Assembly: GCF_001050235.1 (NCBI RefSeq)
Contig: NZ_DF967972.1
Coordinates: 2,555,901 to 2,619,900, forward strand
DNA: 64,000 bases
Reading direction: 5' to 3'
Source of the DNA: Longilinea arvoryzae
GTDB taxonomy: Bacteria > Chloroflexota > Anaerolineae > Anaerolineales > Anaerolineaceae
Under the pieces are notes generated by a model. That model did no database searches. It saw only the letters and a list, made by a program, of their open reading frames with translations, and was not told where the DNA came from. Positions 1 to 64,000 of this stretch are shown here, one piece after another. The translations under genes and the position numbers were made by a program. Position 1 is the first letter of the stretch; the number at the start of each line of letters is the position of its first letter.

Positions 1-169
1 AGGTCCTGCATTTTACAGAAACAATCCTACACTACTGTTTGCCGGGGATGGGCGATAATTTTTTGTTTTTGGATCCATTTTTGGGCTGAATTATTGGATC
101 TGATACCACCGCAGGCACAGTCATAAATCACCGGCCAATTCGGGGACGGACCCCTCCCAGGATGTAAAG
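1..169. other. Left edge, no gene recognised
   Basis: No reading frame here has a ribosome site, codon bias or recognisable protein similarity. The stretch is AT-rich around 55-90 with T runs, as expected of intergenic DNA. A gene ending to the left of the window may lie just outside. Confidence 0.5.
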
Positions 170-198
170 TTGACTCCCCATTCCGGACTCGCTATACT
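170..198 (+). promoter_or_regulatory. Sigma70-type promoter for the subtilase
   Basis: TTGACT at 170-175 and TATACT at 193-198 are separated by exactly 17 bases, one mismatch from consensus in each box. Transcription would start near 205, leaving a leader of about 258 bases before the subtilase start codon. Confidence 0.65.
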
Positions 199-204
199 GA
201 AATT

Positions 205-462
205 CATGGGGGCTTTGGTCCACACGCCTGGCCCAGTCACATGACGCAGATATGGGCTGCGAAGAGCCCGTTGCGAAACCGGCCATGGCCCGGGTTCGGT
301 TTGTTTGAAGTACTCAAGGGAGGGCAAAAAAAAACAGTAACAACTAAATTCTTTACGTTTTTCGAACCGGTGAGAATTCCTCGTTTGATCAGCATGAATG
401 AAGGGGAAATGTACGAAGACTTGTTCAAACGGCCAATCCAATAATTCACTGGAGGATAAACG
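205..462 (+). other. Long 5' leader of the subtilase gene
   Basis: This 258-base stretch between the predicted start of transcription and the start codon holds a run of nine A at about 327-335 and a GC-rich imperfect hairpin near 277-306 (AAACCG pairing with CGGTTT around a GGCC core). A 67-codon frame at 241-444 has no ribosome site and an unconvincing composition. I recognise no known riboswitch. Confidence 0.4.
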
Positions 463-1842
463 ATGAAGCGCAGTTCGTTGACCATTCTTGCCTTGATTGC
501 GATCCTCAGCATGACCTTTGGAATTGCTGCGGGTCCCATCTTCGGTGGGCTGACCACAACCGCGGATGGTTACTCGACCTGGGACGCCGACATGATCAAC
601 GCCGAGGAGCTTGAGCAAACCGGCGCCGGGGTCTATGTCGCCGTACTGGATACCGGCCTGGTGCCGAATTGGAGCGATTATTTTCCCAAAGAACGCATCG
701 CAACGGAATTGGGCACAGGTTTCGACCAATCCGTGACGTTCAAAGCCAAATCTGACAATGGCTGCGAGTACGATGTATCCGTCGGAAAATTACATCAAAC
801 CACATGGGTCGGCTCGATCGGGTCGTCCCATGGTACGCACGTTGCCAGCACGATCATCGGCTACTTCTACCGCTCGAATTCGGATGCCGCGGCAGGTTTT
901 GTCTTGCCGCCCATCGTTGTGCGCGGCATTGCGCCGGATGTAACCATCATCCCGGTGAAAGTCCTGGCCGATTACCAGATTCCTGCCCTGCCTAAATGTT
1001 CGACCCCGACCCCCGCAACCAACGCCGTCTTTGGTACGGATGAGATGGTGGCGGCGGGTATCAATTATGTCACGGACCTGGCAATCCAGGGATATCGCCC
1101 GATGGTGATCAACATGAGTCTGGGCGGCAGTGAGCTGGCTGACATCGAAAAGGCGGCCATCGACCGCGCCGTGGAAAACGGTGTGGTGATTGTGGCAGCG
1201 GCCGGCAATGAAGGCGAAGCCGGCATGGGTTACCCGGGTGCTTATGCGCCGGTGATCTCGGCCGGTTCGGTCGGCTGGACCGGCGAATGGCTCAAACCTG
1301 GCGACGGTCCGCGCTACCGCATGTGGTGGCTGAAGTATCCCGAACTGCCCATCCTGGCTGGCACCGGCGATGTGAGCGATCCGACTGTGGTCGAAGACGT
1401 CTATCTGTCCGACTTCAGTAGCCGCGCCCTGCCCGGCCAGGAGTTGGACGTGCTCGCTCCGGGATCCTGGGTTCGTGGCCCGTTCGCCGGTGATCCGGGC
1501 TACAACCATCTGCCCTGGTGGTCGGATGGCATCGCGGATCTGCGCGGCCACAATTCCGGCAACTTCTACTATGTCGGCGGAACCTCCATGGCGACGCCGC
1601 ACGTCAGCGCTGCGGCCGCCTTGCTGCTGCAGAAGAACCCCACGTTGACCGCTGGGGAAGTAGAAGCGATCCTGAAGTCCACCACCCTGCAAATCCCCGA
1701 TACCGGCTCCAGGGACATCTGGGATAACACGGTCGCGGCGACGATTACCTGGGACACGGATTGCAATGGCACGACCTGCGATCCGGTTGGGGCTGGCCTG
1801 ATCCAGCTTGACCAGGCGCTGGCTGCGACTCCGGCTCAATAG
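463..1842 (+). CDS. Secreted S8 family serine peptidase (subtilase)
   Basis: A 459-residue subtilisin-like protease. A signal peptide with an Ala/Leu/Ile core covers residues 1 to about 24, so the enzyme is exported. The catalytic triad is visible: Asp63 in VAVLDTG, His123 in SSHGTHVAS and Ser375 in GGTSMATPHVSAA. The oxyanion Asn lies in the AAAGNEGEAG block. There is no long pro-domain; the catalytic core starts within about 40 residues of the predicted cleavage site, which is short for a secreted subtilase. No C-terminal anchor is seen, so the product is probably released. The start is supported by GGAGG at 451-455. The gene stands alone, with its own promoter upstream and a strong terminator downstream. 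Substrate unknown; nutrient scavenging is the simplest guess. Confidence 0.93.
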   Translation: MKRSSLTILALIAILSMTFGIAAGPIFGGLTTTADGYSTWDADMINAEELEQTGAGVYVAVLDTGLVPNWSDYFPKERIATELGTGFDQSVTFKAKSDNGCEYDVSVGKLHQTTWVGSIGSSHGTHVASTIIGYFYRSNSDAAAGFVLPPIVVRGIAPDVTIIPVKVLADYQIPALPKCSTPTPATNAVFGTDEMVAAGINYVTDLAIQGYRPMVINMSLGGSELADIEKAAIDRAVENGVVIVAAAGNEGEAGMGYPGAYAPVISAGSVGWTGEWLKPGDGPRYRMWWLKYPELPILAGTGDVSDPTVVEDVYLSDFSSRALPGQELDVLAPGSWVRGPFAGDPGYNHLPWWSDGIADLRGHNSGNFYYVGGTSMATPHVSAAAALLLQKNPTLTAGEVEAILKSTTLQIPDTGSRDIWDNTVAATITWDTDCNGTTCDPVGAGLIQLDQALAATPAQ

Positions 1843-1867
1843 TCCTCCCAACCAGGGGTATTCACAG

Positions 1868-1896
1868 ACAGCTCCGGCCAATCCGGAGCTGTTTTT
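1868..1896 (+). terminator. Rho-independent terminator of the subtilase gene
   Basis: ACAGCTCCGG (1868-1877) pairs perfectly with CCGGAGCTGT (1883-1892) over a five-base loop, followed by a T run at 1892-1896. Confidence 0.9.
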
Positions 1897-1915
1897 GTCT
1901 TTCTCGTTTAATTTA

Positions 1916-1949
1916 AAGCGGCTATCCGATGTTTTTCCGGATAACCGCT
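1916..1949 (-). terminator. Terminator of the IclR-citrate synthase operon
   Basis: On the minus strand, AAGCGGTTATCCG pairs with CGGATAGCCGCTT (one G-U pair), followed by a TTTAAATTAAA tail. It sits about 50 bases past the citrate synthase stop and faces the subtilase terminator. Confidence 0.7.
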
Positions 1950-1959
1950 TCGAACTATT

Positions 1960-1995
1960 GGATATTCCGCTTGCCTCACCGCCTTCGGAATATCC
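1960..1995. repeat. Perfect 10-base inverted repeat abutting the citrate synthase stop
   Basis: GGATATTCCG at 1960-1969 and CGGAATATCC at 1986-1995 form a 10-bp stem over a 16-base loop directly after the stop codon. It has no T tract of its own; it lies just upstream of the terminator and may protect the mRNA 3' end. Confidence 0.7.
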
Positions 1996-3327
1996 TCATT
2001 TGCCTTCCTTCGCCAGGTTGACCGCTTCCCGGTCGATCATCTCTTCCAAAATCTTCGTCGTCAGCGATTTGGGGCGCTCGATGGGCTTGCCCAGGATGCG
2101 CGACCAGGTGATGTGGGTGGTCAGGCCGAGGATGCGGCTCAACCCGAACAGGACGGTATAGAAATCGAACTCCTTCACGCCGTAGTGGTACTGCAGCGTG
2201 CCGTTGATGGCGTCCACATTGGGATATGGATTCTTGACCTTGCCCTGCTGGATCAACAGGGATGGCAGGATGTCGAACACCAGCATCGCCAGCCTGAAGA
2301 TCTCATCCTCGGGCATGAAGCGCTGCGCAAATTCGGCCTGGGCGGTAAAGCGCGGGTCGGTGACGCGCAGCACGGCGTGTCCGTAGCCCGGGATGATCTC
2401 GTTTTTCCCGAGCGCGCTTTCGAGGTAGACCTGCAGTTCATCGCGCCGGGGCACCCGCCCGAAATGTTCCCGAATCTTGAGCAGCCAGCGCAGGCATTCC
2501 TGGTTGGCCAGCCCGTGCAGCGGCCCGGCCAGCCCATTCATCCCGGCCGAGCAGGACAGGTACACATCCGCGAGCGCCGAGCCGACCAGGTGGCTGGCGT
2601 GCGCGCTGACATTGGCGCCTTCGTGATCGGAATGCAGCACGAAGAACAGCCGGCACAGATCGGCGTAATCGGGCTCTTCCTTGCCGATCATATGGGCAAA
2701 ATTGGAGGCCCAATCGCGGTTGGGTTCTGGATTTACATAAATTCCGTCCCGGTATTTTAGATTGTAGATATTCGCAGCCAGCACCGGCAGTTTGGCGGTC
2801 AGGTTCAGGCTGTCCTGCAGGAAGGCTTCCCAGTAATCCGCCTTGTTGTGGATGCCGTAATAATATCGCCGGGCAAAGATCGATTCGGTTTGCAACGCCA
2901 GGATGGCCTGTGAGAAGAGCGTCATCGGGTGGGTGTAGCGCGGCATGGCCTTGAGAACCTGGAAAACATGGTCGGGCAGGTTGCTGCGCACCTTCCATTC
3001 GACTTCGATATCCTCGGCTTCTTCCTGAGTCGGGACTTCACCCGTCATCAGCAGGTAATACAACCCACCCACCAGGGGGTACTGGCCGGTTTCCGGCCGG
3101 GGGAGCAATTTGAGCACCTCCGGGATCGAATAGCCGCGAAAACGGATCCCTTCCATGGGATCGACGTAGGAAATGTCCGAGACCTGGATCGGCACGCCTC
3201 GAATACCGCCAAAGATTTGTTCCACCGTTACGTCTGCGACCTTGAACGAGCCGTGATCATGCACCAGCCGGGCGGTTCGCTCGCGCCATTCAGGAAGCTT
3301 GCTTCGGATTCGATCTTTTACGTTCAT
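1996..3327 (-). CDS. gltA: Citrate synthase, mitochondrial-like type
   Basis: A 443-residue enzyme condensing acetyl-CoA and oxaloacetate to citrate. The catalytic residues of citrate synthase are visible: His271 in GPLHGLANQE, His317 in PGYGHAVLR and Asp372 in PNVDA. The sequence blocks around these residues (GANVSAH, GLANQE, GYGHAVLRVTDPR) match the eukaryotic mitochondrial type I enzymes better than the short bacterial or hexameric E. coli type. It lacks a mitochondrial transit region and is close to the mature mitochondrial length. The start codon overlaps the stop of the IclR gene by four bases (ATGA), so the two are co-transcribed and probably translationally coupled. With the divergent icd and acnA genes it supplies the oxidative branch to 2-oxoglutarate. 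Confidence 0.95.
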   Translation of the reverse strand: MNVKDRIRSKLPEWRERTARLVHDHGSFKVADVTVEQIFGGIRGVPIQVSDISYVDPMEGIRFRGYSIPEVLKLLPRPETGQYPLVGGLYYLLMTGEVPTQEEAEDIEVEWKVRSNLPDHVFQVLKAMPRYTHPMTLFSQAILALQTESIFARRYYYGIHNKADYWEAFLQDSLNLTAKLPVLAANIYNLKYRDGIYVNPEPNRDWASNFAHMIGKEEPDYADLCRLFFVLHSDHEGANVSAHASHLVGSALADVYLSCSAGMNGLAGPLHGLANQECLRWLLKIREHFGRVPRRDELQVYLESALGKNEIIPGYGHAVLRVTDPRFTAQAEFAQRFMPEDEIFRLAMLVFDILPSLLIQQGKVKNPYPNVDAINGTLQYHYGVKEFDFYTVLFGLSRILGLTTHITWSRILGKPIERPKSLTTKILEEMIDREAVNLAKEGK

Positions 3328-4121
3328 GGTGTTTTTTCCCTGCGGGTTGAAACCCTTACGCCTGTATAACCTAACTGTAAAGATATTTCATCCGCTGCCT
3401 GTACCAGGCAGTCGGCATATGCCTCGATTTGTTCCGGCGTGCAACGTGAGGTCGGTCCGGAAATGGAGATGGCTCCGATCACGGTATTATCCCGGCCGAA
3501 AATCGGCGTCGCCACCCCGGCGGCGTCTGCCAGCCATTCCCCCACGCTGATGGCATAACCCTGGCGGCGGACTTTCTCCAGGTCCTGGCGCAGGATGAGC
3601 GGATCGACCATCGTTGCAGAAGTGAATGGGACCAGTTGATCGCTGTTCAGCAGGCTTTCGATTTGGGCTTCAGGCAGAAATGCCAGCATGGCTTTCCCGC
3701 CCGAACCGGCATACAACGGCAGGCGTTTGCCAACGCGGGTCACGATGCGCACAGTATGGTGGCTCTCCATGCGTTCGATGCACAACCGGTCCATGCCGTC
3801 CAGCAGATACAGGGATACGGTCTCGCCGGTCTTCTGGCGCAGGTCTTCCATGAACGGGAGCGCGATTTCACGCAGGTCGAGCGTGGAAAGATAAACGCCG
3901 GCCCAGGCCAGAATTTTCGATCCCATGGAATAGGCCCGGTTGGCGGGATTCTGCTGCAAAATGCCGGCCTCCTTCATTTCAGCCATCAGGCGTCCGGCCG
4001 TGCTGGGCGACAGGTTGGCCAGGCGGGCCACTTCGCGGACGCCGAGTTCCGGCTGGACCGTTGAAAAACAATCCAAAACGGCGGTGATATGTTGCAGGGT
4101 GCTTGAAGAATCGGACGGCAT
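3324..4121 (-). CDS. IclR family transcriptional regulator
   Basis: A 265-residue regulator with an N-terminal winged-helix domain (about residues 8-65, with LGVREVARLANLSPSTAGRLM as helix-turn-helix) and a C-terminal IclR effector domain (about 80-255) containing the characteristic AGSGGKAMLAF and GVATPIFGRDN segments. It is the first gene of a two-gene operon with citrate synthase and is divergent from icd-acnA. Position, plus a palindrome in the intergenic promoter, suggests it controls both arms in response to a small carboxylic acid. Effector identity is inference; IclR proteins often sense glyoxylate, pyruvate or aromatic acids. Confidence 0.92.
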   Translation of the reverse strand: MPSDSSSTLQHITAVLDCFSTVQPELGVREVARLANLSPSTAGRLMAEMKEAGILQQNPANRAYSMGSKILAWAGVYLSTLDLREIALPFMEDLRQKTGETVSLYLLDGMDRLCIERMESHHTVRIVTRVGKRLPLYAGSGGKAMLAFLPEAQIESLLNSDQLVPFTSATMVDPLILRQDLEKVRRQGYAISVGEWLADAAGVATPIFGRDNTVIGAISISGPTSRCTPEQIEAYADCLVQAADEISLQLGYTGVRVSTRREKTP

Positions 4122-4142
4122 GGAAATTCACTTGACCTTGTC

Positions 4143-4171
4143 TTGACTAGTGAGACGGTGTCTCATATAAT
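4143..4171 (+). promoter_or_regulatory. Promoter of icd-acnA with a palindromic operator in its spacer
   Basis: TTGACT at 4143-4148 and a perfect TATAAT at 4166-4171 are 17 bases apart. The spacer contains the perfect palindrome TGAGAC-GGT-GTCTCA at 4151-4165, which abuts the -10 box. A protein bound there would block RNA polymerase. The palindrome length (15 bases) suits a dimeric IclR regulator, and the iclR gene starts 22 bases to the left. Confidence 0.75.
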
Positions 4172-4224
4172 GGAACAGTTTACTCGAGAAAAATCAAAGT
4201 GTCAACAGGAAACGGATATCCATC

Positions 4225-5526
4225 ATGAAAACTAGCTTACCGGTTAACTTATCTCAAGACCAGCTCATCCGGGCTGAAGGGGGGCGGCTGCGCGTCCCCG
4301 ACCGGCCGGTCATTCCCTTCATCGAAGGCGACGGTTCCGGCCCGGATATCTGGCGCGCGGCGCGGCGCGTTTTCGACGCCGCGGTGGAGAAAGCCTACGG
4401 TGGCCGGCGCGAGATCCAGTGGACCGAGGTTCTGGCGGGTGAGAAAGCCTTCCACAAGACCGGGAACTGGCTGCCCGGTGAAACCCTGGAGGCGTTCCGC
4501 GCTTGCCGGGTTGGCATCAAGGGCCCGTTGACCACACCGGTCGGCGGCGGCATCCGTTCACTCAATGTCACCCTGCGCAAGGAACTGGATCTATACGTCT
4601 GCCAGCGCCCGGTGCGCTGGTTCCCGGGCGTGCCGTCCCCGGTGCGCCGGCCCGAGCTGGTGGACATGGTGATCTTTCGCGAGAACACCGAGGACGTATA
4701 CAGCGGCCTGGAATTCGAGATGGACAGCCCGGAGAACCAGGCCTTTCTCAACCTGCTGCGCGATCGATTCCCGGCTGTGTATAAGAAGATCCGTTTCCCG
4801 GAGAGCACCGCTTTCGGCATCAAACCGATTTCAAAGGAGGGCTCGCAGCGTCTGGCGCGGGCCGCTATTCAGTGGGCGCTCGATCATCACCGGCGCAGCG
4901 TGACGCTGGTCCACAAGGGCAACATCATGAAATTCACCGAGGGCGCCTTCCGCCGCTGGGGTTACGAACTGGCTGAAAGTGAATTCGGTGAGCGCGTCTT
5001 CACCCGGATGGAGTGGGACCGGATTGCCCGGCTGCACGGCGAAGAAACCGCCAACCAGGCGTGTCAGGAGGCGGCGGAGGCGGGCCGGCTGTGGATAACG
5101 GACGTGATCACGGACGCGGCTTTCGAAATTGCGCTCACCCGCCCGACGGAACTGGACGTCATCGCCACCCTGAATTTGAACGGCGATTACCTCTCGGACG
5201 CGCTGGCGGCCCAGGTCGGCGGGATCGGCATCGCCCCGGGTGGAAACATCAATTACCAAAGCGGGGCAGCCATCTTCGAGGCCACGCACGGCACCGCGCC
5301 GGCCCTGGCGAACAAGGATGTGGCCAATCCCTGTTCGGTGATTTTATCGGGCGAGATGATGTTCCGCCATCTGGGTTGGGATGAGGCCGCCGATCGTTTG
5401 ATCCTCGGCGTCGAAGGCGCCATTCAGGATCGGACGGTGACAGCCGATTTCTTTGCCATGCTGGAAAACGCCAGCCTGCTGAAAACCTCTGAGTTTGGGG
5501 ACGCGGTCATCCGCAGAATGGGATAA
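4225..5526 (+). CDS. icd: Isocitrate dehydrogenase, cofactor specificity uncertain
   Basis: A 433-residue homologue of the E. coli-type homodimeric isocitrate dehydrogenase, converting isocitrate to 2-oxoglutarate and CO2. It retains the substrate region [16 protein letters not shown] (with the Ser equivalent to E. coli Ser113), [26 protein letters not shown] and the nucleotide region EATHGTAP. By alignment, all four residues that hold the NADP 2'-phosphate in E. coli are replaced: Lys344 by Ala, Tyr345 by Leu, Tyr391 by Ala and Arg395 by Ala, and Val351 is Ala as in NAD enzymes. NADP use therefore cannot be assumed; NAD is more likely. It is first in a two-gene operon with acnA, which starts four bases after its stop. 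Confidence 0.93.
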
Positions 5527-5530
5527 TCGA

Positions 5531-8236
5531 ATGATCGAGAAATGTTTTGATTACCTGCGACGCACCCTGTCCGTCGATGGAAAGACCTACACCTACTATT
5601 CGCTCGACGCGCTGGAAAAAGAGGGCTTTCACCACCTGCGCGAGTTGCCGTACTCGATTCGAATCTTACTGGAAGCCTTATTGCGGAAATGCGGCAGCGT
5701 GGATGTCACCCTCCAGGACGCGCTGAGCCTGGCTAACTGGCAGCCGCAGGGCCAGCCGGGTTCCATTCTCACCTTTCATCCGGGCCGGGTCCTGCTTCAG
5801 GATTTAACCGGTGTGCCCATCCTGGTCGATCTGGCGGCCATGCGCTCGGCCGTGGCTCGCGCTGGCGGCGACCCGGCCAAAGTCAATCCGGTCATCCCGG
5901 TCGATCTGGTGATCGATCATTCGATTCAGGTGGATTTCTTTGGTTTGCCGGATGCGGCGGAACGCAACACAGCCATCGAATTCGAGCGCAACGCTGAACG
6001 CTATCGTTTTCTGCGGTGGGCGCAAAAAGCCTTCCAAAAATTGCGCGTGGTTCCGCCCGCGACTGGCATCTGCCACCAGGTAAACCTGGAAATGCTGAGC
6101 AGCGTCGCGCTCACCCAACCTTCTGGCGGCGACCTATTGGTCTTCCCGGATACGTTGGTGGGCACCGATTCGCACACCACCATGGTGAACGGCCTGGGGG
6201 TGTTGGGCTGGGGGGTGGGCGGCATCGAGGCTGCCGCCGCGCTTCTGGGACATGCGCTCGAAATGCCGGTCCCACAGGTGATCGGCGTTCACCTGACCGG
6301 CGCATTGGCCGAAGGCGTCACCCCCTTCGATCTGACCCTCACCATTGCCCAGGTGCTGCGCCAGAAGGGCGTCGTGAATCGGATGGTGGAATTCTACGGG
6401 CCTGGGCTGGCATCGTTAAGCCTGGCCGACCGCGCCATGATTGCCAATATGTCGCCGGAATACGGCTCGACTGCCGCTTATTTCCCGGTGGATGCGCAGA
6501 CCCTGGCTTACCTGCGTCTGACCGGCCGTTCGGATCATCAGGTGGCGCTGGTGGAAGCTTATTTCCGCGCCCAGCACCTCTTCCGGCTCGAAGATTCGCC
6601 GGATCCGGTCTTCAGCGATCAACTGGAGCTGGATATGGGCTCGATCGAGCCTTCGCTGGCCGGGCCAAAGCGCCCGCAGGATCGCATTGCATTGAAGGGC
6701 GTGAAACAGCGCTTCGAAGAGACTCTGGCCGCTCCGCGCGTCGAAAACGGCTACGAGCTCGCGGTGAGTCAACGGGAGGCCTTCGCGGAGGGTCACATCG
6801 ACGGCAAGACCTGCCGGCTGGAGCACGGTTCGGTGGTCATTGCCGCGATTACATCCTGCACCAACACTTCCGACCCATTTGTGCTGGTGGCGGCCGGCCT
6901 GCTGGCCAAGAACGCCGTTGCCCGCGGATTGACGCCGCCGGACCATGTCAAAACCAGTTTTACCCCGGGTTCGCGTGTGGTGACTGAATACCTGAGCCAG
7001 GCTGGATTACTCGAACCGCTGGCAGCTCTGGGTTTTGGACTGGCCGGATACGGCTGCGCCACCTGCATCGGCAATTCGGGGCCCTTGCCCGGGGATCTGT
7101 CGGAGGTGATCAAGGCCAACGGGTTGGTTACCGCGGCCGTGATTTCAGGCAATCGCAACTTCGAAGGCCGCGTCCACCCTTCCGTGCAGGCGAATTTCCT
7201 GGCATCCCCGCCGTTGGTGGTGGCCTACGCCCTGGCTGGCAACGTGAAGAGCGATATCACCCGGGAACCCTTGGGAAAGGACCGCCAGGGGAAACCGGTG
7301 TATTTGCGAGAGCTGATGCCTACCGCCCAAGAAATCCAGCGCGTGATCGACCGGTTCGTTCAGCCGGCATTGTTCCGCCAGAACGCGGCTACCAGCTTTC
7401 AGGGGAACCAGGCCTGGAAACAGATCGACGCGCCGGAAAGCTTGCTTTATGAATGGGAGGAAGGCTCGACCTACATCCAGGAACCGCCCTTCCTGGAGGG
7501 AATGGATAAACCAGGGAGCGAAGTTGCGCCCATTCAACACGCGCGCGTTCTGGCCGTTTTCGGCGATTCCATCACCACGGACCATATCTCACCGGCCGGG
7601 GCCATCCCGGTGAATTCACCGGCCGGCAAGTACCTGCTCGAGCATGGCGTGAAACCCGTCGATTTCAATTCTTACGGTGCGCGGCGCGGGAACGATCAGG
7701 TGATGGTGCGGGGTACTTTCGCAAATATCCGCCTGAAGAACCGGCTCGTCCCCGGCGTCGAAGGGGGATTTACTCGCCACCTGCCGGACGATCGCGTGAT
7801 GACCATCTTCGAAGCCGCCGAGGTTTACCGGCAGGAGGGCGTCCCGTTGGTTATCCTGGCAGGCAAGGAATACGGCACCGGCTCCAGCCGCGACTGGGCG
7901 GCCAAGGGTCCGCTGCTGTTGGGCGTGCGCGCGGTCGTTGCCGAATCCTTCGAGCGCATCCACCGTTCCAATCTGGTGGGAATGGGAATTCTGCCGCTGC
8001 AATTCCAACCCGGTGAAAATGTCGCCAGCCTGGCTCTGAGCGGGGACGAAATCCTGGATATCGACGGCCTGGAGAACGGATTGACCCCGGGAATGGTTCT
8101 GGAGGTCCGGGCCGTGGCGCCGGACGGCAGGGAAGTTCGCCTCCGGGTCAAAGCCCTGCTGAACAGCCTGAGTGAGGTGGAATATCTGCGCAGTGGCGGC
8201 ATTTTGAAGTCCGCAGTTCGCCGTCTCTTGGATTGA
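5531..8236 (+). CDS. acnA: Aconitate hydratase A
   Basis: A 901-residue monomeric aconitase of the AcnA/IRP type, isomerising citrate to isocitrate. The [4Fe-4S] ligands are Cys443 in TSCTNTS and Cys509 and Cys512 in GYGCATCIGNSGPL. The C-terminal swivel domain shows GDSITTDHISPAG, SYGARRGND and YGTGSSRDWAAKGP. I chose the ATG at 5531, four bases after the icd stop; a longer frame from 5495 would overlap icd and add 12 residues with no similarity. There is no obvious ribosome site, so translation is probably coupled to icd. Citrate synthase, aconitase and IDH together form a complete citrate-to-2-oxoglutarate set at one locus. Confidence 0.96.
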   Translation: MIEKCFDYLRRTLSVDGKTYTYYSLDALEKEGFHHLRELPYSIRILLEALLRKCGSVDVTLQDALSLANWQPQGQPGSILTFHPGRVLLQDLTGVPILVDLAAMRSAVARAGGDPAKVNPVIPVDLVIDHSIQVDFFGLPDAAERNTAIEFERNAERYRFLRWAQKAFQKLRVVPPATGICHQVNLEMLSSVALTQPSGGDLLVFPDTLVGTDSHTTMVNGLGVLGWGVGGIEAAAALLGHALEMPVPQVIGVHLTGALAEGVTPFDLTLTIAQVLRQKGVVNRMVEFYGPGLASLSLADRAMIANMSPEYGSTAAYFPVDAQTLAYLRLTGRSDHQVALVEAYFRAQHLFRLEDSPDPVFSDQLELDMGSIEPSLAGPKRPQDRIALKGVKQRFEETLAAPRVENGYELAVSQREAFAEGHIDGKTCRLEHGSVVIAAITSCTNTSDPFVLVAAGLLAKNAVARGLTPPDHVKTSFTPGSRVVTEYLSQAGLLEPLAALGFGLAGYGCATCIGNSGPLPGDLSEVIKANGLVTAAVISGNRNFEGRVHPSVQANFLASPPLVVAYALAGNVKSDITREPLGKDRQGKPVYLRELMPTAQEIQRVIDRFVQPALFRQNAATSFQGNQAWKQIDAPESLLYEWEEGSTYIQEPPFLEGMDKPGSEVAPIQHARVLAVFGDSITTDHISPAGAIPVNSPAGKYLLEHGVKPVDFNSYGARRGNDQVMVRGTFANIRLKNRLVPGVEGGFTRHLPDDRVMTIFEAAEVYRQEGVPLVILAGKEYGTGSSRDWAAKGPLLLGVRAVVAESFERIHRSNLVGMGILPLQFQPGENVASLALSGDEILDIDGLENGLTPGMVLEVRAVAPDGREVRLRVKALLNSLSEVEYLRSGGILKSAVRRLLD

Positions 8237-8264
8237 TTTCAACCCAGTAAACAACCTGTATGAA

Positions 8265-8295
8265 ATGCGCGACTCACCAGGAGTCGCGCATTTTT
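8265..8295 (+). terminator. Terminator of icd-acnA
   Basis: An 11-bp perfect stem, ATGCGCGACTC (8265-8275) with GAGTCGCGCAT (8281-8291), five-base loop, then TTTTT. Confidence 0.93.
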
Positions 8296-8326
8296 CGTAG
8301 AAACGATGTGCCGCTTTAATAGGACA

Positions 8327-8355
8327 TTAACAATCTAATATATAATAAGTATACT
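8327..8355 (+). promoter_or_regulatory. Promoter of the ferritin-like gene
   Basis: TTAACA at 8327-8332, 17 bases, then TATACT at 8350-8355. An alternative TATAAT lies at 8341-8346 but lacks a matching -35. An AAGGAG ribosome site at about 8387-8392 follows. Confidence 0.5.
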
Positions 8356-8398
8356 GGTGAAGGTCGTTTCTTTTTAGGTCAACTGTAAGGAGATCAGG

Positions 8399-8881
8399 AT
8401 GAGCACCCCGAGTCTGTTGGATGCTGTTCGCATTGTCAAAGAGAACGAAAGGGTTGCTTCAGATAACTATGCTGAAGCCTCCCGCAAAGTGGATCATTCG
8501 AGGAGCAAGGTATTGTTCGAACAACTGTCGGAATTTGAGCAGTATCATTTCGAGAAATTATCCGCCCTCGAAGCTTCTTTGGAAAAATCGGGTGGTTTTA
8601 TCCCTTATGAAGGGAAGGAATTAAAACTCCCGCCAATTTTCGAGATTCGGGCGGCCCAGGAACCGGATCGAAAAACAATCATGCAAATCATTTCTGCGGC
8701 ATTGGATCTGGAGGAGGAGTCTGAAAAGGCTTATTCCGACCTGGCCAATCGAATTTCGGACAAACACGGACGGGAAATGTTCAAAAGGCTGGCCGAGGAA
8801 GAACACAAGCATTTTCAAACGCTCACCGATGTGTATTGGACCCTGACGAACCTGGGGACCTGGCAATATTCGCAGACCTGA
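8399..8881 (+). CDS. Ferritin-like / rubrerythrin-type diiron protein
   Basis: A 160-residue, largely helical protein with two helical pairs carrying the carboxylate and His ligands typical of ferritin-like diiron sites: ENERVASDNY and EFEQYHFEK in the first half, LEEESEKAY and EEEHKHF in the second. It lacks the C-terminal rubredoxin domain of classical rubrerythrin. Such proteins commonly reduce peroxide or handle iron in anaerobes. A strong AAGGAG site precedes the ATG, and promoter and terminator make it a monocistronic unit. The exact electron donor is not evident. Confidence 0.8.
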   Translation: MSTPSLLDAVRIVKENERVASDNYAEASRKVDHSRSKVLFEQLSEFEQYHFEKLSALEASLEKSGGFIPYEGKELKLPPIFEIRAAQEPDRKTIMQIISAALDLEEESEKAYSDLANRISDKHGREMFKRLAEEEHKHFQTLTDVYWTLTNLGTWQYSQT

Positions 8882-8914
8882 TCGAATGTCCGAAGATGCC
8901 TATGTCTGGACTTC

Positions 8915-8941
8915 AAAAAGGCCGCCGAAAGGCGGCTTTTT
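8915..8941 (+). terminator. Terminator of the ferritin-like gene
   Basis: GCCGCC (8921-8926) and GGCGGC (8931-8936) form a stem capped by a GAAA tetraloop, flanked by A5 and T5 tracts. It may work in both directions. Confidence 0.85.
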
Positions 8942-8987
8942 GATCTCGCTATGTTACAATCGGGTGAAAGCAAAATCACTCTCAACC

Positions 8988-9563
8988 ATGGTCCCTATGA
9001 CGAACACCGAACCCAAAAAATTCAACGCAAAATCCGTTCTGATTCTGATCATCACGATTGTCATTTTATTTGTTATCGCAAAGTATTTCACTACCGAGTT
9101 CAATCGGGTAAAGGCTTTTCTGGAACAGGCCGGGCCGTATGCGTTTATCGTCGCCATCATCATCTACGGCGTTCTCGGCGCGTCACCTATTCCGTCCGAA
9201 CCCCTGACAGCCGTTCTTAGCGGGATATTTTCGCCCTGGAAAGCCATGCTGGTGGCGACGCTGGGCAACTCTCTGGCGGCCATGGTGGAGTACTACCTGG
9301 GCGGGCATATTGGTAATATTGCCAACTTCAGCGATAAACGCGCCAAGCTACCCTTCAAATTGGGACAATTTCCGGCCGATTCGCCGATCTTCCTGATCTT
9401 TGGCCGGATGATCCCGGCCATCGGCCCAAAGGTCATCAGCCTGACCAGCGGCATCTACAAGGTCCCGTTGTGGCGATACATATGGACGACCTTTGTGACC
9501 AATCTGGCCGGCGCGGCGTTGATCGCCTATGGCGCGGCCGGGCTCATCCTGTTATTCAAATAA
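8988..9563 (+). CDS. VTT/DedA-type (TVP38/TMEM64) membrane protein
   Basis: A 191-residue membrane protein. A hydrophobic helix follows the short N-terminal tail, then the VTT domain (about residues 45-190) with the re-entrant motif FGRMIPAIGPKVISLTSGIY that marks the SNARE-associated/DedA family, and a final transmembrane helix. These proteins act as lipid scramblases or undecaprenyl-phosphate recyclers in characterised members; the substrate here is unknown. I used the ATG at 8988 rather than an in-frame start at 8886, because the longer version would run through the terminator at 8915-8941. A second ATG at 8997 is also possible. Confidence 0.85.
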   Translation: MVPMTNTEPKKFNAKSVLILIITIVILFVIAKYFTTEFNRVKAFLEQAGPYAFIVAIIIYGVLGASPIPSEPLTAVLSGIFSPWKAMLVATLGNSLAAMVEYYLGGHIGNIANFSDKRAKLPFKLGQFPADSPIFLIFGRMIPAIGPKVISLTSGIYKVPLWRYIWTTFVTNLAGAALIAYGAAGLILLFK

Positions 9564-9577
9564 TCCTTCGTCCAAAA

Positions 9578-10867
9578 TCAATGGCCAAACAACACGGCGC
9601 CTACGCTTGCCACCGACGCCACGAATATTGCGACCGAGCCGGCGATGGCAAAATAGGTTTGAAACGGCTTGTTGACATGTTCCTTCATCACCCTGGGATT
9701 ACTGGTCAGGCGGATCAGGAAATAAAACACCAGCGGTAACATGACCGCGTTGATGCTTTGCGTGGTCACGGCCAATTTGAACAGGTTGATGCCCGGGAAG
9801 CAAACCACAACCGCGGCAATCAAGAGTTGGCCCAAAAAGATGATGTAGAACGTTTTGCTTTGTTTATAGGATGTATTCAGGCCGCCGGATAAGCCGAAGA
9901 ATTCCGAGAAAGCATAAGCGGTCGAGAGCGAAATGACGACGATGCCCATGAAACCGGCATTTAAAATTCCGATGGCAAACAATTCTCCGGCCAGGTTGCC
10001 GGCGAAAGGTTGAATCGCCATGGCCGCCTGCTCGCCCGATACCAGCTTGATTCCGTTGATGAACAGGGTGGACGCGGTCGCCACGATCATGAAGAATGAG
10101 AAGAAATCCGTCAGAAACGCGCCCATATAGGTTTCGAATTGCGAATACTGCAGGTTGCGATCCTCGATTTTCTTATCGAAGGCAAAGCTGCTGACGAAAA
10201 ACTGTCCCCAGGGTGTGATGGTGGTGCCCAAGACGCCCAGGCCGATGATCATATAATTGCGCAGATATTCCCGGGTGAACGCAACGCCGTGCGGGTAGGC
10301 CAGATTGCTTAATGCCATTCCCCAATCCGGTTTTGCTTTAATGGCCGAGATGATGTAGGTCAGGTAGAACAGGCACGAGAATAGCATCACCGATTGGGTC
10401 AATTTGTAATTGCCACGGGTGACGAAGAAGAAAATCAAGATGACCATGACGAACAACGCGGGAATGGCCGGGAGATGAAAGATGGATGCGGTTGTTCGTA
10501 TAGCCGACATATCCCCGATGATACAACCGATATTGGCAATCAAGAGCGCCAGGAAAATCAACAGGGCGGCCTTGACGCCGAATTTCTCACGGATCAAATC
10601 GGCCAGGCCGCGTTTGGTCACGACCGTCAGGCGAACGCCCATTTCCTGCGTGATGCCCAGCAGGATTGTGATGATTCCGAGCGTAAAAAGGATGGGATAC
10701 CCGAGCGTCGACCCGGCGATGGAATAGGTGGCGACGCCCGAAGCATCATTGTCTGCCATGGCGGTGATCGTCGCCGGGCCGAAAACGGACAGAAAGATCA
10801 GTACACGTTTTAATGTGCGCATGAGGATTTCTTTTTTGCTCAGGCGCACAGTCTGGTTCGTCAGCAT
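9578..10867 (-). CDS. Nramp-family divalent cation transporter, probably Mg2+-type (NRMT-like)
   Basis: A 429-residue polytopic protein with about 11 membrane segments and the Nramp fold. The first helix reads GPATITAMADNDASGVATYS where manganese transporters have DPGN followed by WAT; only the Asp is kept. The sixth helix reads TTITPWGQFF in place of the MPHN motif, so the methionine that selects transition metals is absent. These are the changes known for Nramp-related magnesium transporters, and its neighbours are an MgtE-like sensor and CorA. It is second in a two-gene minus-strand operon, 20 bases after the MgtE-like gene. An alternative start 15 codons in (MRTLKRV) is possible. Mg2+ specificity is inference. 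Confidence 0.87.
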   Translation of the reverse strand: MLTNQTVRLSKKEILMRTLKRVLIFLSVFGPATITAMADNDASGVATYSIAGSTLGYPILFTLGIITILLGITQEMGVRLTVVTKRGLADLIREKFGVKAALLIFLALLIANIGCIIGDMSAIRTTASIFHLPAIPALFVMVILIFFFVTRGNYKLTQSVMLFSCLFYLTYIISAIKAKPDWGMALSNLAYPHGVAFTREYLRNYMIIGLGVLGTTITPWGQFFVSSFAFDKKIEDRNLQYSQFETYMGAFLTDFFSFFMIVATASTLFINGIKLVSGEQAAMAIQPFAGNLAGELFAIGILNAGFMGIVVISLSTAYAFSEFFGLSGGLNTSYKQSKTFYIIFLGQLLIAAVVVCFPGINLFKLAVTTQSINAVMLPLVFYFLIRLTSNPRVMKEHVNKPFQTYFAIAGSVAIFVASVASVGAVLFGH

Positions 10868-10887
10868 AGGCTTACCCCGTCCGATTT

Positions 10888-12144
10888 CTAACGATAATAC
10901 CGCGGCAGGCGTTTCTTCCAGACCGTGGGAATGATCTTATCCAACGCGTCATCCGAAGTAACGATACCCTGAATGACGTTTTGTTCATCGATGACCGGGA
11001 TCGAAAGCAGGTTGTAACGGGCGATCATCTGCGCCACATGATCCTGATCATCCAGAAGCTGTACACTGGCCACGCGTTTGTGCATGAAATCGCTCACGAG
11101 TGCATCCGGCTGGGCGAAGATCAACTCGCTGAGTGAGAAAACGCCGAGCAGCTTTTCTTCCGAATCGATCACGTACACATAAAAGATCGGTTCCATCTCT
11201 GTGGCGTTCTCGCGTAAGTATTGAATGGTTTGTCCGGCCGTCAGGTCGGGACCAACCGTGGTGAAGTCGGTCGTCATGATACCGCCGGCCGAATCTTCGG
11301 GATAGGCCAGCAGCTTGCGAACGTCTTCGGCTTCTTCGCCTTCCATCATGCCGATCAAGATCTGGCTGCGTTCCTTGGGGAGCTCTGCCAGCAGGTCAGC
11401 GGCCTCGTCTGGCGACATTTCCTCCAGCACATCGGCGACCTTCTCATTGGGCATGTTCTCGACCAGACTGACCTGGAAGTCCTCTTCGACTTCCTCCAGG
11501 GTGTCCGCGAGCTGCTCGAGGTTCAACGACTCGAGTAGTTCATTGCTTTGCGAGCGGTTCATGTCCGAAAGGATATTGGCAATATCCGCCGGATGCAAAT
11601 CGGCCAGCTTGCCGCCGGGAACGCGCAGGCGCATGAATTGTTCGCGTGAGAACAACTCGACATCATCCCACGAGATGAAGCTGGTCTTGATGTCCTTGTT
11701 GACCAGTTTTAGAAAACCTTGCGCGATACCGCCCAGCCCGATACGGCGCAGGATCCCCATGGCGCTGATGTCGACGTTACTGGCGACGATGGAACCATTG
11801 ACCTGGACCAGTTCGATATCATTGACTCGCACCACGCGCACGTCGTCCGTATCGATGATTTGTTTGTCCAGCACGTCCTGAACCAGGAAGATATCCTTGT
11901 CGCCGGGAGTGTACACGTGGATATCATCCCGTCTGACATTCAACGGGATGCCGTGTGCAAAAAGGACGGTGATGTCCGAATAAGGCACCACCATTTCTTG
12001 TTTATTACGGCGAATAACGATCGCCACAACCACCGGGTGGGAGATTTCTGGTCGGGTCGTCGCAACCAGGTCTTGTAGCACGCCGACCTGCGCGCCATCC
12101 AGATCGGTGACCGGATTGCCGAGTAATTGACTCAGAAATGCCAT
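10888..12144 (-). CDS. Soluble PRC-barrel, MgtE_N and CBS-domain protein
   Basis: A 418-residue protein with three parts: an N-terminal PRC-barrel-like domain (about residues 1-75, LLGNPVTDLDGAQVG), an MgtE intracellular N domain of acidic helical repeats (about 180-290, LHPADIANILSDM, MSPDEAADLLAELP) and a pair of CBS domains (about 290-405). In the Mg2+ channel MgtE the N and CBS domains sense cytosolic Mg2+ and gate the pore. Here the membrane pore is entirely missing, and an Nramp-like transporter follows 20 bases downstream. I infer a detached Mg2+ sensor that gates that transporter. The ATG at 12144 has an ideal AGGAGG ribosome site; a TTG one codon earlier is less likely. Confidence 0.9.
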   Translation of the reverse strand: MAFLSQLLGNPVTDLDGAQVGVLQDLVATTRPEISHPVVVAIVIRRNKQEMVVPYSDITVLFAHGIPLNVRRDDIHVYTPGDKDIFLVQDVLDKQIIDTDDVRVVRVNDIELVQVNGSIVASNVDISAMGILRRIGLGGIAQGFLKLVNKDIKTSFISWDDVELFSREQFMRLRVPGGKLADLHPADIANILSDMNRSQSNELLESLNLEQLADTLEEVEEDFQVSLVENMPNEKVADVLEEMSPDEAADLLAELPKERSQILIGMMEGEEAEDVRKLLAYPEDSAGGIMTTDFTTVGPDLTAGQTIQYLRENATEMEPIFYVYVIDSEEKLLGVFSLSELIFAQPDALVSDFMHKRVASVQLLDDQDHVAQMIARYNLLSIPVIDEQNVIQGIVTSDDALDKIIPTVWKKRLPRYYR

Positions 12145-12210
12145 CAAACACCTCCTGACGCACTTATACCGCCTGGATCATCGAAATCGACGCTAAGCGG
12201 AAAGTGTTAA

Positions 12211-12247
12211 CATTGTTTCTTAACCTTATGACAAGGTTACAACAATG
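12211..12247 (-). promoter_or_regulatory. Two-tier hairpin in the leader of the MgtE-like gene
   Basis: CATTGTT (12211-12217) pairs with AACAATG (12241-12247), and inside it TAACCTT (12221-12227) pairs with AAGGTTA (12233-12239) over a five-base loop. All 14 pairs are perfect. It lies 67 bases upstream of the MgtE-like start codon, between the small leader ORF and the structural gene. Confidence 0.65.
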
Positions 12248-12255
12248 ACCCTGTT

Positions 12256-12277
12256 TGGTTGAACCGGAATCCAACCA
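12256..12277 (-). promoter_or_regulatory. Small hairpin next to the leader hairpin
   Basis: TGGTTG (12256-12261) pairs with CAACCA (12272-12277). Its GGTT/AACC arms could also pair with the neighbouring hairpin arms at 12222-12239, so alternative folds are possible. Confidence 0.4.
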
Positions 12278-12345
12278 GAGAACAATCAGGCAGATGTTTA
12301 CTACGAGCCGGGATACTTTGGGTGAGAAAAATTACTTTGCCCCGT

Positions 12346-12459
12346 TCAATGGGACAAAAAAAGGAGGTTCTCACGCGTATCCTTGATTTTTATCGATCTC
12401 GATGGATCGTCTAGATCTGGCTCGAGTAAATCAGGGCCCGAATTATCGTCCGCGGACAC
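12346..12459 (-). CDS. Putative 37-residue acidic/proline leader peptide upstream of the Mg2+ operon
   Basis: A GTG start at 12459 follows a textbook ribosome site (AGGAGGTGAT, complement 12463-12472), and the frame ends in TGA at 12346-12348. After the start the peptide begins SADDNSGPDLLEPDLDDP, with seven Asp/Glu and three Pro in the first 19 residues, then turns basic (SRSIKIKDTR) and ends in a short hydrophobic tail. This resembles MgtL of enterobacteria, an acidic, Pro-containing leader peptide that makes the ribosome fall apart when Mg2+ is low. It lies about 200 bases upstream of the MgtE-like gene on the same strand. Translation and function are inferred; no homologue search was possible. 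Confidence 0.5.
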   Translation of the reverse strand: MSADDNSGPDLLEPDLDDPSRSIKIKDTRENLLFLSH

Positions 12460-12475
12460 GCGATCACCTCCTCTC
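12356..12475 (-). terminator. Possible attenuator: long hairpin over the leader ORF ending in U7
   Basis: On the minus strand the ribosome site AGGAGGT (complement 12466-12472) is exactly complementary to ACCTCCT (complement 12362-12368), followed at once by seven T (12356-12362). Further nested pairs are CGCGT/ACGCG (12458-12462 with 12374-12378), CCTGATTT/AAATCAAGG (12428-12435 with 12381-12389, one bulge) and CTCGA/TCGAG (12422-12426 with 12398-12402). The whole leader ORF lies inside this fold. Ribosomes translating the leader would disrupt it. It could act as a terminator or as a block on leader translation. Confidence 0.5.
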
Positions 12476-12775
12476 TATTCTTTGGTTTTTCTACAGCATA
12501 CCCAATTTCGTTTCCGTTTCTCATTCCAGCAGGTCAAGAATATCCGCTGAAATATTAAGAAAAGAACCTTTTACTGGATTTTACGTCTGCATTCTATCTT
12601 CTTAGACAGTAGATGTCAATAGATTGGTTCATAGTTTGCAGCTTAGTTAACTGGCTTTTTTGACGTTTGACGTTAAAATTGCTAGACAGATCTACTATCC
12701 AGAATTCTGACAACAACCGCTCGATTGGCCGGCCAGAACTCACCCAGATCTGATCCATCCTGCGGAGGTGGCGGC
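12476..12775. other. Divergent promoter region between the Mg2+ operon and corA
   Basis: No gene seen. It is AT-rich around 12540-12700. Candidate promoter parts include TTGACC (minus strand, near 12532) and a tandem TTTGACG TTTGACG at about 12659-12672 (plus strand), but I could not assign a convincing -10 partner to either. Both transcription units must start here. No M-box (Mg2+ riboswitch) consensus was recognised. Confidence 0.45.
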
Positions 12776-13708
12776 GTGATTTCAATTTACAAGAGCACAG
12801 AAAAAGGGCTGGAGTCGATCGAGGAGATCGTCAACGGCTGCTGGATCAATCTGACCGACCCGACCCCGGCAGAAATCGAAAAAGTGACTGCGTTGGGAAT
12901 TCCGCAGGATTTTATTACCTACCCTTTGGACGTCGATGAACGCGCGCGGACTGAACGCGAGGACGATGGCAAGATTCTGATCGTGATCAAGGTGCCGATG
13001 TACGTGGGGCCGACCGTCGACGTACCCTACACGACAATTCCGCTGGGATTCGTCATCACCGATACAGTGTTGGTCACGGTTTGCCGGCATTCGCATGAGA
13101 TCATCCAGGAATTTGCTTCCGGCCGGGTTCGCGGGCTTTCCACAGCCAAACGAAACCGGTTCATTCTCAAGGTGCTCTTATCGACGGCCAACAAATATCT
13201 GGCTTATCTGCGGGATATCAACCGCACCGTCGATGCTTTGGAAGACAAAGCGCAAAAGGCGATGCGAAATAAAGAAGTCTACGAACTTCTTAAATTTCAA
13301 AAGAGCCTGGTCTATTTCACCACGGCCCTGAAATCGAACGAACTGGTATTCGAGCGTCTTCACCGCACCCAATTGTTCAGGATGTACCCGGATGACGAAG
13401 ATTTGTTGGAGGACGTGATCACCGAAAACCAGCAGGCCATCGAAGTGGTCAATATCTCGAACAACATTCTCAGTTCGATGATGGATGCGTTCGCATCGAT
13501 CATCTCGAATAACCTGAATGTGGTCATGAAATTTCTGGCTTCGATCACGATCGTAATGAGCATTCCGACGATCGTAACCAGTTTTTTTGGCATGAACGTG
13601 GACCTGCCTTTCGACGGCTTCCCATTTGCCTGGCTTATTGTGATCGGCATCTCGGTCGGGGTTGGGGCGTTGGTGACCTTCATTTTCATGAAGCGGGATT
13701 GGTTCTAG
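12776..13708 (+). CDS. corA: CorA family Mg2+/divalent cation channel
   Basis: A 310-residue CorA protein. A large cytoplasmic alpha/beta domain (about 1-250, with the long stalk helix around 150-250) is followed by two C-terminal membrane helices and the signature Gly272-Met273-Asn274 (GMN) that forms the selectivity filter. The end is short and basic, as usual. I placed the start at the GTG at 12776, five bases after a strong GGAGGTG ribosome site; an upstream ATG at 12725 would add 17 residues unlike CorA. It is divergent from the MgtE-like/Nramp-like operon, so two Mg2+ uptake systems share one intergenic region. Confidence 0.95.
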   Translation: MISIYKSTEKGLESIEEIVNGCWINLTDPTPAEIEKVTALGIPQDFITYPLDVDERARTEREDDGKILIVIKVPMYVGPTVDVPYTTIPLGFVITDTVLVTVCRHSHEIIQEFASGRVRGLSTAKRNRFILKVLLSTANKYLAYLRDINRTVDALEDKAQKAMRNKEVYELLKFQKSLVYFTTALKSNELVFERLHRTQLFRMYPDDEDLLEDVITENQQAIEVVNISNNILSSMMDAFASIISNNLNVVMKFLASITIVMSIPTIVTSFFGMNVDLPFDGFPFAWLIVIGISVGVGALVTFIFMKRDWF

Positions 13709-13724
13709 AAGACCTGAAAACCGT

Positions 13725-13760
13725 CCACCCCGGACACAGTTGGGGTGGGCGCCCAACTTT
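13725..13760 (+). terminator. Possible terminator of corA
   Basis: CCACCCC (13725-13731) pairs with GGGGTGG (13742-13748). An alternative hairpin, TTGGG with CCCAA around a GGGCGCCC core, precedes CTTTTG. The T tract is short. Confidence 0.4.
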
Positions 13761-14003
13761 TGTTCGACGTATACTTAATCTTGTGGATGATTCTTCCTCG
13801 TCACGATTTCATGCCGTTGGACGCATTTCGATTGGGCCGGTTAATCAGGGAACGACGACGGATATACCCTTTTCGTCCGGTAACGACCGAAGGAATTCCG
13901 TAGGAAGTCTGCATCTCTCTGAAGAATTGCGGCAGCGAAGCGAAGGAGGCATTCGTTCCTCTGCCAAAGAGGAAGTGAATGAGTCAGTCCGGAGGTTGAT
14001 TCT
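13761..14003. other. Intergenic region before galT
   Basis: About 240 bases with no supported gene. GGAGG at about 13991-13995 is the ribosome site of galT. No clear promoter boxes were found. Confidence 0.4.
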
Positions 14004-15041
14004 ATGTATGATTTCCCTCACCGGCGTTTCAACCCTTTGACCGGGGATTGGGTACTGGTCTCACCTCAGCGCACCCGGCGGCCCTGGAAGGGACGCATCG
14101 AGAAAACCTCCGGCGAATCCCTGCCGGCTTTCGATCCGACCTGTTACCTATGCCCGGGGAATACCCGCGCCGGCGGCGTTCAGAATCCGTCCTATACGGG
14201 GGTCTTTGCTTTCGACAACGATTTTTCAGCGCTTGTGCCCAAAACCGGGTCGATCCCCGGCGAAAGCCATCCGCTCTTCCAGGCGCAGGCCGAATTGGGC
14301 ATTTGCCGGGTGGTGTGTTTCTCACCCCGCCACGATCTGACGATTCCGCAGCTCTCTGTCGAACAGGTCGCGCAGGTGATCGCTGCCTGGAGTGAACAGA
14401 CCACCGATTTATGCCGGATGCCCGGCATCCGGCACGTCCAGGTCTTCGAGAATAAAGGCGCCATCATGGGGTGTTCCAATCCGCACCCGCACAGCCAGAT
14501 CTGGGCGCAGGGATCGATCCCCAATGAACCCGCCAAGGAACTGGGCGAGCAGAGGGATTACCTGAGCCGGCACGACCGGCCGTTGTTGCTCGATTATGTC
14601 CAGGAGGAGCAGCAGCGCAAGGAACGCATGGTCCTTTCGAACGAACATTTCAGCGCCATCGTTCCGTTCTGGGCAGTCTGGCCGTTCGAGGTGCTGATCA
14701 CGGCCCACCGCCCGGTGCCCGACCTGCCGTCGCTGACCGGAGAGGAGATCATCTCCCTGGCCGAAATCTACCGCCAATTGGCGATTCGGTACGATAATTT
14801 ATTTGAGATCTCCTTCCCATATTCGATGGGTTTTCATCAGGCTCCCAATGACGGCCAGCCCCATCCGGAATGGGTGCTGCACGCTCATTTCTATCCGCCG
14901 CTGCTGCGCTCAGCCAGCATCCGCAAGTTTATGGTCGGTTATGAGATGCTGGCCATGCCGCAGCGCGATATCACCCCTGAGACTTCGGCTGAAAGGTTGC
15001 GATCGCTTCCCGATGTCCACTATCAACAGACCGCTGATTGA
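14004..15041 (+). CDS. galT: Galactose-1-phosphate uridylyltransferase
   Basis: A 345-residue GalT of the HIT superfamily, exchanging UMP between UDP-glucose and galactose-1-phosphate in the Leloir pathway. The active-site triad His161-Pro162-His163 ([12 protein letters not shown]) is intact, His163 being the nucleophile, and the zinc-site Cys pair CYLC is present near residue 50. Its 3' end overlaps galK by 29 bases in a different frame, so the two are one operon. No galE or galM is seen in this window. Confidence 0.95.
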
Positions 15042-16203
15042 ACGGATCGAAAAACACTTCAAGGAGCGTTTCGGTAGCGAGCCGGAGCACATCGCCCGCG
15101 CGCCCGGGCGGGTCAACCTGTTGGGCGAGCATGTCGACTATAATGACGGTTTCGTCATGCCGGCGGCCATCGAGCGCGCGACCTATGTCGCCTTTTCGCC
15201 TTCCCGGGCTGAAGCATCCCAGGTGATTGCGGCGGACTTCGCCGAACAAATCTCGTTCACGCCGGATTCGATCCTGACCAAGACACAAACCAACCGTTCC
15301 CCACTTCCCGAATGGGGTCTGTACCCGGCCGGGGTGATGCAGATGCTGCTCAAACACGGGGTCGCCGTCCAGCCCGTTCAGGCAGTTTTCAGTTCAGACG
15401 TCCCCCGCGGCGCTGGCTTGAGTTCCTCCGCATCGGTCGAGACGGCTTTCCTGACCACCTGGCAGCGTCTGGCAGGCTGGGCGATGCCCTTGATGGAACG
15501 GGCGCGGGTGTGCCAAAAAGCCGAAAACCAGTATGTGGGCGTGAATTGCGGCATCATGGATCAGTTCGCTTCGGTGTGCGGAGTGGAAAATCGGTTGCTG
15601 CTGCTGGACTGCCGTTCGCTGGATTGGAATACCGTTCCCATACCGGAGAACGTCGCCATCGTCATCGCGGATACAACCGTGCGGCGCAGGTTGACCAGTG
15701 GCGTATACAACCAGCGCCGTTCCGAATGCGAGCAGGCTGTGCAATTGTTAAGTCGTCACTTACCGGGCGTTCGTACGCTAAGAGATGTTGCTCTTCAGGA
15801 TTTCAATCGCCTGGCAGCTGAATTACCGCCCGTTATCGAGAAGAGAGCGCGCCATGTGGTGGAAGAGATCGAACGCACGAACCAGGCCCGGATCGCGCTC
15901 GAATTGGGGGCCATCGAACAGTTTGGTAGGCTGATGAATGCCTGTCACGCCAGCCTGCGCGATCTGTATGAAGTCTCCAGCTTCGAACTGGATACGATGG
16001 TCAGCATCGCTCAATCACTGGAGGGCTGCCTGGGCGCGCGCCTGACCGGAGCCGGATTTGGCGGCTGCACGGTCAACCTGGTGGAAAGCGCCAGAATGAC
16101 CACTTTCGCCGATCAGTTGAAAGCGCGATATCGACAGGCCACGGGGCTCAATCCGGAGATCTATCTGACCCGGGCGTCGGACGGCGCAAATTTGGTGAAA
16201 TAA
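15013..16203 (+). CDS. galK: Galactokinase
   Basis: A 396-residue GHMP kinase phosphorylating galactose at C1. Visible signatures are the galactokinase box [18 protein letters not shown] (about residues 25-43), the ATP loop [13 protein letters not shown] and the C-terminal GHMP motif [14 protein letters not shown] chose the ATG at 15013 inside the end of galT; the open frame extends further upstream but that part is galT sequence read out of frame. No terminator is obvious before the next gene, 50 bases downstream. Confidence 0.95.
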
Positions 16204-16253
16204 AAAAAACGAAAAAATCTACCCTGCATTTCGATCCACCGAAACCCTAAAGC

Positions 16254-17465
16254 ATGCGCCGACTCAGGTTATTCATAGCGTCGTTTTTATTATGCTGCTG
16301 GCTGGCTGGCTGCGCCCGGTCGACCGGACGGATACCCACGCCAGTAATCTCCCCGGTCCCGACCCAACCTCCGACTCAGACAGCCGTTCCCGAGCCTTCT
16401 CCAACGCCGGTCGCAGCGCCCGATCCCACTCCTGAAGACGCGCCAGCGATTCAGGCGCAAACGCGCCTGGCCTGGTTTTACAAACCGCCCCGCTCCGGCA
16501 ACCTAGCGGCAATCGCGCATGGCTATCAGTTTTTCATCCTGACGCGCATGGACGAACGCGAACGCGATGCCTTGCGCGGGTTGGGCGTCGAGGCGCCCAT
16601 TTTACAGTATTTATTGTTTGACGAGGTCCAGGATCCGGGTTCATGCCTCGAGCAGCCAAATCACAACCAGGTCGCCGAAGAAACCGGTGATTTCTGCGAG
16701 TTGCGCCAGCAGCACGCGGATTGGTTCCTGCGCGATGCGGAAGGGAACGTGCTTTCGAACGATGACGGTTATCGCCTGATGAATCCGGGGAATCCGGCCT
16801 GGCAGGCATACTGGCTGGAGCGGGCCAGAAACAGCCAGGAGAACCTGGGCTGGCAGGGCGTATTCCTGGATAACGTCGAGGCCAGCCTCGAGAAACGGCG
16901 CCAGTATGGGAGCGTGCCGGTCGATTACCCGGATGACGCCAGCTACCAGGCGGCCATCGAAGAAAATTTGCGCTTTCTGTACACGACCTACTTCCAGCCG
17001 GAGGGACGGCTGCTCTACGCCAACATCATCGCGCTCGAGGATCGAGAGGTGTGGTTTCGCTATTTACAATATCTGGACGGTGCGATGATCGAGGATTTCG
17101 CCGCGGGTTGGAATGGAGAGTATTCGAACGTTTATGAATGGGAAGCGCAACTGGAACTGGCGGAACAGACCCAGGCAAGGGGGAAGCAGATCCTGCTCGT
17201 TTCGCAGGGCGATGAATTCGATCACGCCCGCGAGACGTATTCTTTTGCCTCGTATTTATTGATCAATAATGGAAATGCCTTCTTTCGCTACAGCAACGCC
17301 GCGGCATACAATGAAAACTGGAGCTATGAAAACACCTCGCTCCAGTTAGGCGCGGCTCTGGGGGCACGTTACCCGGTCGGCAGCACCTGGGTGCGCGATT
17401 TTGAGCGGGGTCAGGTGTGGGTCGACCCAAACGCGCACACCGCCGGCATCGAGCCGTCTCCATGA
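16254..17465 (+). CDS. Lipoprotein with putative glycosidase (GHL15-like) domain
   Basis: A 403-residue exported protein. The N-terminus has a lipoprotein signal (LLCCWLAGC, lipobox Cys about residue 20) followed by a Pro/Thr-rich linker to about residue 68. The remainder resembles the putative glycosyl hydrolase family called GHL15, a TIM-barrel type: GVFLDNVEAS is the expected strand-end motif with an Asp, and MIEDFAAGW carries further acidic residues. It follows galK by 50 bases and converges on the exopolysaccharide operon, suggesting action on surface or environmental galactose-containing glycans. Enzyme activity is unproven. Confidence 0.7.
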   Translation: MRRLRLFIASFLLCCWLAGCARSTGRIPTPVISPVPTQPPTQTAVPEPSPTPVAAPDPTPEDAPAIQAQTRLAWFYKPPRSGNLAAIAHGYQFFILTRMDERERDALRGLGVEAPILQYLLFDEVQDPGSCLEQPNHNQVAEETGDFCELRQQHADWFLRDAEGNVLSNDDGYRLMNPGNPAWQAYWLERARNSQENLGWQGVFLDNVEASLEKRRQYGSVPVDYPDDASYQAAIEENLRFLYTTYFQPEGRLLYANIIALEDREVWFRYLQYLDGAMIEDFAAGWNGEYSNVYEWEAQLELAEQTQARGKQILLVSQGDEFDHARETYSFASYLLINNGNAFFRYSNAAAYNENWSYENTSLQLGAALGARYPVGSTWVRDFERGQVWVDPNAHTAGIEPSP

Positions 17466-17469
17466 AGGT

Positions 17470-18486
17470 TCAGCGCGTGGGGCGGTCGATGCGCGGCGTC
17501 AACCGGTAATGGAAGTGCGGCAGGGAGAGCCCTTGCCAGACACCCAGGCGCGGCAGCAGAAGATGAGCTGAATTGGGCCGGACGCGGGCGCGGCCATCGA
17601 GCATGCTGAAAACGATGGCACAGCCCGACGAAAAAAGCAGGTCGATGACGCCTTGATGATATGAAATGGCCTTGCCATCCGGCAGCGCGAACACCGGCGG
17701 ACACTCACCCAATTCGTGTTCGATCAAATTCCGTGAGGTGCGTAGCTCGGCGCGCACCGATTCCAGCGGTATCTGGGACAGAATTGGATGCGAATGGGTG
17801 TGCGGGGCGATGTCGACGCCGGCCTGGCGTAAAGCGCGTAGTTCGTCCCAACTGAGGGTCAGCCTGGGTGGGTTGGCGGAAGGGCGCACGAACCGATCAT
17901 AGGCCGCGCCAATCCAATCCACGCGCTGGTCTCCGGGCATGCGTTTGAGCGCAAAGAGCAACTCGCGCCGCGCGCGAGCCTTTTCCTCCGGGCTGCCGAT
18001 CGGGAAACGCCCGGCAGGCGTATCCAGCGCCGGCTGGCCGGAGTGATGGATGAGCTGGTAAACCTGGTCCCACCAGTAGGTTCCAGAACCCACGCAACCG
18101 GTGGCCAGAAAGAGCAGGGGGCGGATGCCAAACCGGGCACAGACGGGAAAGATCTCGTCCATGAAGTTGGAGTAACCATCGTCGACGGTGAGCAGGACGG
18201 CATCGCGCGGCAGGCTGTATTCGCCGCGCTGCGCCGCCAGCACATCCGCGAGCGCCACCGGGTGGTAGCGGCACGCCAGCAACTCGAGTTGGGCGGCAAA
18301 TTGCGCCGGCGTCGCGCTGATATCCGCCGGGTCGAGCCAGGGATTGAGGGCGGGCGCTTCGACACGGTGGTAGGCCAGCACGTAAAGGGATTGCCCATCC
18401 TCTCGGCCCGTCTTCTGCAGTAAATCGATGGCTCCAACGGCTTCAGCGGCGGTAAGAAGGGCGTTCTTCCAACGATGTTTTGGCAT
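17470..18486 (-). CDS. Polysaccharide deacetylase (NodB/CE4)
   Basis: A 338-residue carbohydrate esterase 4 protein. The metal and catalytic motif TVDDGYSNF (Asp-Asp) and the metal-binding HTHSHP are both present, as is a later RxxR-type segment. There is no signal peptide, so it is either cytoplasmic or exported by an unrecognised route. I chose the ATG at 18486, which has AGAGGTGGG before it. The open frame continues to 18543 but that extra part is the stem of a terminator. It is the last gene of the exopolysaccharide cluster and may N-deacetylate the polymer or its precursor. Confidence 0.88.
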   Translation of the reverse strand: MPKHRWKNALLTAAEAVGAIDLLQKTGREDGQSLYVLAYHRVEAPALNPWLDPADISATPAQFAAQLELLACRYHPVALADVLAAQRGEYSLPRDAVLLTVDDGYSNFMDEIFPVCARFGIRPLLFLATGCVGSGTYWWDQVYQLIHHSGQPALDTPAGRFPIGSPEEKARARRELLFALKRMPGDQRVDWIGAAYDRFVRPSANPPRLTLSWDELRALRQAGVDIAPHTHSHPILSQIPLESVRAELRTSRNLIEHELGECPPVFALPDGKAISYHQGVIDLLFSSGCAIVFSMLDGRARVRPNSAHLLLPRLGVWQGLSLPHFHYRLTPRIDRPTR

Positions 18487-18503
18487 AACAGACCCACCTC
18501 TTT

Positions 18504-18540
18504 GCAAAAGAAGCCGGGTGGTTTGGGCACCCGGCGTTTT
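18504..18540 (-). terminator. Terminator between bcsB-like gene and deacetylase
   Basis: GCCGGGTG (18513-18520) pairs perfectly with CACCCGGC (18528-18535), seven-base loop, with TTCTTTTG on the minus-strand side and GTTTTC on the plus-strand side. It separates the deacetylase from the main operon or lowers its expression. Confidence 0.8.
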
Positions 18541-18542
18541 CA

Positions 18543-20828
18543 TCAGCGGTTCCTTTTAGAGGTGGCCAGGGCGATCACAATGATCACCAGGATGACGCCG
18601 GACAGAATGCCGACCACGGGCAGGATCCAGCCGGTCTGGCTGGCCAGCGGCACGGTCGTGGCGGGCAGGGTACTGGCGGCATCCGGGACCTGGGTCTGAG
18701 CAGGGGTTTCCGGGATGAGGGTGCCCGAGAGGTTGCCGGTTCCGACGCCCAGACGGGTGTCGCTGGTGAGAATTTGCTCACCCCGCACCACGGCGAAGTC
18801 GCCGCCCAGTTTGCTGCTCAGTTCGGAAACGGATACCGCGCCGGACGAATCGAGCAGGCCGGCGTCGGTGCTGCCCAGAACGGCCAGGATATTGCGTCCT
18901 TTTCCCCAGGGGGAGGCGGTCAATTCGAGGTAGCCAATCGAGGTATCCTCGGGTAGGCGGTAGACCACCCGGAAGATCGACTCCTGGGCGACATTGCTGC
19001 CGTCCGCAAAGGAGGCCGGCAATTGATCCGCCAGTTCAGCGAGCAGCGGAATCTGGCTGGCCTTGCCGACCAGGACCAGGTCGCGATCCTGGCGGTAGTC
19101 CGCATCGATCTGATCGGCGTAGGCGGCGTTGAATTCGACCATGTCGCCGTTCATGTGTGCACCCAACTGGTAGGCAATTTTGGCGGCGGCGTCGACGGCT
19201 GCGCTGGAATCCGGGGCGACCACGAATGCCAGTGTGTCAAGGTTGGGCGAGGTGGTGAAAGTGGATGTGAGGTTGGCCAATGTCGCGTATTCGACGATCT
19301 GCGCGGTGGCCGGGGTGAGCGGCAGGTGGATCAACGTTTGGTCGAAGACAGTCGTCCATGCGTTCTGGTACATCAGATCGGAGCAATAGGTCAGCGGGTG
19401 ATTGTTGGCTTCGATGGTGAGCAGGTTCGTGCCCGGTAAAAGGAGGAAGCCCGGGATGACGACGCGCTGAGTGGTGACCTTTTCCGAGCTTTCCTTCGTA
19501 TAGCCAATGCCGCCGATGGTGTGCCCGTTCAACAGGACGGACAGACCGGATTGGTCCATATTCAGCAGGGAGGAATTGGTAAAGACGACATCGACGTAGG
19601 CTTCTCCATCGATGGTCTGTCCGGCCGGGACATAGAAGGAAATATCCATGTAATCGACCGGGTTGTACTTCATGCCGCCCATCTGGATCGATGCATAGCC
19701 TAATTCGGCCAGGGTCCGGTCGACCGGCACGGCCTCGGCGCCCTGATCTGGGGTGATCTGCGAAACGACGGCCAGATCGGAGCGATTGCCGGTCTGGAGG
19801 GTGCCTGTGCTCAACGCCTGGGCGGCTTTGATCAGCCCGGCATCGGTTTCACTGCTGATCACCATGAGAACGTTCATTGCGTTCCAGGGTGAAACAACCG
19901 CCTGAATCACGCCGTCCTCGGGCTGTGCGCCGGGCGCATTGAATTTCGCGCCGTTGAAAGCCGCCGGCAGGGCTATGCCGCTCAGCGTCGCAAAACCGGA
20001 TCCCTTGCCCACGAACACCAGGTGCGAATTGGCCCGCTGCGCCTCAGTCAGGGCGCTGACCGGGACGACGCTGACGGGCAACATACCACCGGTCAGATGG
20101 GCCAGTCCGGCGCTGATCGTGAGTGCGGCCTGCAGCTCTCCCACGGAGGGTTTGTCCGGGGTGACCAGCACGGCGGGAGTCACGCCCGGTGTGGAAAGTG
20201 AATTGGTCTTCACCACCAGTCTGTTGGGTTGGTAAAGCGGACGCGGGAACTGGGTCAGATCGATGGCCTGGTCGACGATGGTGTGACGCAAGTCGATGGT
20301 CGAATCTGCGGAGATTACCACCGTGGTCTGGTGTTCGAACTCACAATCGATTCCGGCGTCCAGGTAGATGCTCAGACTGTACTGGCCGGTGGGCGAGCTC
20401 AAGACCTCGGCGGGAATCGGAACGGTGACCGATCGTTCGCCGACCCAATCCAGGACCAGGGTGGTGACCCACTTACTGTTGAAGCTGATGTCCAGCGTCG
20501 CACCGGTTGCGGTCGCCAGGGCTGTATCGCTGAGTGTGGTCGAGGTCATCACGTTCTTGATCTTGAGCTGCACCGATGTGGCCCCGGTCAACGCCCAGGT
20601 GTTGGGCAGGCTGAAGCGGTAGCGAATGTAATCGTACGGCCCGTTCAGGATCTGGTCGGAATACCCCAAGTCGCGGAAGGCGTAGGTATTCTCATTCTGC
20701 ACCGCGGTCTGCGTTTCGGCGGACGGCGTGGCCGTGGGCTGCACGCCGGTCTGGGCGAATACGTTTGCTGGCGTACACAGCAATGAGATAACAAGCATCA
20801 AGATGAAAAGGAATGACAGTTTCTTCAT
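18543..20828 (-). CDS. BcsB-like cellulose-synthase regulatory subunit
   Basis: A 761-residue exported protein with a signal peptide (residues 1-26), a large beta-rich region with the repeated carbohydrate-binding and flavodoxin-like modules of BcsB (for example VTFNSSL-type strands, NHPLTYCSDLMYQNAWTTVFD, and LVFVGKGSG/LVLVGKAS in two copies) and one C-terminal membrane helix with a basic end (ATSKRNR). BcsB guides nascent cellulose out of BcsA. No clear BcsA is in the cluster; the nearest processive-like candidate is the GT2 two genes upstream. I chose the ATG at 20828; the frame can start at a TTG three codons earlier. Confidence 0.85.
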   Translation of the reverse strand: MKKLSFLFILMLVISLLCTPANVFAQTGVQPTATPSAETQTAVQNENTYAFRDLGYSDQILNGPYDYIRYRFSLPNTWALTGATSVQLKIKNVMTSTTLSDTALATATGATLDISFNSKWVTTLVLDWVGERSVTVPIPAEVLSSPTGQYSLSIYLDAGIDCEFEHQTTVVISADSTIDLRHTIVDQAIDLTQFPRPLYQPNRLVVKTNSLSTPGVTPAVLVTPDKPSVGELQAALTISAGLAHLTGGMLPVSVVPVSALTEAQRANSHLVFVGKGSGFATLSGIALPAAFNGAKFNAPGAQPEDGVIQAVVSPWNAMNVLMVISSETDAGLIKAAQALSTGTLQTGNRSDLAVVSQITPDQGAEAVPVDRTLAELGYASIQMGGMKYNPVDYMDISFYVPAGQTIDGEAYVDVVFTNSSLLNMDQSGLSVLLNGHTIGGIGYTKESSEKVTTQRVVIPGFLLLPGTNLLTIEANNHPLTYCSDLMYQNAWTTVFDQTLIHLPLTPATAQIVEYATLANLTSTFTTSPNLDTLAFVVAPDSSAAVDAAAKIAYQLGAHMNGDMVEFNAAYADQIDADYRQDRDLVLVGKASQIPLLAELADQLPASFADGSNVAQESIFRVVYRLPEDTSIGYLELTASPWGKGRNILAVLGSTDAGLLDSSGAVSVSELSSKLGGDFAVVRGEQILTSDTRLGVGTGNLSGTLIPETPAQTQVPDAASTLPATTVPLASQTGWILPVVGILSGVILVIIVIALATSKRNR

Positions 20829-20843
20829 AATGGTCAATGCTGG

Positions 20844-22007
20844 TTAAGCATCCCTCCCCTTTAAAACAATTGAACTTTGAATGGCATTCATCAAAATCGG
20901 ATAAATCCTGGCGACCACATGGTCCCAGGTAAATTGACTCTCAATGCGCTGGCGGGCTGCGCCGCCCATCCGAGCGCGCAGGTTGGCGTCCGAGAGCAGC
21001 CGGACGAGCGCGCCGGCCAGTGCGGTTGCATCTTCAGGGGGAACCAACAGACCGTTTTGCGGGTCGGTGATGATCTCACCCATGCCCTCGCCCGACACGC
21101 CGATACAGGGCAGGCCGAAGGCCATTGCCTCGAGCAGAACATCCCCCCAGGTTTCGAGACGCGACGGCAGGACGAAGCAGTCCGCGCTCTGATATAACGA
21201 ATGGATGAACGTTCGATCCCAGGTCGGCGGAATGACCTCCACGCCGCGCAGGTCCAGGCCGGCTGGAAGAGGACCATTCGTGAGCATGACCAGGCGCGCA
21301 CCGGGCAGTTGCATTTGAACGTTGGCAAAAGCGCGCAGCAGAATGTCGCCGCCCTTGCGGTAGAAATCCTTGCCGATGAACAATACCGTGGGGGATGCCG
21401 TTCCGGCGCGGCTTGAAAGGGCGGGCAATGAAGTCATATTGACGCCCCCACCCACGGCCGTCACCCGTTCGGGTGGAATGCCGTAATCGGCGATGACCGA
21501 AGCGCGGACGAATTCGCTGCGCGTGCAGATATGCGCTGCGCGCTGGAAGGCAGCCTGCTCCAGACGGATCCATCTCTTTCGCTCTTCCGGCGTGAGCGGG
21601 CTGCGGCCCAGTTCGGGCCGGCGCCCTGAAAGCACACTCGTATAATCGGTATAGATCACAGCCGGAATGCCCGTGTTTCCCCGGCTGGCATCGTAAAGCA
21701 CACCGATCTGAAAAATCAGGTCGACCCGACCGGCCTGCCCGCGCAGGGCGCGCGCGACGGACGCCGAGCGTAATTCGAAGGCCGGCACGTTCTGGTAGAA
21801 GCGTTCCTTCCACAGGCGGCGATCCGGGCTGAATACCTGCAGCGCATTGAACAAGCGGGGCAGGCCGCGCAGCGTCGCATCCCGGATCTCGATCGGGAAG
21901 GCCCTGCGCAGGGATTCGAGCAGGCAGCCGTATTTTACCCGGGCGAAGGGTTCTTGGTCGACATCGCCGATCAAGGTTACGAAGAGGCGCGGAGAAGCAT
22001 CCGTCAT
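20844..22007 (-). CDS. Glycosyltransferase, GT4-type
   Basis: A 387-residue GT-B glycosyltransferase. The C-terminal donor-binding half has the family-4 pattern VLPSRLETWGDVLLEAMAFGLPCIGVSGEGMGE with the conserved Glu-x7-Glu spacing, and FIGKDFYRKGGDILLRAF. The start ATG at 22007 overlaps the end of the upstream GT2 gene. It adds one sugar to the exopolysaccharide repeat unit; donor and acceptor are unknown. Confidence 0.88.
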   Translation of the reverse strand: MTDASPRLFVTLIGDVDQEPFARVKYGCLLESLRRAFPIEIRDATLRGLPRLFNALQVFSPDRRLWKERFYQNVPAFELRSASVARALRGQAGRVDLIFQIGVLYDASRGNTGIPAVIYTDYTSVLSGRRPELGRSPLTPEERKRWIRLEQAAFQRAAHICTRSEFVRASVIADYGIPPERVTAVGGGVNMTSLPALSSRAGTASPTVLFIGKDFYRKGGDILLRAFANVQMQLPGARLVMLTNGPLPAGLDLRGVEVIPPTWDRTFIHSLYQSADCFVLPSRLETWGDVLLEAMAFGLPCIGVSGEGMGEIITDPQNGLLVPPEDATALAGALVRLLSDANLRARMGGAARQRIESQFTWDHVVARIYPILMNAIQSSIVLKGRDA

Positions 22008-22008
22008 T

Positions 22009-23205
22009 TCAGGCGCCCCTTTCTTCGGCCCGGCGAACTTTCTGCCAGAGGGTGCGATCCTTGCCGCCCAGGTAATAGACCAATCCCTGTAAAGCAGCCA
22101 GATTGCTATTGACCAGGAAGGCCGGCAGGTAAGCCAGCTTTCGCAACGGCCCGGGCATGGCATCCTGGTTGCCGAGCCACGCCAGGCCGTAGAAGGCAAA
22201 TTGAAGCCCAAAAAGAATCCAATTGTAGGGGGGCGTCAGCCGCATAAGGGAAGCCGGAATGCCGGCCGGCGGCCAGATCAGCGCGTACAGGTTGGCGATG
22301 AACGTGCCCAACATGAAGAAAGGCACGAACAGGCGCAAAATCTTGTGCGAAAGGATCTGCCACATCAACAGCGGGCGTTTGAACGGCAAGAACTGCCGCC
22401 AGCGGTGAAGCACCTGGTAACGCCCGGCGTTGATGCGTTTGCGGCGGATGATCTCGTCTTCCGCCGTGAGCGAGACGCGTTCGAAAGATCGGGCATCCGG
22501 CGCAAATACCACCCGGTGACCGCTACGCAGGACCTGCATGGCCAGGTAAAAATCGTCATTGATGGTGCCCCCGGGCGCGGGCTTGAACAGCGCTTTGCGG
22601 ATGGCAAAGATCTCTCCGCTGACACCGGTGCACGAGCCCAGGCGGGTTTCCTGCCGCTTGATGAAGGCTTCGTACTTCCAGTACAGGCCTTCCGAGCTGC
22701 TCAAAGGGCCAGCGTCCTTTAGGATGTGCTTGGCGCCGCTGACCGCGCCGACCTGCGCGGAAACAAAGGGAGCAACCAACGCCCGCAGGGTATCGGCTTC
22801 GTACAAATTATTGGCATCCGAAAAGACGATCACTTCCCCCCATGTAAACGCCAGGGCGCGATTGATGGCCGCCATTTTCCCCTGGCGCTCCGGCTGATAG
22901 CATAACTCCACCCCTTGAGCGGCGTACTGCCGGACGATATCGGCAGTCCGGTCATCCGACCCATCCGCCGCGACCAGGATCTGGAGTTTTTCGCGGGAAT
23001 AAGCCATTTCGAGCGCGTTGTCCAGCTTTTTGGCGATACAGCTTTCCTCGTTGTATGCGGCGATCAGGAGTGTGAGCGTGGGTTCTGCGGCAGGCGGAAA
23101 TACCGGCTTCCGGCCTGTTCTTGCCAGCAGCGCCAGCAGGAGCGGATAGCCAAGATAGACGTAAAGGATCAGGGCGATGCAGATCCAGAACCCGATGCCG
23201 CTCAT
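22009..23205 (-). CDS. Membrane glycosyltransferase, GT2 family
   Basis: A 398-residue inner-membrane GT-A enzyme. An N-terminal helix is followed by the GT2 catalytic domain with LLIAAYNEE, the metal-binding ADGSDD, and SDANNLY, then TINDDFYLAM, and several C-terminal membrane helices. The Q-x-x-R-W motif of processive synthases is changed to RRKRINAG, so processivity is uncertain. Topology resembles IcaA/PgaC or BcsA-like synthases. Its ATG overlaps the stop of the upstream gene (ATGA). Confidence 0.87.
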   Translation of the reverse strand: MSGIGFWICIALILYVYLGYPLLLALLARTGRKPVFPPAAEPTLTLLIAAYNEESCIAKKLDNALEMAYSREKLQILVAADGSDDRTADIVRQYAAQGVELCYQPERQGKMAAINRALAFTWGEVIVFSDANNLYEADTLRALVAPFVSAQVGAVSGAKHILKDAGPLSSSEGLYWKYEAFIKRQETRLGSCTGVSGEIFAIRKALFKPAPGGTINDDFYLAMQVLRSGHRVVFAPDARSFERVSLTAEDEIIRRKRINAGRYQVLHRWRQFLPFKRPLLMWQILSHKILRLFVPFFMLGTFIANLYALIWPPAGIPASLMRLTPPYNWILFGLQFAFYGLAWLGNQDAMPGPLRKLAYLPAFLVNSNLAALQGLVYYLGGKDRTLWQKVRRAEERGA

Positions 23206-24341
23206 CCGACCGCCTCCCCGTTCAAGACCGCCTGATACAGCGCCCCGGTCCGGAGCGCCATTTCCTGCAGCGAGTAGCGTTCCAGGACGCGTTCGCGCGC
23301 TTTGTGACTCAAAGCCGCGCGCAGCCCGGGAGTCTTGAAAAGGCGCAGGATCGCTGCCGCAAGGCTCTCCGGGTCGCCGGGGGGGATGAGCAGACCGGTT
23401 TCTCCGTCGATCAGGGCTTCCGGCACGCCGCCGACCCGGGTGGCGACGCACGGCAATCCGCAGGCCATGGCCTCCAGCAGCGAGACGGGCAGACCTTCCG
23501 CATCCGAGGGCAGGACGAGAATATCGGCGGCCTGCATCACCGGGCGGACATCGGCCAGGCCGCCCAGAAATTGAACCCCATCGCCGGCCAGCGCTTTCAA
23601 CTCGCCCTCGAGTGGACCCGAACCGGCGATTGCCAGATGCGCGTTGGGGATGGATTGGCGTATCGCAGGCCAGATGCCGATCAACCGATCCACGCGCTTG
23701 ACGGGTACGAGCCGCCCGGCGTAAGCGGCCACCAAAGTCTCGGTTGGGAGGCCCAGGTCCTTGCGCAGGCGAATTTTGGTTTCGTTATCGACCGGGATGA
23801 AGCGGGCCGGATCGACGCCGTTGCCGATCATCACCCGCCGTTCCGCCGGAATTCCGGCCGATGCCAGCTCGGCGTCGATTTCCGAACTGATGGCAATGAA
23901 TGCTGCGCACGAATTGCGCAGGGCCGCCAGGCGCCAGCCTCCCAGGAATTTATGACCCATCTTTTGCACGTCACCCTGCGGGCCGGATAGGTGGGGGGTG
24001 ACGACGAACGGAGTCCGATACAGCGCCTGCGCGGCCAGCGCCACGGTCGCCGGGGAGATGAACTCATGCGCGTGAATGAGGTCGGGATTCAATTTCCGCA
24101 GCCGGGCGAGGGCGCAGAGCGTGAAACTCAACGCGGCGATTGGCTTGGGACCGGCCGCTGGAAGTCGATAAACAGGCACCCCATCGATGATCTCGAACGC
24201 GGCGGTGCCGGGCAAGCGCCGGGTCAGGACGCTCACATCCAGCCCCAGTCCACGCAGCGCCGGCGCCAACGCACCGACCTGGCGTTCAGCGCCGCCGATT
24301 CGGGGGGCATAACCGTGAATGATCATCGCCACACGTGTCAT
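23202..24341 (-). CDS. Glycosyltransferase, GT4-type
   Basis: A 379-residue GT-B enzyme: N-terminal Gly-rich loop YAPRIGGAERQV, donor domain AYAGRLVPVKRVDRLI and LPSDAEGLPVSLLEAMACGLPCVAT. It ends in a four-base overlap with the GT2 gene. Part of the repeat-unit assembly. Confidence 0.92.
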   Translation of the reverse strand: MTRVAMIIHGYAPRIGGAERQVGALAPALRGLGLDVSVLTRRLPGTAAFEIIDGVPVYRLPAAGPKPIAALSFTLCALARLRKLNPDLIHAHEFISPATVALAAQALYRTPFVVTPHLSGPQGDVQKMGHKFLGGWRLAALRNSCAAFIAISSEIDAELASAGIPAERRVMIGNGVDPARFIPVDNETKIRLRKDLGLPTETLVAAYAGRLVPVKRVDRLIGIWPAIRQSIPNAHLAIAGSGPLEGELKALAGDGVQFLGGLADVRPVMQAADILVLPSDAEGLPVSLLEAMACGLPCVATRVGGVPEALIDGETGLLIPPGDPESLAAAILRLFKTPGLRAALSHKARERVLERYSLQEMALRTGALYQAVLNGEAVG

Positions 24342-24344
24342 CGT

Positions 24345-25460
24345 TTATCGAGTTTCCTGCATTTCCGTATAGATTGCCAGTAACTCCTGGAACCAGGCCG
24401 CGCAGCCAAAGTGAGACGCGGCGAAATCCCGGGCCCGTTCGCCCATGCGCTGCCTCCCGGGACGATCGGCTGCCAATCGGGTGATCTCAGCAGCCAGACG
24501 TTCGGGTTCGCGCGGCGGGACGAGTACGCCGCACTCCGAATTGAGTAGGGTGTGCAGGTCGCCGACATCGGTCGCCACGACGGGCAGGCCGGCTGCCATG
24601 GCTTCCATAACCGAGAGCGGGGTGCCTTCGACGACCGATGAACTGGCATACAGATCGCTGGCGCGCAACAACCTGGGGACATCATTGCGCCTCCCCAGGA
24701 AGACCACCGCTCTGGAAACCTCCAGTTCGATGGCCAATTCTTCCCAATCCGCGCGCATCACCCCATCCCCGGCCAGCAGCAACAGCGTATGTGGGTTCGC
24801 TGCGTGAACGATGGCGAAGGCCCGGATCAGATCATCGTAGGCTTTGACGGTCGAGAACCGGCCGGCCGAGATGAGAATGACGCTCTCCGGATCCTTGAGC
24901 CATTGGCCGCGGATGGCCTGACGCTCGGACTCGGTCATCCCGGCCGGCTCTTCCACCGCGTTATAAACGACACGCATGGTCTGGTTGCCCAGCCGCCGGC
25001 GGTGCGCCTGTTCGGTTTGGCCGCCGACGGCGATGACCACGCGATCCAGCCAGCGCAGCACCCAGCTTTCAAGTATGGCGCGCACCCGGGAATACCGCCG
25101 GTCGTTGCCTGCCGAATGCAATGTCGCCGCAACCGGGATCCCCGCCCCATACCCCGCCAACCCGCCGACGATGTTGGCATAGGTCAGATGGGTCTGGATG
25201 ACATCCGGCTTCGACTGCCGGAAATATTGCGCCAACCGCCGCAGGCGTCCGAGGTCCAACAAACGTCTGGCGGGGAAATACGTCAGGGTCACCCCCGCGG
25301 CCGCTAATTCGGCTTCCACCGCCGAGCCGGACGGCGAACTCAGGCAGATCACCTCGCAGCGCAGCGAACGCCGCTGGGCTTCATGGGCGAAGGTCACCAG
25401 GAGCTTTTGAGCTCCGCCAATCGCCAACGAGTCGATCACGTGGGTTATCCGGCCGATCAT
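24345..25460 (-). CDS. Glycosyltransferase, GT4-type
   Basis: A 371-residue GT-B enzyme with IGGAQKLLVTFA near the N-terminus and SSSVVEGTPLSVMEAMAAGLPVVATDVG in the donor domain. Three bases separate it from the downstream glycosyltransferase gene. Confidence 0.92.
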   Translation of the reverse strand: MIGRITHVIDSLAIGGAQKLLVTFAHEAQRRSLRCEVICLSSPSGSAVEAELAAAGVTLTYFPARRLLDLGRLRRLAQYFRQSKPDVIQTHLTYANIVGGLAGYGAGIPVAATLHSAGNDRRYSRVRAILESWVLRWLDRVVIAVGGQTEQAHRRRLGNQTMRVVYNAVEEPAGMTESERQAIRGQWLKDPESVILISAGRFSTVKAYDDLIRAFAIVHAANPHTLLLLAGDGVMRADWEELAIELEVSRAVVFLGRRNDVPRLLRASDLYASSSVVEGTPLSVMEAMAAGLPVVATDVGDLHTLLNSECGVLVPPREPERLAAEITRLAADRPGRQRMGERARDFAASHFGCAAWFQELLAIYTEMQETR

Positions 25461-25491
25461 TGTGGTTTACCCCCATCCCTCTCCGGCAGAC

Positions 25492-26946
25492 TCATGCTTG
25501 CACCGCGCCTTTCGCCAACTGGAAGAACGAACGCAGCACATCGCGATGGGTCAACCACAGGGTGACCCCGTATAACAGCGCCCCCGCGATGGGAAGCGCG
25601 ATGATCCGGGTCCAATCCTGCAGGCCCATCATCTGCGATTTCAGGATATAAACGCCAATGAACATGATCAGACCGCTCAGGATGGCGGGCTGCATGGATT
25701 TGAGAATATCAACGGCCTTGATCTTCACGATCCAGGCCACAACCAGCAGTTCCACCAGCGTCAGGAAGATATTGATGGCGAGCTGGGCAGCCGCAACCGC
25801 GTAGATGCTGATGCCCGCGGCGGCCCACAGGATCGGCACCGAGATCACCAGTTTGGCGGCGCCCATCGCATTCAGAATCCAGGGCTTCCCCGTGGCCTTA
25901 TAGATATCGCCGGCATTGAAGCCGAGCGCGTAAACCACCGCGTACAGGCAGAGCAACTGCATCACCGGGATGGAAGCCGACCATTTATCCGTGTAGAACA
26001 TCAGAATGAACTCTTTGCTCAACAGGAACAATCCCAGGCCGATGGGGATGGTGATCAGCGAGATGTAGCGCAGCGTGGTCAAATAGCCTTTGCGTAAAGC
26101 CTCCAGGTTGTTCTGAATCCTGGAGAAAGCCGGAAATAGCGCCCGGCTCACCACCACGCAGATGTTGATGATGACCAGTTCCGGGATGCGGAACGCCATG
26201 GTGTAATAGCCCAGTTGGGTGGATTCCATGCGCTTGCCGATGATCAGATAGTCGATATTTTGCAGGAACATGCCGAGCAGATCGACCAGGATGATCTGCG
26301 AGCCGTAGCCAAGCAGTCCTTTCACCTCCTGGCGGTCCCAGGCCAGTCTGGGCCGATAGGGCACCACCACCCAGTAGAGGACATTCGAGACCAGGATACC
26401 GGAAACCTGCCCGATCACGAGACTCCACACACCCCAGCCCAGCAGCGCGCAAACGATGGAAATTCCACCTTTCGCAAAGGTCCTGCCGATTTCCGGTACA
26501 AAGACCTTGCGGAAGTTCAGCTCTTTCTTCAAACGGACCGAGTGAATGCTGCCGATGCTGGAGAGTACAAATGAAAACGACAGCACCTGAACGATGGGAA
26601 TGATCCTGGGCTCGTTGAAGAAGGCGCCAATGGCCGGCGCCGACAGGAACGCCAGCAGCGTCAAAAGGGCGTTGACGCTCAGGCTGATGGTAAAGGCAAT
26701 ATTGGATTTTTTCTCTAGATCACCCTGCTGGTAGATCAGGGCCGATCCCACACCCATCTCATTGAGGGCATCCAGGTAATTGATGGCGATCAGACCCATC
26801 GAAAGCAATCCGAAATCATCCGGGACCAGGATGCGGGCCAGGATCAAGGTGCTGATGAACGTCAATCCTTTGCTAACGGCAAAAGATGTATAGTTCCACA
26901 GCGTTCCTTTCAGGGTGCTTTTCGCCAGTTTCTGCGTATCTTCCAT
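25492..26946 (-). CDS. Polysaccharide flippase (Wzx/MOP superfamily)
   Basis: A 484-residue, strongly hydrophobic protein with about 12-14 membrane helices and the N-terminal pattern of lipid-linked oligosaccharide flippases (KSTLKGTLWNYTSFAVSKGL, LARILVPDDFGLLSMG). It would move the undecaprenyl-linked repeat unit across the membrane for the polymerase encoded just upstream. Confidence 0.92.
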   Translation of the reverse strand: MEDTQKLAKSTLKGTLWNYTSFAVSKGLTFISTLILARILVPDDFGLLSMGLIAINYLDALNEMGVGSALIYQQGDLEKKSNIAFTISLSVNALLTLLAFLSAPAIGAFFNEPRIIPIVQVLSFSFVLSSIGSIHSVRLKKELNFRKVFVPEIGRTFAKGGISIVCALLGWGVWSLVIGQVSGILVSNVLYWVVVPYRPRLAWDRQEVKGLLGYGSQIILVDLLGMFLQNIDYLIIGKRMESTQLGYYTMAFRIPELVIINICVVVSRALFPAFSRIQNNLEALRKGYLTTLRYISLITIPIGLGLFLLSKEFILMFYTDKWSASIPVMQLLCLYAVVYALGFNAGDIYKATGKPWILNAMGAAKLVISVPILWAAAGISIYAVAAAQLAINIFLTLVELLVVAWIVKIKAVDILKSMQPAILSGLIMFIGVYILKSQMMGLQDWTRIIALPIAGALLYGVTLWLTHRDVLRSFFQLAKGAVQA

Positions 26947-26968
26947 GGGATCCAGTCCGCGGTCCGTT

Positions 26969-28423
26969 CTACTCCTTGATCAAAGCCTCTTTTTGAGTCT
27001 GGAGGACCTGGGGGAGCGCCATCGCGATGCCGGCCAACAGCCAGAAGTAGCGCGGGTAGGCGCCGTGAATGAACATGGCCGCGGTCAGGTAGCCGATCAG
27101 GCCGGCCGAAAACGCGCCAATCAGGTCCAGGAACTGAGGGTCGCCAAGCTGTGCGAAGCCCAGCCGGGCGCGATGGATGCACTGAAAAATGTAAAACAGG
27201 ATATAGCCGAAGATGAGCAGCCCCAGCAAGCCGGTTTCGGCTGCCACCTCCAGGAAGAGATTGTGGGGCTCACGCAGCGTGGCCCGATTGTCCAGGCCCA
27301 GCTTGCGCGCGTAGGTCTGGTAGTTCACCGGGTAGTTGTCCGCGCCCACGCCAAGGATGGGGTGATCGATGAACATGTCCCACGCGGAAAGCATTTCGCT
27401 GGTGCGCCCGCGAATCGAGACTTCCGACCGGGTATCCTGTTCGCCGCTAAGGACGTTCGTGAGCGTCCCCATTCGATCCAGGAACGCGTCCGGCATCAAC
27501 AGCAGGGCCACTGCGACGATGGCCACGAAGATCCCTACCATTGGAAGGCGTGGCGGCCGGTAGAGCGCCAGAGCGATCAGCGCGAAGACGAGCGCGATGA
27601 TGCCGCCGCGCGAGTAGGTGTAAAGGACGGCGAGCGTTATGACCAGCGCGCCCAGGCCGGCGATGATTCTTAACAGAGTCCGCTTTTCAGAAATCATGCG
27701 GTTGATACATAGCGGCACCAGGACGACCAGGATCTGGGCGTAAAAATTCGGGTCGCCAATCGGCCCTGCCACGCGGTTGCCTTCGGTCACGCCGACGATG
27801 TTGAGCAGCGGCGCTTCGGCAAAACCCCAATAATTGTTGTCGAACGTTCCGGTGTTATATTGATACACGCTGATCGAGGCTACGAAAATACCGGCCAGGA
27901 TCAGCGCCCAGATCACATATCGGAAAGTACTCTTCTTCTGGATCAAGGCGACGATCAGGATGGTGATCAAACCGTCTTTCCAGTAATCGGATGCGGATGC
28001 CTCGGCGCTGGCAATATCCGAAGCATACAGGATCGAGCCGAAGATCACCAGGGCATAGGCCAGAACGAGGACGGCGGGTTTTAGCCAGCCCTTCGGTAAA
28101 TGGCCCGTGACTGCCCAACGCAGAAAAATCGCGCCCACCAAAATCGCAATGAAGATGCGCGCGACGGAGGGGGCGCCGTAATTGTGCACGGCAATGTCTG
28201 ACACGCGCAGATAGGTGAGCACGATAAACACCAGCAATCCGAACTCCAGGTTCGCGATGGTCAATAATACGATCACCAGGAAAAGGGTGACGGCAAAAAG
28301 CAGATAGACGCTCGGAGAGATTCCGACTGCCATGCCGACTAAAGCTCCAATCACGATCGCCAGGATGGCAAAAAGGATGATCAGCCATCTGGGTGATGGG
28401 GTTTCCCAGTGTGTAAGTGACAT
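26969..28423 (-). CDS. O-antigen ligase/polymerase family (Wzy-like)
   Basis: A 484-residue protein with about 11-12 membrane helices and a large outside loop carrying the O-antigen ligase/polymerase signature: GVGADNYPVNYQTYA followed by the HN pair in REPHNLFLEVAAETGLLGL. It would polymerise or ligate the repeat units delivered by the flippase. Ribosome site AGGAG precedes the ATG. Confidence 0.9.
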   Translation of the reverse strand: MSLTHWETPSPRWLIILFAILAIVIGALVGMAVGISPSVYLLFAVTLFLVIVLLTIANLEFGLLVFIVLTYLRVSDIAVHNYGAPSVARIFIAILVGAIFLRWAVTGHLPKGWLKPAVLVLAYALVIFGSILYASDIASAEASASDYWKDGLITILIVALIQKKSTFRYVIWALILAGIFVASISVYQYNTGTFDNNYWGFAEAPLLNIVGVTEGNRVAGPIGDPNFYAQILVVLVPLCINRMISEKRTLLRIIAGLGALVITLAVLYTYSRGGIIALVFALIALALYRPPRLPMVGIFVAIVAVALLLMPDAFLDRMGTLTNVLSGEQDTRSEVSIRGRTSEMLSAWDMFIDHPILGVGADNYPVNYQTYARKLGLDNRATLREPHNLFLEVAAETGLLGLLIFGYILFYIFQCIHRARLGFAQLGDPQFLDLIGAFSAGLIGYLTAAMFIHGAYPRYFWLLAGIAMALPQVLQTQKEALIKE

Positions 28424-28489
28424 AACGTTAACTCCTGCGCGGATGCCAAGAGGACACGGGACGTCCGACGCGCCCGATCCAGACGCCGA

Positions 28490-29560
28490 TCAATGAGCGC
28501 CAGACCGTTCGAGCGCAAACTCGGCCTGTTCGGCCACATAATGGGCCGATTCACCATCATGGAACGACGAGACCGATACTGTCGGACTCACCTGGATCGT
28601 CTCGCCGTAATTGACCAGTTCGATGGGCGCGCACAGGGTGGTGCGGATGCGTTCCATCGTCCTCGCAGCGGCTTCTTCGCTGGTCTTGGGCAAAACGATC
28701 GCGAAAGTCGTATCGTCCCAACGCCCGATCATATCGTTGCCGCGCAATTCCTTCTTGAAAATTGCCGTAACCTGGCGCAGCAATTGCTGGATGACGTTGG
28801 CGGGAAGCGTGTCGATCAGATCGCTCAACCCGTTCAGGCGGATCAAGCCAAGCGAATATTTCTCCGTGGCCTCCCGGGAATGCAATTCACCCAGGCGGTG
28901 CTGGATATAGCGCCGGGTGAAGACGTTGGAGACCGGATCCAGGCTGGCTTTGAGACGATAGGACTCCAACGGGATGCGGACCTGTTCACTCACGATCGCC
29001 AACGCCAGCCCAAGGACCAGTCCCAGCACCGCGGCAACCCCTGCGTCGCGGAGCGGTAGAGGCTTGATCGGCACGGTCGGGACAACGGCCGGGTCCAGCG
29101 GATTGATGTCATAGACCTTATAGAGTTGCTGGATGTGATTGATGGCAGTCTGGCCGGTGTTGTTGGCCAGCATGGCCACCAGCGTGGCATCCGGACCCTC
29201 GAAAGTTAAATCGAGGATATTGGCGTCCGGCAGGACGACGGTCGAGCGCGTGAACTGAGTCAAATCCGCCGGATTCAACCCCATGTTTTTCACGGTCTCT
29301 TCATAGATGCTCTGGCTGTTGAGGAACTCGGCGTAGGTCTGGATGATCGATCGTTTATCCAGCGCTTCCAGGCTGTTGAGCACATCCTGGTCGCTTCCAA
29401 CCAGGTTCGCGCTTGGACTGACCGAAAAACGCGCATAGGCCTGGTAAATCGGCGGCGTAAAGTAGGCGGAAATGAGCGCGACGTTGGTCGCGATCAGGAT
29501 GGTCAGCAGGATGATCCACCAACCCCGTTTGATCATGCGCAAATAAAGTTTTAGTTCCAT
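28490..29560 (-). CDS. Wzz-like chain-length protein fused to a degenerate GGDEF domain
   Basis: A 356-residue protein. Residues 1 to about 190 form a Wzz-like domain: membrane helix near 13-33, extracytoplasmic part, second helix around 175-195 preceded by a Pro-rich motif (VPIKPLPLRD). The rest (about 205-350) is a GGDEF-type cyclase fold: DPVSNVFTRRYIQHRL matches the DxLTGxxNRR start, and RGNDMIGRWDDTTFAIVLP is the active-site region, where GG(D/E)EF is replaced by WDDTTF. Catalysis is unlikely, so it may be a c-di-GMP or nucleotide sensor controlling polymer length. The ATG at 29560 has AAGGAAGG before it. Confidence 0.82.
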   Translation of the reverse strand: MELKLYLRMIKRGWWIILLTILIATNVALISAYFTPPIYQAYARFSVSPSANLVGSDQDVLNSLEALDKRSIIQTYAEFLNSQSIYEETVKNMGLNPADLTQFTRSTVVLPDANILDLTFEGPDATLVAMLANNTGQTAINHIQQLYKVYDINPLDPAVVPTVPIKPLPLRDAGVAAVLGLVLGLALAIVSEQVRIPLESYRLKASLDPVSNVFTRRYIQHRLGELHSREATEKYSLGLIRLNGLSDLIDTLPANVIQQLLRQVTAIFKKELRGNDMIGRWDDTTFAIVLPKTSEEAAARTMERIRTTLCAPIELVNYGETIQVSPTVSVSSFHDGESAHYVAEQAEFALERSGAH

Positions 29561-29639
29561 GTGGCCCTTCCTTTTCACCCTTGAGGACAGCTAGATGAAA
29601 GCAAACAAAAGCAATTTATTACCCGAAAACGACCCCAAA

Positions 29640-30863
29640 TCACAGCATTGATTTCTCGATGAGTGAGGACAATTCCTGTACGTTTGTGTGCAGGTTGTAT
29701 TGCTGTAAAACCCGATCCCGGCCATGCGCCGCCAGTTCGCAGGCAAAGGCCGGTTCGCGGTAGAGCTTTTCGATCGCATCGGCCAGCGCGGCGGCATCTT
29801 CCGGCGGGACCAGCAGACCGGTGGAATGATCCTGCACCAGTTCGGGTACGCCGGAAATGAGGGTGGCGACGACCGGAACTGTGCAGACCATTGCCTCCAT
29901 GATCCCCACGGGAATTCCTTCCATCTTGCCGCTTGAAGTGATGATGCTGGGCTGAATGTAGACATCCGCGGTGGGTAACATTTCGGCAACCTCTTCCTGA
30001 GTCCGGGGGCCCAGCAATTCGACGCATTCGCCGAGATTGCTTGCGGAGATTTGAGCGAAAAGTTCGCTGTGCAATTCTCCACCACCGATGATGCGGCAGT
30101 GAACCGGGACGCCCCGTTTCTGTAAGATCGCACACGCCTGAATGAGATACTTCTGGCCTTTGTAGGGTTGAAGGGAACCGATGTTGATCAGTTCGAAGGT
30201 CTGGCTTGAGCGGACGCGATGATCCGGTTGATAATTTTCAGGCAACACGCCGCAGCGCACGATATGAATTTTTTCGTCCAATCCCCGGTCGACCTGATCG
30301 ACCAGATAGTCGCGATTGAACTCGGAAATGGAAGAAATGAAGCTCGCATCCTTCAGCTTACACGGCAGCATGGCCTTCTCCACGTAGATATCGTGCGCGT
30401 GGACCGTAACGCTGTACGGGATGCCGGTCAGGTGATGGATAATCCAGGCGGCCAGCGCCGGGTGGGTGGCGTAATGCGCGTGGACATGCCGGATGCTTTC
30501 GCGCCGCATATCCCTGGCCATGGCAACGCTCTTCGGAAAGATGACGCAGACACGCAGCAGGAACCTGAGACTGGTCCGGTTTCCCCAGATTGCGCGCGCT
30601 GCGGTGGAGAGGTAAAGACTCGGGTGATGAATGAACTCCGAAAGATTCGCCAGGATCACCCGCGCGGAAAAGAGCCGCATATCTTTCGCGCGGGCCAGAA
30701 ACGCTTGCGCCTGTGGATGGACGACGGCTTGCCTTTGCCGGATCAACGGATAAACGGAAACCTCCCATCCGAGGTGTTTCATCTCAAGCATTTCTCTGAG
30801 GATGAACGTTTCGGACAGGTGCGGGAAGCGAGACATGACGTATGCGATCTTCCCTTTCGTCAA
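29640..30863 (-). CDS. Glycosyltransferase, GT4-type (WcaL-like)
   Basis: A 407-residue GT-B enzyme resembling colanic-acid glycosyltransferases: SRFPHLSETFILREM at the N-terminus, HAHYATHPA, and MEGIPVGIMEAMVCTVPVVATLISG in the donor domain. I chose a TTG start at 30863, which overlaps the upstream stop (TTGA) and has AAGGGGAG in front; the open frame continues into the sugar-transferase gene without similarity. Confidence 0.88.
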   Translation of the reverse strand: MTKGKIAYVMSRFPHLSETFILREMLEMKHLGWEVSVYPLIRQRQAVVHPQAQAFLARAKDMRLFSARVILANLSEFIHHPSLYLSTAARAIWGNRTSLRFLLRVCVIFPKSVAMARDMRRESIRHVHAHYATHPALAAWIIHHLTGIPYSVTVHAHDIYVEKAMLPCKLKDASFISSISEFNRDYLVDQVDRGLDEKIHIVRCGVLPENYQPDHRVRSSQTFELINIGSLQPYKGQKYLIQACAILQKRGVPVHCRIIGGGELHSELFAQISASNLGECVELLGPRTQEEVAEMLPTADVYIQPSIITSSGKMEGIPVGIMEAMVCTVPVVATLISGVPELVQDHSTGLLVPPEDAAALADAIEKLYREPAFACELAAHGRDRVLQQYNLHTNVQELSSLIEKSML

Positions 30864-31552
30864 TGCGCTCCCCTTTGGGCAAAAACTGCTTCGACGGTAT
30901 GCAACAGGATCTGGAAATCGAGCCAGATGGATTGTCTTTCGATATAGGCGATATCCAAGCGCAACCGTTCGTCGAACTCGACGGATCCTCGCCCCATGAT
31001 TTGCCACAACCCCGTCAATCCGGGAGTGATGTCCAACCTTTCCGTATGCCAGAGCTCATAGGTCTTGGGGCTGAACGAGGTTGGGCGGGGGCCGACCAGG
31101 CTCATTTCTCCGGAGAGGATGTTGATCACCTGGGGCAATTCATCCAGGCTGGTCTTGCGCAGGATTCTGCCCAGGGGGGTGATGCGGGGATCATTGGTAA
31201 TTTTAAAATCCGGCCACTTCAATTCATTCGCATAGGCAAATTGTTGCTTGAGTTCCTCGGCATTTGGCACCATGGTGCGGAATTTAACCATCTTGAAGCG
31301 TTTTCCGCCCTTGCCGGTACGCAACTGCGTGAAGAAAACCGGGGCAGTCGGGTCATCGATCTTCATGATGACTGCCGTCGCGATGAGAATCGGCGCCCAG
31401 ACCGGCGCGCTGACGATGACGATCAATAAATCCAGCATCCTCTTGAGGACGTAATAATTCTGGCCTGTAATCAACCGTTTTTCGGGTGGAAAATCCTTCA
31501 ACCAGTCTATCGTTAAATCGGCGGCTCTCCCCCTGTTCACCATGACGCTCAT
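30860..31552 (-). CDS. Initiating undecaprenyl-phosphate sugar phosphotransferase
   Basis: A 230-residue bacterial sugar transferase of the WcaJ/EpsL (PF02397) type. After one re-entrant membrane helix ([20 protein letters not shown]) come the catalytic motifs [34 protein letters not shown] and [13 protein letters not shown]. It transfers a sugar-1-phosphate to undecaprenyl phosphate, starting repeat-unit synthesis. It lacks the N-terminal four-helix domain of full WcaJ. Confidence 0.94.
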
Positions 31553-31562
31553 TTTTTACCTT

Positions 31563-32456
31563 TCAGGATTTGGCAATACCCTTATCCTCTGGCGGGGTGG
31601 AAACGATGGCCTGCGTGCGATCGCTGTTCAGATGTAGGTGCTGTTCGGCTCGCTTCGCAAGCTCTTCATAGGTCAATGCTTCGTCCGGAAACGAAGCAAT
31701 TCCGTAATTGACGGAGATGCCCAGGTGTTCCATTGCGGCGGCGCGGATGCGTTCCGCCAGGGCGACCGAATCATCTCCCTTCGTCTCAGGACACAGGACA
31801 AAGAAGAGGCCATTCTCATCACTCTGGCTTATGATCATATCGGTCCGGCGGGCTTCGGTGGTGATGATTTTCGCCACGCTGGCTGTGATGAAACGGTTAA
31901 CCATGTGGCGTTGAATCTCGTCGACTGCAATTTTTATACCAGACCCATCCGTTTTCACCGTCGGACTGATGGCCACGAGCGTGAGCGGGTGCTGGTGACG
32001 CCGGCTGCGGATGAACTCGGTATTGATCTCATCCCTGGCGGTATGCGGCTGGCGAATCCGCCGGTCGCGAGCCGGGAGGTAAACTTCCTCGATGAAGCTC
32101 TCGAACTTGTGCAGTTGCTGGGCGCATTGGTACGCAATGACAATGGCTACCAACAGAATCGCCAGTTCGGTAATGGTTACATAGGTATCCATTCCGCTAA
32201 AAATCGGACTGTCATTGAAAGCAGTCAGGCGCAGCGCGAAATAAGCGAACGACCAGGAAAAGAGGTGCAGAAAGATCGAATAATGGCGGGCGCGGGATAA
32301 CAGCAAAATGACCGATACCGACAGGATGACCAGAAGATAGACAAAAGTGTGAATCCCAACCCCATCGATCCCTGCTTTCCACTCCAATCTTTCCAGGTTG
32401 AAAACAAAGGTCAGATAAAGAAGCAGGCCTACCAGGTAAAGTTTAAGAGTTCGCAT
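31563..32456 (-). CDS. Membrane protein with degenerate GGDEF-like domain
   Basis: A 297-residue protein, first gene of the exopolysaccharide operon. Residues 1 to about 125 contain four membrane helices. The cytoplasmic part (about 140-285) has a GGDEF-like fold: DEINTEFIRSRRHQHPLTLVAIS, RRTDMIISQSDENGLFFVLCP and SVNYGIASFPDEALTYEELAKRAEQHL. The signature GGDEF is replaced by SDENGLF, so it should not make c-di-GMP. With the Wzz fusion it gives the cluster two catalytically impaired GGDEF folds. A regulatory or sensory role is inferred. Confidence 0.7.
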   Translation of the reverse strand: MRTLKLYLVGLLLYLTFVFNLERLEWKAGIDGVGIHTFVYLLVILSVSVILLLSRARHYSIFLHLFSWSFAYFALRLTAFNDSPIFSGMDTYVTITELAILLVAIVIAYQCAQQLHKFESFIEEVYLPARDRRIRQPHTARDEINTEFIRSRRHQHPLTLVAISPTVKTDGSGIKIAVDEIQRHMVNRFITASVAKIITTEARRTDMIISQSDENGLFFVLCPETKGDDSVALAERIRAAAMEHLGISVNYGIASFPDEALTYEELAKRAEQHLHLNSDRTQAIVSTPPEDKGIAKS

Positions 32457-32500
32457 GCGGCTACTTCCAACATACGGGTATGAGGTACTTGAGGTCTGGT

Positions 32501-32530
32501 ATTTTAAGCGGGTGAATTTTCGCTAATCAA
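32501..32530 (-). promoter_or_regulatory. Candidate promoter of the exopolysaccharide operon
   Basis: On the minus strand, TTGATT (complement 32525-32530), 18 bases, then TAAAAT (complement 32501-32506), about 45 bases upstream of the first gene. A second -10-like TATAAT lies further upstream near 32556-32561. Confidence 0.5.
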
Positions 32531-32684
32531 CTCGATATCCCCCCGAGATCCATTCTTATTATAACCTGATTCTAACCGGCCGAATACCGGCAGGGGTTTA
32601 CAAAACCTGTACAAATTGAAGATCAAAACCGTTAAGATTATCGCCTAGATAACAAACAGGATTTTGATTGTGATCTGATTAACC
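32531..32684. other. Intergenic spacer upstream of the exopolysaccharide operon
   Basis: No gene seen. Contains a CCGG-centred imperfect palindrome around 32576-32592 and AT-rich sequence. Confidence 0.4.
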
Positions 32685-32717
32685 CGATAGGGCGGCAATG
32701 GATCAGCCGCCCTATCG
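32685..32717. repeat. Perfect 12-bp hairpin after the purine operon
   Basis: CGATAGGGCGGC (32685-32696) pairs with GCCGCCCTATCG (32706-32717) over a nine-base loop, 32 bases past the last gene of the minus-strand purine operon. The A5 tract lies on the side that is 5' for that operon, so it is not a standard U-tailed terminator; it may mark or protect the mRNA end. Confidence 0.75.
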
Positions 32718-32748
32718 AAAAAGCCTGCGCTTTTATTTATTGGCTTGT

Positions 32749-34140
32749 TTACCGGATTGCCCAGATATGCTGGGCTTTAACCCCGGCTTGTTTCAAGATC
32801 TTGTCTTTGATCGCTTCGGCCTCACCCAGAATGGCATCCTCATCCATGGTCAGAACCGTGCGATGCCACATCACGATCTTTCCGTCGATGATCACGGTAT
32901 CCACATCATTCCCGTTGGCCGCCCACACGACTTCCGAAACCGGGTCGTGGATGGGAACGAAATGGGGCTGCTTCAGATCGACCAGGATCAAATCGGCCTG
33001 TTTGCCTTTTTCGAGGGAACCAACCCGATCCTGCATCATCATCGCCCTGGCCCCGTTTCGAGTCGCCATTTCGATGGCTTCGGCGCTGCCGGGGAAGAGG
33101 GGATTGTTTTGGACGGCCCGGTGTAACAGCACCATCGAGCGCATCTCCCGGAAAAGATCGGCGGTATTGTTTACACCCATCCCGTCATTTCCGAGCGAGA
33201 TGTTCACCCCGGCCTTCAGCATTTCAGGCACGCGCGCCACACCCATGGCCAGCTTGGAATTGCAGATCGGGCAGTGGGCGATGTTCGTGCCGGTTTTTGC
33301 CAGAAGGTCGATTTCCGCATCGTCGAAATAGATGCCATGCGCGAATGTCACATCGGGACCCAGCAGCCCCAGACTCTTAGCGAAGAACACCGGCCGCAGA
33401 CCGAATGAGTCCATGGTGTAATCGACATTATTCTGAACCTCGGACCAATGCGTTGTAATCCCGACCTGATGCTCCCGCGCTGTCTCACACACCCAGCGGA
33501 ACAGATCGACCGAACATCCGCCCACGGAGCGTGGGGAGATCCAGATCTGGATGCGCCCGTTTCCGCACCCATTCCATTCTTCGATCAACTCAAGCGCCTG
33601 CTTTTTTGAGGCTTCGCCCGTCTCATGCATCCCTTTGTGAAGCGCGCCGTTATCCAGCGCATAGCCCCCGAGGTCCATGACATACTTGCTGATCGCGGCT
33701 CGCATGCCCGAGTCGATGGTGGCCTGGATCACCGCCGGGATACCATACCTTGGGTGCAGCCCGGTGCTGATGAATGCGGTCGTCCCGGATTTGATCATTT
33801 CGAGAAGCCCAAGTTTGGCGCTGACGAGCGCATCTTCCTCGGTATAGCAGCCCTGGATTGGCCAGGTGTAGTTCTTCAATTTGTCCATGGCCTCAATGTT
33901 GTCATAGAGGCCGCGCATCATGACCTGGGGAAGGTGCATGTGAGCGTTGATTAACCCCGGCATTACCACGAACCCCTTGGCATCGATCACGGTTCGGGCT
34001 TCGTACTTCGGCGCGACATCCGCTGTCGATCCGATGTCGACGATTTTGCCCTGGTCGATGGCGATGGCTCCATCGTGATAAACCTCCCGCTTTGAGTTAA
34101 CGGTAATCAGCATGCAATTTTTAATCAGGATATCAATCAT
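32749..34140 (-). CDS. Amidohydrolase of the SsnA/guanine-deaminase-like group
   Basis: A 463-residue metal-dependent hydrolase of the COG0402 group (TRZ/ATZ, cytosine and guanine deaminases). Metal ligands are visible: NAHMH near residue 68, THWSE, FAHGIYF and LGNDG. The C-terminal composite domain ends in VIIDGKIVMW. It is the last gene in a purine/nucleoside operon, so deamination of a purine such as guanine or of a related heterocycle is plausible. Exact substrate cannot be read from sequence. Confidence 0.85.
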   Translation of the reverse strand: MIDILIKNCMLITVNSKREVYHDGAIAIDQGKIVDIGSTADVAPKYEARTVIDAKGFVVMPGLINAHMHLPQVMMRGLYDNIEAMDKLKNYTWPIQGCYTEEDALVSAKLGLLEMIKSGTTAFISTGLHPRYGIPAVIQATIDSGMRAAISKYVMDLGGYALDNGALHKGMHETGEASKKQALELIEEWNGCGNGRIQIWISPRSVGGCSVDLFRWVCETAREHQVGITTHWSEVQNNVDYTMDSFGLRPVFFAKSLGLLGPDVTFAHGIYFDDAEIDLLAKTGTNIAHCPICNSKLAMGVARVPEMLKAGVNISLGNDGMGVNNTADLFREMRSMVLLHRAVQNNPLFPGSAEAIEMATRNGARAMMMQDRVGSLEKGKQADLILVDLKQPHFVPIHDPVSEVVWAANGNDVDTVIIDGKIVMWHRTVLTMDEDAILGEAEAIKDKILKQAGVKAQHIWAIR

Positions 34141-34227
34141 CGATCCGCTATCCTCTCATTGGGTAAAGCACAACTCAGATTGAATGACAACTAACCCGCT
34201 GACGATGGGTCCAATTCGCTCCACATC

Positions 34228-36003
34228 TCATGATTGGATCAGCTCGAGGATGGGAGTAATGACCGAGCGGCTGGAGTGTTCGACCAAACCTTCGTCCGTC
34301 ATCGCGTAATCCGGAATTGCCGTGATCGAAAGGAAGATCAGGAAAAAGAAGGGCCGCTGAAGTTGAGTGCCCAGATACCGTGCGGCCGCATTCAGTTTTC
34401 GCTCGGATTCCGCCATCTCTTCGGCGCTGATATCCGCCATCAATCCGCCGAGCGGCAGCGGGATTTCCGCCAGGACCTGGCCGTTCTCGACCGCAACCTG
34501 TCCTCCCCCAATCTCCTGTAAATGATTGATCGCGAAAGCCATATCCTCCGCGGTCGCTCCGATGCAGATGATGTTGTCGTCATCCGGAGAAAGACTGGTG
34601 GCGATTGCCCCCCGTTTCAGATTGAAACCTGAAATAAAAGCTGAGCTTGTCTTCCCGGAGCCGGTATGGCGTTCAGTCACCGAGACGAAATCGACCCCTT
34701 GATCCGGATCGCAATAGACGCGGCCATCGCGAACGGGCAGGACGACGTCTCTTCTGCGGGAAAGCAGTCCTTCATTCAAATCCAGGTGGATGCAAAGGAC
34801 TTTGGCTGAGCTGGCGGGTTTTTCAATTTTCAGGATGAGGTCATCGGGGACGATGGCATGGTTCAACTTCACCGTTTTCAGGAAGAATGACGGATATTCC
34901 GGGCTGGGGAAGGGTTGGAGCATTTGCCCGTTCTTGGCGACCAGTTTTCCGTTGGCAAGGACCGATTCAACTTTCAGGGCGGTAAGGTCGCTCACCAGCA
35001 AAATATCCGCAATCCGTCCAGGGGTAATAGAACCCACGAGATGATCAACGCGATAGGCTTCGGCTGCGTTCAAAGAGCCCATCTGAATTGCGGTAATGGG
35101 ATCGACGCCCAGGCGGATGACGTAGCGCACGAGCGAATCGATCAGACCCAACTCGGTAATATCGATGCAGTCTGTATCATCCGTGCATAAAGCAAGGTGG
35201 CGGGTCGGAATTTGGTATTCGGTGACGGCCCGGATTAAAGCCGGAAGGTTGTCGCTGTGAGATCCGCGCCTCATCAACCCATAAATCCCGTTTTGAAGCT
35301 TTTCGATCATCTCCTCAGCGGTGTAGGATTCGTGATCGTCGCGGGTTCCCGCCGCCGCGCACGCAGAACCGACCGGCCCGGAGATCACCGGCATATGACC
35401 ATGGGGCGTCAGCCGATTTTCGAAGGTAATATCGGCAGCTTCGAGCACCTTTGGATCTCCGTCTTCGATGGAACTGGCCATATATTCCCAGATTCCCACG
35501 GCTTCCGGCCATTTTTGAGCGATGAGGTGTTCCTGCGGGCCAAAATTATGCGCGATCGTCGACGCCGGAGTGGTATACGGTAATCGCGACGGGGAGGAGT
35601 GGAAGATTTTCAGAGGGGTTTTCTTGACCTCGTCCAGGATAAACCGCATTCCCTCCAGGCCGGTCACAACGCCGATCTGGTCCAGCGGCGCCATAAGGCT
35701 CGTGGTTCCCCGCGGGACAATCGCATTGGCCATCCGGGTCAGGGTAATCTTGCTCACTTCCGGATGGATATGGGAATCGATGAGGCCGGGAACCAGGAAG
35801 AGACCTTTTGCATCGATGATCTCCGTGGAGGGGCCAATACAGTGATCGACCTTTCCAATTGCAGCGATGCGGCCATTGGTTACGGCGACATCCGCGTCAT
35901 AAATCGAATGCGTATAAACATTGACGAGCCGACCACCCAGGACGACCAGGTCAGCCGGGTTCCGTTCGAGAGCTGTATCGATTAATTTCCGATCAATATA
36001 CAT
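34228..36003 (-). CDS. Adenine-deaminase-like protein with altered active-site motifs
   Basis: A 591-residue protein with full-length adenine deaminase architecture: N-terminal GLIDSHIHPE, middle ISGPVGSACAAAGTRDDHES, LALCTDDTDCID, and the C-terminal RPFFFLIFLSITAIPDYAMTDEGLV typical of Ade. Two motifs differ from ordinary Ade: the DPHEI block is PLDQI, and the HDSHN block is SPDDDN. Substrate or activity may have changed. The ATG at 36003 has GGAG six bases before it; an ATG four codons earlier lacks one. Confidence 0.82.
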   Translation of the reverse strand: MYIDRKLIDTALERNPADLVVLGGRLVNVYTHSIYDADVAVTNGRIAAIGKVDHCIGPSTEIIDAKGLFLVPGLIDSHIHPEVSKITLTRMANAIVPRGTTSLMAPLDQIGVVTGLEGMRFILDEVKKTPLKIFHSSPSRLPYTTPASTIAHNFGPQEHLIAQKWPEAVGIWEYMASSIEDGDPKVLEAADITFENRLTPHGHMPVISGPVGSACAAAGTRDDHESYTAEEMIEKLQNGIYGLMRRGSHSDNLPALIRAVTEYQIPTRHLALCTDDTDCIDITELGLIDSLVRYVIRLGVDPITAIQMGSLNAAEAYRVDHLVGSITPGRIADILLVSDLTALKVESVLANGKLVAKNGQMLQPFPSPEYPSFFLKTVKLNHAIVPDDLILKIEKPASSAKVLCIHLDLNEGLLSRRRDVVLPVRDGRVYCDPDQGVDFVSVTERHTGSGKTSSAFISGFNLKRGAIATSLSPDDDNIICIGATAEDMAFAINHLQEIGGGQVAVENGQVLAEIPLPLGGLMADISAEEMAESERKLNAAARYLGTQLQRPFFFLIFLSITAIPDYAMTDEGLVEHSSRSVITPILELIQS

Positions 36004-36038
36004 AGGTGTCTCCATCCAAAGGAAGTTAATGTAACGAA

Positions 36039-36923
36039 TTAGCAGGGGGTTGGAATTTCGATTTCACGCCTCAGAATCCGAATCCGGGTCGTTTCGATTT
36101 CCGCGGTATCATCTTGTGAGATCGAGTGGAGGACCAACCTTTCCACTTCCGGTTCCTCCAAACCAATCCGATACCTCTGACCCTTCAACCCATCTCTGCC
36201 GAATAATTGAACCGCCTGAATGTAGAGGGCTCCGACGTTTTGGACTGCGCTCGCTACGACCACAGGATCCTGCACCGATCTTTCCAGGATGGGTTCAATC
36301 ATCCGGCAGTTGGCATGGCGGCAGGCTTCCAGGACACCTTCCCAGGCGGTATTCAAATAACAATAAAAAATATCAGCACCCTGGTCGATGAGCGTTTCGG
36401 CGGCTTTTTGCGCCCTGCCTTTATCAAAAAAATCTCCCGTATAGGTCGAGATGGTTTCCACGCCTTTTGTGAAGGCGCCTTTCAGGTACCCGATACGATG
36501 CCGTTCAGCCGGGGGGATTCCCTGACCACCAATAAACCCGATCTTCTTCGTGGAACTCAGGCGTCCCGCAAGGACTCCGGCCAGGAAAGCCACCTCTTCA
36601 TCCTTCATCTCAAACGCTGCCAGGTTACTCGCGGTGGACATCCCATTAATGCACGCGAACATGACATTGGGATATTTCTTCGCAGTCCGGTAGATTGCCT
36701 CGGACAACTCGCTTCCATGGCCAAAAATGATCCGGCAGCCTTGGTGGCATAACTCCTCAAAGGCCTGCCGCGCCTGGCCGATGGAAACGCGATCGCGAAC
36801 GAGGAGCTCGTCATTCACCTGGCTGCATATCTGCTTTAAGCCGTTATAGCCGCCGGTTCCCCAGCCGCCGTCATCGATCGCGGTGAGTAAAACGATACCG
36901 ACCTTGCAATGCGAAAATGCCAT
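36039..36923 (-). CDS. BMP-family (PnrA/Med-like) protein without signal peptide
   Basis: A 294-residue protein with the fold of basic-membrane-protein nucleoside binders: KVGIVLLTAIDDGGWGTGGYNGLKQ, GCRIIFGHGSELSEAI, FLAGVLAGRLSSTKKIGFIGGQ. It starts directly with the mature fold and has no signal or lipobox, unlike the lipoprotein encoded at 42682-43737. It may be a cytoplasmic nucleoside sensor. Part of the purine operon, 25 bases after the M20 gene. Confidence 0.75.
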   Translation of the reverse strand: MAFSHCKVGIVLLTAIDDGGWGTGGYNGLKQICSQVNDELLVRDRVSIGQARQAFEELCHQGCRIIFGHGSELSEAIYRTAKKYPNVMFACINGMSTASNLAAFEMKDEEVAFLAGVLAGRLSSTKKIGFIGGQGIPPAERHRIGYLKGAFTKGVETISTYTGDFFDKGRAQKAAETLIDQGADIFYCYLNTAWEGVLEACRHANCRMIEPILERSVQDPVVVASAVQNVGALYIQAVQLFGRDGLKGQRYRIGLEEPEVERLVLHSISQDDTAEIETTRIRILRREIEIPTPC

Positions 36924-36948
36924 GGCTCCGACTCTTTACAGGTAAAAC

Positions 36949-38151
36949 TCAACTCTGCTTGAACTCATCCCAATTCCGATGGAAATACATCGCTTCTTCG
37001 CAGAAGAGGGCGACGCCCAACGGCAAAACCTTTTCATTGAAGTTAAATCGTGGGCTGTGGTGAGGACGATCTTCGCCGGGGATCGAACCGCCCAGGATGA
37101 AGTGGCATCCCGGCGCAGCTCGTAAATACTCGGCAATATCATCCGATGGCGTCCCCAACTGGTTTTCACTGACATTGTCCCGGCCGACGATATCCGCGGC
37201 AATCTGCCGGACTTTCGCACAAATTTTGGGGTTGTTATACGCAGCCGGAACGATCTCATTGACCTCGAATTCGGCCGTCGCGCCGAATAACCGGGCGGTG
37301 CCCTCGAAGACTTCACGCATGCGCTGGTGAATCAGAGCCTGGACTTCTGACTCATACGTTCGGATCGTGCCGGTAATTTCGGCCGTTTCCGGAATAACGT
37401 TGAAGGCGGAGCCTGCATGAAGGCTGCCGATACTAATAATCCCTACTTTCAACGGATCGATGTTCCGGCTGACGATGGTCTGGAGCAGGTTGATCGCCTG
37501 GGCGGCGACGATGGAAGCATCCACCGTCGTCTGCGGAAGGGCGCCGTGTCCACCCTTCCCGTGGATGACGCAACGGAACTCATCCGCCGCCGCCAAAATC
37601 GGGCCGTCGCCGACGAGGTAAGTCCCCGAAGGGGTTTGGGATTGGATGTGGACTCCGAACGAAATATCGACCGCAGGATTTTTTAACACTCCATCGGCGA
37701 TCATCGCCTTCGCGCCGCCCGCTCCTTCTTCCGCAGGCTGAAAGACGAATTTTACCGTCCCACACAGCTCGTCGCGGTGGCGGGCCAGAAGCGTCGCCAC
37801 TCCCAACCCGATCGCCGTATGGCCGTCGTGTCCGCAGGCGTGCATCACGCCGGGCACGGTCGAGGCATATTCGACTGCATTCTCTTCCTGAATGGGAAGC
37901 GCGTCCATATCGAAACGCATCAATGAGACCGGCCCGGCCTGGTTCCCTTTCAGTATTCCAACCACCCCGGTTTTACCGACCCCGGTTTGGACCTGCATGG
38001 ACAGGGAGGTAAGGATATTGCCGATCACCCGGGCCGTGCGGTGTTCTTCAAATCGCAACTCTGGATGGCGGTGAAAATCCCGTCGCCATTGGATGATTTG
38101 ATCTTCGATTGCTCTGGCTTCTTCCAAATAAGTCGTCACAAGATCTTCCAA
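36949..38151 (-). CDS. M20 family amidohydrolase (M20D)
   Basis: A 400-residue dinuclear metallohydrolase with DFHRHPELRFEEHRTA at the N-terminus and metal motifs MHACGHDGHTA and FQPAEEGAGGA, typical of N-acyl-amino-acid or hippurate/IAA-conjugate hydrolases. It is only two bases from the creatininase-like gene, so the two probably act in succession on an amide or ureide released from purine or creatinine breakdown. Substrate unknown. Confidence 0.9.
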   Translation of the reverse strand: MEDLVTTYLEEARAIEDQIIQWRRDFHRHPELRFEEHRTARVIGNILTSLSMQVQTGVGKTGVVGILKGNQAGPVSLMRFDMDALPIQEENAVEYASTVPGVMHACGHDGHTAIGLGVATLLARHRDELCGTVKFVFQPAEEGAGGAKAMIADGVLKNPAVDISFGVHIQSQTPSGTYLVGDGPILAAADEFRCVIHGKGGHGALPQTTVDASIVAAQAINLLQTIVSRNIDPLKVGIISIGSLHAGSAFNVIPETAEITGTIRTYESEVQALIHQRMREVFEGTARLFGATAEFEVNEIVPAAYNNPKICAKVRQIAADIVGRDNVSENQLGTPSDDIAEYLRAAPGCHFILGGSIPGEDRPHHSPRFNFNEKVLPLGVALFCEEAMYFHRNWDEFKQS

Positions 38152-38152
38152 T

Positions 38153-38908
38153 CTAGGGTTTCAGCCCGTTTTCTCTGGTGTCAATTCGATCGATAAAAGC
38201 GCGCGCGATCTTCAGGTTTTCCCGGGTTAACATTTCCAACATCCGCTTTCCTTTTTCGGCGGTCGCCGGGCGTGGATCTCCGAATACGCCGCTCTTGCAG
38301 AAGGTGTTCAGGAGAATCGGTTCGGAATAGTAGGAAACCGGAAATTCCGGGTACTCCGCCTGGGCTCGATCCATGTGAACGGTCGTGGGTTCCAGAGCAA
38401 GCACCATGGACGTTTCGAACTCGTCGGCGTGGTAAAAAGTCGGCGCAGCGGGCTTCGATTCCAACACCTGGCCGGCAATCTCCACCAGGCCCGGGAAATC
38501 CAACATCATGGTCGGGAAATCAGATTGGGCCGTCAATTCTCTTGCCGCCAGTTCGATCGGGTTGTGATTTCCAAAATGCCCGTTGACAACAATCAGACCT
38601 CGGACGTGGTTGAACTTCAGACTCTTCCCGATATCGATGATCAGGGAGTAGATCGTCGAAAAGGTAATCGAAACCGTACCCGGAAACCCGCCCGCTCCCC
38701 AGGAATCGCCGTAGGGGATGGGAGGCAGCAGCATGGCATCGAGTTCTTCGGCCAGGCGCCGCGCAAGTCCACCTGCCTCGACCGTATCGGTCGAAAGCGG
38801 CAGGTGGGGGCCGTGTTCTTCCTGCGCCCCGAAAGCCAGGATCGCCACGGCGCGGCGGTCGATATATTCCTTGATTTCGGGCCAGGTCGCAACTCGAGTG
38901 TCGATCAT
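38153..38908 (-). CDS. Creatininase family amidohydrolase
   Basis: A 251-residue creatininase-fold enzyme. Metal ligands can be read in GAQEEHGPHLPLSTD (Glu, His and Asp) and in NGHFGNHN, with Glu in HADEFETSM. Family members hydrolyse creatinine, FAPy or other cyclic amides, or act in cofactor maturation. Its start overlaps the upstream permease stop by four bases. Confidence 0.9.
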   Translation of the reverse strand: MIDTRVATWPEIKEYIDRRAVAILAFGAQEEHGPHLPLSTDTVEAGGLARRLAEELDAMLLPPIPYGDSWGAGGFPGTVSITFSTIYSLIIDIGKSLKFNHVRGLIVVNGHFGNHNPIELAARELTAQSDFPTMMLDFPGLVEIAGQVLESKPAAPTFYHADEFETSMVLALEPTTVHMDRAQAEYPEFPVSYYSEPILLNTFCKSGVFGDPRPATAEKGKRMLEMLTRENLKIARAFIDRIDTRENGLKP

Positions 38909-39864
38909 TCTGATTCTCCTCGATTGGGGTTATAGGGCACGCCGAGTGCTGCCGGGTTGTCGGTTTTCTTCACAAAGATGGCAAGCACGATCATGGTGAG
39001 CAGATAGGGCAGCATCAACATGTATTGGAAGGGAATGCCGATATTCATGGTCTGGGCGCGTAACTGGAGGGCGTCAGCGCCGCCGAACATGAGGGCTGCC
39101 AGCAAAATTCCCAACGGATGCCGCCGGCCGAGAACGAGGATGGCCAGGGCGATGTAGCCACGCCCGGCGGTCATATTGTCGAGGAACAAGTGGGTTGCCA
39201 CCAGAGACAGGAAAGCGCCGCCGATCGCCGAGAGAATTCCGCTGATGATCATGGTGATATACCGCGTGCGCTGCACATTCATTCCCAGGGTCTCGGCTGC
39301 TTCCGGATTTTCACCCACCGCGGTGATTTGCAGCCCCCACGAGGTCCGGGTGATTACGATGTAGCTGATTGCGATCAGCACAAACGTGAAGTACACCAAA
39401 GGCGACTGCTGGAAGAAGAGCGGGCCGAGGATGGGAATTTTTTCCAGAAAGGGAATCGGCGTCGTATAAGCGGCATTGATATGTGCCATCTGGCTTTCGA
39501 CGCCGAAGAATACGCGGTACAGGAAACTGGTGAGGCCGACGGAGAGAAGATTGATGGCAATTCCAGCGACGACCTGATCAGCGCTCAGGGTAACGGTAAA
39601 GAACGCCAGGACGATTCCGAGGATGACGCCTGAAGCAGCGGCCGCCAGGATTCCAAGCCAGATGTTGTTGGCATAGAACCCGACCACAAATCCGACCAGG
39701 CTGCCCATCAGCATCATCCCTTCCATACCGATATTCATGACTCCCGAGCGTTCGTTATATACGCCTCCCAGCGCCGCCAGCATAATTGGGATTGCCAGGC
39801 GCATCGCGGCTGAGAAGTAACCCACTACCAATGGTGAATTCAGAAAATCCAGGATTGACGACAT
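38905..39864 (-). CDS. Nucleoside-type ABC transporter permease
   Basis: A 319-residue membrane protein of the branched-chain/sugar permease superfamily (BPD_transp_2), with about 8-9 helices; ERSGVMNIGMEGMMLMGSLVGF and VGENPEAAETLGMN are typical of the second permease of BMP-dependent nucleoside importers. It pairs with the permease gene two bases upstream. Confidence 0.92.
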   Translation of the reverse strand: MSSILDFLNSPLVVGYFSAAMRLAIPIMLAALGGVYNERSGVMNIGMEGMMLMGSLVGFVVGFYANNIWLGILAAAASGVILGIVLAFFTVTLSADQVVAGIAINLLSVGLTSFLYRVFFGVESQMAHINAAYTTPIPFLEKIPILGPLFFQQSPLVYFTFVLIAISYIVITRTSWGLQITAVGENPEAAETLGMNVQRTRYITMIISGILSAIGGAFLSLVATHLFLDNMTAGRGYIALAILVLGRRHPLGILLAALMFGGADALQLRAQTMNIGIPFQYMLMLPYLLTMIVLAIFVKKTDNPAALGVPYNPNRGESE

Positions 39865-39866
39865 CG

Positions 39867-40982
39867 TTATTTGCTCCGTTCTTTTGCGGGAGAAATCTTC
39901 CGCCGGACCAAATCCAAAGCACCGCGGCCAATAATGAAGATCACAATTAGATATTGGATGATCGTAACGATAGAGCTGGGGACGCCGATTGCCGATTCCA
40001 TGGTGCTGGCGCCCACCTGGAGGCCGGCAAACATGATCGCCGCGGCAAGGACGCCGGTGGGGTTGGTCTGTCCGAGCAACGCCACCACGATCGCGGTATA
40101 CCCGTAACCCGGTGAAATATTCTCCAGCATGCGGTGTTGGACGCCCGCCGCCTCACAAAACCCGGCCAGGCCCGCCAGGGCTCCACTCAGGGCGAATGCC
40201 GAAAGGGCAACCCAGTTGACGTTGATCCCAGCGGCCAAGGCCGCGATCGGATTCTTCCCGCTGGCCCGGATCTGGAAGCCCCAGGTGGTGTGCCACAACA
40301 GTACATAGGCAACGATAACGACAAATATCGTGATCAACAGGCCGGTATGCAGCCGGGTCGTGGGTAACAAGATCGCCAGGCGAGCCTGTGAAGCCAGGGG
40401 CGATGATTGCCCGAGCGGAGAACCGGGTTCCTTCATCGGCCCGTGAACCAGATAGTTCACAAAGAATATGGCGATGTAGTTCATCATGATCGTGTTGATC
40501 AGTTCGCTGGCGTTGAACCGGATTTTTAGAATACCGGCGATACATGCCCAGATTCCGCCGACCACCATTGCGGCCAGTATCATCAAGAAGAGAAGCAGTA
40601 TGTGCGGCAGATAGGCAAATTGAAGTCCGACCCAGGTTGCCGCAGCCGCGCCCAGGTATAACTGGCCTTCACCGCCGATATTGAAAGTCCCGGCGCGAAA
40701 GGCGATCGAGACCCCCACGCCCACCAGCGCCAACGGAATGGCCCGGATCAGGGTTTCCGCGATACTGTTCTTGTTTCCCAGGGCCCCATCCAACAGAGTC
40801 TTGTAGGCAGTCAGGGGGTTGAATCCCAGGCTGGCGATTAACCCTGCTCCAACCAGCAGCGCCAGAAGAATGGCGATGATGCTCGTCGTCAAATCCGGGC
40901 TGATGATGACTTTCAAATCCTTCCATTCGATGACAGGTTTCTTCTTCGGCGCGAGGCGTTCATCCTGTGATTCGGTTTTCAT
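39867..40982 (-). CDS. Nucleoside-type ABC transporter permease
   Basis: A 371-residue permease: cytoplasmic N-terminal tail of about 40 residues, then about 9 helices with FRAGTFNIGGEGQLYLGAAAATWVG and RASGKNPIAALAAGINV, the pattern of the first permease of BMP-dependent nucleoside importers. The ATG at 40982 overlaps the ATPase stop (ATGA) and has AGGGAAAAG ahead of it; an earlier in-frame start lies inside the ATPase gene. Confidence 0.92.
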   Translation of the reverse strand: MKTESQDERLAPKKKPVIEWKDLKVIISPDLTTSIIAILLALLVGAGLIASLGFNPLTAYKTLLDGALGNKNSIAETLIRAIPLALVGVGVSIAFRAGTFNIGGEGQLYLGAAAATWVGLQFAYLPHILLLFLMILAAMVVGGIWACIAGILKIRFNASELINTIMMNYIAIFFVNYLVHGPMKEPGSPLGQSSPLASQARLAILLPTTRLHTGLLITIFVVIVAYVLLWHTTWGFQIRASGKNPIAALAAGINVNWVALSAFALSGALAGLAGFCEAAGVQHRMLENISPGYGYTAIVVALLGQTNPTGVLAAAIMFAGLQVGASTMESAIGVPSSIVTIIQYLIVIFIIGRGALDLVRRKISPAKERSK

Positions 40983-42523
40983 AGACTTTTCCCTGCCATC
41001 CACAAACCGAGTTGTTCTTTCTGGTATTGCCCTCTGGAGACTGTGCCCATAATCCTTCCTTCGTACATGACGGATACCCGGTCCGATAACGCGGTGATTT
41101 CGTCAAGTTCCGTAGAAATCAATAATATGGCGGCCCCTCTTTCGCGTTGGGCGATCAGCATGTTTTGGACGTATTCGGTTGCGCCCACATCCAGGCCGTG
41201 GGTCGGTTGCATAGCGATGATGAAATTGGGGCGGCGGAAAAGTTCTCGAGCCAATATCAATTTCTGCTGGTTGCCGCCTGAAAGCGTACTGGCGATTTGG
41301 CGTGAGCCCCAACAGCGGATATCATAAGTTTTGATCATATTCTCGACGAGTTTTCCCGTCTCACGGTAATTCATGAGTCCCCAGCGCGAATAGGGCGCCT
41401 GCTGGCTGACCACCAGGTAGCAATTCTCCGCCACTGTAAAATCCATAATCAAACCGATATGCTGGCGGTCGCCGGGGATATGCGCCATTCCATTTTTGAT
41501 GCGCTGCATGGGAGTGGCCCGGGTAATATCCTTCTCATTGAGCAGAATCTTGCCCCGGTTGGGGATCAGCAATCCCGCCAGAATACGCGAGAATTCATCC
41601 TGCCCGTTCCCGTCCACCCCCGCGATGCCGTGGATTTCGCCTTCGTGAATGTCCAGGTCAATTCCCTTGATGATCTTCAAATTGCGTTGATCTGTATATT
41701 CGAGTCCCTGAATTTCGACGACGGGACGGCGATCGGATGTAGCTGACGGGGTGACCTTCGGGCCGGCAATTTCATGCCCCACCATCAGGCGGGCGAGCTC
41801 TTCTGGGTTCGTCTTCGCAGTTGGCAGGGTCGTTACAACCTTTCCCTGGCGAAGAATGGTAATCTTATTGCTGATGGTCATAACCTCGTTCAATTTGTGG
41901 CTGATAAAGATGACCGAGGTGTCTTTCTGAACCAGACTGTTAATCACTTGAAATAATCCTTCCGTCTCCTGCGGAGTCAAGACGGAAGTGGGTTCGTCCA
42001 AAATAAGTAAACGCGCGCCTCGGAATAAAGCCTTAATGATCTCTACCCTCTGTTGAGCTCCGACTGAAAGTTCAGAAACCCTGATTTGCGGGTCAATTCC
42101 CAGGCCAAACTGATCTGCCAATTCAGAAATCTGTGTTTCGACTTTCCGAATATTGGGGAAGGGGTAGCCAACGGATTTCAAACCTAAAGAAACATTCTGC
42201 GCAACGGTCAGTGTCGGGATCAGCATAAAATGCTGGTGAACCATTCCGATTCCGAGATGCATGGCTGTTTCCGGAGAATGAATTTCGACCTTCTGGTTTT
42301 CCAGGAAGATCTCTCCACTCCGCGGCTTGACCAGGCCAGCCAGTACTTTCATTAAGGTGGTTTTCCCTGCCCCGTTTTCACCCAATAACGCATGGACCTG
42401 GTTTTTTTGAACATCCAGGTTGATATGGTCGTTGGCGATCAAAGACCCAAACCGAACGACGATATCGCGAATCCGGAGGAATTCGTCTTCCGTAGGTGTT
42501 TCAATTTCGGGTATTGAACTCAT
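40979..42523 (-). CDS. Nucleoside-type ABC transporter ATPase, two domains
   Basis: A 514-residue protein with two ABC domains in tandem. The first has a full Walker A (GENGAGKTTL), signature ELSVGAQQRVEI and LLILDEPTSVLTPQE. The second has a degenerate Walker A (GVDGNGQDEF) but a good signature LSGGNQQKLILARE, as is usual in this family. I placed the start at the ATG at 42523. It powers the two downstream permeases with the BMP lipoprotein encoded upstream. Confidence 0.92.
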   Translation of the reverse strand: MSSIPEIETPTEDEFLRIRDIVVRFGSLIANDHINLDVQKNQVHALLGENGAGKTTLMKVLAGLVKPRSGEIFLENQKVEIHSPETAMHLGIGMVHQHFMLIPTLTVAQNVSLGLKSVGYPFPNIRKVETQISELADQFGLGIDPQIRVSELSVGAQQRVEIIKALFRGARLLILDEPTSVLTPQETEGLFQVINSLVQKDTSVIFISHKLNEVMTISNKITILRQGKVVTTLPTAKTNPEELARLMVGHEIAGPKVTPSATSDRRPVVEIQGLEYTDQRNLKIIKGIDLDIHEGEIHGIAGVDGNGQDEFSRILAGLLIPNRGKILLNEKDITRATPMQRIKNGMAHIPGDRQHIGLIMDFTVAENCYLVVSQQAPYSRWGLMNYRETGKLVENMIKTYDIRCWGSRQIASTLSGGNQQKLILARELFRRPNFIIAMQPTHGLDVGATEYVQNMLIAQRERGAAILLISTELDEITALSDRVSVMYEGRIMGTVSRGQYQKEQLGLWMAGKSL

Positions 42524-42593
42524 TAGAAAATGTCCAGACACAATAAAAGGAAATATGGACTTCCCGTTTGGGATGAGGGCTTGGTCTTGGTCT

Positions 42594-42633
42594 GCCCTTC
42601 CTTCTCGATGTAGGATCAAAGAGAAGGAAGGGC
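42594..42633 (-). repeat. 13-bp perfect hairpin upstream of the ABC ATPase gene
   Basis: GCCCTTCCTTCTC (42594-42606) pairs with GAGAAGGAAGGGC (42621-42633) over a 14-base loop. It lies between the binding-protein and ATPase genes and carries no U tail. Confidence 0.8.
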
Positions 42634-42643
42634 TTGTTTGATC

Positions 42644-42668
42644 GGGCGGTGAATTTAATCCACCGCCC
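42644..42668 (-). repeat. 8-bp hairpin directly after the binding-protein gene
   Basis: GGGCGGTG (42644-42651) pairs with CACCGCCC (42661-42668) over a nine-base loop, 13 bases past the stop of the lipoprotein gene. With the 13-bp hairpin beside it, it could stabilise the upstream mRNA and reduce read-through into the transporter genes. Confidence 0.75.
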
Positions 42669-42681
42669 TCTTGAGAAACGC

Positions 42682-43737
42682 TTATTGGACTTCGGAGGTG
42701 TCGAAGGGCACTTCAAAGGTTCCGTTTTGGATAGCGGAAAGCTTATCGTTGACCTTCTGCATGATTTCCGCGGGCACATTCGTATCCAGGCCGTGGAAGT
42801 CGCTGAATTTCACTGCGCCGTCCTTGACGCCGAAGTTGTAGGTCTTGCTTTCCCAGGTACCATCGCTCACCGAAGTGATCATGGATTTGACCACGGGGTA
42901 GATGTCCCACAGGACGCTCGTCAAGACGACATCCGGGCCCAGGTGGTTCTGATCGGTCATGGCGCCAATCACCCAGACCTTCTTTTCGACGGCCGCATCA
43001 ATCACGCCAACACCCTGAGCGCTCAGAACATCAGCGCCCTGTTCAACCTGGGCAATGGCAGCTTCCTTGGACTTGGGCGGGTCATACCAGCTCCCGATAA
43101 AAGTGTGCAGGACTTTGATATCGGGATTCACTTCCTGGGCGCCGTCTTCGAATGCGTGGAGGTTCGCGAGCATGTTCGGAGCGGGGTTTCCATCCACCCA
43201 GCCAAGAACACCGGTCTTGCTGGTTCCGGCTGCGAGCATTCCGGCTAGGTAAGCACCCTGGTAATCCGGGTTATCATACGAACCCATGTTAGGATTGAGT
43301 TCGAAACCGGATCCGGCGACCATGAAGGTGATGTCGGGGTAATCTTTCGCAACGGCCAAGGCAGCACTCGCGAAAGAGAAACTGTGAGCGAAGATCAAAT
43401 TGTAGCCACGTGACGCGAAATCGCGTAGCACGCGTTCTACATCCGCATCAGCCACCTTTTCGACGTAGGTGTATTCGATGCCCATTTCCTCGCAGGCCTT
43501 TTTCAGACCGGTGTAGCCAACGGTATTGAAATCATTATCATTAATTGGACCTGGCAAGGCCATGGCAACTTTCAATGTAGGCTTCGCGGCGGCCGGCGCC
43601 GAAGTGGCTGCCGCTGCGGCGGGCTCGGTGGCCTGCGGAGCTGTCGTCGCCTGGGCAGCCGGGCTGCATGCCGTGAGCACAACTGCGCAGAGGATCAACA
43701 GTGAAAACAGCTTGAAATACAACTTGTTCTGAACCAT
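42682..43737 (-). CDS. BMP-family nucleoside-binding lipoprotein
   Basis: A 351-residue lipoprotein (lipobox VVLTACSP, Cys about residue 23) with an Ala/Thr-rich linker and a BMP/PnrA domain (LKVAMALPGPINDNDFNTVGYTGLKKACEE, ITFMVAGSGFELNPN, GAYLAGMLAAGTSKTGVLGWVDG). It delivers nucleosides or purines to the ABC permeases downstream. The ATG at 43737 has an ideal AAAGGAG site. It is separated from the xanthine-dehydrogenase gene by 183 bases, in which an internal promoter is possible. Confidence 0.92.
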   Translation of the reverse strand: MVQNKLYFKLFSLLILCAVVLTACSPAAQATTAPQATEPAAAAATSAPAAAKPTLKVAMALPGPINDNDFNTVGYTGLKKACEEMGIEYTYVEKVADADVERVLRDFASRGYNLIFAHSFSFASAALAVAKDYPDITFMVAGSGFELNPNMGSYDNPDYQGAYLAGMLAAGTSKTGVLGWVDGNPAPNMLANLHAFEDGAQEVNPDIKVLHTFIGSWYDPPKSKEAAIAQVEQGADVLSAQGVGVIDAAVEKKVWVIGAMTDQNHLGPDVVLTSVLWDIYPVVKSMITSVSDGTWESKTYNFGVKDGAVKFSDFHGLDTNVPAEIMQKVNDKLSAIQNGTFEVPFDTSEVQ

Positions 43738-43920
43738 TAGATCTCCTTTAGGGTGCATGTTCCAGATTCGGGGGGATTGGGACCTGATTCGACAGTCTCT
43801 TCGTCTTCCAGGAATACGAAATTCCAATCAGGTGTGATGTCATTTACAAGATTTCATCCGACTTATCAGTAACCACCTTCTTTCTTTTCCAGGATTTACC
43901 CGATTTCCAATCAATAAGGT
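43738..43920 (-). other. Spacer between the Mo-enzyme gene and the binding-protein gene
   Basis: No gene. It contains the inverted repeat GGAAT (43811-43815) / ATTCC (43821-43825) and promoter-like TTGTAA near 43851-43856 on the minus strand, but no convincing -10. Confidence 0.35.
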
Positions 43921-46830
43921 TTACCTTTTAATATTTTCCGTATCCCGGATGGAACGCCAGGTTCGCTCGGGAATGATCGGAATGGTATCGACTTGAGCGC
44001 CGCAGGCATCGGCCAACGCATTGCCGATCGCGGGCGCAACGCCATCCATCGGAATTTCCGCGGTTGCTTTTGCGCCAAACGGATGGGAGGGTTCAAAGGT
44101 TTCGACGAAAATTGTTGTCAGGTCGGGGATTTCATTGGCGCGGTGGATGTGATAATCGGATAGATCTCGTTCGCGCGGCTGACCCTGGGAGTCGTACTTC
44201 ATTTCTTCGCAGAGCGCGTATCCGAGGGCCTGAACGACCCCACCTTCGATCTGCCCTTCCGCAGTTACGGGATTGATGATCGTCCCTGAGTCGACAGCGA
44301 TCACGAGTCTGTCCACTTTCATTTGTCCGGTCTGGATATCCACCGTGATTTCCGCAAATTGGGCAGCAAAGGGAGGCGGCGAAACAGGTGAAACATGCGA
44401 GGCGACCGCCATGATCTGTTCCTGCTGGGAATGATGCAGCGAATCCAGGCCAATTTCAGCAAAGGTGACGGAACGGCCATCGGGAGCGCTTGCCATTCGA
44501 TCCTGGAGGTGAATATGGTTAGCCTCAACCGGTTCTCCGGTCCGTTTTTCATTCAACAAAAGGGCTGCGCGTCTCCGTATCTGCTCCGCAACCTTTTCAG
44601 CGGCTTTGGCGACCGCGGTGCCGGAGATGTAGGTGGTGCTGGAGGCGTAAGCGCCTTTATCGAAGGGCGTAAAATCCGTGTCGGAGGAATAGACGATCAG
44701 GTCTTCCACCGGAACCCCCAGCACTTCGGCGACCATCTGGGCCAGCACGGTATCCGAACCCGTGCCCAGATCGGTGGCGCCAATAAGCAGGTTGAATGAA
44801 CCGTCTTCATTCATCTTGATACTTGCGCTTCCCATATCGACATAGGAGATAGCCGTACCGTGCATCGCCAAAGCAACGCCGATCCCCCGGCGCAAATATT
44901 CCTTGCCGGGAACGGTGTGCCATTCCGGGTTGCCATACTTGTTATCCCAGTCGATGGCTTTCTTCCCCTGGCGAACGCATTCCTCGAGACCGATCGATTG
45001 GATTCGTTCGGCCTTGGGAGAGTGGCCCTCACTCCATTCGCGGGTGGACGGCTGCCATTCTCCCTTCCGGATTGCATTTTTCAGCCGGAATTCAAGCGGG
45101 TCCATACCGATACGATGGGCAACCTTCTCCAAATGTCGGTCCACAGCCCAAAAGCCCTGGGGCACGCCATATCCCCGAAAGGCGCCGGCTGGCGGATGGT
45201 TGGTGTAAACGACATCTGCATAAAAGCGGATATTGGGGTTCTCGCGGTATTTCCCGTCGCCCACGTAAAGTGCCATCGGTTTGTGACCGGAATTTCCCGT
45301 CACGGTCAAGGCGTGGCAACCGTAAGCCCCGGTATCGCTCAGGCAATACATTTCATTTGCGGTGATCGTTCCATCCTTTTTCACCCCGGTTTTCATATGA
45401 AAGCGCATGGGGTGCCGGGAACGACTTGCGATGAATTCATCCTCCCGGGTATACTCGTATTTCACCGGCCTGCCTGTGGCAATGGTGAGGTGGGCAACGA
45501 CATCTTCGAGCAAAACTTCCTGTTTTCCGCCAAAACCACCGCCGATGCGGGGTTTGATCACCCGGATGCGTTTTACAGGAAGGCCCAGGATTGGGGCAAG
45601 CTGCCGCCGGACGTGAAAAGGCACCTGCGTACTGGTGCGAATGACCAACCGGTCATCTTCATCCCAATAACTGATGGCGACATGAGGCTCGATGTGAGCC
45701 TGTTGAACCTTCGGGACTTCATAATCCCCTTCGACGATCAGATCTGCTTCCCGAAAACCCTGCTCGACATCCCCAATATCGATGCGCATCTGCGCGGCAA
45801 TATTCTTCCGGGGGTTCGATTGAGAGAAGTTCTGATATTCCGGTTCGTCATGGATGACCGGGGCGCCCTCTTGGGTGGCCTGCTCGGGATCCAGCACGGA
45901 GGGCAATACTTCGTACTGAACATCGATCAAGCCCAAAGCCTGTTTAGCAATTTCCTCAGTCTCCGCAGCAACAAATGCGACCCGATCCCCGACAAATCTC
46001 ACTTTATTATCCAAGGAAAAAGAGTCCAGAGGACCCGGGATCGGATCGGACTGCCCGGCGGTGGAATAGACGACCCGGGGCAGGTCCCTCCAGGTGAGGA
46101 CGGCTGCGACTCCTTCGAGCGCTCGCGCCTTCGATGCGTCGATGGACTTGATCCGGGCATGCGCGTATGGACTGTGCAGGACTTTGGCAATCAATGTGCC
46201 TGGCAGTTCGACATCATCGGTAAAGACGGGTTTCCCCAGGGCAAGTTTGAACGCATCGATTTTATTCTCCGCGTTTCCAACCCGTTGATATCGCTTCTTC
46301 GAAGAATTGCTGGCTATAAACGGGGCTAGTTTTTCTCCCCGCAGGACACCGGCTGCCCGCAAGACGGCTTGCACGGGCTTCCGATATCCGGTGCATCTGC
46401 AGAGTACGCCCGATAAAGCTTCCCTTACTTCCGCCTCCGTGGGATGGAGGTTCTTTTGTAACAGGGCTTTCGCGGCAAGAATTTGACCCGGTGTGCAGTA
46501 ACCGCATTGAACCGCGCCGGTTTCGATAAACGCCTGTTGGATCGGATCGGCGCCGGCAGTCTTTTTCCAGCCCTGGTCGGGCTGCTGCCCGAGAGCTTCG
46601 ATCGTCTGAATGGCATGCCCATCAGCCTGGGCGGCGAGTAACATGCACGAGCTAACAGGCTTTCCGTCCATCAATACCGTGCAAGCTCCGCATTCTCCAT
46701 GGGTGCATCCGCCGGATTTTACACCTCGAAACCCGCTTCGTCGCAGGACACTCAATAATTTTTCACCCGGAGTTACTTCGAATCTCCGTTGAATACCGTT
46801 TAAAAGGATCGAGATTTCCATGGGCATCAT
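43921..46830 (-). CDS. Xanthine-dehydrogenase-type fused FeS and Mo-cofactor subunit
   Basis: A 969-residue molybdenum hydroxylase. Residues 1 to about 165 hold two [2Fe-2S] domains (CTHGECGACTVLMDG...C and CGYCTPGQ...CRCTGY). The rest is the Mo-binding part: VFTDDVELPG, RIGGGFGGKQE, GAFRGYGVPQ, and near the C-terminus FGAKATAEIP, where the catalytic Glu of the usual GEPP motif is kept as AEIP. The FAD domain is a separate gene immediately upstream, overlapping by four bases. Context with a nucleoside importer and deaminases favours hypoxanthine/xanthine oxidation, though other azaheterocycles are possible. Confidence 0.9.
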   Translation of the reverse strand: MMPMEISILLNGIQRRFEVTPGEKLLSVLRRSGFRGVKSGGCTHGECGACTVLMDGKPVSSCMLLAAQADGHAIQTIEALGQQPDQGWKKTAGADPIQQAFIETGAVQCGYCTPGQILAAKALLQKNLHPTEAEVREALSGVLCRCTGYRKPVQAVLRAAGVLRGEKLAPFIASNSSKKRYQRVGNAENKIDAFKLALGKPVFTDDVELPGTLIAKVLHSPYAHARIKSIDASKARALEGVAAVLTWRDLPRVVYSTAGQSDPIPGPLDSFSLDNKVRFVGDRVAFVAAETEEIAKQALGLIDVQYEVLPSVLDPEQATQEGAPVIHDEPEYQNFSQSNPRKNIAAQMRIDIGDVEQGFREADLIVEGDYEVPKVQQAHIEPHVAISYWDEDDRLVIRTSTQVPFHVRRQLAPILGLPVKRIRVIKPRIGGGFGGKQEVLLEDVVAHLTIATGRPVKYEYTREDEFIASRSRHPMRFHMKTGVKKDGTITANEMYCLSDTGAYGCHALTVTGNSGHKPMALYVGDGKYRENPNIRFYADVVYTNHPPAGAFRGYGVPQGFWAVDRHLEKVAHRIGMDPLEFRLKNAIRKGEWQPSTREWSEGHSPKAERIQSIGLEECVRQGKKAIDWDNKYGNPEWHTVPGKEYLRRGIGVALAMHGTAISYVDMGSASIKMNEDGSFNLLIGATDLGTGSDTVLAQMVAEVLGVPVEDLIVYSSDTDFTPFDKGAYASSTTYISGTAVAKAAEKVAEQIRRRAALLLNEKRTGEPVEANHIHLQDRMASAPDGRSVTFAEIGLDSLHHSQQEQIMAVASHVSPVSPPPFAAQFAEITVDIQTGQMKVDRLVIAVDSGTIINPVTAEGQIEGGVVQALGYALCEEMKYDSQGQPRERDLSDYHIHRANEIPDLTTIFVETFEPSHPFGAKATAEIPMDGVAPAIGNALADACGAQVDTIPIIPERTWRSIRDTENIKR

Positions 46831-47579
46831 GCTCTCAGACTCTGGAGAACTCTTCGAATGAGTACTTTCGTGATTGCTTCACGATATTCTGAACTTGCCC
46901 AATCATCGTTTGCATCCGGAATGGCGAAATCGATTTGGTCGATTTCCGGGAGAGTGGGTTGATCATAGACAACGATTGGCGCCTTGCCAAACCCGCCTAC
47001 TACAATCCGGGATCGGCCGGAAGGCCACTGACAGATGGCGACGCACACGATTGGATTGTCGGCCGGCGTCCGGGAAACCGCGTCATAGGTCAAGCGGACC
47101 GATTTGGGGATCACCACCTCCGAGATTACCTTGCCGGATAACCAGGAGTAGCGCTCAGGCAGCACCTTCTCGAGAGAGACGACCAATTGCGGGGGATAGC
47201 ATTTCAACAGGGCGTCGACCGCCAGAAACATCGTGCAGAGTGGCGAACGCCCATCGGCTGCAATGAGCTCGCCCGCGATCGTACTCACCTGGCGCAAGTT
47301 ATAATTTTGATGGTGGATGATCGCTTCCCGAAGTCCATCCGGAATCTCAGCTAACTGCGAGAGCTTGTGAAGACTGAGTGTCGCGCCAAGCGTAAGCGAA
47401 TCGTCGCCGATCGAGACGGTATCCAGGTTCAAATCCTGAAGATCTACAACCTCAAAATCCGGTTCATCGATCGAAGACAGATGAGTTCCACCTCCAAGTG
47501 GAAGTGTACGTACTTCCGGCCTTTGAAGGAGGAGGACCGCTTCATCGATCGAAATTGCCCGATGGTAATCCAAAATCAT
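46827..47579 (-). CDS. FAD-binding subunit of the molybdenum hydroxylase
   Basis: A 250-residue CoxM/XdhB-type FAD-binding protein: LPLGGGTHLSS is the flavin pyrophosphate loop, LGATLSLHKL and QVSTIAGELIAADGRSPLCTMFLAVDA follow, with a short C-terminal CO_deh_flav_C domain. The N-terminal FAD motif of PCMH flavoproteins is reduced, and the protein is shorter than the usual 280-300. A GTG lies one codon earlier. Confidence 0.85.
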   Translation of the reverse strand: MILDYHRAISIDEAVLLLQRPEVRTLPLGGGTHLSSIDEPDFEVVDLQDLNLDTVSIGDDSLTLGATLSLHKLSQLAEIPDGLREAIIHHQNYNLRQVSTIAGELIAADGRSPLCTMFLAVDALLKCYPPQLVVSLEKVLPERYSWLSGKVISEVVIPKSVRLTYDAVSRTPADNPIVCVAICQWPSGRSRIVVGGFGKAPIVVYDQPTLPEIDQIDFAIPDANDDWASSEYREAITKVLIRRVLQSLRA

Positions 47580-47600
47580 CACTCTCCTCTCGATAATCCT

Positions 47601-47625
47601 GTTTGAACCCCTTACGGGTTCAAAC
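47601..47625. repeat. Perfect 10-bp hairpin over the GntR stop codon
   Basis: GTTTGAACCC (47601-47610) pairs with GGGTTCAAAC (47616-47625), five-base loop containing the GntR stop codon. It lies 22-46 bases ahead of the FAD-subunit start. No U tail. It may modulate read-through or act as an operator. Confidence 0.75.
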
Positions 47626-48358
47626 GATGCCTGAGAATCCGAAAATGAATGTTCGGATGGTAGTAGTTACTCGCAAATCCCAGGGGGACATTCTTACTTG
47701 GATCCAGGAATGTTTCCTGAAATAAGAGAATCGAGGATCCCGGAGTCAGATTGAGATATTCCGCGATTTCCTGGGTTGCGTTCATTGCGACGATATCCGA
47801 AAGGGTGAATTTCACCATGCGCCCGTTGATCTCCTCCAGAAGACGGATGTAGGCATCGCCGGATCCGGTGCGATCGTAATTGTCCCCTAATAATTTTCGG
47901 GGAAGGTAGTCGAGTGTAAGAATAGCTGGTTCGTTATTGGCAAAGAAAAGCTTGGTGAAGCAAACCACCAGCTCGTTTTCGCCCAACCGCAAAGCCTTTC
48001 GGACTTCCTCGGGCGCGACGATCTCATCCGTCCCAAAATTCTTATACGTGGGAGTGCTGCCGACCCGGCGCAGGAATTCACTGTGTTCGACAAAGGTGTC
48101 GATGCGGTATTGAATGTTCAGGAACGGTCCGATGGAATAATTGCCCTTCCCGTGATCCTGGTAGACAAAGCCATCATGAACGAGGAGGTCGATCGCCTGG
48201 CGAACGGTGTTTCGGCTGAGATGATACCTGTCCATCAACTCGCGTTCAGAGGGGAGCTTCGTGCCAGCCGGAATTTGACCCGATTGGATTAGCTCCTTGA
48301 GTATCTCAGACAGTTGATGGTACAGCGGAACGACGGTGTCTCTATTTAGATTTATCAT
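47612..48358 (-). CDS. GntR/HutC family regulator of the purine operon
   Basis: A 248-residue regulator with an N-terminal GntR winged helix (PLYHQLSEILKELIQSGQIPAGTKLPSERELMDRY, HLSRNTVRQAIDLL) and a C-terminal UTRA ligand domain (about 80-245). It is the first gene of a minus-strand operon of about 15 kb and divergent from the aldehyde oxidoreductase. UTRA regulators bind small ligands such as sugars, urocanate or purine-related molecules. Confidence 0.92.
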   Translation of the reverse strand: MINLNRDTVVPLYHQLSEILKELIQSGQIPAGTKLPSERELMDRYHLSRNTVRQAIDLLVHDGFVYQDHGKGNYSIGPFLNIQYRIDTFVEHSEFLRRVGSTPTYKNFGTDEIVAPEEVRKALRLGENELVVCFTKLFFANNEPAILTLDYLPRKLLGDNYDRTGSGDAYIRLLEEINGRMVKFTLSDIVAMNATQEIAEYLNLTPGSSILLFQETFLDPSKNVPLGFASNYYHPNIHFRILRHRLNP

Positions 48359-48407
48359 GGTTTTTTGAGGGAGAACTGCTAGGGACGTACCAACCAGTTA
48401 TGTAATC

Positions 48408-48435
48408 ATTATACGATTCTCATTATTATTTACAA
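48408..48435 (-). promoter_or_regulatory. Promoter of the GntR-led purine operon
   Basis: Minus strand TTGTAA (complement 48430-48435), 16 bases, perfect TATAAT (complement 48408-48413), 50 bases before the GntR start codon. Confidence 0.65.
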
Positions 48436-48719
48436 GTAGGGAAATGCTCATAAAAAATGAAAGGTTACATTCGACAGGAAAAGGGATTATTAAAAGGATA
48501 GGATGATCGCGTGGCCTGGTTTACGAACAGTAAGTTTGGATCGTTTAGAAATTCGATAATGTATAATTGTAATATAACAATTGATATAGGATGGATTACA
48601 TGCTATTATTTAGCAGGTGAGGTTTGCAATATTGCGCACTCCATCTCCCCTTTTGGGCTAACCTCACCACTTCCCCAATATTCAATCCAATACATCCGAA
48701 TAGGGAACCTGGAGGCACC
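48436..48719 (+). promoter_or_regulatory. Leader and operator region of the aldehyde oxidoreductase gene
   Basis: A TATAAT at 48562-48567 overlaps a perfect 6-6-6 inverted repeat, AATTGT (48565-48570) and ACAATT (48577-48582), a possible operator. Downstream, GGTGAGGTT (48616-48624) pairs exactly with AACCTCACC (48660-48668), closing a 35-base loop in the 5' leader. No convincing -35 box was seen. GGAGG at 48711-48715 is the ribosome site. Confidence 0.5.
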
Positions 48720-51449
48720 ATGTTGAAAAAGCTGCTCATTGTCAATGGAGTCAGCAAGCTTCTCATTGTTGACCCCGAAGCCAGCCTGGCTGACGTTCTG
48801 CGCAAACAGTTGCTCCTCACCGGCACGAAAGTATCGTGCAACGATGGCCACTGTGGCGCCTGTTCTGTCATCCTGGATGGCAAGCTCACCCTGGCCTGCG
48901 TGACGAAGATGAACCGCGTTCCGGACGGAGCTGCAATCACGACGGTGGAAGGCATCGGCACGCCCGAGAGAATGCACCCGATCCAGGTGGCGTTCGCAGT
49001 CTTCGGCGCGGCCCAATGCGGCTTTTGCACGCCGGGCATGGTCGTTTCGGCCAAGGCCCTGCTGGATAGCAACTCCAATCCAACCCGGGAAGATGTGCGC
49101 GCCTGGCTGACCCGCCACCACAATGCCTGCCGCTGCACGGGCTACAAACCAATCGTGGATGCCATCATGGCTGCCGGCAAGGTTCTGCGCGGTGAAATGA
49201 AGCTCGAGGATTTGGAATATAAACTACCGGCCGACGGTCAGATCTGGGGAGGTAAATATCCGCGGCCCACGGCCAATGCCAAGGTCACCGGCACAATCGA
49301 TTATGGCCAGGACCTGGGGCTGAAGCTGCCGCCGGATACGCTTCAATTGGCGCTGGTGCAGGCCAAGGTCTCGCATGCCAACATCCTTTCGATCGACACA
49401 TCCGAAGCTGAGAAGATGCCCGGTGTCTTCAAGGTCGTCACGCATAAGGATGTCAAAGGCAAGAACCGCATCACCGGTTTGATCACTTTCTCGACCAACA
49501 AAGGCGACGGCTGGGACCGCCCGATTCTGTGCGACGCCAAGGTGTACCAGTATGGCGACGCTATCGCCATTGTCTGCGCCGATACGATCGAACAGGCCAA
49601 AGCCGCGGCTGAAAAAGTCAAGGTCGAACTCGAATTGTTGCCGGCCTACATGAGCGCGCCGGCGGCCATAGCTGACGATGCCATCGAAATCCATCCTGGA
49701 ACACCGAATATCTATTTTGAACAAAAGGTCGTCAAAGGTCCCGACACCCGACCCATCATGGAATCGGCACCTTACGTGGTTCAGGACAGTTTCTACCTGC
49801 AACGCCAGCCCCACCTGACCATCGAATCGGATATGGGTTTTGCTTATTTCGACGAAGAAGGCCGCCTGACCATCCACTCCAAGTCGATCGGACTGTATCT
49901 GCATCAGGCCATGATTGCCCCTGGAATCGGCTTGCCGACCGAGAAGGTGCGCCTGATCCAAAACCCGGCCGGCGGTACCTTCGGCTACAAATTTAGCCCG
50001 ACCATGGAAGCGTTGTTGGGCGTAGCCTGCGTGGCAACCAACCGTCCGGTCTATCTGGAATACGATTACCAGCAATTCATGCAGTACACCGGAAAACGTT
50101 CGCCGTTCTTCATCGACATCAAGATGGCCGCCGACAAGGATGGAAAGATCCTGGCGATGGAGCACGATTTTCTGGTCGATCATGGTCCATACTCCGAATT
50201 CGGCGATCTGCTGACCCTGCGCGGCGCGCAATATATTGGCGCCGGCTATAACATCCCGGCCATCCGCGGCCGCGGGCAGACCGTCTGCACAAATCATGTT
50301 TGGGGCTCGGCATTCCGCGCCTACGGATCGCCGCAATCCTTCCTGGCATCCGAGAGTCTGGTGGATGAACTGGCTGAAAAGGTCGGTATGGATCCGCTGG
50401 AATTCCGTTATATCAACGTCTACCGGCCCGGTGCCACCACCCCAACCGGCCAGGAACCCGAAGTCTACTCCCTGCCGGAGATGCTCGAAAAACTCCGCCC
50501 GCTCTATCGAGCTGCCAGGGAGAAAGCCGCTCAGGAATCCACGCCCGAAAATAAGAAGGGCGTGGGCGTGACCATCGGCATCTACGGTTGCGGCCTGGAC
50601 GGCGTCGACGGCGCGGATGCGGATATCGAATTGACCAAAGATGGGGTGACCGTCTACACCACCTGGCAGGACCACGGTCAGGGCGCGGATATGGGCGTTC
50701 TCGGTACGGCGCACCGGGCCTTGATGCCTCTGAGAATCACGCCGGATAAGATCAAATTAACTCTCAATGATACGGGGCTGGCCCCGAATGGCGGACCCTC
50801 CGGCGGCAGCCGCAGCCAGGTCGTCATCGGCAATGCCATCAAGAATGGGTGTGAGCAGTTGGTTTCTGCCATGACCCGAAAGGATGGCACCTTCCGTTCG
50901 TATGACGAGATGGTGGCAGAAAAGTTGCCCCTGCGCTACAAGGGTAAGTGGAGCGCTTCGATGAATTCCAATTGCGACGAGAACGGTCAGGGCAGGCCAT
51001 TCGCAGTTTATATGTATGGCGCTTTCATGGCGGAGGTCAACGTCAACACCCGGACCGGAAAGACCACCGTCGAGGGCATGACCGTGATGGCTGACGTCGG
51101 GAAGATCAATAACCGGCTGGTGGTCGACGGCCAGATTTACGGCGGTGTGGCTCAGGGCATTGGCCTGGCGCTCTCTGAAGATTTCGAGGATATCGAGAAA
51201 CACAGCACCATGCTGGGCGCCGGCATCCCGTACGCCAAGGACATTCCGGATAAGTTCGACATCCACTACTTCGAAACCAACCGTCCCGAAGGTCCATTTG
51301 GTGCAGCCGGCGTGGGCGAATTGCCGCTGACTTCACCGCACGTGGCGGTCATCAACGCCATTTACAACGCAACCGGTGTGCGCATTCGCCATCTGCCTGC
51401 CTATCCTGAAAAGGTGCTGGCCGGATTGAAAGAACAATTACCCGCATAA
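48720..51449 (+). CDS. Mop-type molybdenum aldehyde oxidoreductase
   Basis: A 909-residue single-chain enzyme like the Desulfovibrio gigas aldehyde oxidoreductase (907 residues). Two [2Fe-2S] domains lie in residues 1 to about 160 (CNDGHCGACSVILDG...C; CGFCTPGM...CRCTGY), followed by the Mo-cofactor domains and the catalytic Glu in GPFGAAGVGELPLTSPHVAVINAIY, with no FAD domain. It oxidises aldehydes to acids and passes electrons to ferredoxin or flavodoxin. It is divergent from the GntR/xanthine-dehydrogenase operon. The ATG at 48720 is preceded by GGAGG. Confidence 0.93.
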   Translation: MLKKLLIVNGVSKLLIVDPEASLADVLRKQLLLTGTKVSCNDGHCGACSVILDGKLTLACVTKMNRVPDGAAITTVEGIGTPERMHPIQVAFAVFGAAQCGFCTPGMVVSAKALLDSNSNPTREDVRAWLTRHHNACRCTGYKPIVDAIMAAGKVLRGEMKLEDLEYKLPADGQIWGGKYPRPTANAKVTGTIDYGQDLGLKLPPDTLQLALVQAKVSHANILSIDTSEAEKMPGVFKVVTHKDVKGKNRITGLITFSTNKGDGWDRPILCDAKVYQYGDAIAIVCADTIEQAKAAAEKVKVELELLPAYMSAPAAIADDAIEIHPGTPNIYFEQKVVKGPDTRPIMESAPYVVQDSFYLQRQPHLTIESDMGFAYFDEEGRLTIHSKSIGLYLHQAMIAPGIGLPTEKVRLIQNPAGGTFGYKFSPTMEALLGVACVATNRPVYLEYDYQQFMQYTGKRSPFFIDIKMAADKDGKILAMEHDFLVDHGPYSEFGDLLTLRGAQYIGAGYNIPAIRGRGQTVCTNHVWGSAFRAYGSPQSFLASESLVDELAEKVGMDPLEFRYINVYRPGATTPTGQEPEVYSLPEMLEKLRPLYRAAREKAAQESTPENKKGVGVTIGIYGCGLDGVDGADADIELTKDGVTVYTTWQDHGQGADMGVLGTAHRALMPLRITPDKIKLTLNDTGLAPNGGPSGGSRSQVVIGNAIKNGCEQLVSAMTRKDGTFRSYDEMVAEKLPLRYKGKWSASMNSNCDENGQGRPFAVYMYGAFMAEVNVNTRTGKTTVEGMTVMADVGKINNRLVVDGQIYGGVAQGIGLALSEDFEDIEKHSTMLGAGIPYAKDIPDKFDIHYFETNRPEGPFGAAGVGELPLTSPHVAVINAIYNATGVRIRHLPAYPEKVLAGLKEQLPA

Positions 51450-51462
51450 TAGGTTCGACTGT

Positions 51463-51496
51463 CAGGAGCGCTCGCGCAGGCTTACGGGCGCTCCTG
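51463..51496 (+). repeat. 9-bp inverted repeat after the aldehyde oxidoreductase
   Basis: CAGGAGCGC (51463-51471) pairs with GCGCTCCTG (51488-51496), 16-base loop, 14 bases after the stop. There is no T tract; the real terminator is probably the hairpin at 51597-51625. Confidence 0.65.
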
Positions 51497-51596
51497 GCGG
51501 AGTGCAAACCGCATAATCGAATCGACAATCTGGCGATGCCGTTCCCTGGTTTGACCCAAACTGGTGAATTCAACGCGAACCGGAGGGGGTCCTGAC

Positions 51597-51625
51597 AAAA
51601 AACCTCCATCTTCTGGAGGTTTTTT
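51597..51625. terminator. Bidirectional terminator between the oxidoreductase and the tRNA gene
   Basis: An 11-bp stem, AAAAAACCTCC (51597-51607) with GGAGGTTTTTT (51615-51625), seven-base loop. T runs lie on both strands, so it can end both the plus-strand oxidoreductase and the minus-strand tRNA transcripts. Confidence 0.93.
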
Positions 51626-51629
51626 CGTG

Positions 51630-51703
51630 TGGGCGGAACAGGACTCGGACCTGCGACCCCATCTGTGTAAGAGATGTGCTCTAACCAACTGAGCTACCCG
51701 CCC
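51630..51703 (-). tRNA. tRNA-Val, anticodon UAC
   Basis: A 74-base cloverleaf on the minus strand. Acceptor GGGCGGG pairs with TCCGCCC, the D arm has GCTCAGTTGGTTAGAGC, the anticodon stem CATCT/AGATG encloses loop CTTACAC with anticodon TAC, and the T arm has GGTCCGAGTCC. The discriminator base is A and CCA is not encoded. Confidence 0.96.
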
Positions 51704-51746
51704 AATGGTGCTTATTATACCGGAAGGAACCGAAATCGTTAAGGTT

Positions 51747-52226
51747 TTAGTCGATTTTTACCACTTCGCCGCCGGTTAGCGCGAGCAGTTCGGCGGGTTG
51801 CAGGCAAAAAACGGCGTGCGGAGTACCCGCAGCCGCCCAGACTTCCGGCAGGCTCATTAAGTCTGCGTCGATATACGTCCTCAAAGGGTGGGTGTGTCCA
51901 AGCGGCGGAATACCACCGATCGCAAAACCGGTTTGAGCCCGGACGAAGTCCCCGTCCGCCTTGCAGATTGGTTCGCCCACGATTTCGGCCAGCCGGTTTT
52001 CATCGACCCGGTTGGCTCCGCTGACCAGCGCCAGGATGGGCAGGTGCGTCTGGGCGGTGACGAACACGAGGGACTTGACGATTTGCGCGACCTCGCAGCC
52101 GACTGCGTTTGCGGCGTCCAGAGCGGTGCGAGTCGAACCGGGCAATTCGACCACCTCGCATTGAAAACCCCGATCCAGAATGGCCTGTTGAACGCGCTGA
52201 GCGCTGGGACTCAGGTTTGCACTCAT
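51747..52226 (-). CDS. YbaK/EbsC-family aminoacyl-tRNA deacylase
   Basis: A 159-residue single-domain protein with the YbaK fold; the conserved Lys is in AQIVKSLVF, and GFAIGGIPPLGH and LVSGANRVDE are family blocks. Such proteins hydrolyse mischarged Cys- or Ala-tRNA. It is next to a tRNA gene on the same strand. Confidence 0.9.
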   Translation of the reverse strand: MSANLSPSAQRVQQAILDRGFQCEVVELPGSTRTALDAANAVGCEVAQIVKSLVFVTAQTHLPILALVSGANRVDENRLAEIVGEPICKADGDFVRAQTGFAIGGIPPLGHTHPLRTYIDADLMSLPEVWAAAGTPHAVFCLQPAELLALTGGEVVKID

Positions 52227-52324
52227 TTTTTTTCTCTCCTTCGGAGTAATTATACCGGCGACCCACCTGCAAAACGATCAAGATATGTTAAACTAGAATT
52301 GAAATTTCTGAACAGGAACGAAGA

Positions 52325-53098
52325 ATGCGCTTTATTCGATATAAAACAGGCCATGATGCCCCGCGTTACGGATGGATCTATGAAGAGAAAGTTGGTCCGA
52401 TCGACGGATCGATCTTCGATGAATACCGCCGCCTCGAAGCCACTCTGCCGTTGAGCGCCGTGACCTTGCTGGCGCCGGTCGTTCCCAGCAAGATTATCTG
52501 CGTGGGACGTAATTTTGCAGACCATGCCCGCGAACAGGGGCTCGATGTACCCGAAATCCCGCTCCTGTTTCTAAAGCCACCATCCGCCGTGATTGGTCCC
52601 GGCGCCGCGATCGAAATTCCACCCCAAAGCCAGTTGGTGGAGCATGAAGCAGAACTCGCCATCGTGATCGGCCGGGAGGGCCGCTGGATCGGGATGGACA
52701 AGGCGTCCGACTACATTTTAGGGTATACTGCGGCCAATGACGTTACCGCGCGCGATTTACAGCGCCGCGACGGACAATGGACGCGCGGAAAAGGGTTCGA
52801 TACTTTTTGCCCGTTAGGGCCCTGGATCGATACTGAACTCGACCCCGCGGATGCTTTGATCAGTTGCCGTGTCGATGGGAAAATTCGCCAGATGGCTTCC
52901 ACGCGGGATATGGTGTTTACCGTCCAGCAACTGGTTGCGTTCATTTCCTCGATCATGCGGCTGTTGCCAGGGGATGTCATCCTGACCGGCACGCCGGCCG
53001 GCATCGGTCCCCTCGAACCGGGAAACAACGTCGAAGTGACCATCGAAGGCATCGGTAGCCTGACAAATCCGGTTATTGAATCGTTGACCGTCAGTTAG
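52325..53098 (+). CDS. Fumarylacetoacetate hydrolase (FAH) family protein
   Basis: A 257-residue protein with the FAH catalytic domain: CVGRNFADHAREQG, LVEHEAELAIVIG (two metal-binding Glu), GYTAANDVTARDLQ (metal-binding Asp), LLPGDVILTGTPAGIG. Family members are hydratases, decarboxylases or acylpyruvate hydrolases. The substrate cannot be read from sequence. It is the only gene in its unit. Confidence 0.9.
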   Translation: MRFIRYKTGHDAPRYGWIYEEKVGPIDGSIFDEYRRLEATLPLSAVTLLAPVVPSKIICVGRNFADHAREQGLDVPEIPLLFLKPPSAVIGPGAAIEIPPQSQLVEHEAELAIVIGREGRWIGMDKASDYILGYTAANDVTARDLQRRDGQWTRGKGFDTFCPLGPWIDTELDPADALISCRVDGKIRQMASTRDMVFTVQQLVAFISSIMRLLPGDVILTGTPAGIGPLEPGNNVEVTIEGIGSLTNPVIESLTVS

Positions 53099-53138
53099 GG
53101 TAAATACCTTACAAAATGGTTATAAAAATAGTTAGTAA

Positions 53139-53167
53139 TTGACAAGCATTTCTTAAACTGCTAGAAT
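53139..53167 (+). promoter_or_regulatory. Strong promoter of a structured transcript
   Basis: A consensus TTGACA (53139-53144), exactly 17 bases, then TAGAAT (53162-53167). Transcription would begin near 53174. Confidence 0.75.
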
Positions 53168-53173
53168 TCGATT

Positions 53174-53362
53174 AGTTATTTGGTTATTTATAGCAATAAT
53201 CCTTAACAGGCAATCTTCATAACCGGGAAAGTGGGGGATGACTTTCCATTGGCGGCGACGATCTGAACACTGAATATGGTCGCTTAGCAGCAAGAGATCC
53301 GTGCTGCACAGTGTTTAAGGGAGCCTAATAGCGAAACCGGCCGATCTTTCGGTCGGTTTTTT
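53174..53362 (+). ncRNA. Unidentified structured RNA (leader or small RNA) ahead of the response regulator
   Basis: About 185 bases bounded by a consensus promoter and a terminator, with no open frame. Stems visible: GGAAAGT/ACTTTCC (53226-53232 with 53241-53247), AACACTG/CAGTGTT (53266-53272 with 53309-53315) containing GCAGCA/TGCTGC (53287-53292 with 53302-53307), and GCGAC/GTCGC (53255-53259 with 53279-53283), which crosses the AACACTG stem and would be a pseudoknot or an alternative fold. I do not recognise a known class: c-di-GMP-I, c-di-AMP, TPP, SAM, cobalamin and SRP consensus elements are missing. It may be a riboswitch-like attenuator or a free small RNA of 6S-like length. Confidence 0.55.
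53334..53362 (+). terminator. Terminator closing the structured RNA
   Basis: AAACCGGCCGA (53334-53344) pairs with TCGGTCGGTTT (53349-53359), one G-U pair, four-base loop, then T6. It lies only 39 bases before the response-regulator start, so it must be bypassed for that gene to be expressed from this promoter. Confidence 0.9.
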
Positions 53363-53400
53363 GTTATTAAGCTCATTTTCCGCATGTCGGGGAGGTGGAG

Positions 53401-54165
53401 ATGCAAGCCTATACTTCGAGCGCCATAGTCAACAGCTCAATCAGCCCCGGGGTTGATTTGGATGAAGTCTATGCAACCGAGCGCGTCCGGGTTTTGGTTG
53501 TAGATGATGACAGCGACCTGGTTGTATTAATCAAACATATCTTGCGCAGCTCCGGGTTCGATGTGCTCAGCGCGAACAATGGCGTCGAGGCATTGCGAAG
53601 GGCGCGTGAAGTGCAGCCTGACCTTGTTCTGCTCGACCTGATGATGCCCGAAATGGACGGCTGGGTGACGCTGCAGAACCTGCGCCAATTTTCGAACGCA
53701 CCGGTGATCGTCCTTTCTGCATTATCTTCGAAGGACGAAATTGTGCGTTGCCTGTACGAAGGTGTCGACGATTACATGACAAAGCCCTTCTATAAGGGTG
53801 AAGTCGTGGCCCGAATCAATGCGGTGCTTAGGCGGGCAAAGCAGCCGCGTGAGACAACCCGTTTTACCTTCCCGAAAGTGGGGCTGGTCATCGATATTAA
53901 GACCCAGGAAGTCATTTTCAGCAATCATTCCATCCAACTCACCGCGAAGGAGTTCGCGCTTCTCGCGCTCCTGGCCAAGAACGCTCCGGGGGTCGTCAGT
54001 TATCCGGTGATCGCGCAAACCGTCTGGGGAGAAGACGTCCCAAATGTTCGCCAGCGCACGAAGTACCTCATCTTTCTGCTGCGGCGGAAATTCGAGGAGA
54101 TCGATCCAAACTTCGCTTTGATCCAGAGTATGGACCGCATGGGTTACAAGCTGAAGACAGAATAG
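53401..54165 (+). CDS. OmpR-type response regulator, orphan
   Basis: A 254-residue regulator. After about 30 unusual N-terminal residues comes a receiver domain (VRVLVVDDDSD, phosphoacceptor Asp in LVLLDLMMPEMDGW, Lys in TKPF) and a C-terminal OmpR winged helix (about 155-252, LTAKEFALLALLAKN, RMGYKLKTE). No histidine kinase gene is nearby. The ATG at 53401 has GGAGG with ideal spacing; a GTG two codons earlier is possible. It precedes the wall-protein and sortase genes and may regulate them. Confidence 0.93.
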   Translation: MQAYTSSAIVNSSISPGVDLDEVYATERVRVLVVDDDSDLVVLIKHILRSSGFDVLSANNGVEALRRAREVQPDLVLLDLMMPEMDGWVTLQNLRQFSNAPVIVLSALSSKDEIVRCLYEGVDDYMTKPFYKGEVVARINAVLRRAKQPRETTRFTFPKVGLVIDIKTQEVIFSNHSIQLTAKEFALLALLAKNAPGVVSYPVIAQTVWGEDVPNVRQRTKYLIFLLRRKFEEIDPNFALIQSMDRMGYKLKTE

Positions 54166-54205
54166 TATCGGTATTCAGAGGTCAATGGTAAAGGGAGTCT
54201 GTCCT

Positions 54206-55648
54206 ATGAAACATATCCACCTTTCGGTAAAGCAAGTAACTCGAATGGTCTATGCTTCGAGCGTTCTGTTCCTACTGGTTGGTATTTTGTTTTCAGCCGT
54301 CCTGACACCCGTGGAGGCAAAACGCATCGATGAACCGGGCTCTTGGACGAACGGCAGCGGCGGTATTACCGCGGCGGCACCCTTCGCGTACGATACGCCG
54401 GTTGGCCCGTTGGACCACGAAGCCATCCAACTGGAACTGGAAGGCATCTGTGGGTACGTCGAAGAACAACAAACCGGCCGTTTTTATTGGATCGTTCGGA
54501 ATGTTTCTGCATTAAGTGGGGATGTCGCCTGGCAGGTCGTAGGCAGTACTGAATCGGGTGGTTTTACGATTGGCGCCTACGAAACCCTCACGTTCACAAC
54601 GACCGCCGGTGCGGCGAAAACCGTCCAGCTTCTGGTTCACGGAGTCGTCGTAGCCGAAGCCAGCAGCTTGCCGGCCTGCAAGAAATATCTCCAGCTTACC
54701 TATGTCTGTACGGTGGATAACAACCTGCAGTGGGCCGTCGTCAACGATAACCTGTACCTGGATGCAACCTTTACCTGGTCATTGGATGGCGGCAGCCCGG
54801 TGGACGGTGGATATTTGGGCCCGAACCAAACCCAAAATCTGGTTGTGACAAACAACCTCATCAACCATACGATCACGCTGACCTGGTACCATTGGCCGAT
54901 GGGATTGCGGACGATTTCGTTGACGGCGCCCGCCCAATCCTGTATCCAAAATACCGCCACGCCGAGCGCGACTTCGATGCCAACCGCGACGGATACTCTA
55001 ACACCGACGGAAACACCGACTCCCACGGTCACGTTGACGGTGACGCCGACCGAAACCACCACACCGACAGAAACACTTACGCCGACTGAGACCATGACCC
55101 CGACTGCCACAGATACCACCGCACCAACCGAAACGGCGACTCCGACGGAAGTCAATACCCCCACCGACACTCCGGTGCCAACCGAAACATCCACTCCAAC
55201 CCTGGTCACCCCGCCCACGGATACGCCGGTGCCGTCCCCAACCCTCACGGCGACTGTGGAATCAACGTCCACGGATACCCCGGTTCCGACCGCGACCAAT
55301 ACCTCGGATGTACCGACCCCGGATACACCCGAACCGACGGCCACGCAGGTGGTGGAATTCACCGCCACTTCGACGGAAGTGACCAGCGGCGGCACGCCAA
55401 CCTCGCCGGTTGATGCTTCCCCGACGCCGCAGGAAACGCAGGCAATCACCAACACGCCCGGCAACCCGGCCACTTTGCCGCCACCTCAACCCACTCGAAA
55501 CGTGTTGATTCCGGTAACCGGCGCTGATCTCACGGTTCAAAGTGTTTCCGTTGCGAACCCGTCAGCCTTCTTTATCAATCTGGGATTGGTATTCGCGGGA
55601 TTGGGATTGGTCCTGACTGGAATTTCGAAGCGGCCGCGCCGCAAGTAG
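54206..55648 (+). CDS. Thr/Pro-rich surface protein with IPVTG-type sorting signal
   Basis: A 480-residue exported protein. Signal peptide in residues 1 to about 38; a folded N-terminal part to about 250 with two similar beta modules containing Cys pairs (GICGYVEEQQTG and LTYVCTVDNN); a Thr/Pro/Ser/Glu-rich stalk (about 255-430); then IPVTGADL, a hydrophobic segment and RPRRK. This end is a sortase sorting signal with IPVTG in place of LPxTG. The sortase gene follows 67 bases downstream. It is most likely anchored to the wall or envelope. Confidence 0.88.
   Translation: MKHIHLSVKQVTRMVYASSVLFLLVGILFSAVLTPVEAKRIDEPGSWTNGSGGITAAAPFAYDTPVGPLDHEAIQLELEGICGYVEEQQTGRFYWIVRNVSALSGDVAWQVVGSTESGGFTIGAYETLTFTTTAGAAKTVQLLVHGVVVAEASSLPACKKYLQLTYVCTVDNNLQWAVVNDNLYLDATFTWSLDGGSPVDGGYLGPNQTQNLVVTNNLINHTITLTWYHWPMGLRTISLTAPAQSCIQNTATPSATSMPTATDTLTPTETPTPTVTLTVTPTETTTPTETLTPTETMTPTATDTTAPTETATPTEVNTPTDTPVPTETSTPTLVTPPTDTPVPSPTLTATVESTSTDTPVPTATNTSDVPTPDTPEPTATQVVEFTATSTEVTSGGTPTSPVDASPTPQETQAITNTPGNPATLPPPQPTRNVLIPVTGADLTVQSVSVANPSAFFINLGLVFAGLGLVLTGISKRPRRK
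54950..55480 (+). repeat. Low-complexity Thr/Pro/Glu coding repeat
   Basis: Degenerate repeats of a TPTETxTPT type encode the stalk of the surface protein. The antisense strand forms a long Val/Gly-rich open frame for the same reason, which is not a gene. Confidence 0.85.
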
Positions 55649-55675
55649 GACGCTTTACGATAGAAAGTGAAGATC

Positions 55676-55703
55676 GATGCGCCCTGAATAAGGGCGCATC
55701 TTT
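55676..55703 (+). terminator. Hairpin between surface protein and sortase genes
   Basis: GATGCGCCC (55676-55684) pairs with GGGCGCATC (55692-55700), seven-base loop, followed by only TTT. A weak terminator or expression filter in front of the sortase gene. Confidence 0.6.
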
Positions 55704-55715
55704 CACGTGAAGATT

Positions 55716-56480
55716 ATGAAATCGACTCGCTTGATTGTCATTGGCTTAATCCTGTTGCTTGCCGGTGTGGCTGGATTTTCGGCCAGCCTTTCTCAAGGGA
55801 GAACCGGCGAGCAACCGGCTGCCTTCGCCGAATCGAATCAGGGCGGCGGTTTCCTGCCGATGCTGTTTGCGGTGGACCACCGCGAGAGCGCTCCGACGCT
55901 GCAGCCAGCCCCGGCCGCCGGTTTCTTACCCGGGGAGCCGGCCACGCCGCCCATTCAGGGCAACGAAACGCCTGAGCCCACAACCACGCCGGCTGGCCCC
56001 CTGAAACCGGATCGTATCGTGATTCCAAAAATCGAGCTGGATGCCCCGGTGATTCCGGCCGAAGAACAAAATGTCAAGATCGAGGGGATTGAATACGTGC
56101 AATTCCTGGCCCCGGATCAGTTTGCGGCCGGCTGGCACTCAAATTCCGCACCGCTGGGAAAGGTTGGCAATACCGTTTTGAACGGCCACCATAATGTGCA
56201 CGGGAAAGTGTTCGGCCGGTTGGTGGATCTCGTCCCCGGCGATCGAATATTCGTTTATTCCGGGACTACTTCTTTAGAATTCCAGGTGGCCAACGTGTTG
56301 ATTTTACCGGAGCGAGACGCTGACCTTGCAACCCGGCTGGATAATGCGCGTTGGATCGAGCCTTCAGACGATATTCGATTGACCCTGGTTACCTGCTGGC
56401 CGGCATACACGAACACGCACCGGTTGATCATCGTTGCCAGCCCGGTGTACGCGGATGTTCAAAAAGCAAAACAACAGTGA
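55716..56480 (+). CDS. Sortase (class D/E-like transpeptidase)
   Basis: A 254-residue membrane-anchored sortase. An N-terminal helix (about 5-22) and a Pro-rich linker lead to the catalytic domain, with His158 in NGHHNVHG, Cys227 in LVTCWP and Arg236 in NTHRLIIVA. It is likely to attach the IPVTG-bearing protein encoded just upstream. The ATG at 55716 is used; a GTG three codons earlier is possible. Confidence 0.93.
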   Translation: MKSTRLIVIGLILLLAGVAGFSASLSQGRTGEQPAAFAESNQGGGFLPMLFAVDHRESAPTLQPAPAAGFLPGEPATPPIQGNETPEPTTTPAGPLKPDRIVIPKIELDAPVIPAEEQNVKIEGIEYVQFLAPDQFAAGWHSNSAPLGKVGNTVLNGHHNVHGKVFGRLVDLVPGDRIFVYSGTTSLEFQVANVLILPERDADLATRLDNARWIEPSDDIRLTLVTCWPAYTNTHRLIIVASPVYADVQKAKQQ

Positions 56481-56502
56481 GTATTTGGCAGGATTTGACC
56501 GC

Positions 56503-57216
56503 TTACTCGATTGCCAGCGGCAGCGTATTGAATTGCGCCAATCGTGAAAAGCGGAAATGGCGGGCGGGTGCGGAAAATTCGATCGGATGGGCGATGATAA
56601 ATAGCCGTCCCCAGGAAGACTCGCCGTTCTTTTCGATGCAGGTTTGAAAAACCAGATCCCCATCGCTCTGATAAATCTGGTAGAAGAGATTCTCGACGCT
56701 CAGGACCCTATCCGGCGCAGCGAGATCTGCAAAATTCGAGTAGGGGCTGGTTGGAGAAAGCGCCTGGAATTTCCGAATCTGAGTGACCTGATAATATTTC
56801 AGATGTCCGTCGCCGTAAACCAGGATGATCTTCTGGCCGTTGGTGATGTCGGCGAAGTATTCGCCCGCGGCTGTGTTGTGCGCCAATAGACCGATCGAAC
56901 CATATTGCGAGGCCAGACTGAACTGGGTCACCACCTCAGGCTCGCTGGAGACGAAACCTGCGTTCGAGGCCGGCTGTTGAACGATTCGAAATGCAAAGGT
57001 TCGATCGATAAATACGCCCACCAATTGTTTTGCATTTCCGTTTTTGATGGCGGGGAGGAAAGTAGTCAACGAAGGCAGGCTGGCACTATTTTTTGTTTGG
57101 GTGGAGGTGTTTCCGGCGGTACCGGTTTGAGGAATCTGGATGGTCTGAACCGGCTGGTTCGGGCCAGGGGCCAGGAAGGCAAAGAAAAGGCTGATCAGGA
57201 TAAGAAAACGTGCCAT
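56503..57216 (-). CDS. Second sortase-like protein
   Basis: A 237-residue exported protein with an N-terminal signal or anchor (residues 1-22) and a Thr/Ser-rich linker. The C-terminal domain has sortase-like elements: GLLAHNTAAGEYF (His), LVFQTCIEK (Cys) and WGRLFIIAHP (Arg). It converges on the first sortase, 22 bases apart. Sequence is diverged from sortase 1; it may process a different substrate. An initial IPQTG near residue 28-32 resembles a sorting motif but lies at the wrong end. Confidence 0.72.
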   Translation of the reverse strand: MARFLILISLFFAFLAPGPNQPVQTIQIPQTGTAGNTSTQTKNSASLPSLTTFLPAIKNGNAKQLVGVFIDRTFAFRIVQQPASNAGFVSSEPEVVTQFSLASQYGSIGLLAHNTAAGEYFADITNGQKIILVYGDGHLKYYQVTQIRKFQALSPTSPYSNFADLAAPDRVLSVENLFYQIYQSDGDLVFQTCIEKNGESSWGRLFIIAHPIEFSAPARHFRFSRLAQFNTLPLAIE

Positions 57217-57456
57217 GTTGTATTATTGTTAGTTATTGCTATCCATTTACGAAAATAAAGGTTGTTTATTGGTTATATTCTACCAGCTAACAGGTTATGA
57301 ACTTTAATTCTTACAAAAATGTTAAATTCGGAGTGATTTAGGCAAGAATCAACCGATGTAAAAAATGTTGTATAAACTTCCGCGATAAAAGAAAAATGGT
57401 ATAATTCTGCAAAATCCGTAATTTGCCACATGCTGGTTGTTAAAGGAGAAGCAAGT
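57217..57456. other. Intergenic region between sortase-like and yebC genes
   Basis: AT-rich, no gene. TATAAT at 57400-57405 is a likely -10 for yebC, with a poor -35 near 57378. Confidence 0.4.
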
Positions 57457-58212
57457 ATGTCAGGTCATTCCCATTGGGCGACCATTAGGCGGAAGAAGGG
57501 TGCGAGCGATGCCAAAAGAGGGCAGTTGTTCACCCGTCTGACGCGCGAGATTGTCATGGCAGCACGTGAAGGTGGCGGCGATATCGATTCGAATTTTCGG
57601 CTAAGGATCGCAGTGGATAAGGCCCGGGCGCAAAGTATGCCGAAGGAAAACATCGAGCGTGGCATTAAGCGCGGTACCGGTGACAGTAAAGATGGTGTGA
57701 TTTTCGAGCAGGTATTCTACGAAGGTTATGGGTCCAATGGTGTGGCTCTCATCGTAGAATGTGTGACCGAAAATCGCAACCGAACGGTGGCCGATTTGCG
57801 CCACATGCTCAGCCGTTTAGGCGGCAACCTGGGCGAATCCGGGTCGGTTTCATGGCAATTCCGCCGGGTCTCTTATTTCTCGATTCCTGCCGCCGGCAAT
57901 GATTTCGATAAGATTTTTGAGTTGGCTGTCGAAGGCGGCGCGGATGATGTGACCCAGGACGGCGATGAAATCGAAATCTTCGGACCGGTCGAATCCTTCA
58001 AGACTCTGATCGACGCTCTGCGTAAGGCAGGCATTCAACCCGACGAGGCTGAATTGCGTTTTGTCGCCAACCAGGAAATGGAACTGTCGGTTTCGGATAC
58101 CCTACAGGCCATGCATGGAATCGAACAGATTGAAGATCTGGATGACGTCCAAAACGTCTTTTCCAACCTCAAGATGTCGGAAGAAGCCATGGCGGCGATG
58201 GAGGCCGAATAA
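57457..58212 (+). CDS. yebC: YebC/PmpR family protein
   Basis: A 251-residue YebC. It begins MSGHSHWATIRRKKGASDAKRG, the family signature, and ends with the acidic FSNLKMSEEAMAAMEAE. YebC proteins act as transcription or translation factors, in recent work relieving ribosome stalling at proline stretches. Followed four bases later by ruvC, the usual bacterial order. The ATG at 57457 has AAAGGAG upstream. Confidence 0.95.
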   Translation: MSGHSHWATIRRKKGASDAKRGQLFTRLTREIVMAAREGGGDIDSNFRLRIAVDKARAQSMPKENIERGIKRGTGDSKDGVIFEQVFYEGYGSNGVALIVECVTENRNRTVADLRHMLSRLGGNLGESGSVSWQFRRVSYFSIPAAGNDFDKIFELAVEGGADDVTQDGDEIEIFGPVESFKTLIDALRKAGIQPDEAELRFVANQEMELSVSDTLQAMHGIEQIEDLDDVQNVFSNLKMSEEAMAAMEAE

Positions 58213-58215
58213 TCC

Positions 58216-58710
58216 GTGCTGGTTATTGGGATCGATCCCGGAACGGCGACAACCGGTTTTGGACTGGTCCGGGATACCGACCAGGGATTGGAAGTCGTCG
58301 ATTTCGGCGTAATCCTGACTCCAGCAGGACTTCCGCAGGAACAACGCCTGGTCATGCTCTATGAAGAGCTGAAACGGATCATTCTTCTCCACCGCCCGGA
58401 AAGTGCAGCGGTGGAGAAGCTTTTTTTCTCTCGAAATGTGACCACTGCCATCACGGTGGGGCAGGCGCGCGGGGTTGTGCTTCTTTCCCTGGCCCAAGCC
58501 GGGCTTGTGGTTGGCGAATACACCCCCATGGAGATCAAACAGTCCGTGGTCGGCTACGGTGGCGCGGATAAAAACCAGGTTCAACAGATGGTGCGCGCTT
58601 TGTTGAACCTGAAAAGCATCCCCAAGCCGGACGACGCCGCGGATGCATTGGCCGTCGCCATCTGCCATTTGCACAGCTATCGTTTGAATCAATTGATCAA
58701 TTCGGATTGA
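58216..58710 (+). CDS. ruvC: Holliday junction resolvase RuvC
   Basis: A 164-residue RuvC. Catalytic acidic residues are Asp7 (GIDPG), Glu67 (AAVEKLFF) and Asp140/Asp143 (KPDDAADALAVA). Starts with GTG three bases after yebC. ruvA is present two genes on; ruvB is not in the window. Confidence 0.95.
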   Translation: MLVIGIDPGTATTGFGLVRDTDQGLEVVDFGVILTPAGLPQEQRLVMLYEELKRIILLHRPESAAVEKLFFSRNVTTAITVGQARGVVLLSLAQAGLVVGEYTPMEIKQSVVGYGGADKNQVQQMVRALLNLKSIPKPDDAADALAVAICHLHSYRLNQLINSD

Positions 58711-58720
58711 AACACACCTC

Positions 58721-59518
58721 ATGATCACCAGCACCGCCAACCCACGGATCAAAGAAATTCGCAAACTCCGCGAGCGAAAAGAACGCCAGGCGACGGGCCT
58801 GTTTTATATCGAAGGCCTGCGAATCGTTGGCGAGGCAGTCCAACAAGGCGCCAGGATCGAGACGTTGATTTCGGCGCCCGAATTATTGATCTCGGATTTC
58901 GGCCAGAAGTTGGTCCAGAATCATCTCGAAAAGGGCGGGCAGGTTCTCGAGGTCAGCGAACAGGTCTTTCAGAGCTTTTCTTTAAAAGAAGGTCCGCAGG
59001 GCATCGCGGCCATCCTGACTCAAAAATGGACCCGTCTGGCGGATGTTACCGCCCAACCGGGCGATTGCTGGGTGGTGCTGGATTCGGTCGCTGACCCCGG
59101 CAATCTGGGAACCATTTTACGGACGAGCGATTCCACCGGCTGCCGCGGGGTGATTCTGCTCGATCAGAGCACCGATCCTTATGATCCATCCTGCATTCGG
59201 GCCAGCATGGGCGCCCTGTTCAGCCAGAAACTGGTCAAGGCAAGTTTCGACGAGTTTTTGCAGTGGAAGAAAAGCAGCGGGATTGGGGTGGTGGGCACTT
59301 CAGATAAAGCCGAACAAGACTACCATACCTACGAATATCCGAGAAACCTGGCAATCCTGATGGGCAGCGAACGCCAGGGATTGCAACCCAGGCATCTTGA
59401 ACTGTGCGATGCGGTGGTGCGAATTCCGATGGTCGGGATCAGCGATTCGCTCAACCTGGCGGTGGCAACCGCTGTGGTCTTATATGAAGTCTTTAACCAG
59501 AAGCAGGAGGTGGCATGA
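58721..59518 (+). CDS. SpoU/TrmH family RNA 2'-O-methyltransferase
   Basis: A 265-residue methyltransferase with an N-terminal L30e-like substrate domain (about 1-95) and the SPOUT knot: VLDSVADPGNLGTILRTSDSTG, ILMGSERQGL and VRIPMVGISDSLNLAVATAVVLYEV. Its end overlaps ruvA by four bases. RNA target (23S rRNA or tRNA) not determined. Confidence 0.92.
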   Translation: MITSTANPRIKEIRKLRERKERQATGLFYIEGLRIVGEAVQQGARIETLISAPELLISDFGQKLVQNHLEKGGQVLEVSEQVFQSFSLKEGPQGIAAILTQKWTRLADVTAQPGDCWVVLDSVADPGNLGTILRTSDSTGCRGVILLDQSTDPYDPSCIRASMGALFSQKLVKASFDEFLQWKKSSGIGVVGTSDKAEQDYHTYEYPRNLAILMGSERQGLQPRHLELCDAVVRIPMVGISDSLNLAVATAVVLYEVFNQKQEVA

Positions 59519-60093
59519 TCGCCAGCATTCAAGGGGAAGTGCTGAGCCAGGGGAACGATAACCTGGTGATTCTGGTTGGCGGAATCGGCCTGCGGGTGTT
59601 TGCGCCCACCGCCACTTGCAGCGCTGCCCGGCCGGGGCAGTATACCTTTTTACAGACCCATCTGGTCGTTCGGGAAGATGCGCTTACGTTGTACGGCTTC
59701 GAGACCGAGATGGAACGGAATTACTTCAGCCTGCTTCTGGGGGTCAACGGCGTCGGGCCGCGGATTGCATTGGCGATTCTCTCCGTTCTATCGGTGGATT
59801 CAATCCGGCGAGCTGTGTTGAGCGAGCAGGCGGATGTCTTCAGCCGGGTACCCGGGGTTGGCAAGAAGACCGCTCAAAAGATTTTGCTGCACATGCAAGG
59901 AAAGGTGGGGCCGGAAGGTGTACTGGCCGAAGCCGCCGGGTTGATGGATGTGGACGCGGAAGTATTGGACGGACTGACCGGGCTCGGTTACAGCGTGGTG
60001 GAGGCCCAGGCGGCCATCCAGTCCATCCCGCGCGACGCCACCAAGGACGTCGAAGAAAGATTGCGACTCGCCCTGCAGTTTTTCATGAAATAG
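59515..60093 (+). CDS. ruvA: Holliday junction branch-migration protein RuvA
   Basis: A 192-residue RuvA with an N-terminal OB fold (MIASIQGEVLSQGND), two helix-hairpin-helix motifs (LLGVNGVGPRIALAIL; FSRVPGVGKKTAQKI) and a C-terminal UBA-like domain (LTGLGYSVVEAQAAI). Confidence 0.95.
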   Translation: MIASIQGEVLSQGNDNLVILVGGIGLRVFAPTATCSAARPGQYTFLQTHLVVREDALTLYGFETEMERNYFSLLLGVNGVGPRIALAILSVLSVDSIRRAVLSEQADVFSRVPGVGKKTAQKILLHMQGKVGPEGVLAEAAGLMDVDAEVLDGLTGLGYSVVEAQAAIQSIPRDATKDVEERLRLALQFFMK

Positions 60094-60126
60094 GTCGGAA
60101 GATCCATTTTGCCACGCAATTTCAAC

Positions 60127-60155
60127 TGGACAAGGACTTCTCTTTCAGGTATCAT
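60127..60155 (+). promoter_or_regulatory. Candidate promoter for the M42 peptidase gene
   Basis: TGGACA (60127-60132), 17 bases, TATCAT (60150-60155), in the 140-base gap after ruvA. Confidence 0.45.
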
Positions 60156-60233
60156 TCATCCGGACGCCAGTCTTTATGCCCGCTGGCATGCTTTTGGTTA
60201 AAAAATCCCCGAAACCATAATTAAGGAGAGCTC

Positions 60234-61304
60234 ATGGACGCGACGGTCCAGTTGCTGAAAAATTTGACCGAGGCGCATGGTGTGCCTGGGTATGAAACTC
60301 CGGTGCGTGAGATCGTTCGTAAATATTTTGAACCGCTGGGCGAGGTTTCCAAGGATGGAATTGGAAGTTTGATCTGCCGGCAAGACGGCAGCGCCGCAAA
60401 CCCACGTGTGATGCTGGCCGGCCACATGGACGAAATTGGCTTCATGGTCAAACAGATCACAAAAGAAGGCTATATCAAGTTTATACCGTTGGGCGGCTGG
60501 TTCGATCAGGTTTTATTAGGGCAGAGAGTGATCATCAAAACCCGCCAGGGGGATGTGGTGGGTGTAATTGGCGTCAAGCCTCCCCATTTGCTTTCGGCAG
60601 CCGAGAAAGCGAAAGTGGTCGAGAAGAAAGATATGTATATCGACATCGGCGCGGTCAATCTGGAAGAAGTGGAAGCTGCCGGAGTGCGCGCGGGGGATCC
60701 GATCGTTCCCCGATCCGATTTTGTCGAACTTGCCACCGGCAAGACCTATCTTTCCAAGGCATTCGACGACCGGGTGGGGGTTGCCCTGGTGATTTCTGTA
60801 CTCGAAGCCTTGAAATCCGTCCGGCATGACAATACAATTTTTGGCGTTTCAACGGTCATGGAGGAAGTCGGAATTCGGGGCGCGAATACGAGCGTCGAAG
60901 CCGTGGATCCCGATGTAGCCATCGTCCTGGAAGCCGATATTGCCGGGGATGTTCCGGGGGTGACGCCGGAAGAATGTTCTGTAAAACTGGGCAAGGGTCC
61001 ATCCATTTTGCTTTATGATGCCCGGATGATCCCGAACTTAAAACTGCGCGACCTGGTGATGGACACCGCGCGTGAACTGAATATTCCGTTGCAAACATCG
61101 ACCATCGAAGGCGGGGCAACCGATGGCGGCGTCATTCATTTACACAAGACCGGCGTGCCGACGATCGTGCTGGCCGTACCTGCCCGCCACATTCACTCCC
61201 ATTCATCGATCCTTCACCGCGACGACTTCGAAGCGGCTGTGAAATTACTGACAGCTCTCATTCCACGACTGGACGCAGCCGCGGTGGCAAGTTTTACTGA
61301 ATAA
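60234..61304 (+). CDS. M42 family tetrahedral aminopeptidase
   Basis: A 356-residue dinuclear metallopeptidase: [34 protein letters not shown] (general-base Glu pair) and [11 protein letters not shown] supply the metal and catalytic ligands of TET/glutamyl aminopeptidases. Usually a cytoplasmic dodecamer that trims peptides. AAGGAG precedes the ATG. It sits immediately upstream of atpA. Confidence 0.93.
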
Positions 61305-61339
61305 CCCTTTATTTTTGGCTATTTCGGCCTGGAGGTTCA

Positions 61340-63001
61340 ATGTCAGACCTGATCAATAAACTCACGAGTGATCTGCAAAGTAAGATCGAGTCGTTCCAGC
61401 CTCAACTTGAGGTTCGTAATGTCGGCAATGTCATCGAAGCCGGGGATGGTATTGCTCAGGTAAGCGGCCTGGCCAATATCCAATCGCAGGAATTGGTCGA
61501 GTTCGCGAATGGTGTGATGGGTATCGCCTTCAACCTTGAAAAAGATCAGGTTGGCGTCATTATTTTGGGTGATTATTCGACGATTAGTGAAGGTATGCAG
61601 GTTCATTCCACGGGACGTATCGCGAGCGTGCCCGTCGGCGACGGCCTGATTGGGCGGGTGGTGAATGCGCTGGGCGATCCGATCGATGGAAAAGGCCCTA
61701 TTCAATTCTCGAATTTCCGTCCCATCGAACGTATTGCTCCAGGGGTTGTGGCGCGCCAGGATGTGGATACCCCGGTCCAGACGGGTATCATCGCAATCGA
61801 TTCCATGATCCCGATCGGGCGCGGCCAACGTGAATTGATTATCGGCGACCGCCAGACCGGCAAGACCGCCATCGCGGTGGATACGATCATCAATCAAAAG
61901 GGCAAGGATCTGATCTGCATCTATGTGGCCATTGGCTTGAAAAAGGCCGCGGTCGCGCGGACAGTCTCCTTGTTGGAAAGCTATGGAGCCATGGCGCATA
62001 CCGTGGTGGTGGTGGCCGCCGCAGACGAGCCCGCCGGCATGCAATATATCGCTCCCTATTCCGGCTGCTCGATCGGCGAAGAGTTCATGGAATCCGGTCG
62101 GGACGCGCTGGTCATTTACGACGATCTATCCAAACATGCCTGGGCATATCGCCAGGTCTCTTTGCTGCTCCGGCGTCCACCAGGTCGTGAAGCTTATCCG
62201 GGTGATTTGTTCTACCTGCATTCGCGTTTGCTGGAACGGGCAGCCCGCCTGGCCGTAAAATATGTCATTGTGCCGAAGGATTTCTCCGGTAAGACTGCAA
62301 CCCTCAAGGAAAGCGTCAACGAGCAGGTTTTCGACGGACCACGCAGCGAGCATGAAGCTGAACAGGCCATCCAGTCACTGGATGGCGGTGCGGATGGTTA
62401 TAAGGTCGCTAAATTGGCCGGTTCGGGTGGCTCGCTGACGGCTCTGCCCATCATCGAGACCCTGCTGGGGGATGTTTCTGCATATGTTCCGACCAACGTG
62501 ATTTCGATCACGGACGGCCAGATTTACCTGGAAAACAACCTGTTCAACGCGGGCATTCGCCCGGCCATCAATGTGGGTATTTCGGTTTCGCGCGTGGGTG
62601 GTTCCGCCCAGACGAAAGCCATGAAACAGGTCGCCGGGCGTATGCGCCTGGATATGGCCTCCTATCGCGAACTGGCTGCCTTTGCGCAGTTTGGGTCTGA
62701 CCTGGATAAAGCCAGCAAGGCGCAGCTAAATCGCGGGCAGCGTCTGCAAGAAGTTCTCAAGCAGCCGCAATATGTGCCAATGTCCCTTGAGAATGAAGTC
62801 ATGATCCTGTTCGCCGGCATCAATGGCTTTACGGATACGGTTCCTGTTGAACGCATCAAGGAATGGCAAACGGCCATGCTGCGCTACATGGAGACATCCT
62901 ATCCTGAAGTCGGCAAAGAGATTGCCGAGCGGAAACAGATCACCAAAGAGATCGAACCCCGCCTGCGCGAAGCTTTGCAGACCTTCAACGCGACCTTCTG
63001 A
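61340..63001 (+). CDS. atpA: F1 ATP synthase subunit alpha with an internal insertion
   Basis: A 553-residue alpha subunit. Walker A is GDRQTGKT, and [17 protein letters not shown] and [13 protein letters not shown] are conserved. It is about 45-50 residues longer than usual; the extra length lies at about residues 305-360, between [11 protein letters not shown] and [11 protein letters not shown]. It is preceded by the M42 gene, not by atpH/atpF, so the F0 genes must be elsewhere. atpG and atpD follow. Confidence 0.96.
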
Positions 63002-63024
63002 AATCTTCTGGAAAAGGAACCTGA

Positions 63025-63927
63025 ATGCCATCTGCAAAAGAGATGCGGCTCCGGATCCGGAGCGTAAGAAGCTTATCTCATGTCACCAAAGCACTGGAAA
63101 CCGTCAGCGCCAGCAAAGTGCGCAAAGCGGTGCAGGCTGAGAACGCAACCCGGCCATATACGGAAAAAGCCTGGAAAGTGCTGGTGCATTTGGCCCGCCA
63201 ACCCGGACATACCTCCCTGCATCCGCTCCTGGTGCAGCGCGCGGAAGTGAAAAAAGCGCTGGTAATCTTGATTACCAGCGATCGCGGCCTGGCTGGTTCT
63301 TATAATGTTAACGTTATGCGGCAGGCTCAAAAGGCCTTTGGCAATTTTGGAGCGCCGGTTGAATACATCGCCGTGGGACGCAAGGGCCGCGATATGTTGA
63401 TGCGGCGCGGCCGGCCGGTGATGGCTGAATTCAGTGATATTCAAAATGCACCAACCTATGCGGAATTGTCCGCCGTGGGCCATCTGGCGATCGATGAATA
63501 TCTTAAGGGTGAGGTCGACCAGGTGTATGTGGTCTATACTGAATTCATCAATATGATGAAACAGGAACCAGTCGTTGAAAAGCTGCTGCCTTTGGATATC
63601 GAAATCACCAGCCACACGCACGGGCGTTCGACAACGCATCCTTCCGCGGCCGTTTTTTCCTATGAACCGGATGAAGTCACCTTATTAAGCGAAATCATAC
63701 CCAGATTTACGGCCCTGCAAGTGTATCAGGCTGTCTTGTCTTCACAAGCCAGCGAGCATGCCGCACGCATGGTGGCGATGCGGAATGCAACCGATAGTGC
63801 ACGCGACATTGTCGCTGTACTTGAAATGGAATACAACAAAGCCCGTCAACAGGCGATCACCAATGAAATGTTGGATATCGCCGGTGGGGCGAACGCGCTG
63901 GCTGAGACCCTTGCGGGAAAAGCCTGA
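63025..63927 (+). CDS. atpG: F1 ATP synthase subunit gamma
   Basis: A 300-residue gamma subunit with the N- and C-terminal long helices of the rotor shaft: SAKEMRLRIRSVRSLSHVTKALETVSASKVRKA and MRNATDSARDIVAVLEMEYNKARQQAITNEMLDI, and ITSDRGLAGSYN in the globular part. Confidence 0.96.
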   Translation: MPSAKEMRLRIRSVRSLSHVTKALETVSASKVRKAVQAENATRPYTEKAWKVLVHLARQPGHTSLHPLLVQRAEVKKALVILITSDRGLAGSYNVNVMRQAQKAFGNFGAPVEYIAVGRKGRDMLMRRGRPVMAEFSDIQNAPTYAELSAVGHLAIDEYLKGEVDQVYVVYTEFINMMKQEPVVEKLLPLDIEITSHTHGRSTTHPSAAVFSYEPDEVTLLSEIIPRFTALQVYQAVLSSQASEHAARMVAMRNATDSARDIVAVLEMEYNKARQQAITNEMLDIAGGANALAETLAGKA

Positions 63928-63960
63928 GAGCACAAATTACCGAAGGTGGAGGGATTACCG

Positions 63961-64000
63961 ATGGATCAAGCGAGAGGACGCATCGTTCAAATTCAGGGCG
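63961..64000 (+). CDS. atpD: F1 ATP synthase subunit beta, start only (partial)
   Basis: An ATG at 63961 begins MDQARGRIVQIQG, matching the N-terminus of the beta subunit, preceded by GGTGGAGGGA. The gene runs off the right edge of the window. Thirteen codons are visible. Confidence 0.85.
   Translation, partial: MDQARGRIVQIQG

Follow-up and report, generated by a model that had tools for sequence, protein, structure and literature searches.

The window analyzed here, a stretch of 64,000 nucleotides from Longilinea arvoryzae, carries on its minus strand an operon whose first gene encodes MgtE_N and CBS domains (10888..12144) and which includes an Nramp gene of the NrmT (Mg2+) branch (9578..10867). 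The closest solved structure to the Nramp product is 7qia (E 5.5e-65), with NDA(S/G)G and TTI(T/A)PW stretches in common, and we take 7qia to be the NRAMP-related Mg2+ transporter of Eggerthella lenta. A transporter of this kind from E. lenta is the subject of a published study (PMC8806188). The MgtE_N gene thus stands beside a gene related to Nramp, and most closely to its Mg2+ branch, the composition of an NrmT operon; M-box control of NrmT operons that include MgtE_N genes has been described before (PMC4072509). The substrate of the window operon is likely, rather than certain, to be Mg2+, because one NrmT that lacked an M-box appeared to transport manganese (PMC4072509). A CorA-family gene (12725-13708, plus strand) lies divergent from the operon, and CorA-like sequence was found upstream of the operon in the relatives L021, L045 and L048 as well, which suggests that CorA beside an NrmT operon forms a recurring Mg2+ island.

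The leader of this operon, about 440 nt when counted from the promoter-like site TTGACA-17-TAGAAT (12591..12619, minus strand; sigma-70-like, 11/12 consensus matches, with 1.0 such site expected by chance in the region), contains an unannotated ORF of 37 codons (12459..12346, minus strand) that runs from a GTG at 12459-12457 to a TGA at 12348-12346. Its translation starts with MSADDNSGPDLLEPDLDDPSRS and in full is VSADDNSGPDLLEPDLDDPSRSIKIKDTRENLLFLSH; the N-terminal half is acidic and proline-rich, with seven acidic residues and three prolines among residues 1-19 (the runs D4 D5, GPD, EPD and DDP), so that early acidic residues are adjacent or one apart, with prolines nearby. Its acidity is above that of most upstream ORFs (uORFs) of the relatives. 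The ribosome site AGGAGGTGAT (12463..12472, minus strand) ends 3 nt before the GTG; CCTCCTTTTTT occurs once in the window, where 0.04 occurrences are expected, and the motif AGGAGGTGATNGCRTG, with at most one mismatch, occurs in the 4.4-Mb genome only at this leader ORF. The initial annotation had described this ORF, its ideal ribosome site and its position before an Mg2+-transport operon, and all of this was confirmed, with the operon now identified as MgtE_N/CBS plus NrmT-type Nramp and its putative transport function assigned by family. A transcript start downstream of 12346 was also checked, and the promoter scan made no call downstream of the leader ORF in the window.

The ribosome site is also the 5' arm of a hairpin (H1), in which GAGGAGGU pairs with ACCUCCU; the 3' arm, ACCTCCT (12362..12368, minus strand), lies within the ORF and is directly followed by a run of seven U (12356..12362, minus strand), and a second stem of 9 bp, CGCGUGUCC:GGAUACGCG, is formed across the start codon. 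Folding bore out this nested pairing, which the initial annotation had read from the letters: the folding energy of the 141-nt segment is -47.3 kcal/mol, compared with an average of -37.7 for its shuffles (z -2.4; 3/200 shuffles as good), and pairing of the ribosome-site and start region with the 3' region of the uORF reaches -32.5 kcal/mol against -19.2 for shuffled sequences (z -4.2). H1 is no textbook terminator, since its loop of about 90 nt is coding and some of the seven U are themselves base-paired in the full stem. The terminator scan calls not H1 but a second hairpin, H2 (12335..12359, minus strand), whose loop contains or adjoins the stop codon of the uORF and after which the sequence reads TAATTTTTCT, with a short U tract; one such hairpin was found, where 1.0 is expected by chance in the region. 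No standard terminator was found about 35 nt past the stop of the window ORF, the hairpin over the stop codon being found instead. Between uORF and gene, at about 12247-12211 (minus strand), there is a long hairpin, CATTGTT..AACCTT..AAGGTT..AACAATG, with no U tract.

Acidic leader ORFs in related Chloroflexota

Homologues of the MgtE_N gene were collected from the family, class and phylum of the window. Short acidic ORFs, for which the initial annotation had proposed a search in related Chloroflexota, were recovered upstream of MgtE_N genes in 61 relatives, at the same place and with divergent sequences; the two collections used sometimes contribute one and the same locus (e.g. L037/L085, L038/L084, L040/L089), and locus counts are not independent events. 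Acidic residues in these uORFs peak at position 2 (40/61) and position 4 (35/61), prolines are often present, and Asp and Pro codons are enriched early; as the 61 were chosen partly by eye for acidity and may include near relatives, this count is informative about the positional peak rather than about acidity. The unbiased test of acidity was made on the best ORF in each of 128 non-redundant leaders, whose net acidity of 2.2 exceeds the 0.14 of dinucleotide shuffles, the -0.3 of the opposite strand and the -0.9 of sequence lying further upstream (P 1e-13 to 1e-16).

On the evidence of alignment, the window ORF is an MDADSS-type uORF leader, a type defined here. The window shares GGAGGTGAT.GC.TG..CGC.GA.GATA.TTC with L044/L047, the ribosome site, start and acidic N-terminus being alignable from the ribosome site to about codon 8 with synonymous differences, and it has Ser at the position where MDADSS relatives have Asp2. 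The strict motif AGGAGGYNNNNGCRTGGAYGCNGAYAGY had no match in 396 genomes of the class; a loosened motif gave six matches in 301 genomes of the order, five of them just upstream of an MgtE_N gene. In other lineages this position is occupied by different acidic ORFs (MQLEETGTSKDVPPLS, MENxTNSGSDSYPGEDQAQPPS, ILESESLSADDQPDPASIKG, GSEPASDDQSGPAS, SIDSDSSxGDQRR, LDLDPDP and VDEPAEPPSTRR). Elsewhere in the phylum, the leaders of L157 and L161/L162 contain the acidic uORFs MDDDHSHLCSLTEEGTFEAGH and MEQKIPDD(E/D)(V/E)EPP(D/E)QPKIARE, the latter about 390 nt upstream of the gene. No catalogued acidic uORF was found in more than half of the leaders examined, e.g. L003, L004 and L012. Within the family of the window, L003, L004, L009 and L012 have no evident leader uORF, and L004, L009 and L012 have a short leader with a promoter-like site near the gene; uORF regulation has apparently been lost or replaced in these four.

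A comparison of synonymous and non-synonymous changes, which had been proposed as a check on the ORF, gave in-frame pN/pS of 0.20-0.55 for most uORF groups and mostly 0.7-2 in shifted frames, and these rates show, at the level of sequence, that most groups are under frame-specific purifying selection. In the MQLEETG group the first 18 codons give 0.26, in the MDADSS group codons 2-5 give 0.28, the DSDS group stands at 0.25, and two uORF pairs have 0.20 and 0.41; the MEN_GSDS group (0.86) and a three-sequence GSEPA subgroup (2.1) gave no clear coding signal or a contrary one. The length of the MDADSS ORF is steady at 32-48 codons and that of shifted frames varies widely. Selection acts mainly within the first 5-18 codons, with free divergence after about residue 16, an N-terminal constraint that would fit a signal carried by the nascent chain better than a product that folds. 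Frame conservation and a constant genomic place would also be accounted for by a small protein that works in trans, perhaps on the transporter, in the manner of the small regulators known for other Mg2+ transporters, and the conserved mycobacterial M-box uORF Rv1805A, of unknown role (PMC12810186), could be taken as a parallel; such a product is nevertheless quite improbable, as the N-terminus keeps only a charge pattern ahead of the freely diverging part, the peptides are sequence-unrelated between clades, and they look hydrophilic rather than membrane-spanning. Among the tested outcomes that would have spoken against the initial annotation (an ORF without conservation, no coding signal, or the later transcript start), none was observed.

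M-box riboswitches (RF00380) precede the MgtE_N gene in 19 relative loci among those scanned, and at most of them the uORF follows directly, before the gene. Short ORFs that combine a strong ribosome site with an MDADSS-like start lie behind most M-boxes and also in many M-box-free leaders. The M-boxes of the relatives support an independent link to Mg2+; the window has no RF00380 match above cut-off, and none was detected in its genome. An alternative to Mg2+ sensing is attenuation that responds to charged tRNA (availability of Asp, Glu or Pro) or to translation stress in general; the early Asp and Pro codons speak for it, as does the fact that reading translation is common among uORF attenuators. 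We regard this as very improbable, given that the operon encodes an Mg2+ transporter, that its leaders often have M-boxes and that the acidic spacing matches known destabilising motifs.

Two further features were observed around the M-boxes. A stem-loop, CCGCGCCTGG..CCAA..GCGCGG, recurs past the M-box terminator and just ahead of the ribosome site of the uORF in L031, L033, L034, L036, L053 and L061, and had no Rfam match in these six leaders; the L031 copy reads CCGUGC/GCACGG, a change that appears to be compensatory. The MDADSS-type leaders of L104, L105 and L107 have ATA at the start-codon position (AGGAGGTGATCGC[CT]ATAGACGCGGATCAC), possibly a deliberately weak start; an M-box was found in L104 and L105 and none in L107, and their relatives L094/L098 have a TTG start.

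Ribosome-site pairing and termination

In most minimum-energy folds of MDADSS leaders, the partner of the ribosome-site and start segment is the 3' part of the ORF. Over 22 such leaders the pairing has a mean z of -1.92 (P 8e-6), and true pairing partners beat swapped partners (P 0.002), these P values being approximate because related leaders are not independent. The results argue for a lineage-specific complementarity, predicted from sequence, of the ribosome site and the 3' part of the ORF. Neither the seven-U run nor H2 was seen in the relatives: no U tract came after the enclosing hairpin there, and beyond the ORF there is usually a distinct terminator. An intrinsic terminator lies after the uORF stop in 37 of the 61 leaders, at a median of 35 nt past the stop and 52 nt before the gene, an arrangement with which full translation of the uORF is compatible, because a ribosome at the stop codon would not cover the terminator. 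Over these 37 leaders, no consistent antiterminator was found between the uORF or spacer and the terminator arm (mean z -0.27); such pairing is individually strong in L010, L011, L026 and L118, and in the MQLEETG clade a hairpin overlaps the terminator arm. Switching of the anti-ribosome-site arm to the ribosome site of the main gene was not above chance (mean z -0.10).

H1 as a general terminator of the family was rejected, the relatives lacking a U tail. The window ORF might still act mainly as RNA, with the ribosome-site hairpin and the seven U forming a terminator that translation prevents and the peptide sequence being irrelevant. The exact pairing with ACCTCCT ahead of the U run invites this reading and the pairing recurs in relatives, but we consider it unlikely: acidity and frame-specific selection across divergent uORFs are not needed by such a model, the relatives have another terminator in place of a U tail, and the loop is very long. 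Moreover, the competition between leader translation and a terminator-like hairpin proposed in the initial annotation is unlikely as stated, because ribosome drop-off at low Mg2+ would turn the importer operon off, which is the wrong sign. H2, which like H1 overlaps the ORF, would give the same wrong sign if it were a plain terminator held off by translation.

The window leader could also be a degenerate relic that has lost its M-box and terminator and has no present function, in keeping with the lack of a detected M-box in the genome, the missing standard terminator, the replacement of Asp2 by Ser, and the absence of the operon from the same-genus genomes G070 and G071. Against this, the strong promoter-like site and the ideal ribosome site argue for maintenance, as do a pairing of the best class (z -4.2) and an acidity greater than in most relatives, so that we hold a relic to be most improbable.

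A probable translational Mg2+ sensor and the closest known systems

Taken as a whole, we think it probable that the leader encodes a cis-acting acidic peptide serving as a translational Mg2+ sensor of the NrmT-type operon and working like MgtL and MgtQ. Of the Mg2+-sensor reading in the initial annotation, the recurrence of the ORF type, the hairpin and the coding signal, and the M-boxes of the relatives, stand in its favor; the seven-U run as a shared part does not hold. The input to the sensor would be how well ribosomes hold the acidic and proline-rich nascent chain. At adequate Mg2+, the ribosome would finish the ORF, keeping the hairpin at the ribosome site from closing before another ribosome loads, and its release about 35 nt before the terminator would let the terminator form, leaving the operon off. 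At low Mg2+, the ribosome would drop off within the acidic and proline segment, the downstream portion of the ORF, now free, would close on the ribosome site and prevent reloading, and the ribosome-free fold would let polymerase through, turning the operon on. That drop-off leads to read-through is inferred because operon identity and the M-boxes set the sign, namely on at low Mg2+; the Mg2+ dependence of the window leader is likewise inferred. In many relatives, the uORF would be a second checkpoint behind the M-box.

The closest known system is MgtL of mgtA in Escherichia coli and Salmonella, also a short leader ORF before an Mg2+ transporter, with acidic positions 2 and 4 and prolines. In MgtL, the early acidic residues Glu2 and Asp4, one apart, provoke ribosome dissociation, and premature dissociation at low Mg2+ switches the mgtA operon on (PMC11282234). 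The acidic peaks of the uORFs at positions 2 and 4 match these residues and are close to Asp2 and Glu5, which MgtQ requires (PMC8092293). Unlike MgtL, the Chloroflexota uORFs belong to another phylum and another transporter, most relatives have intrinsic terminators, and the MDADSS-type ribosome site folds on the ORF's own 3' end. BLASTP gave no alignment of MgtL to the window ORF at E<=100; because no sequence homology was found, the window ORF would work like MgtL without being a member of its family. MgtQ, in the mgtC-mgtB intergenic region of Salmonella, likewise has acidic residues right after the start codon and serves an Mg2+ transporter, and its aborted translation alters alternative stem-loops (PMC8092293). 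However, MgtQ acts within an operon, on translation of the gene that follows it, whereas the Chloroflexota ORF lies in a 5' leader, usually before a terminator, and its pairing with the ribosome site of the gene is not supported.

The M-box-controlled NrmT operons (PMC4072509) are of the same operon type, and many relatives have an M-box directly before the uORF; the window and its genome differ in having no detected M-box. In Mycobacterium tuberculosis, the pe20 M-box is followed by a conserved uORF, Rv1805A, with a conserved ribosome site in an Mg2+-responsive operon (PMC12810186), but the peptide is reported to be genus-specific, the mechanism involves Rho-dependent termination and a translational platform, and no acidic destabilising leader is described there (PMC12810186). 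An M-box with a uORF is thus already known in Mycobacterium (PMC12810186), as are acidic leader ORFs in enterobacteria; the combination of M-box and acidic uORF, the NrmT target, the recurrence in Chloroflexota and the self-sequestered ribosome site had no description in the largely open-access literature searched.

More tentatively, and as a possibility we would not yet favor, such leaders may be self-gating throughout the phylum, with the acidic peptide destabilising the ribosome at low Mg2+ and the ORF RNA hiding its own ribosome site unless it is fully translated, which would form an all-or-none switch that in many species sits behind an M-box. If this were true, one operon would sense Mg2+ in two ways, once as a ligand and once through the stability of the ribosome. 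The self-folded ribosome site offers a switch design open to direct testing. A pattern of acidic positions 2 and 4, then prolines, provides a search rule for such leaders elsewhere. As sequence-unrelated acidic leader ORFs are found at another Mg2+ transporter in another phylum, often in tandem with an M-box, our results suggest that destabilisation of the ribosome by acidic nascent chains is a general and repeatedly used gauge of Mg2+.
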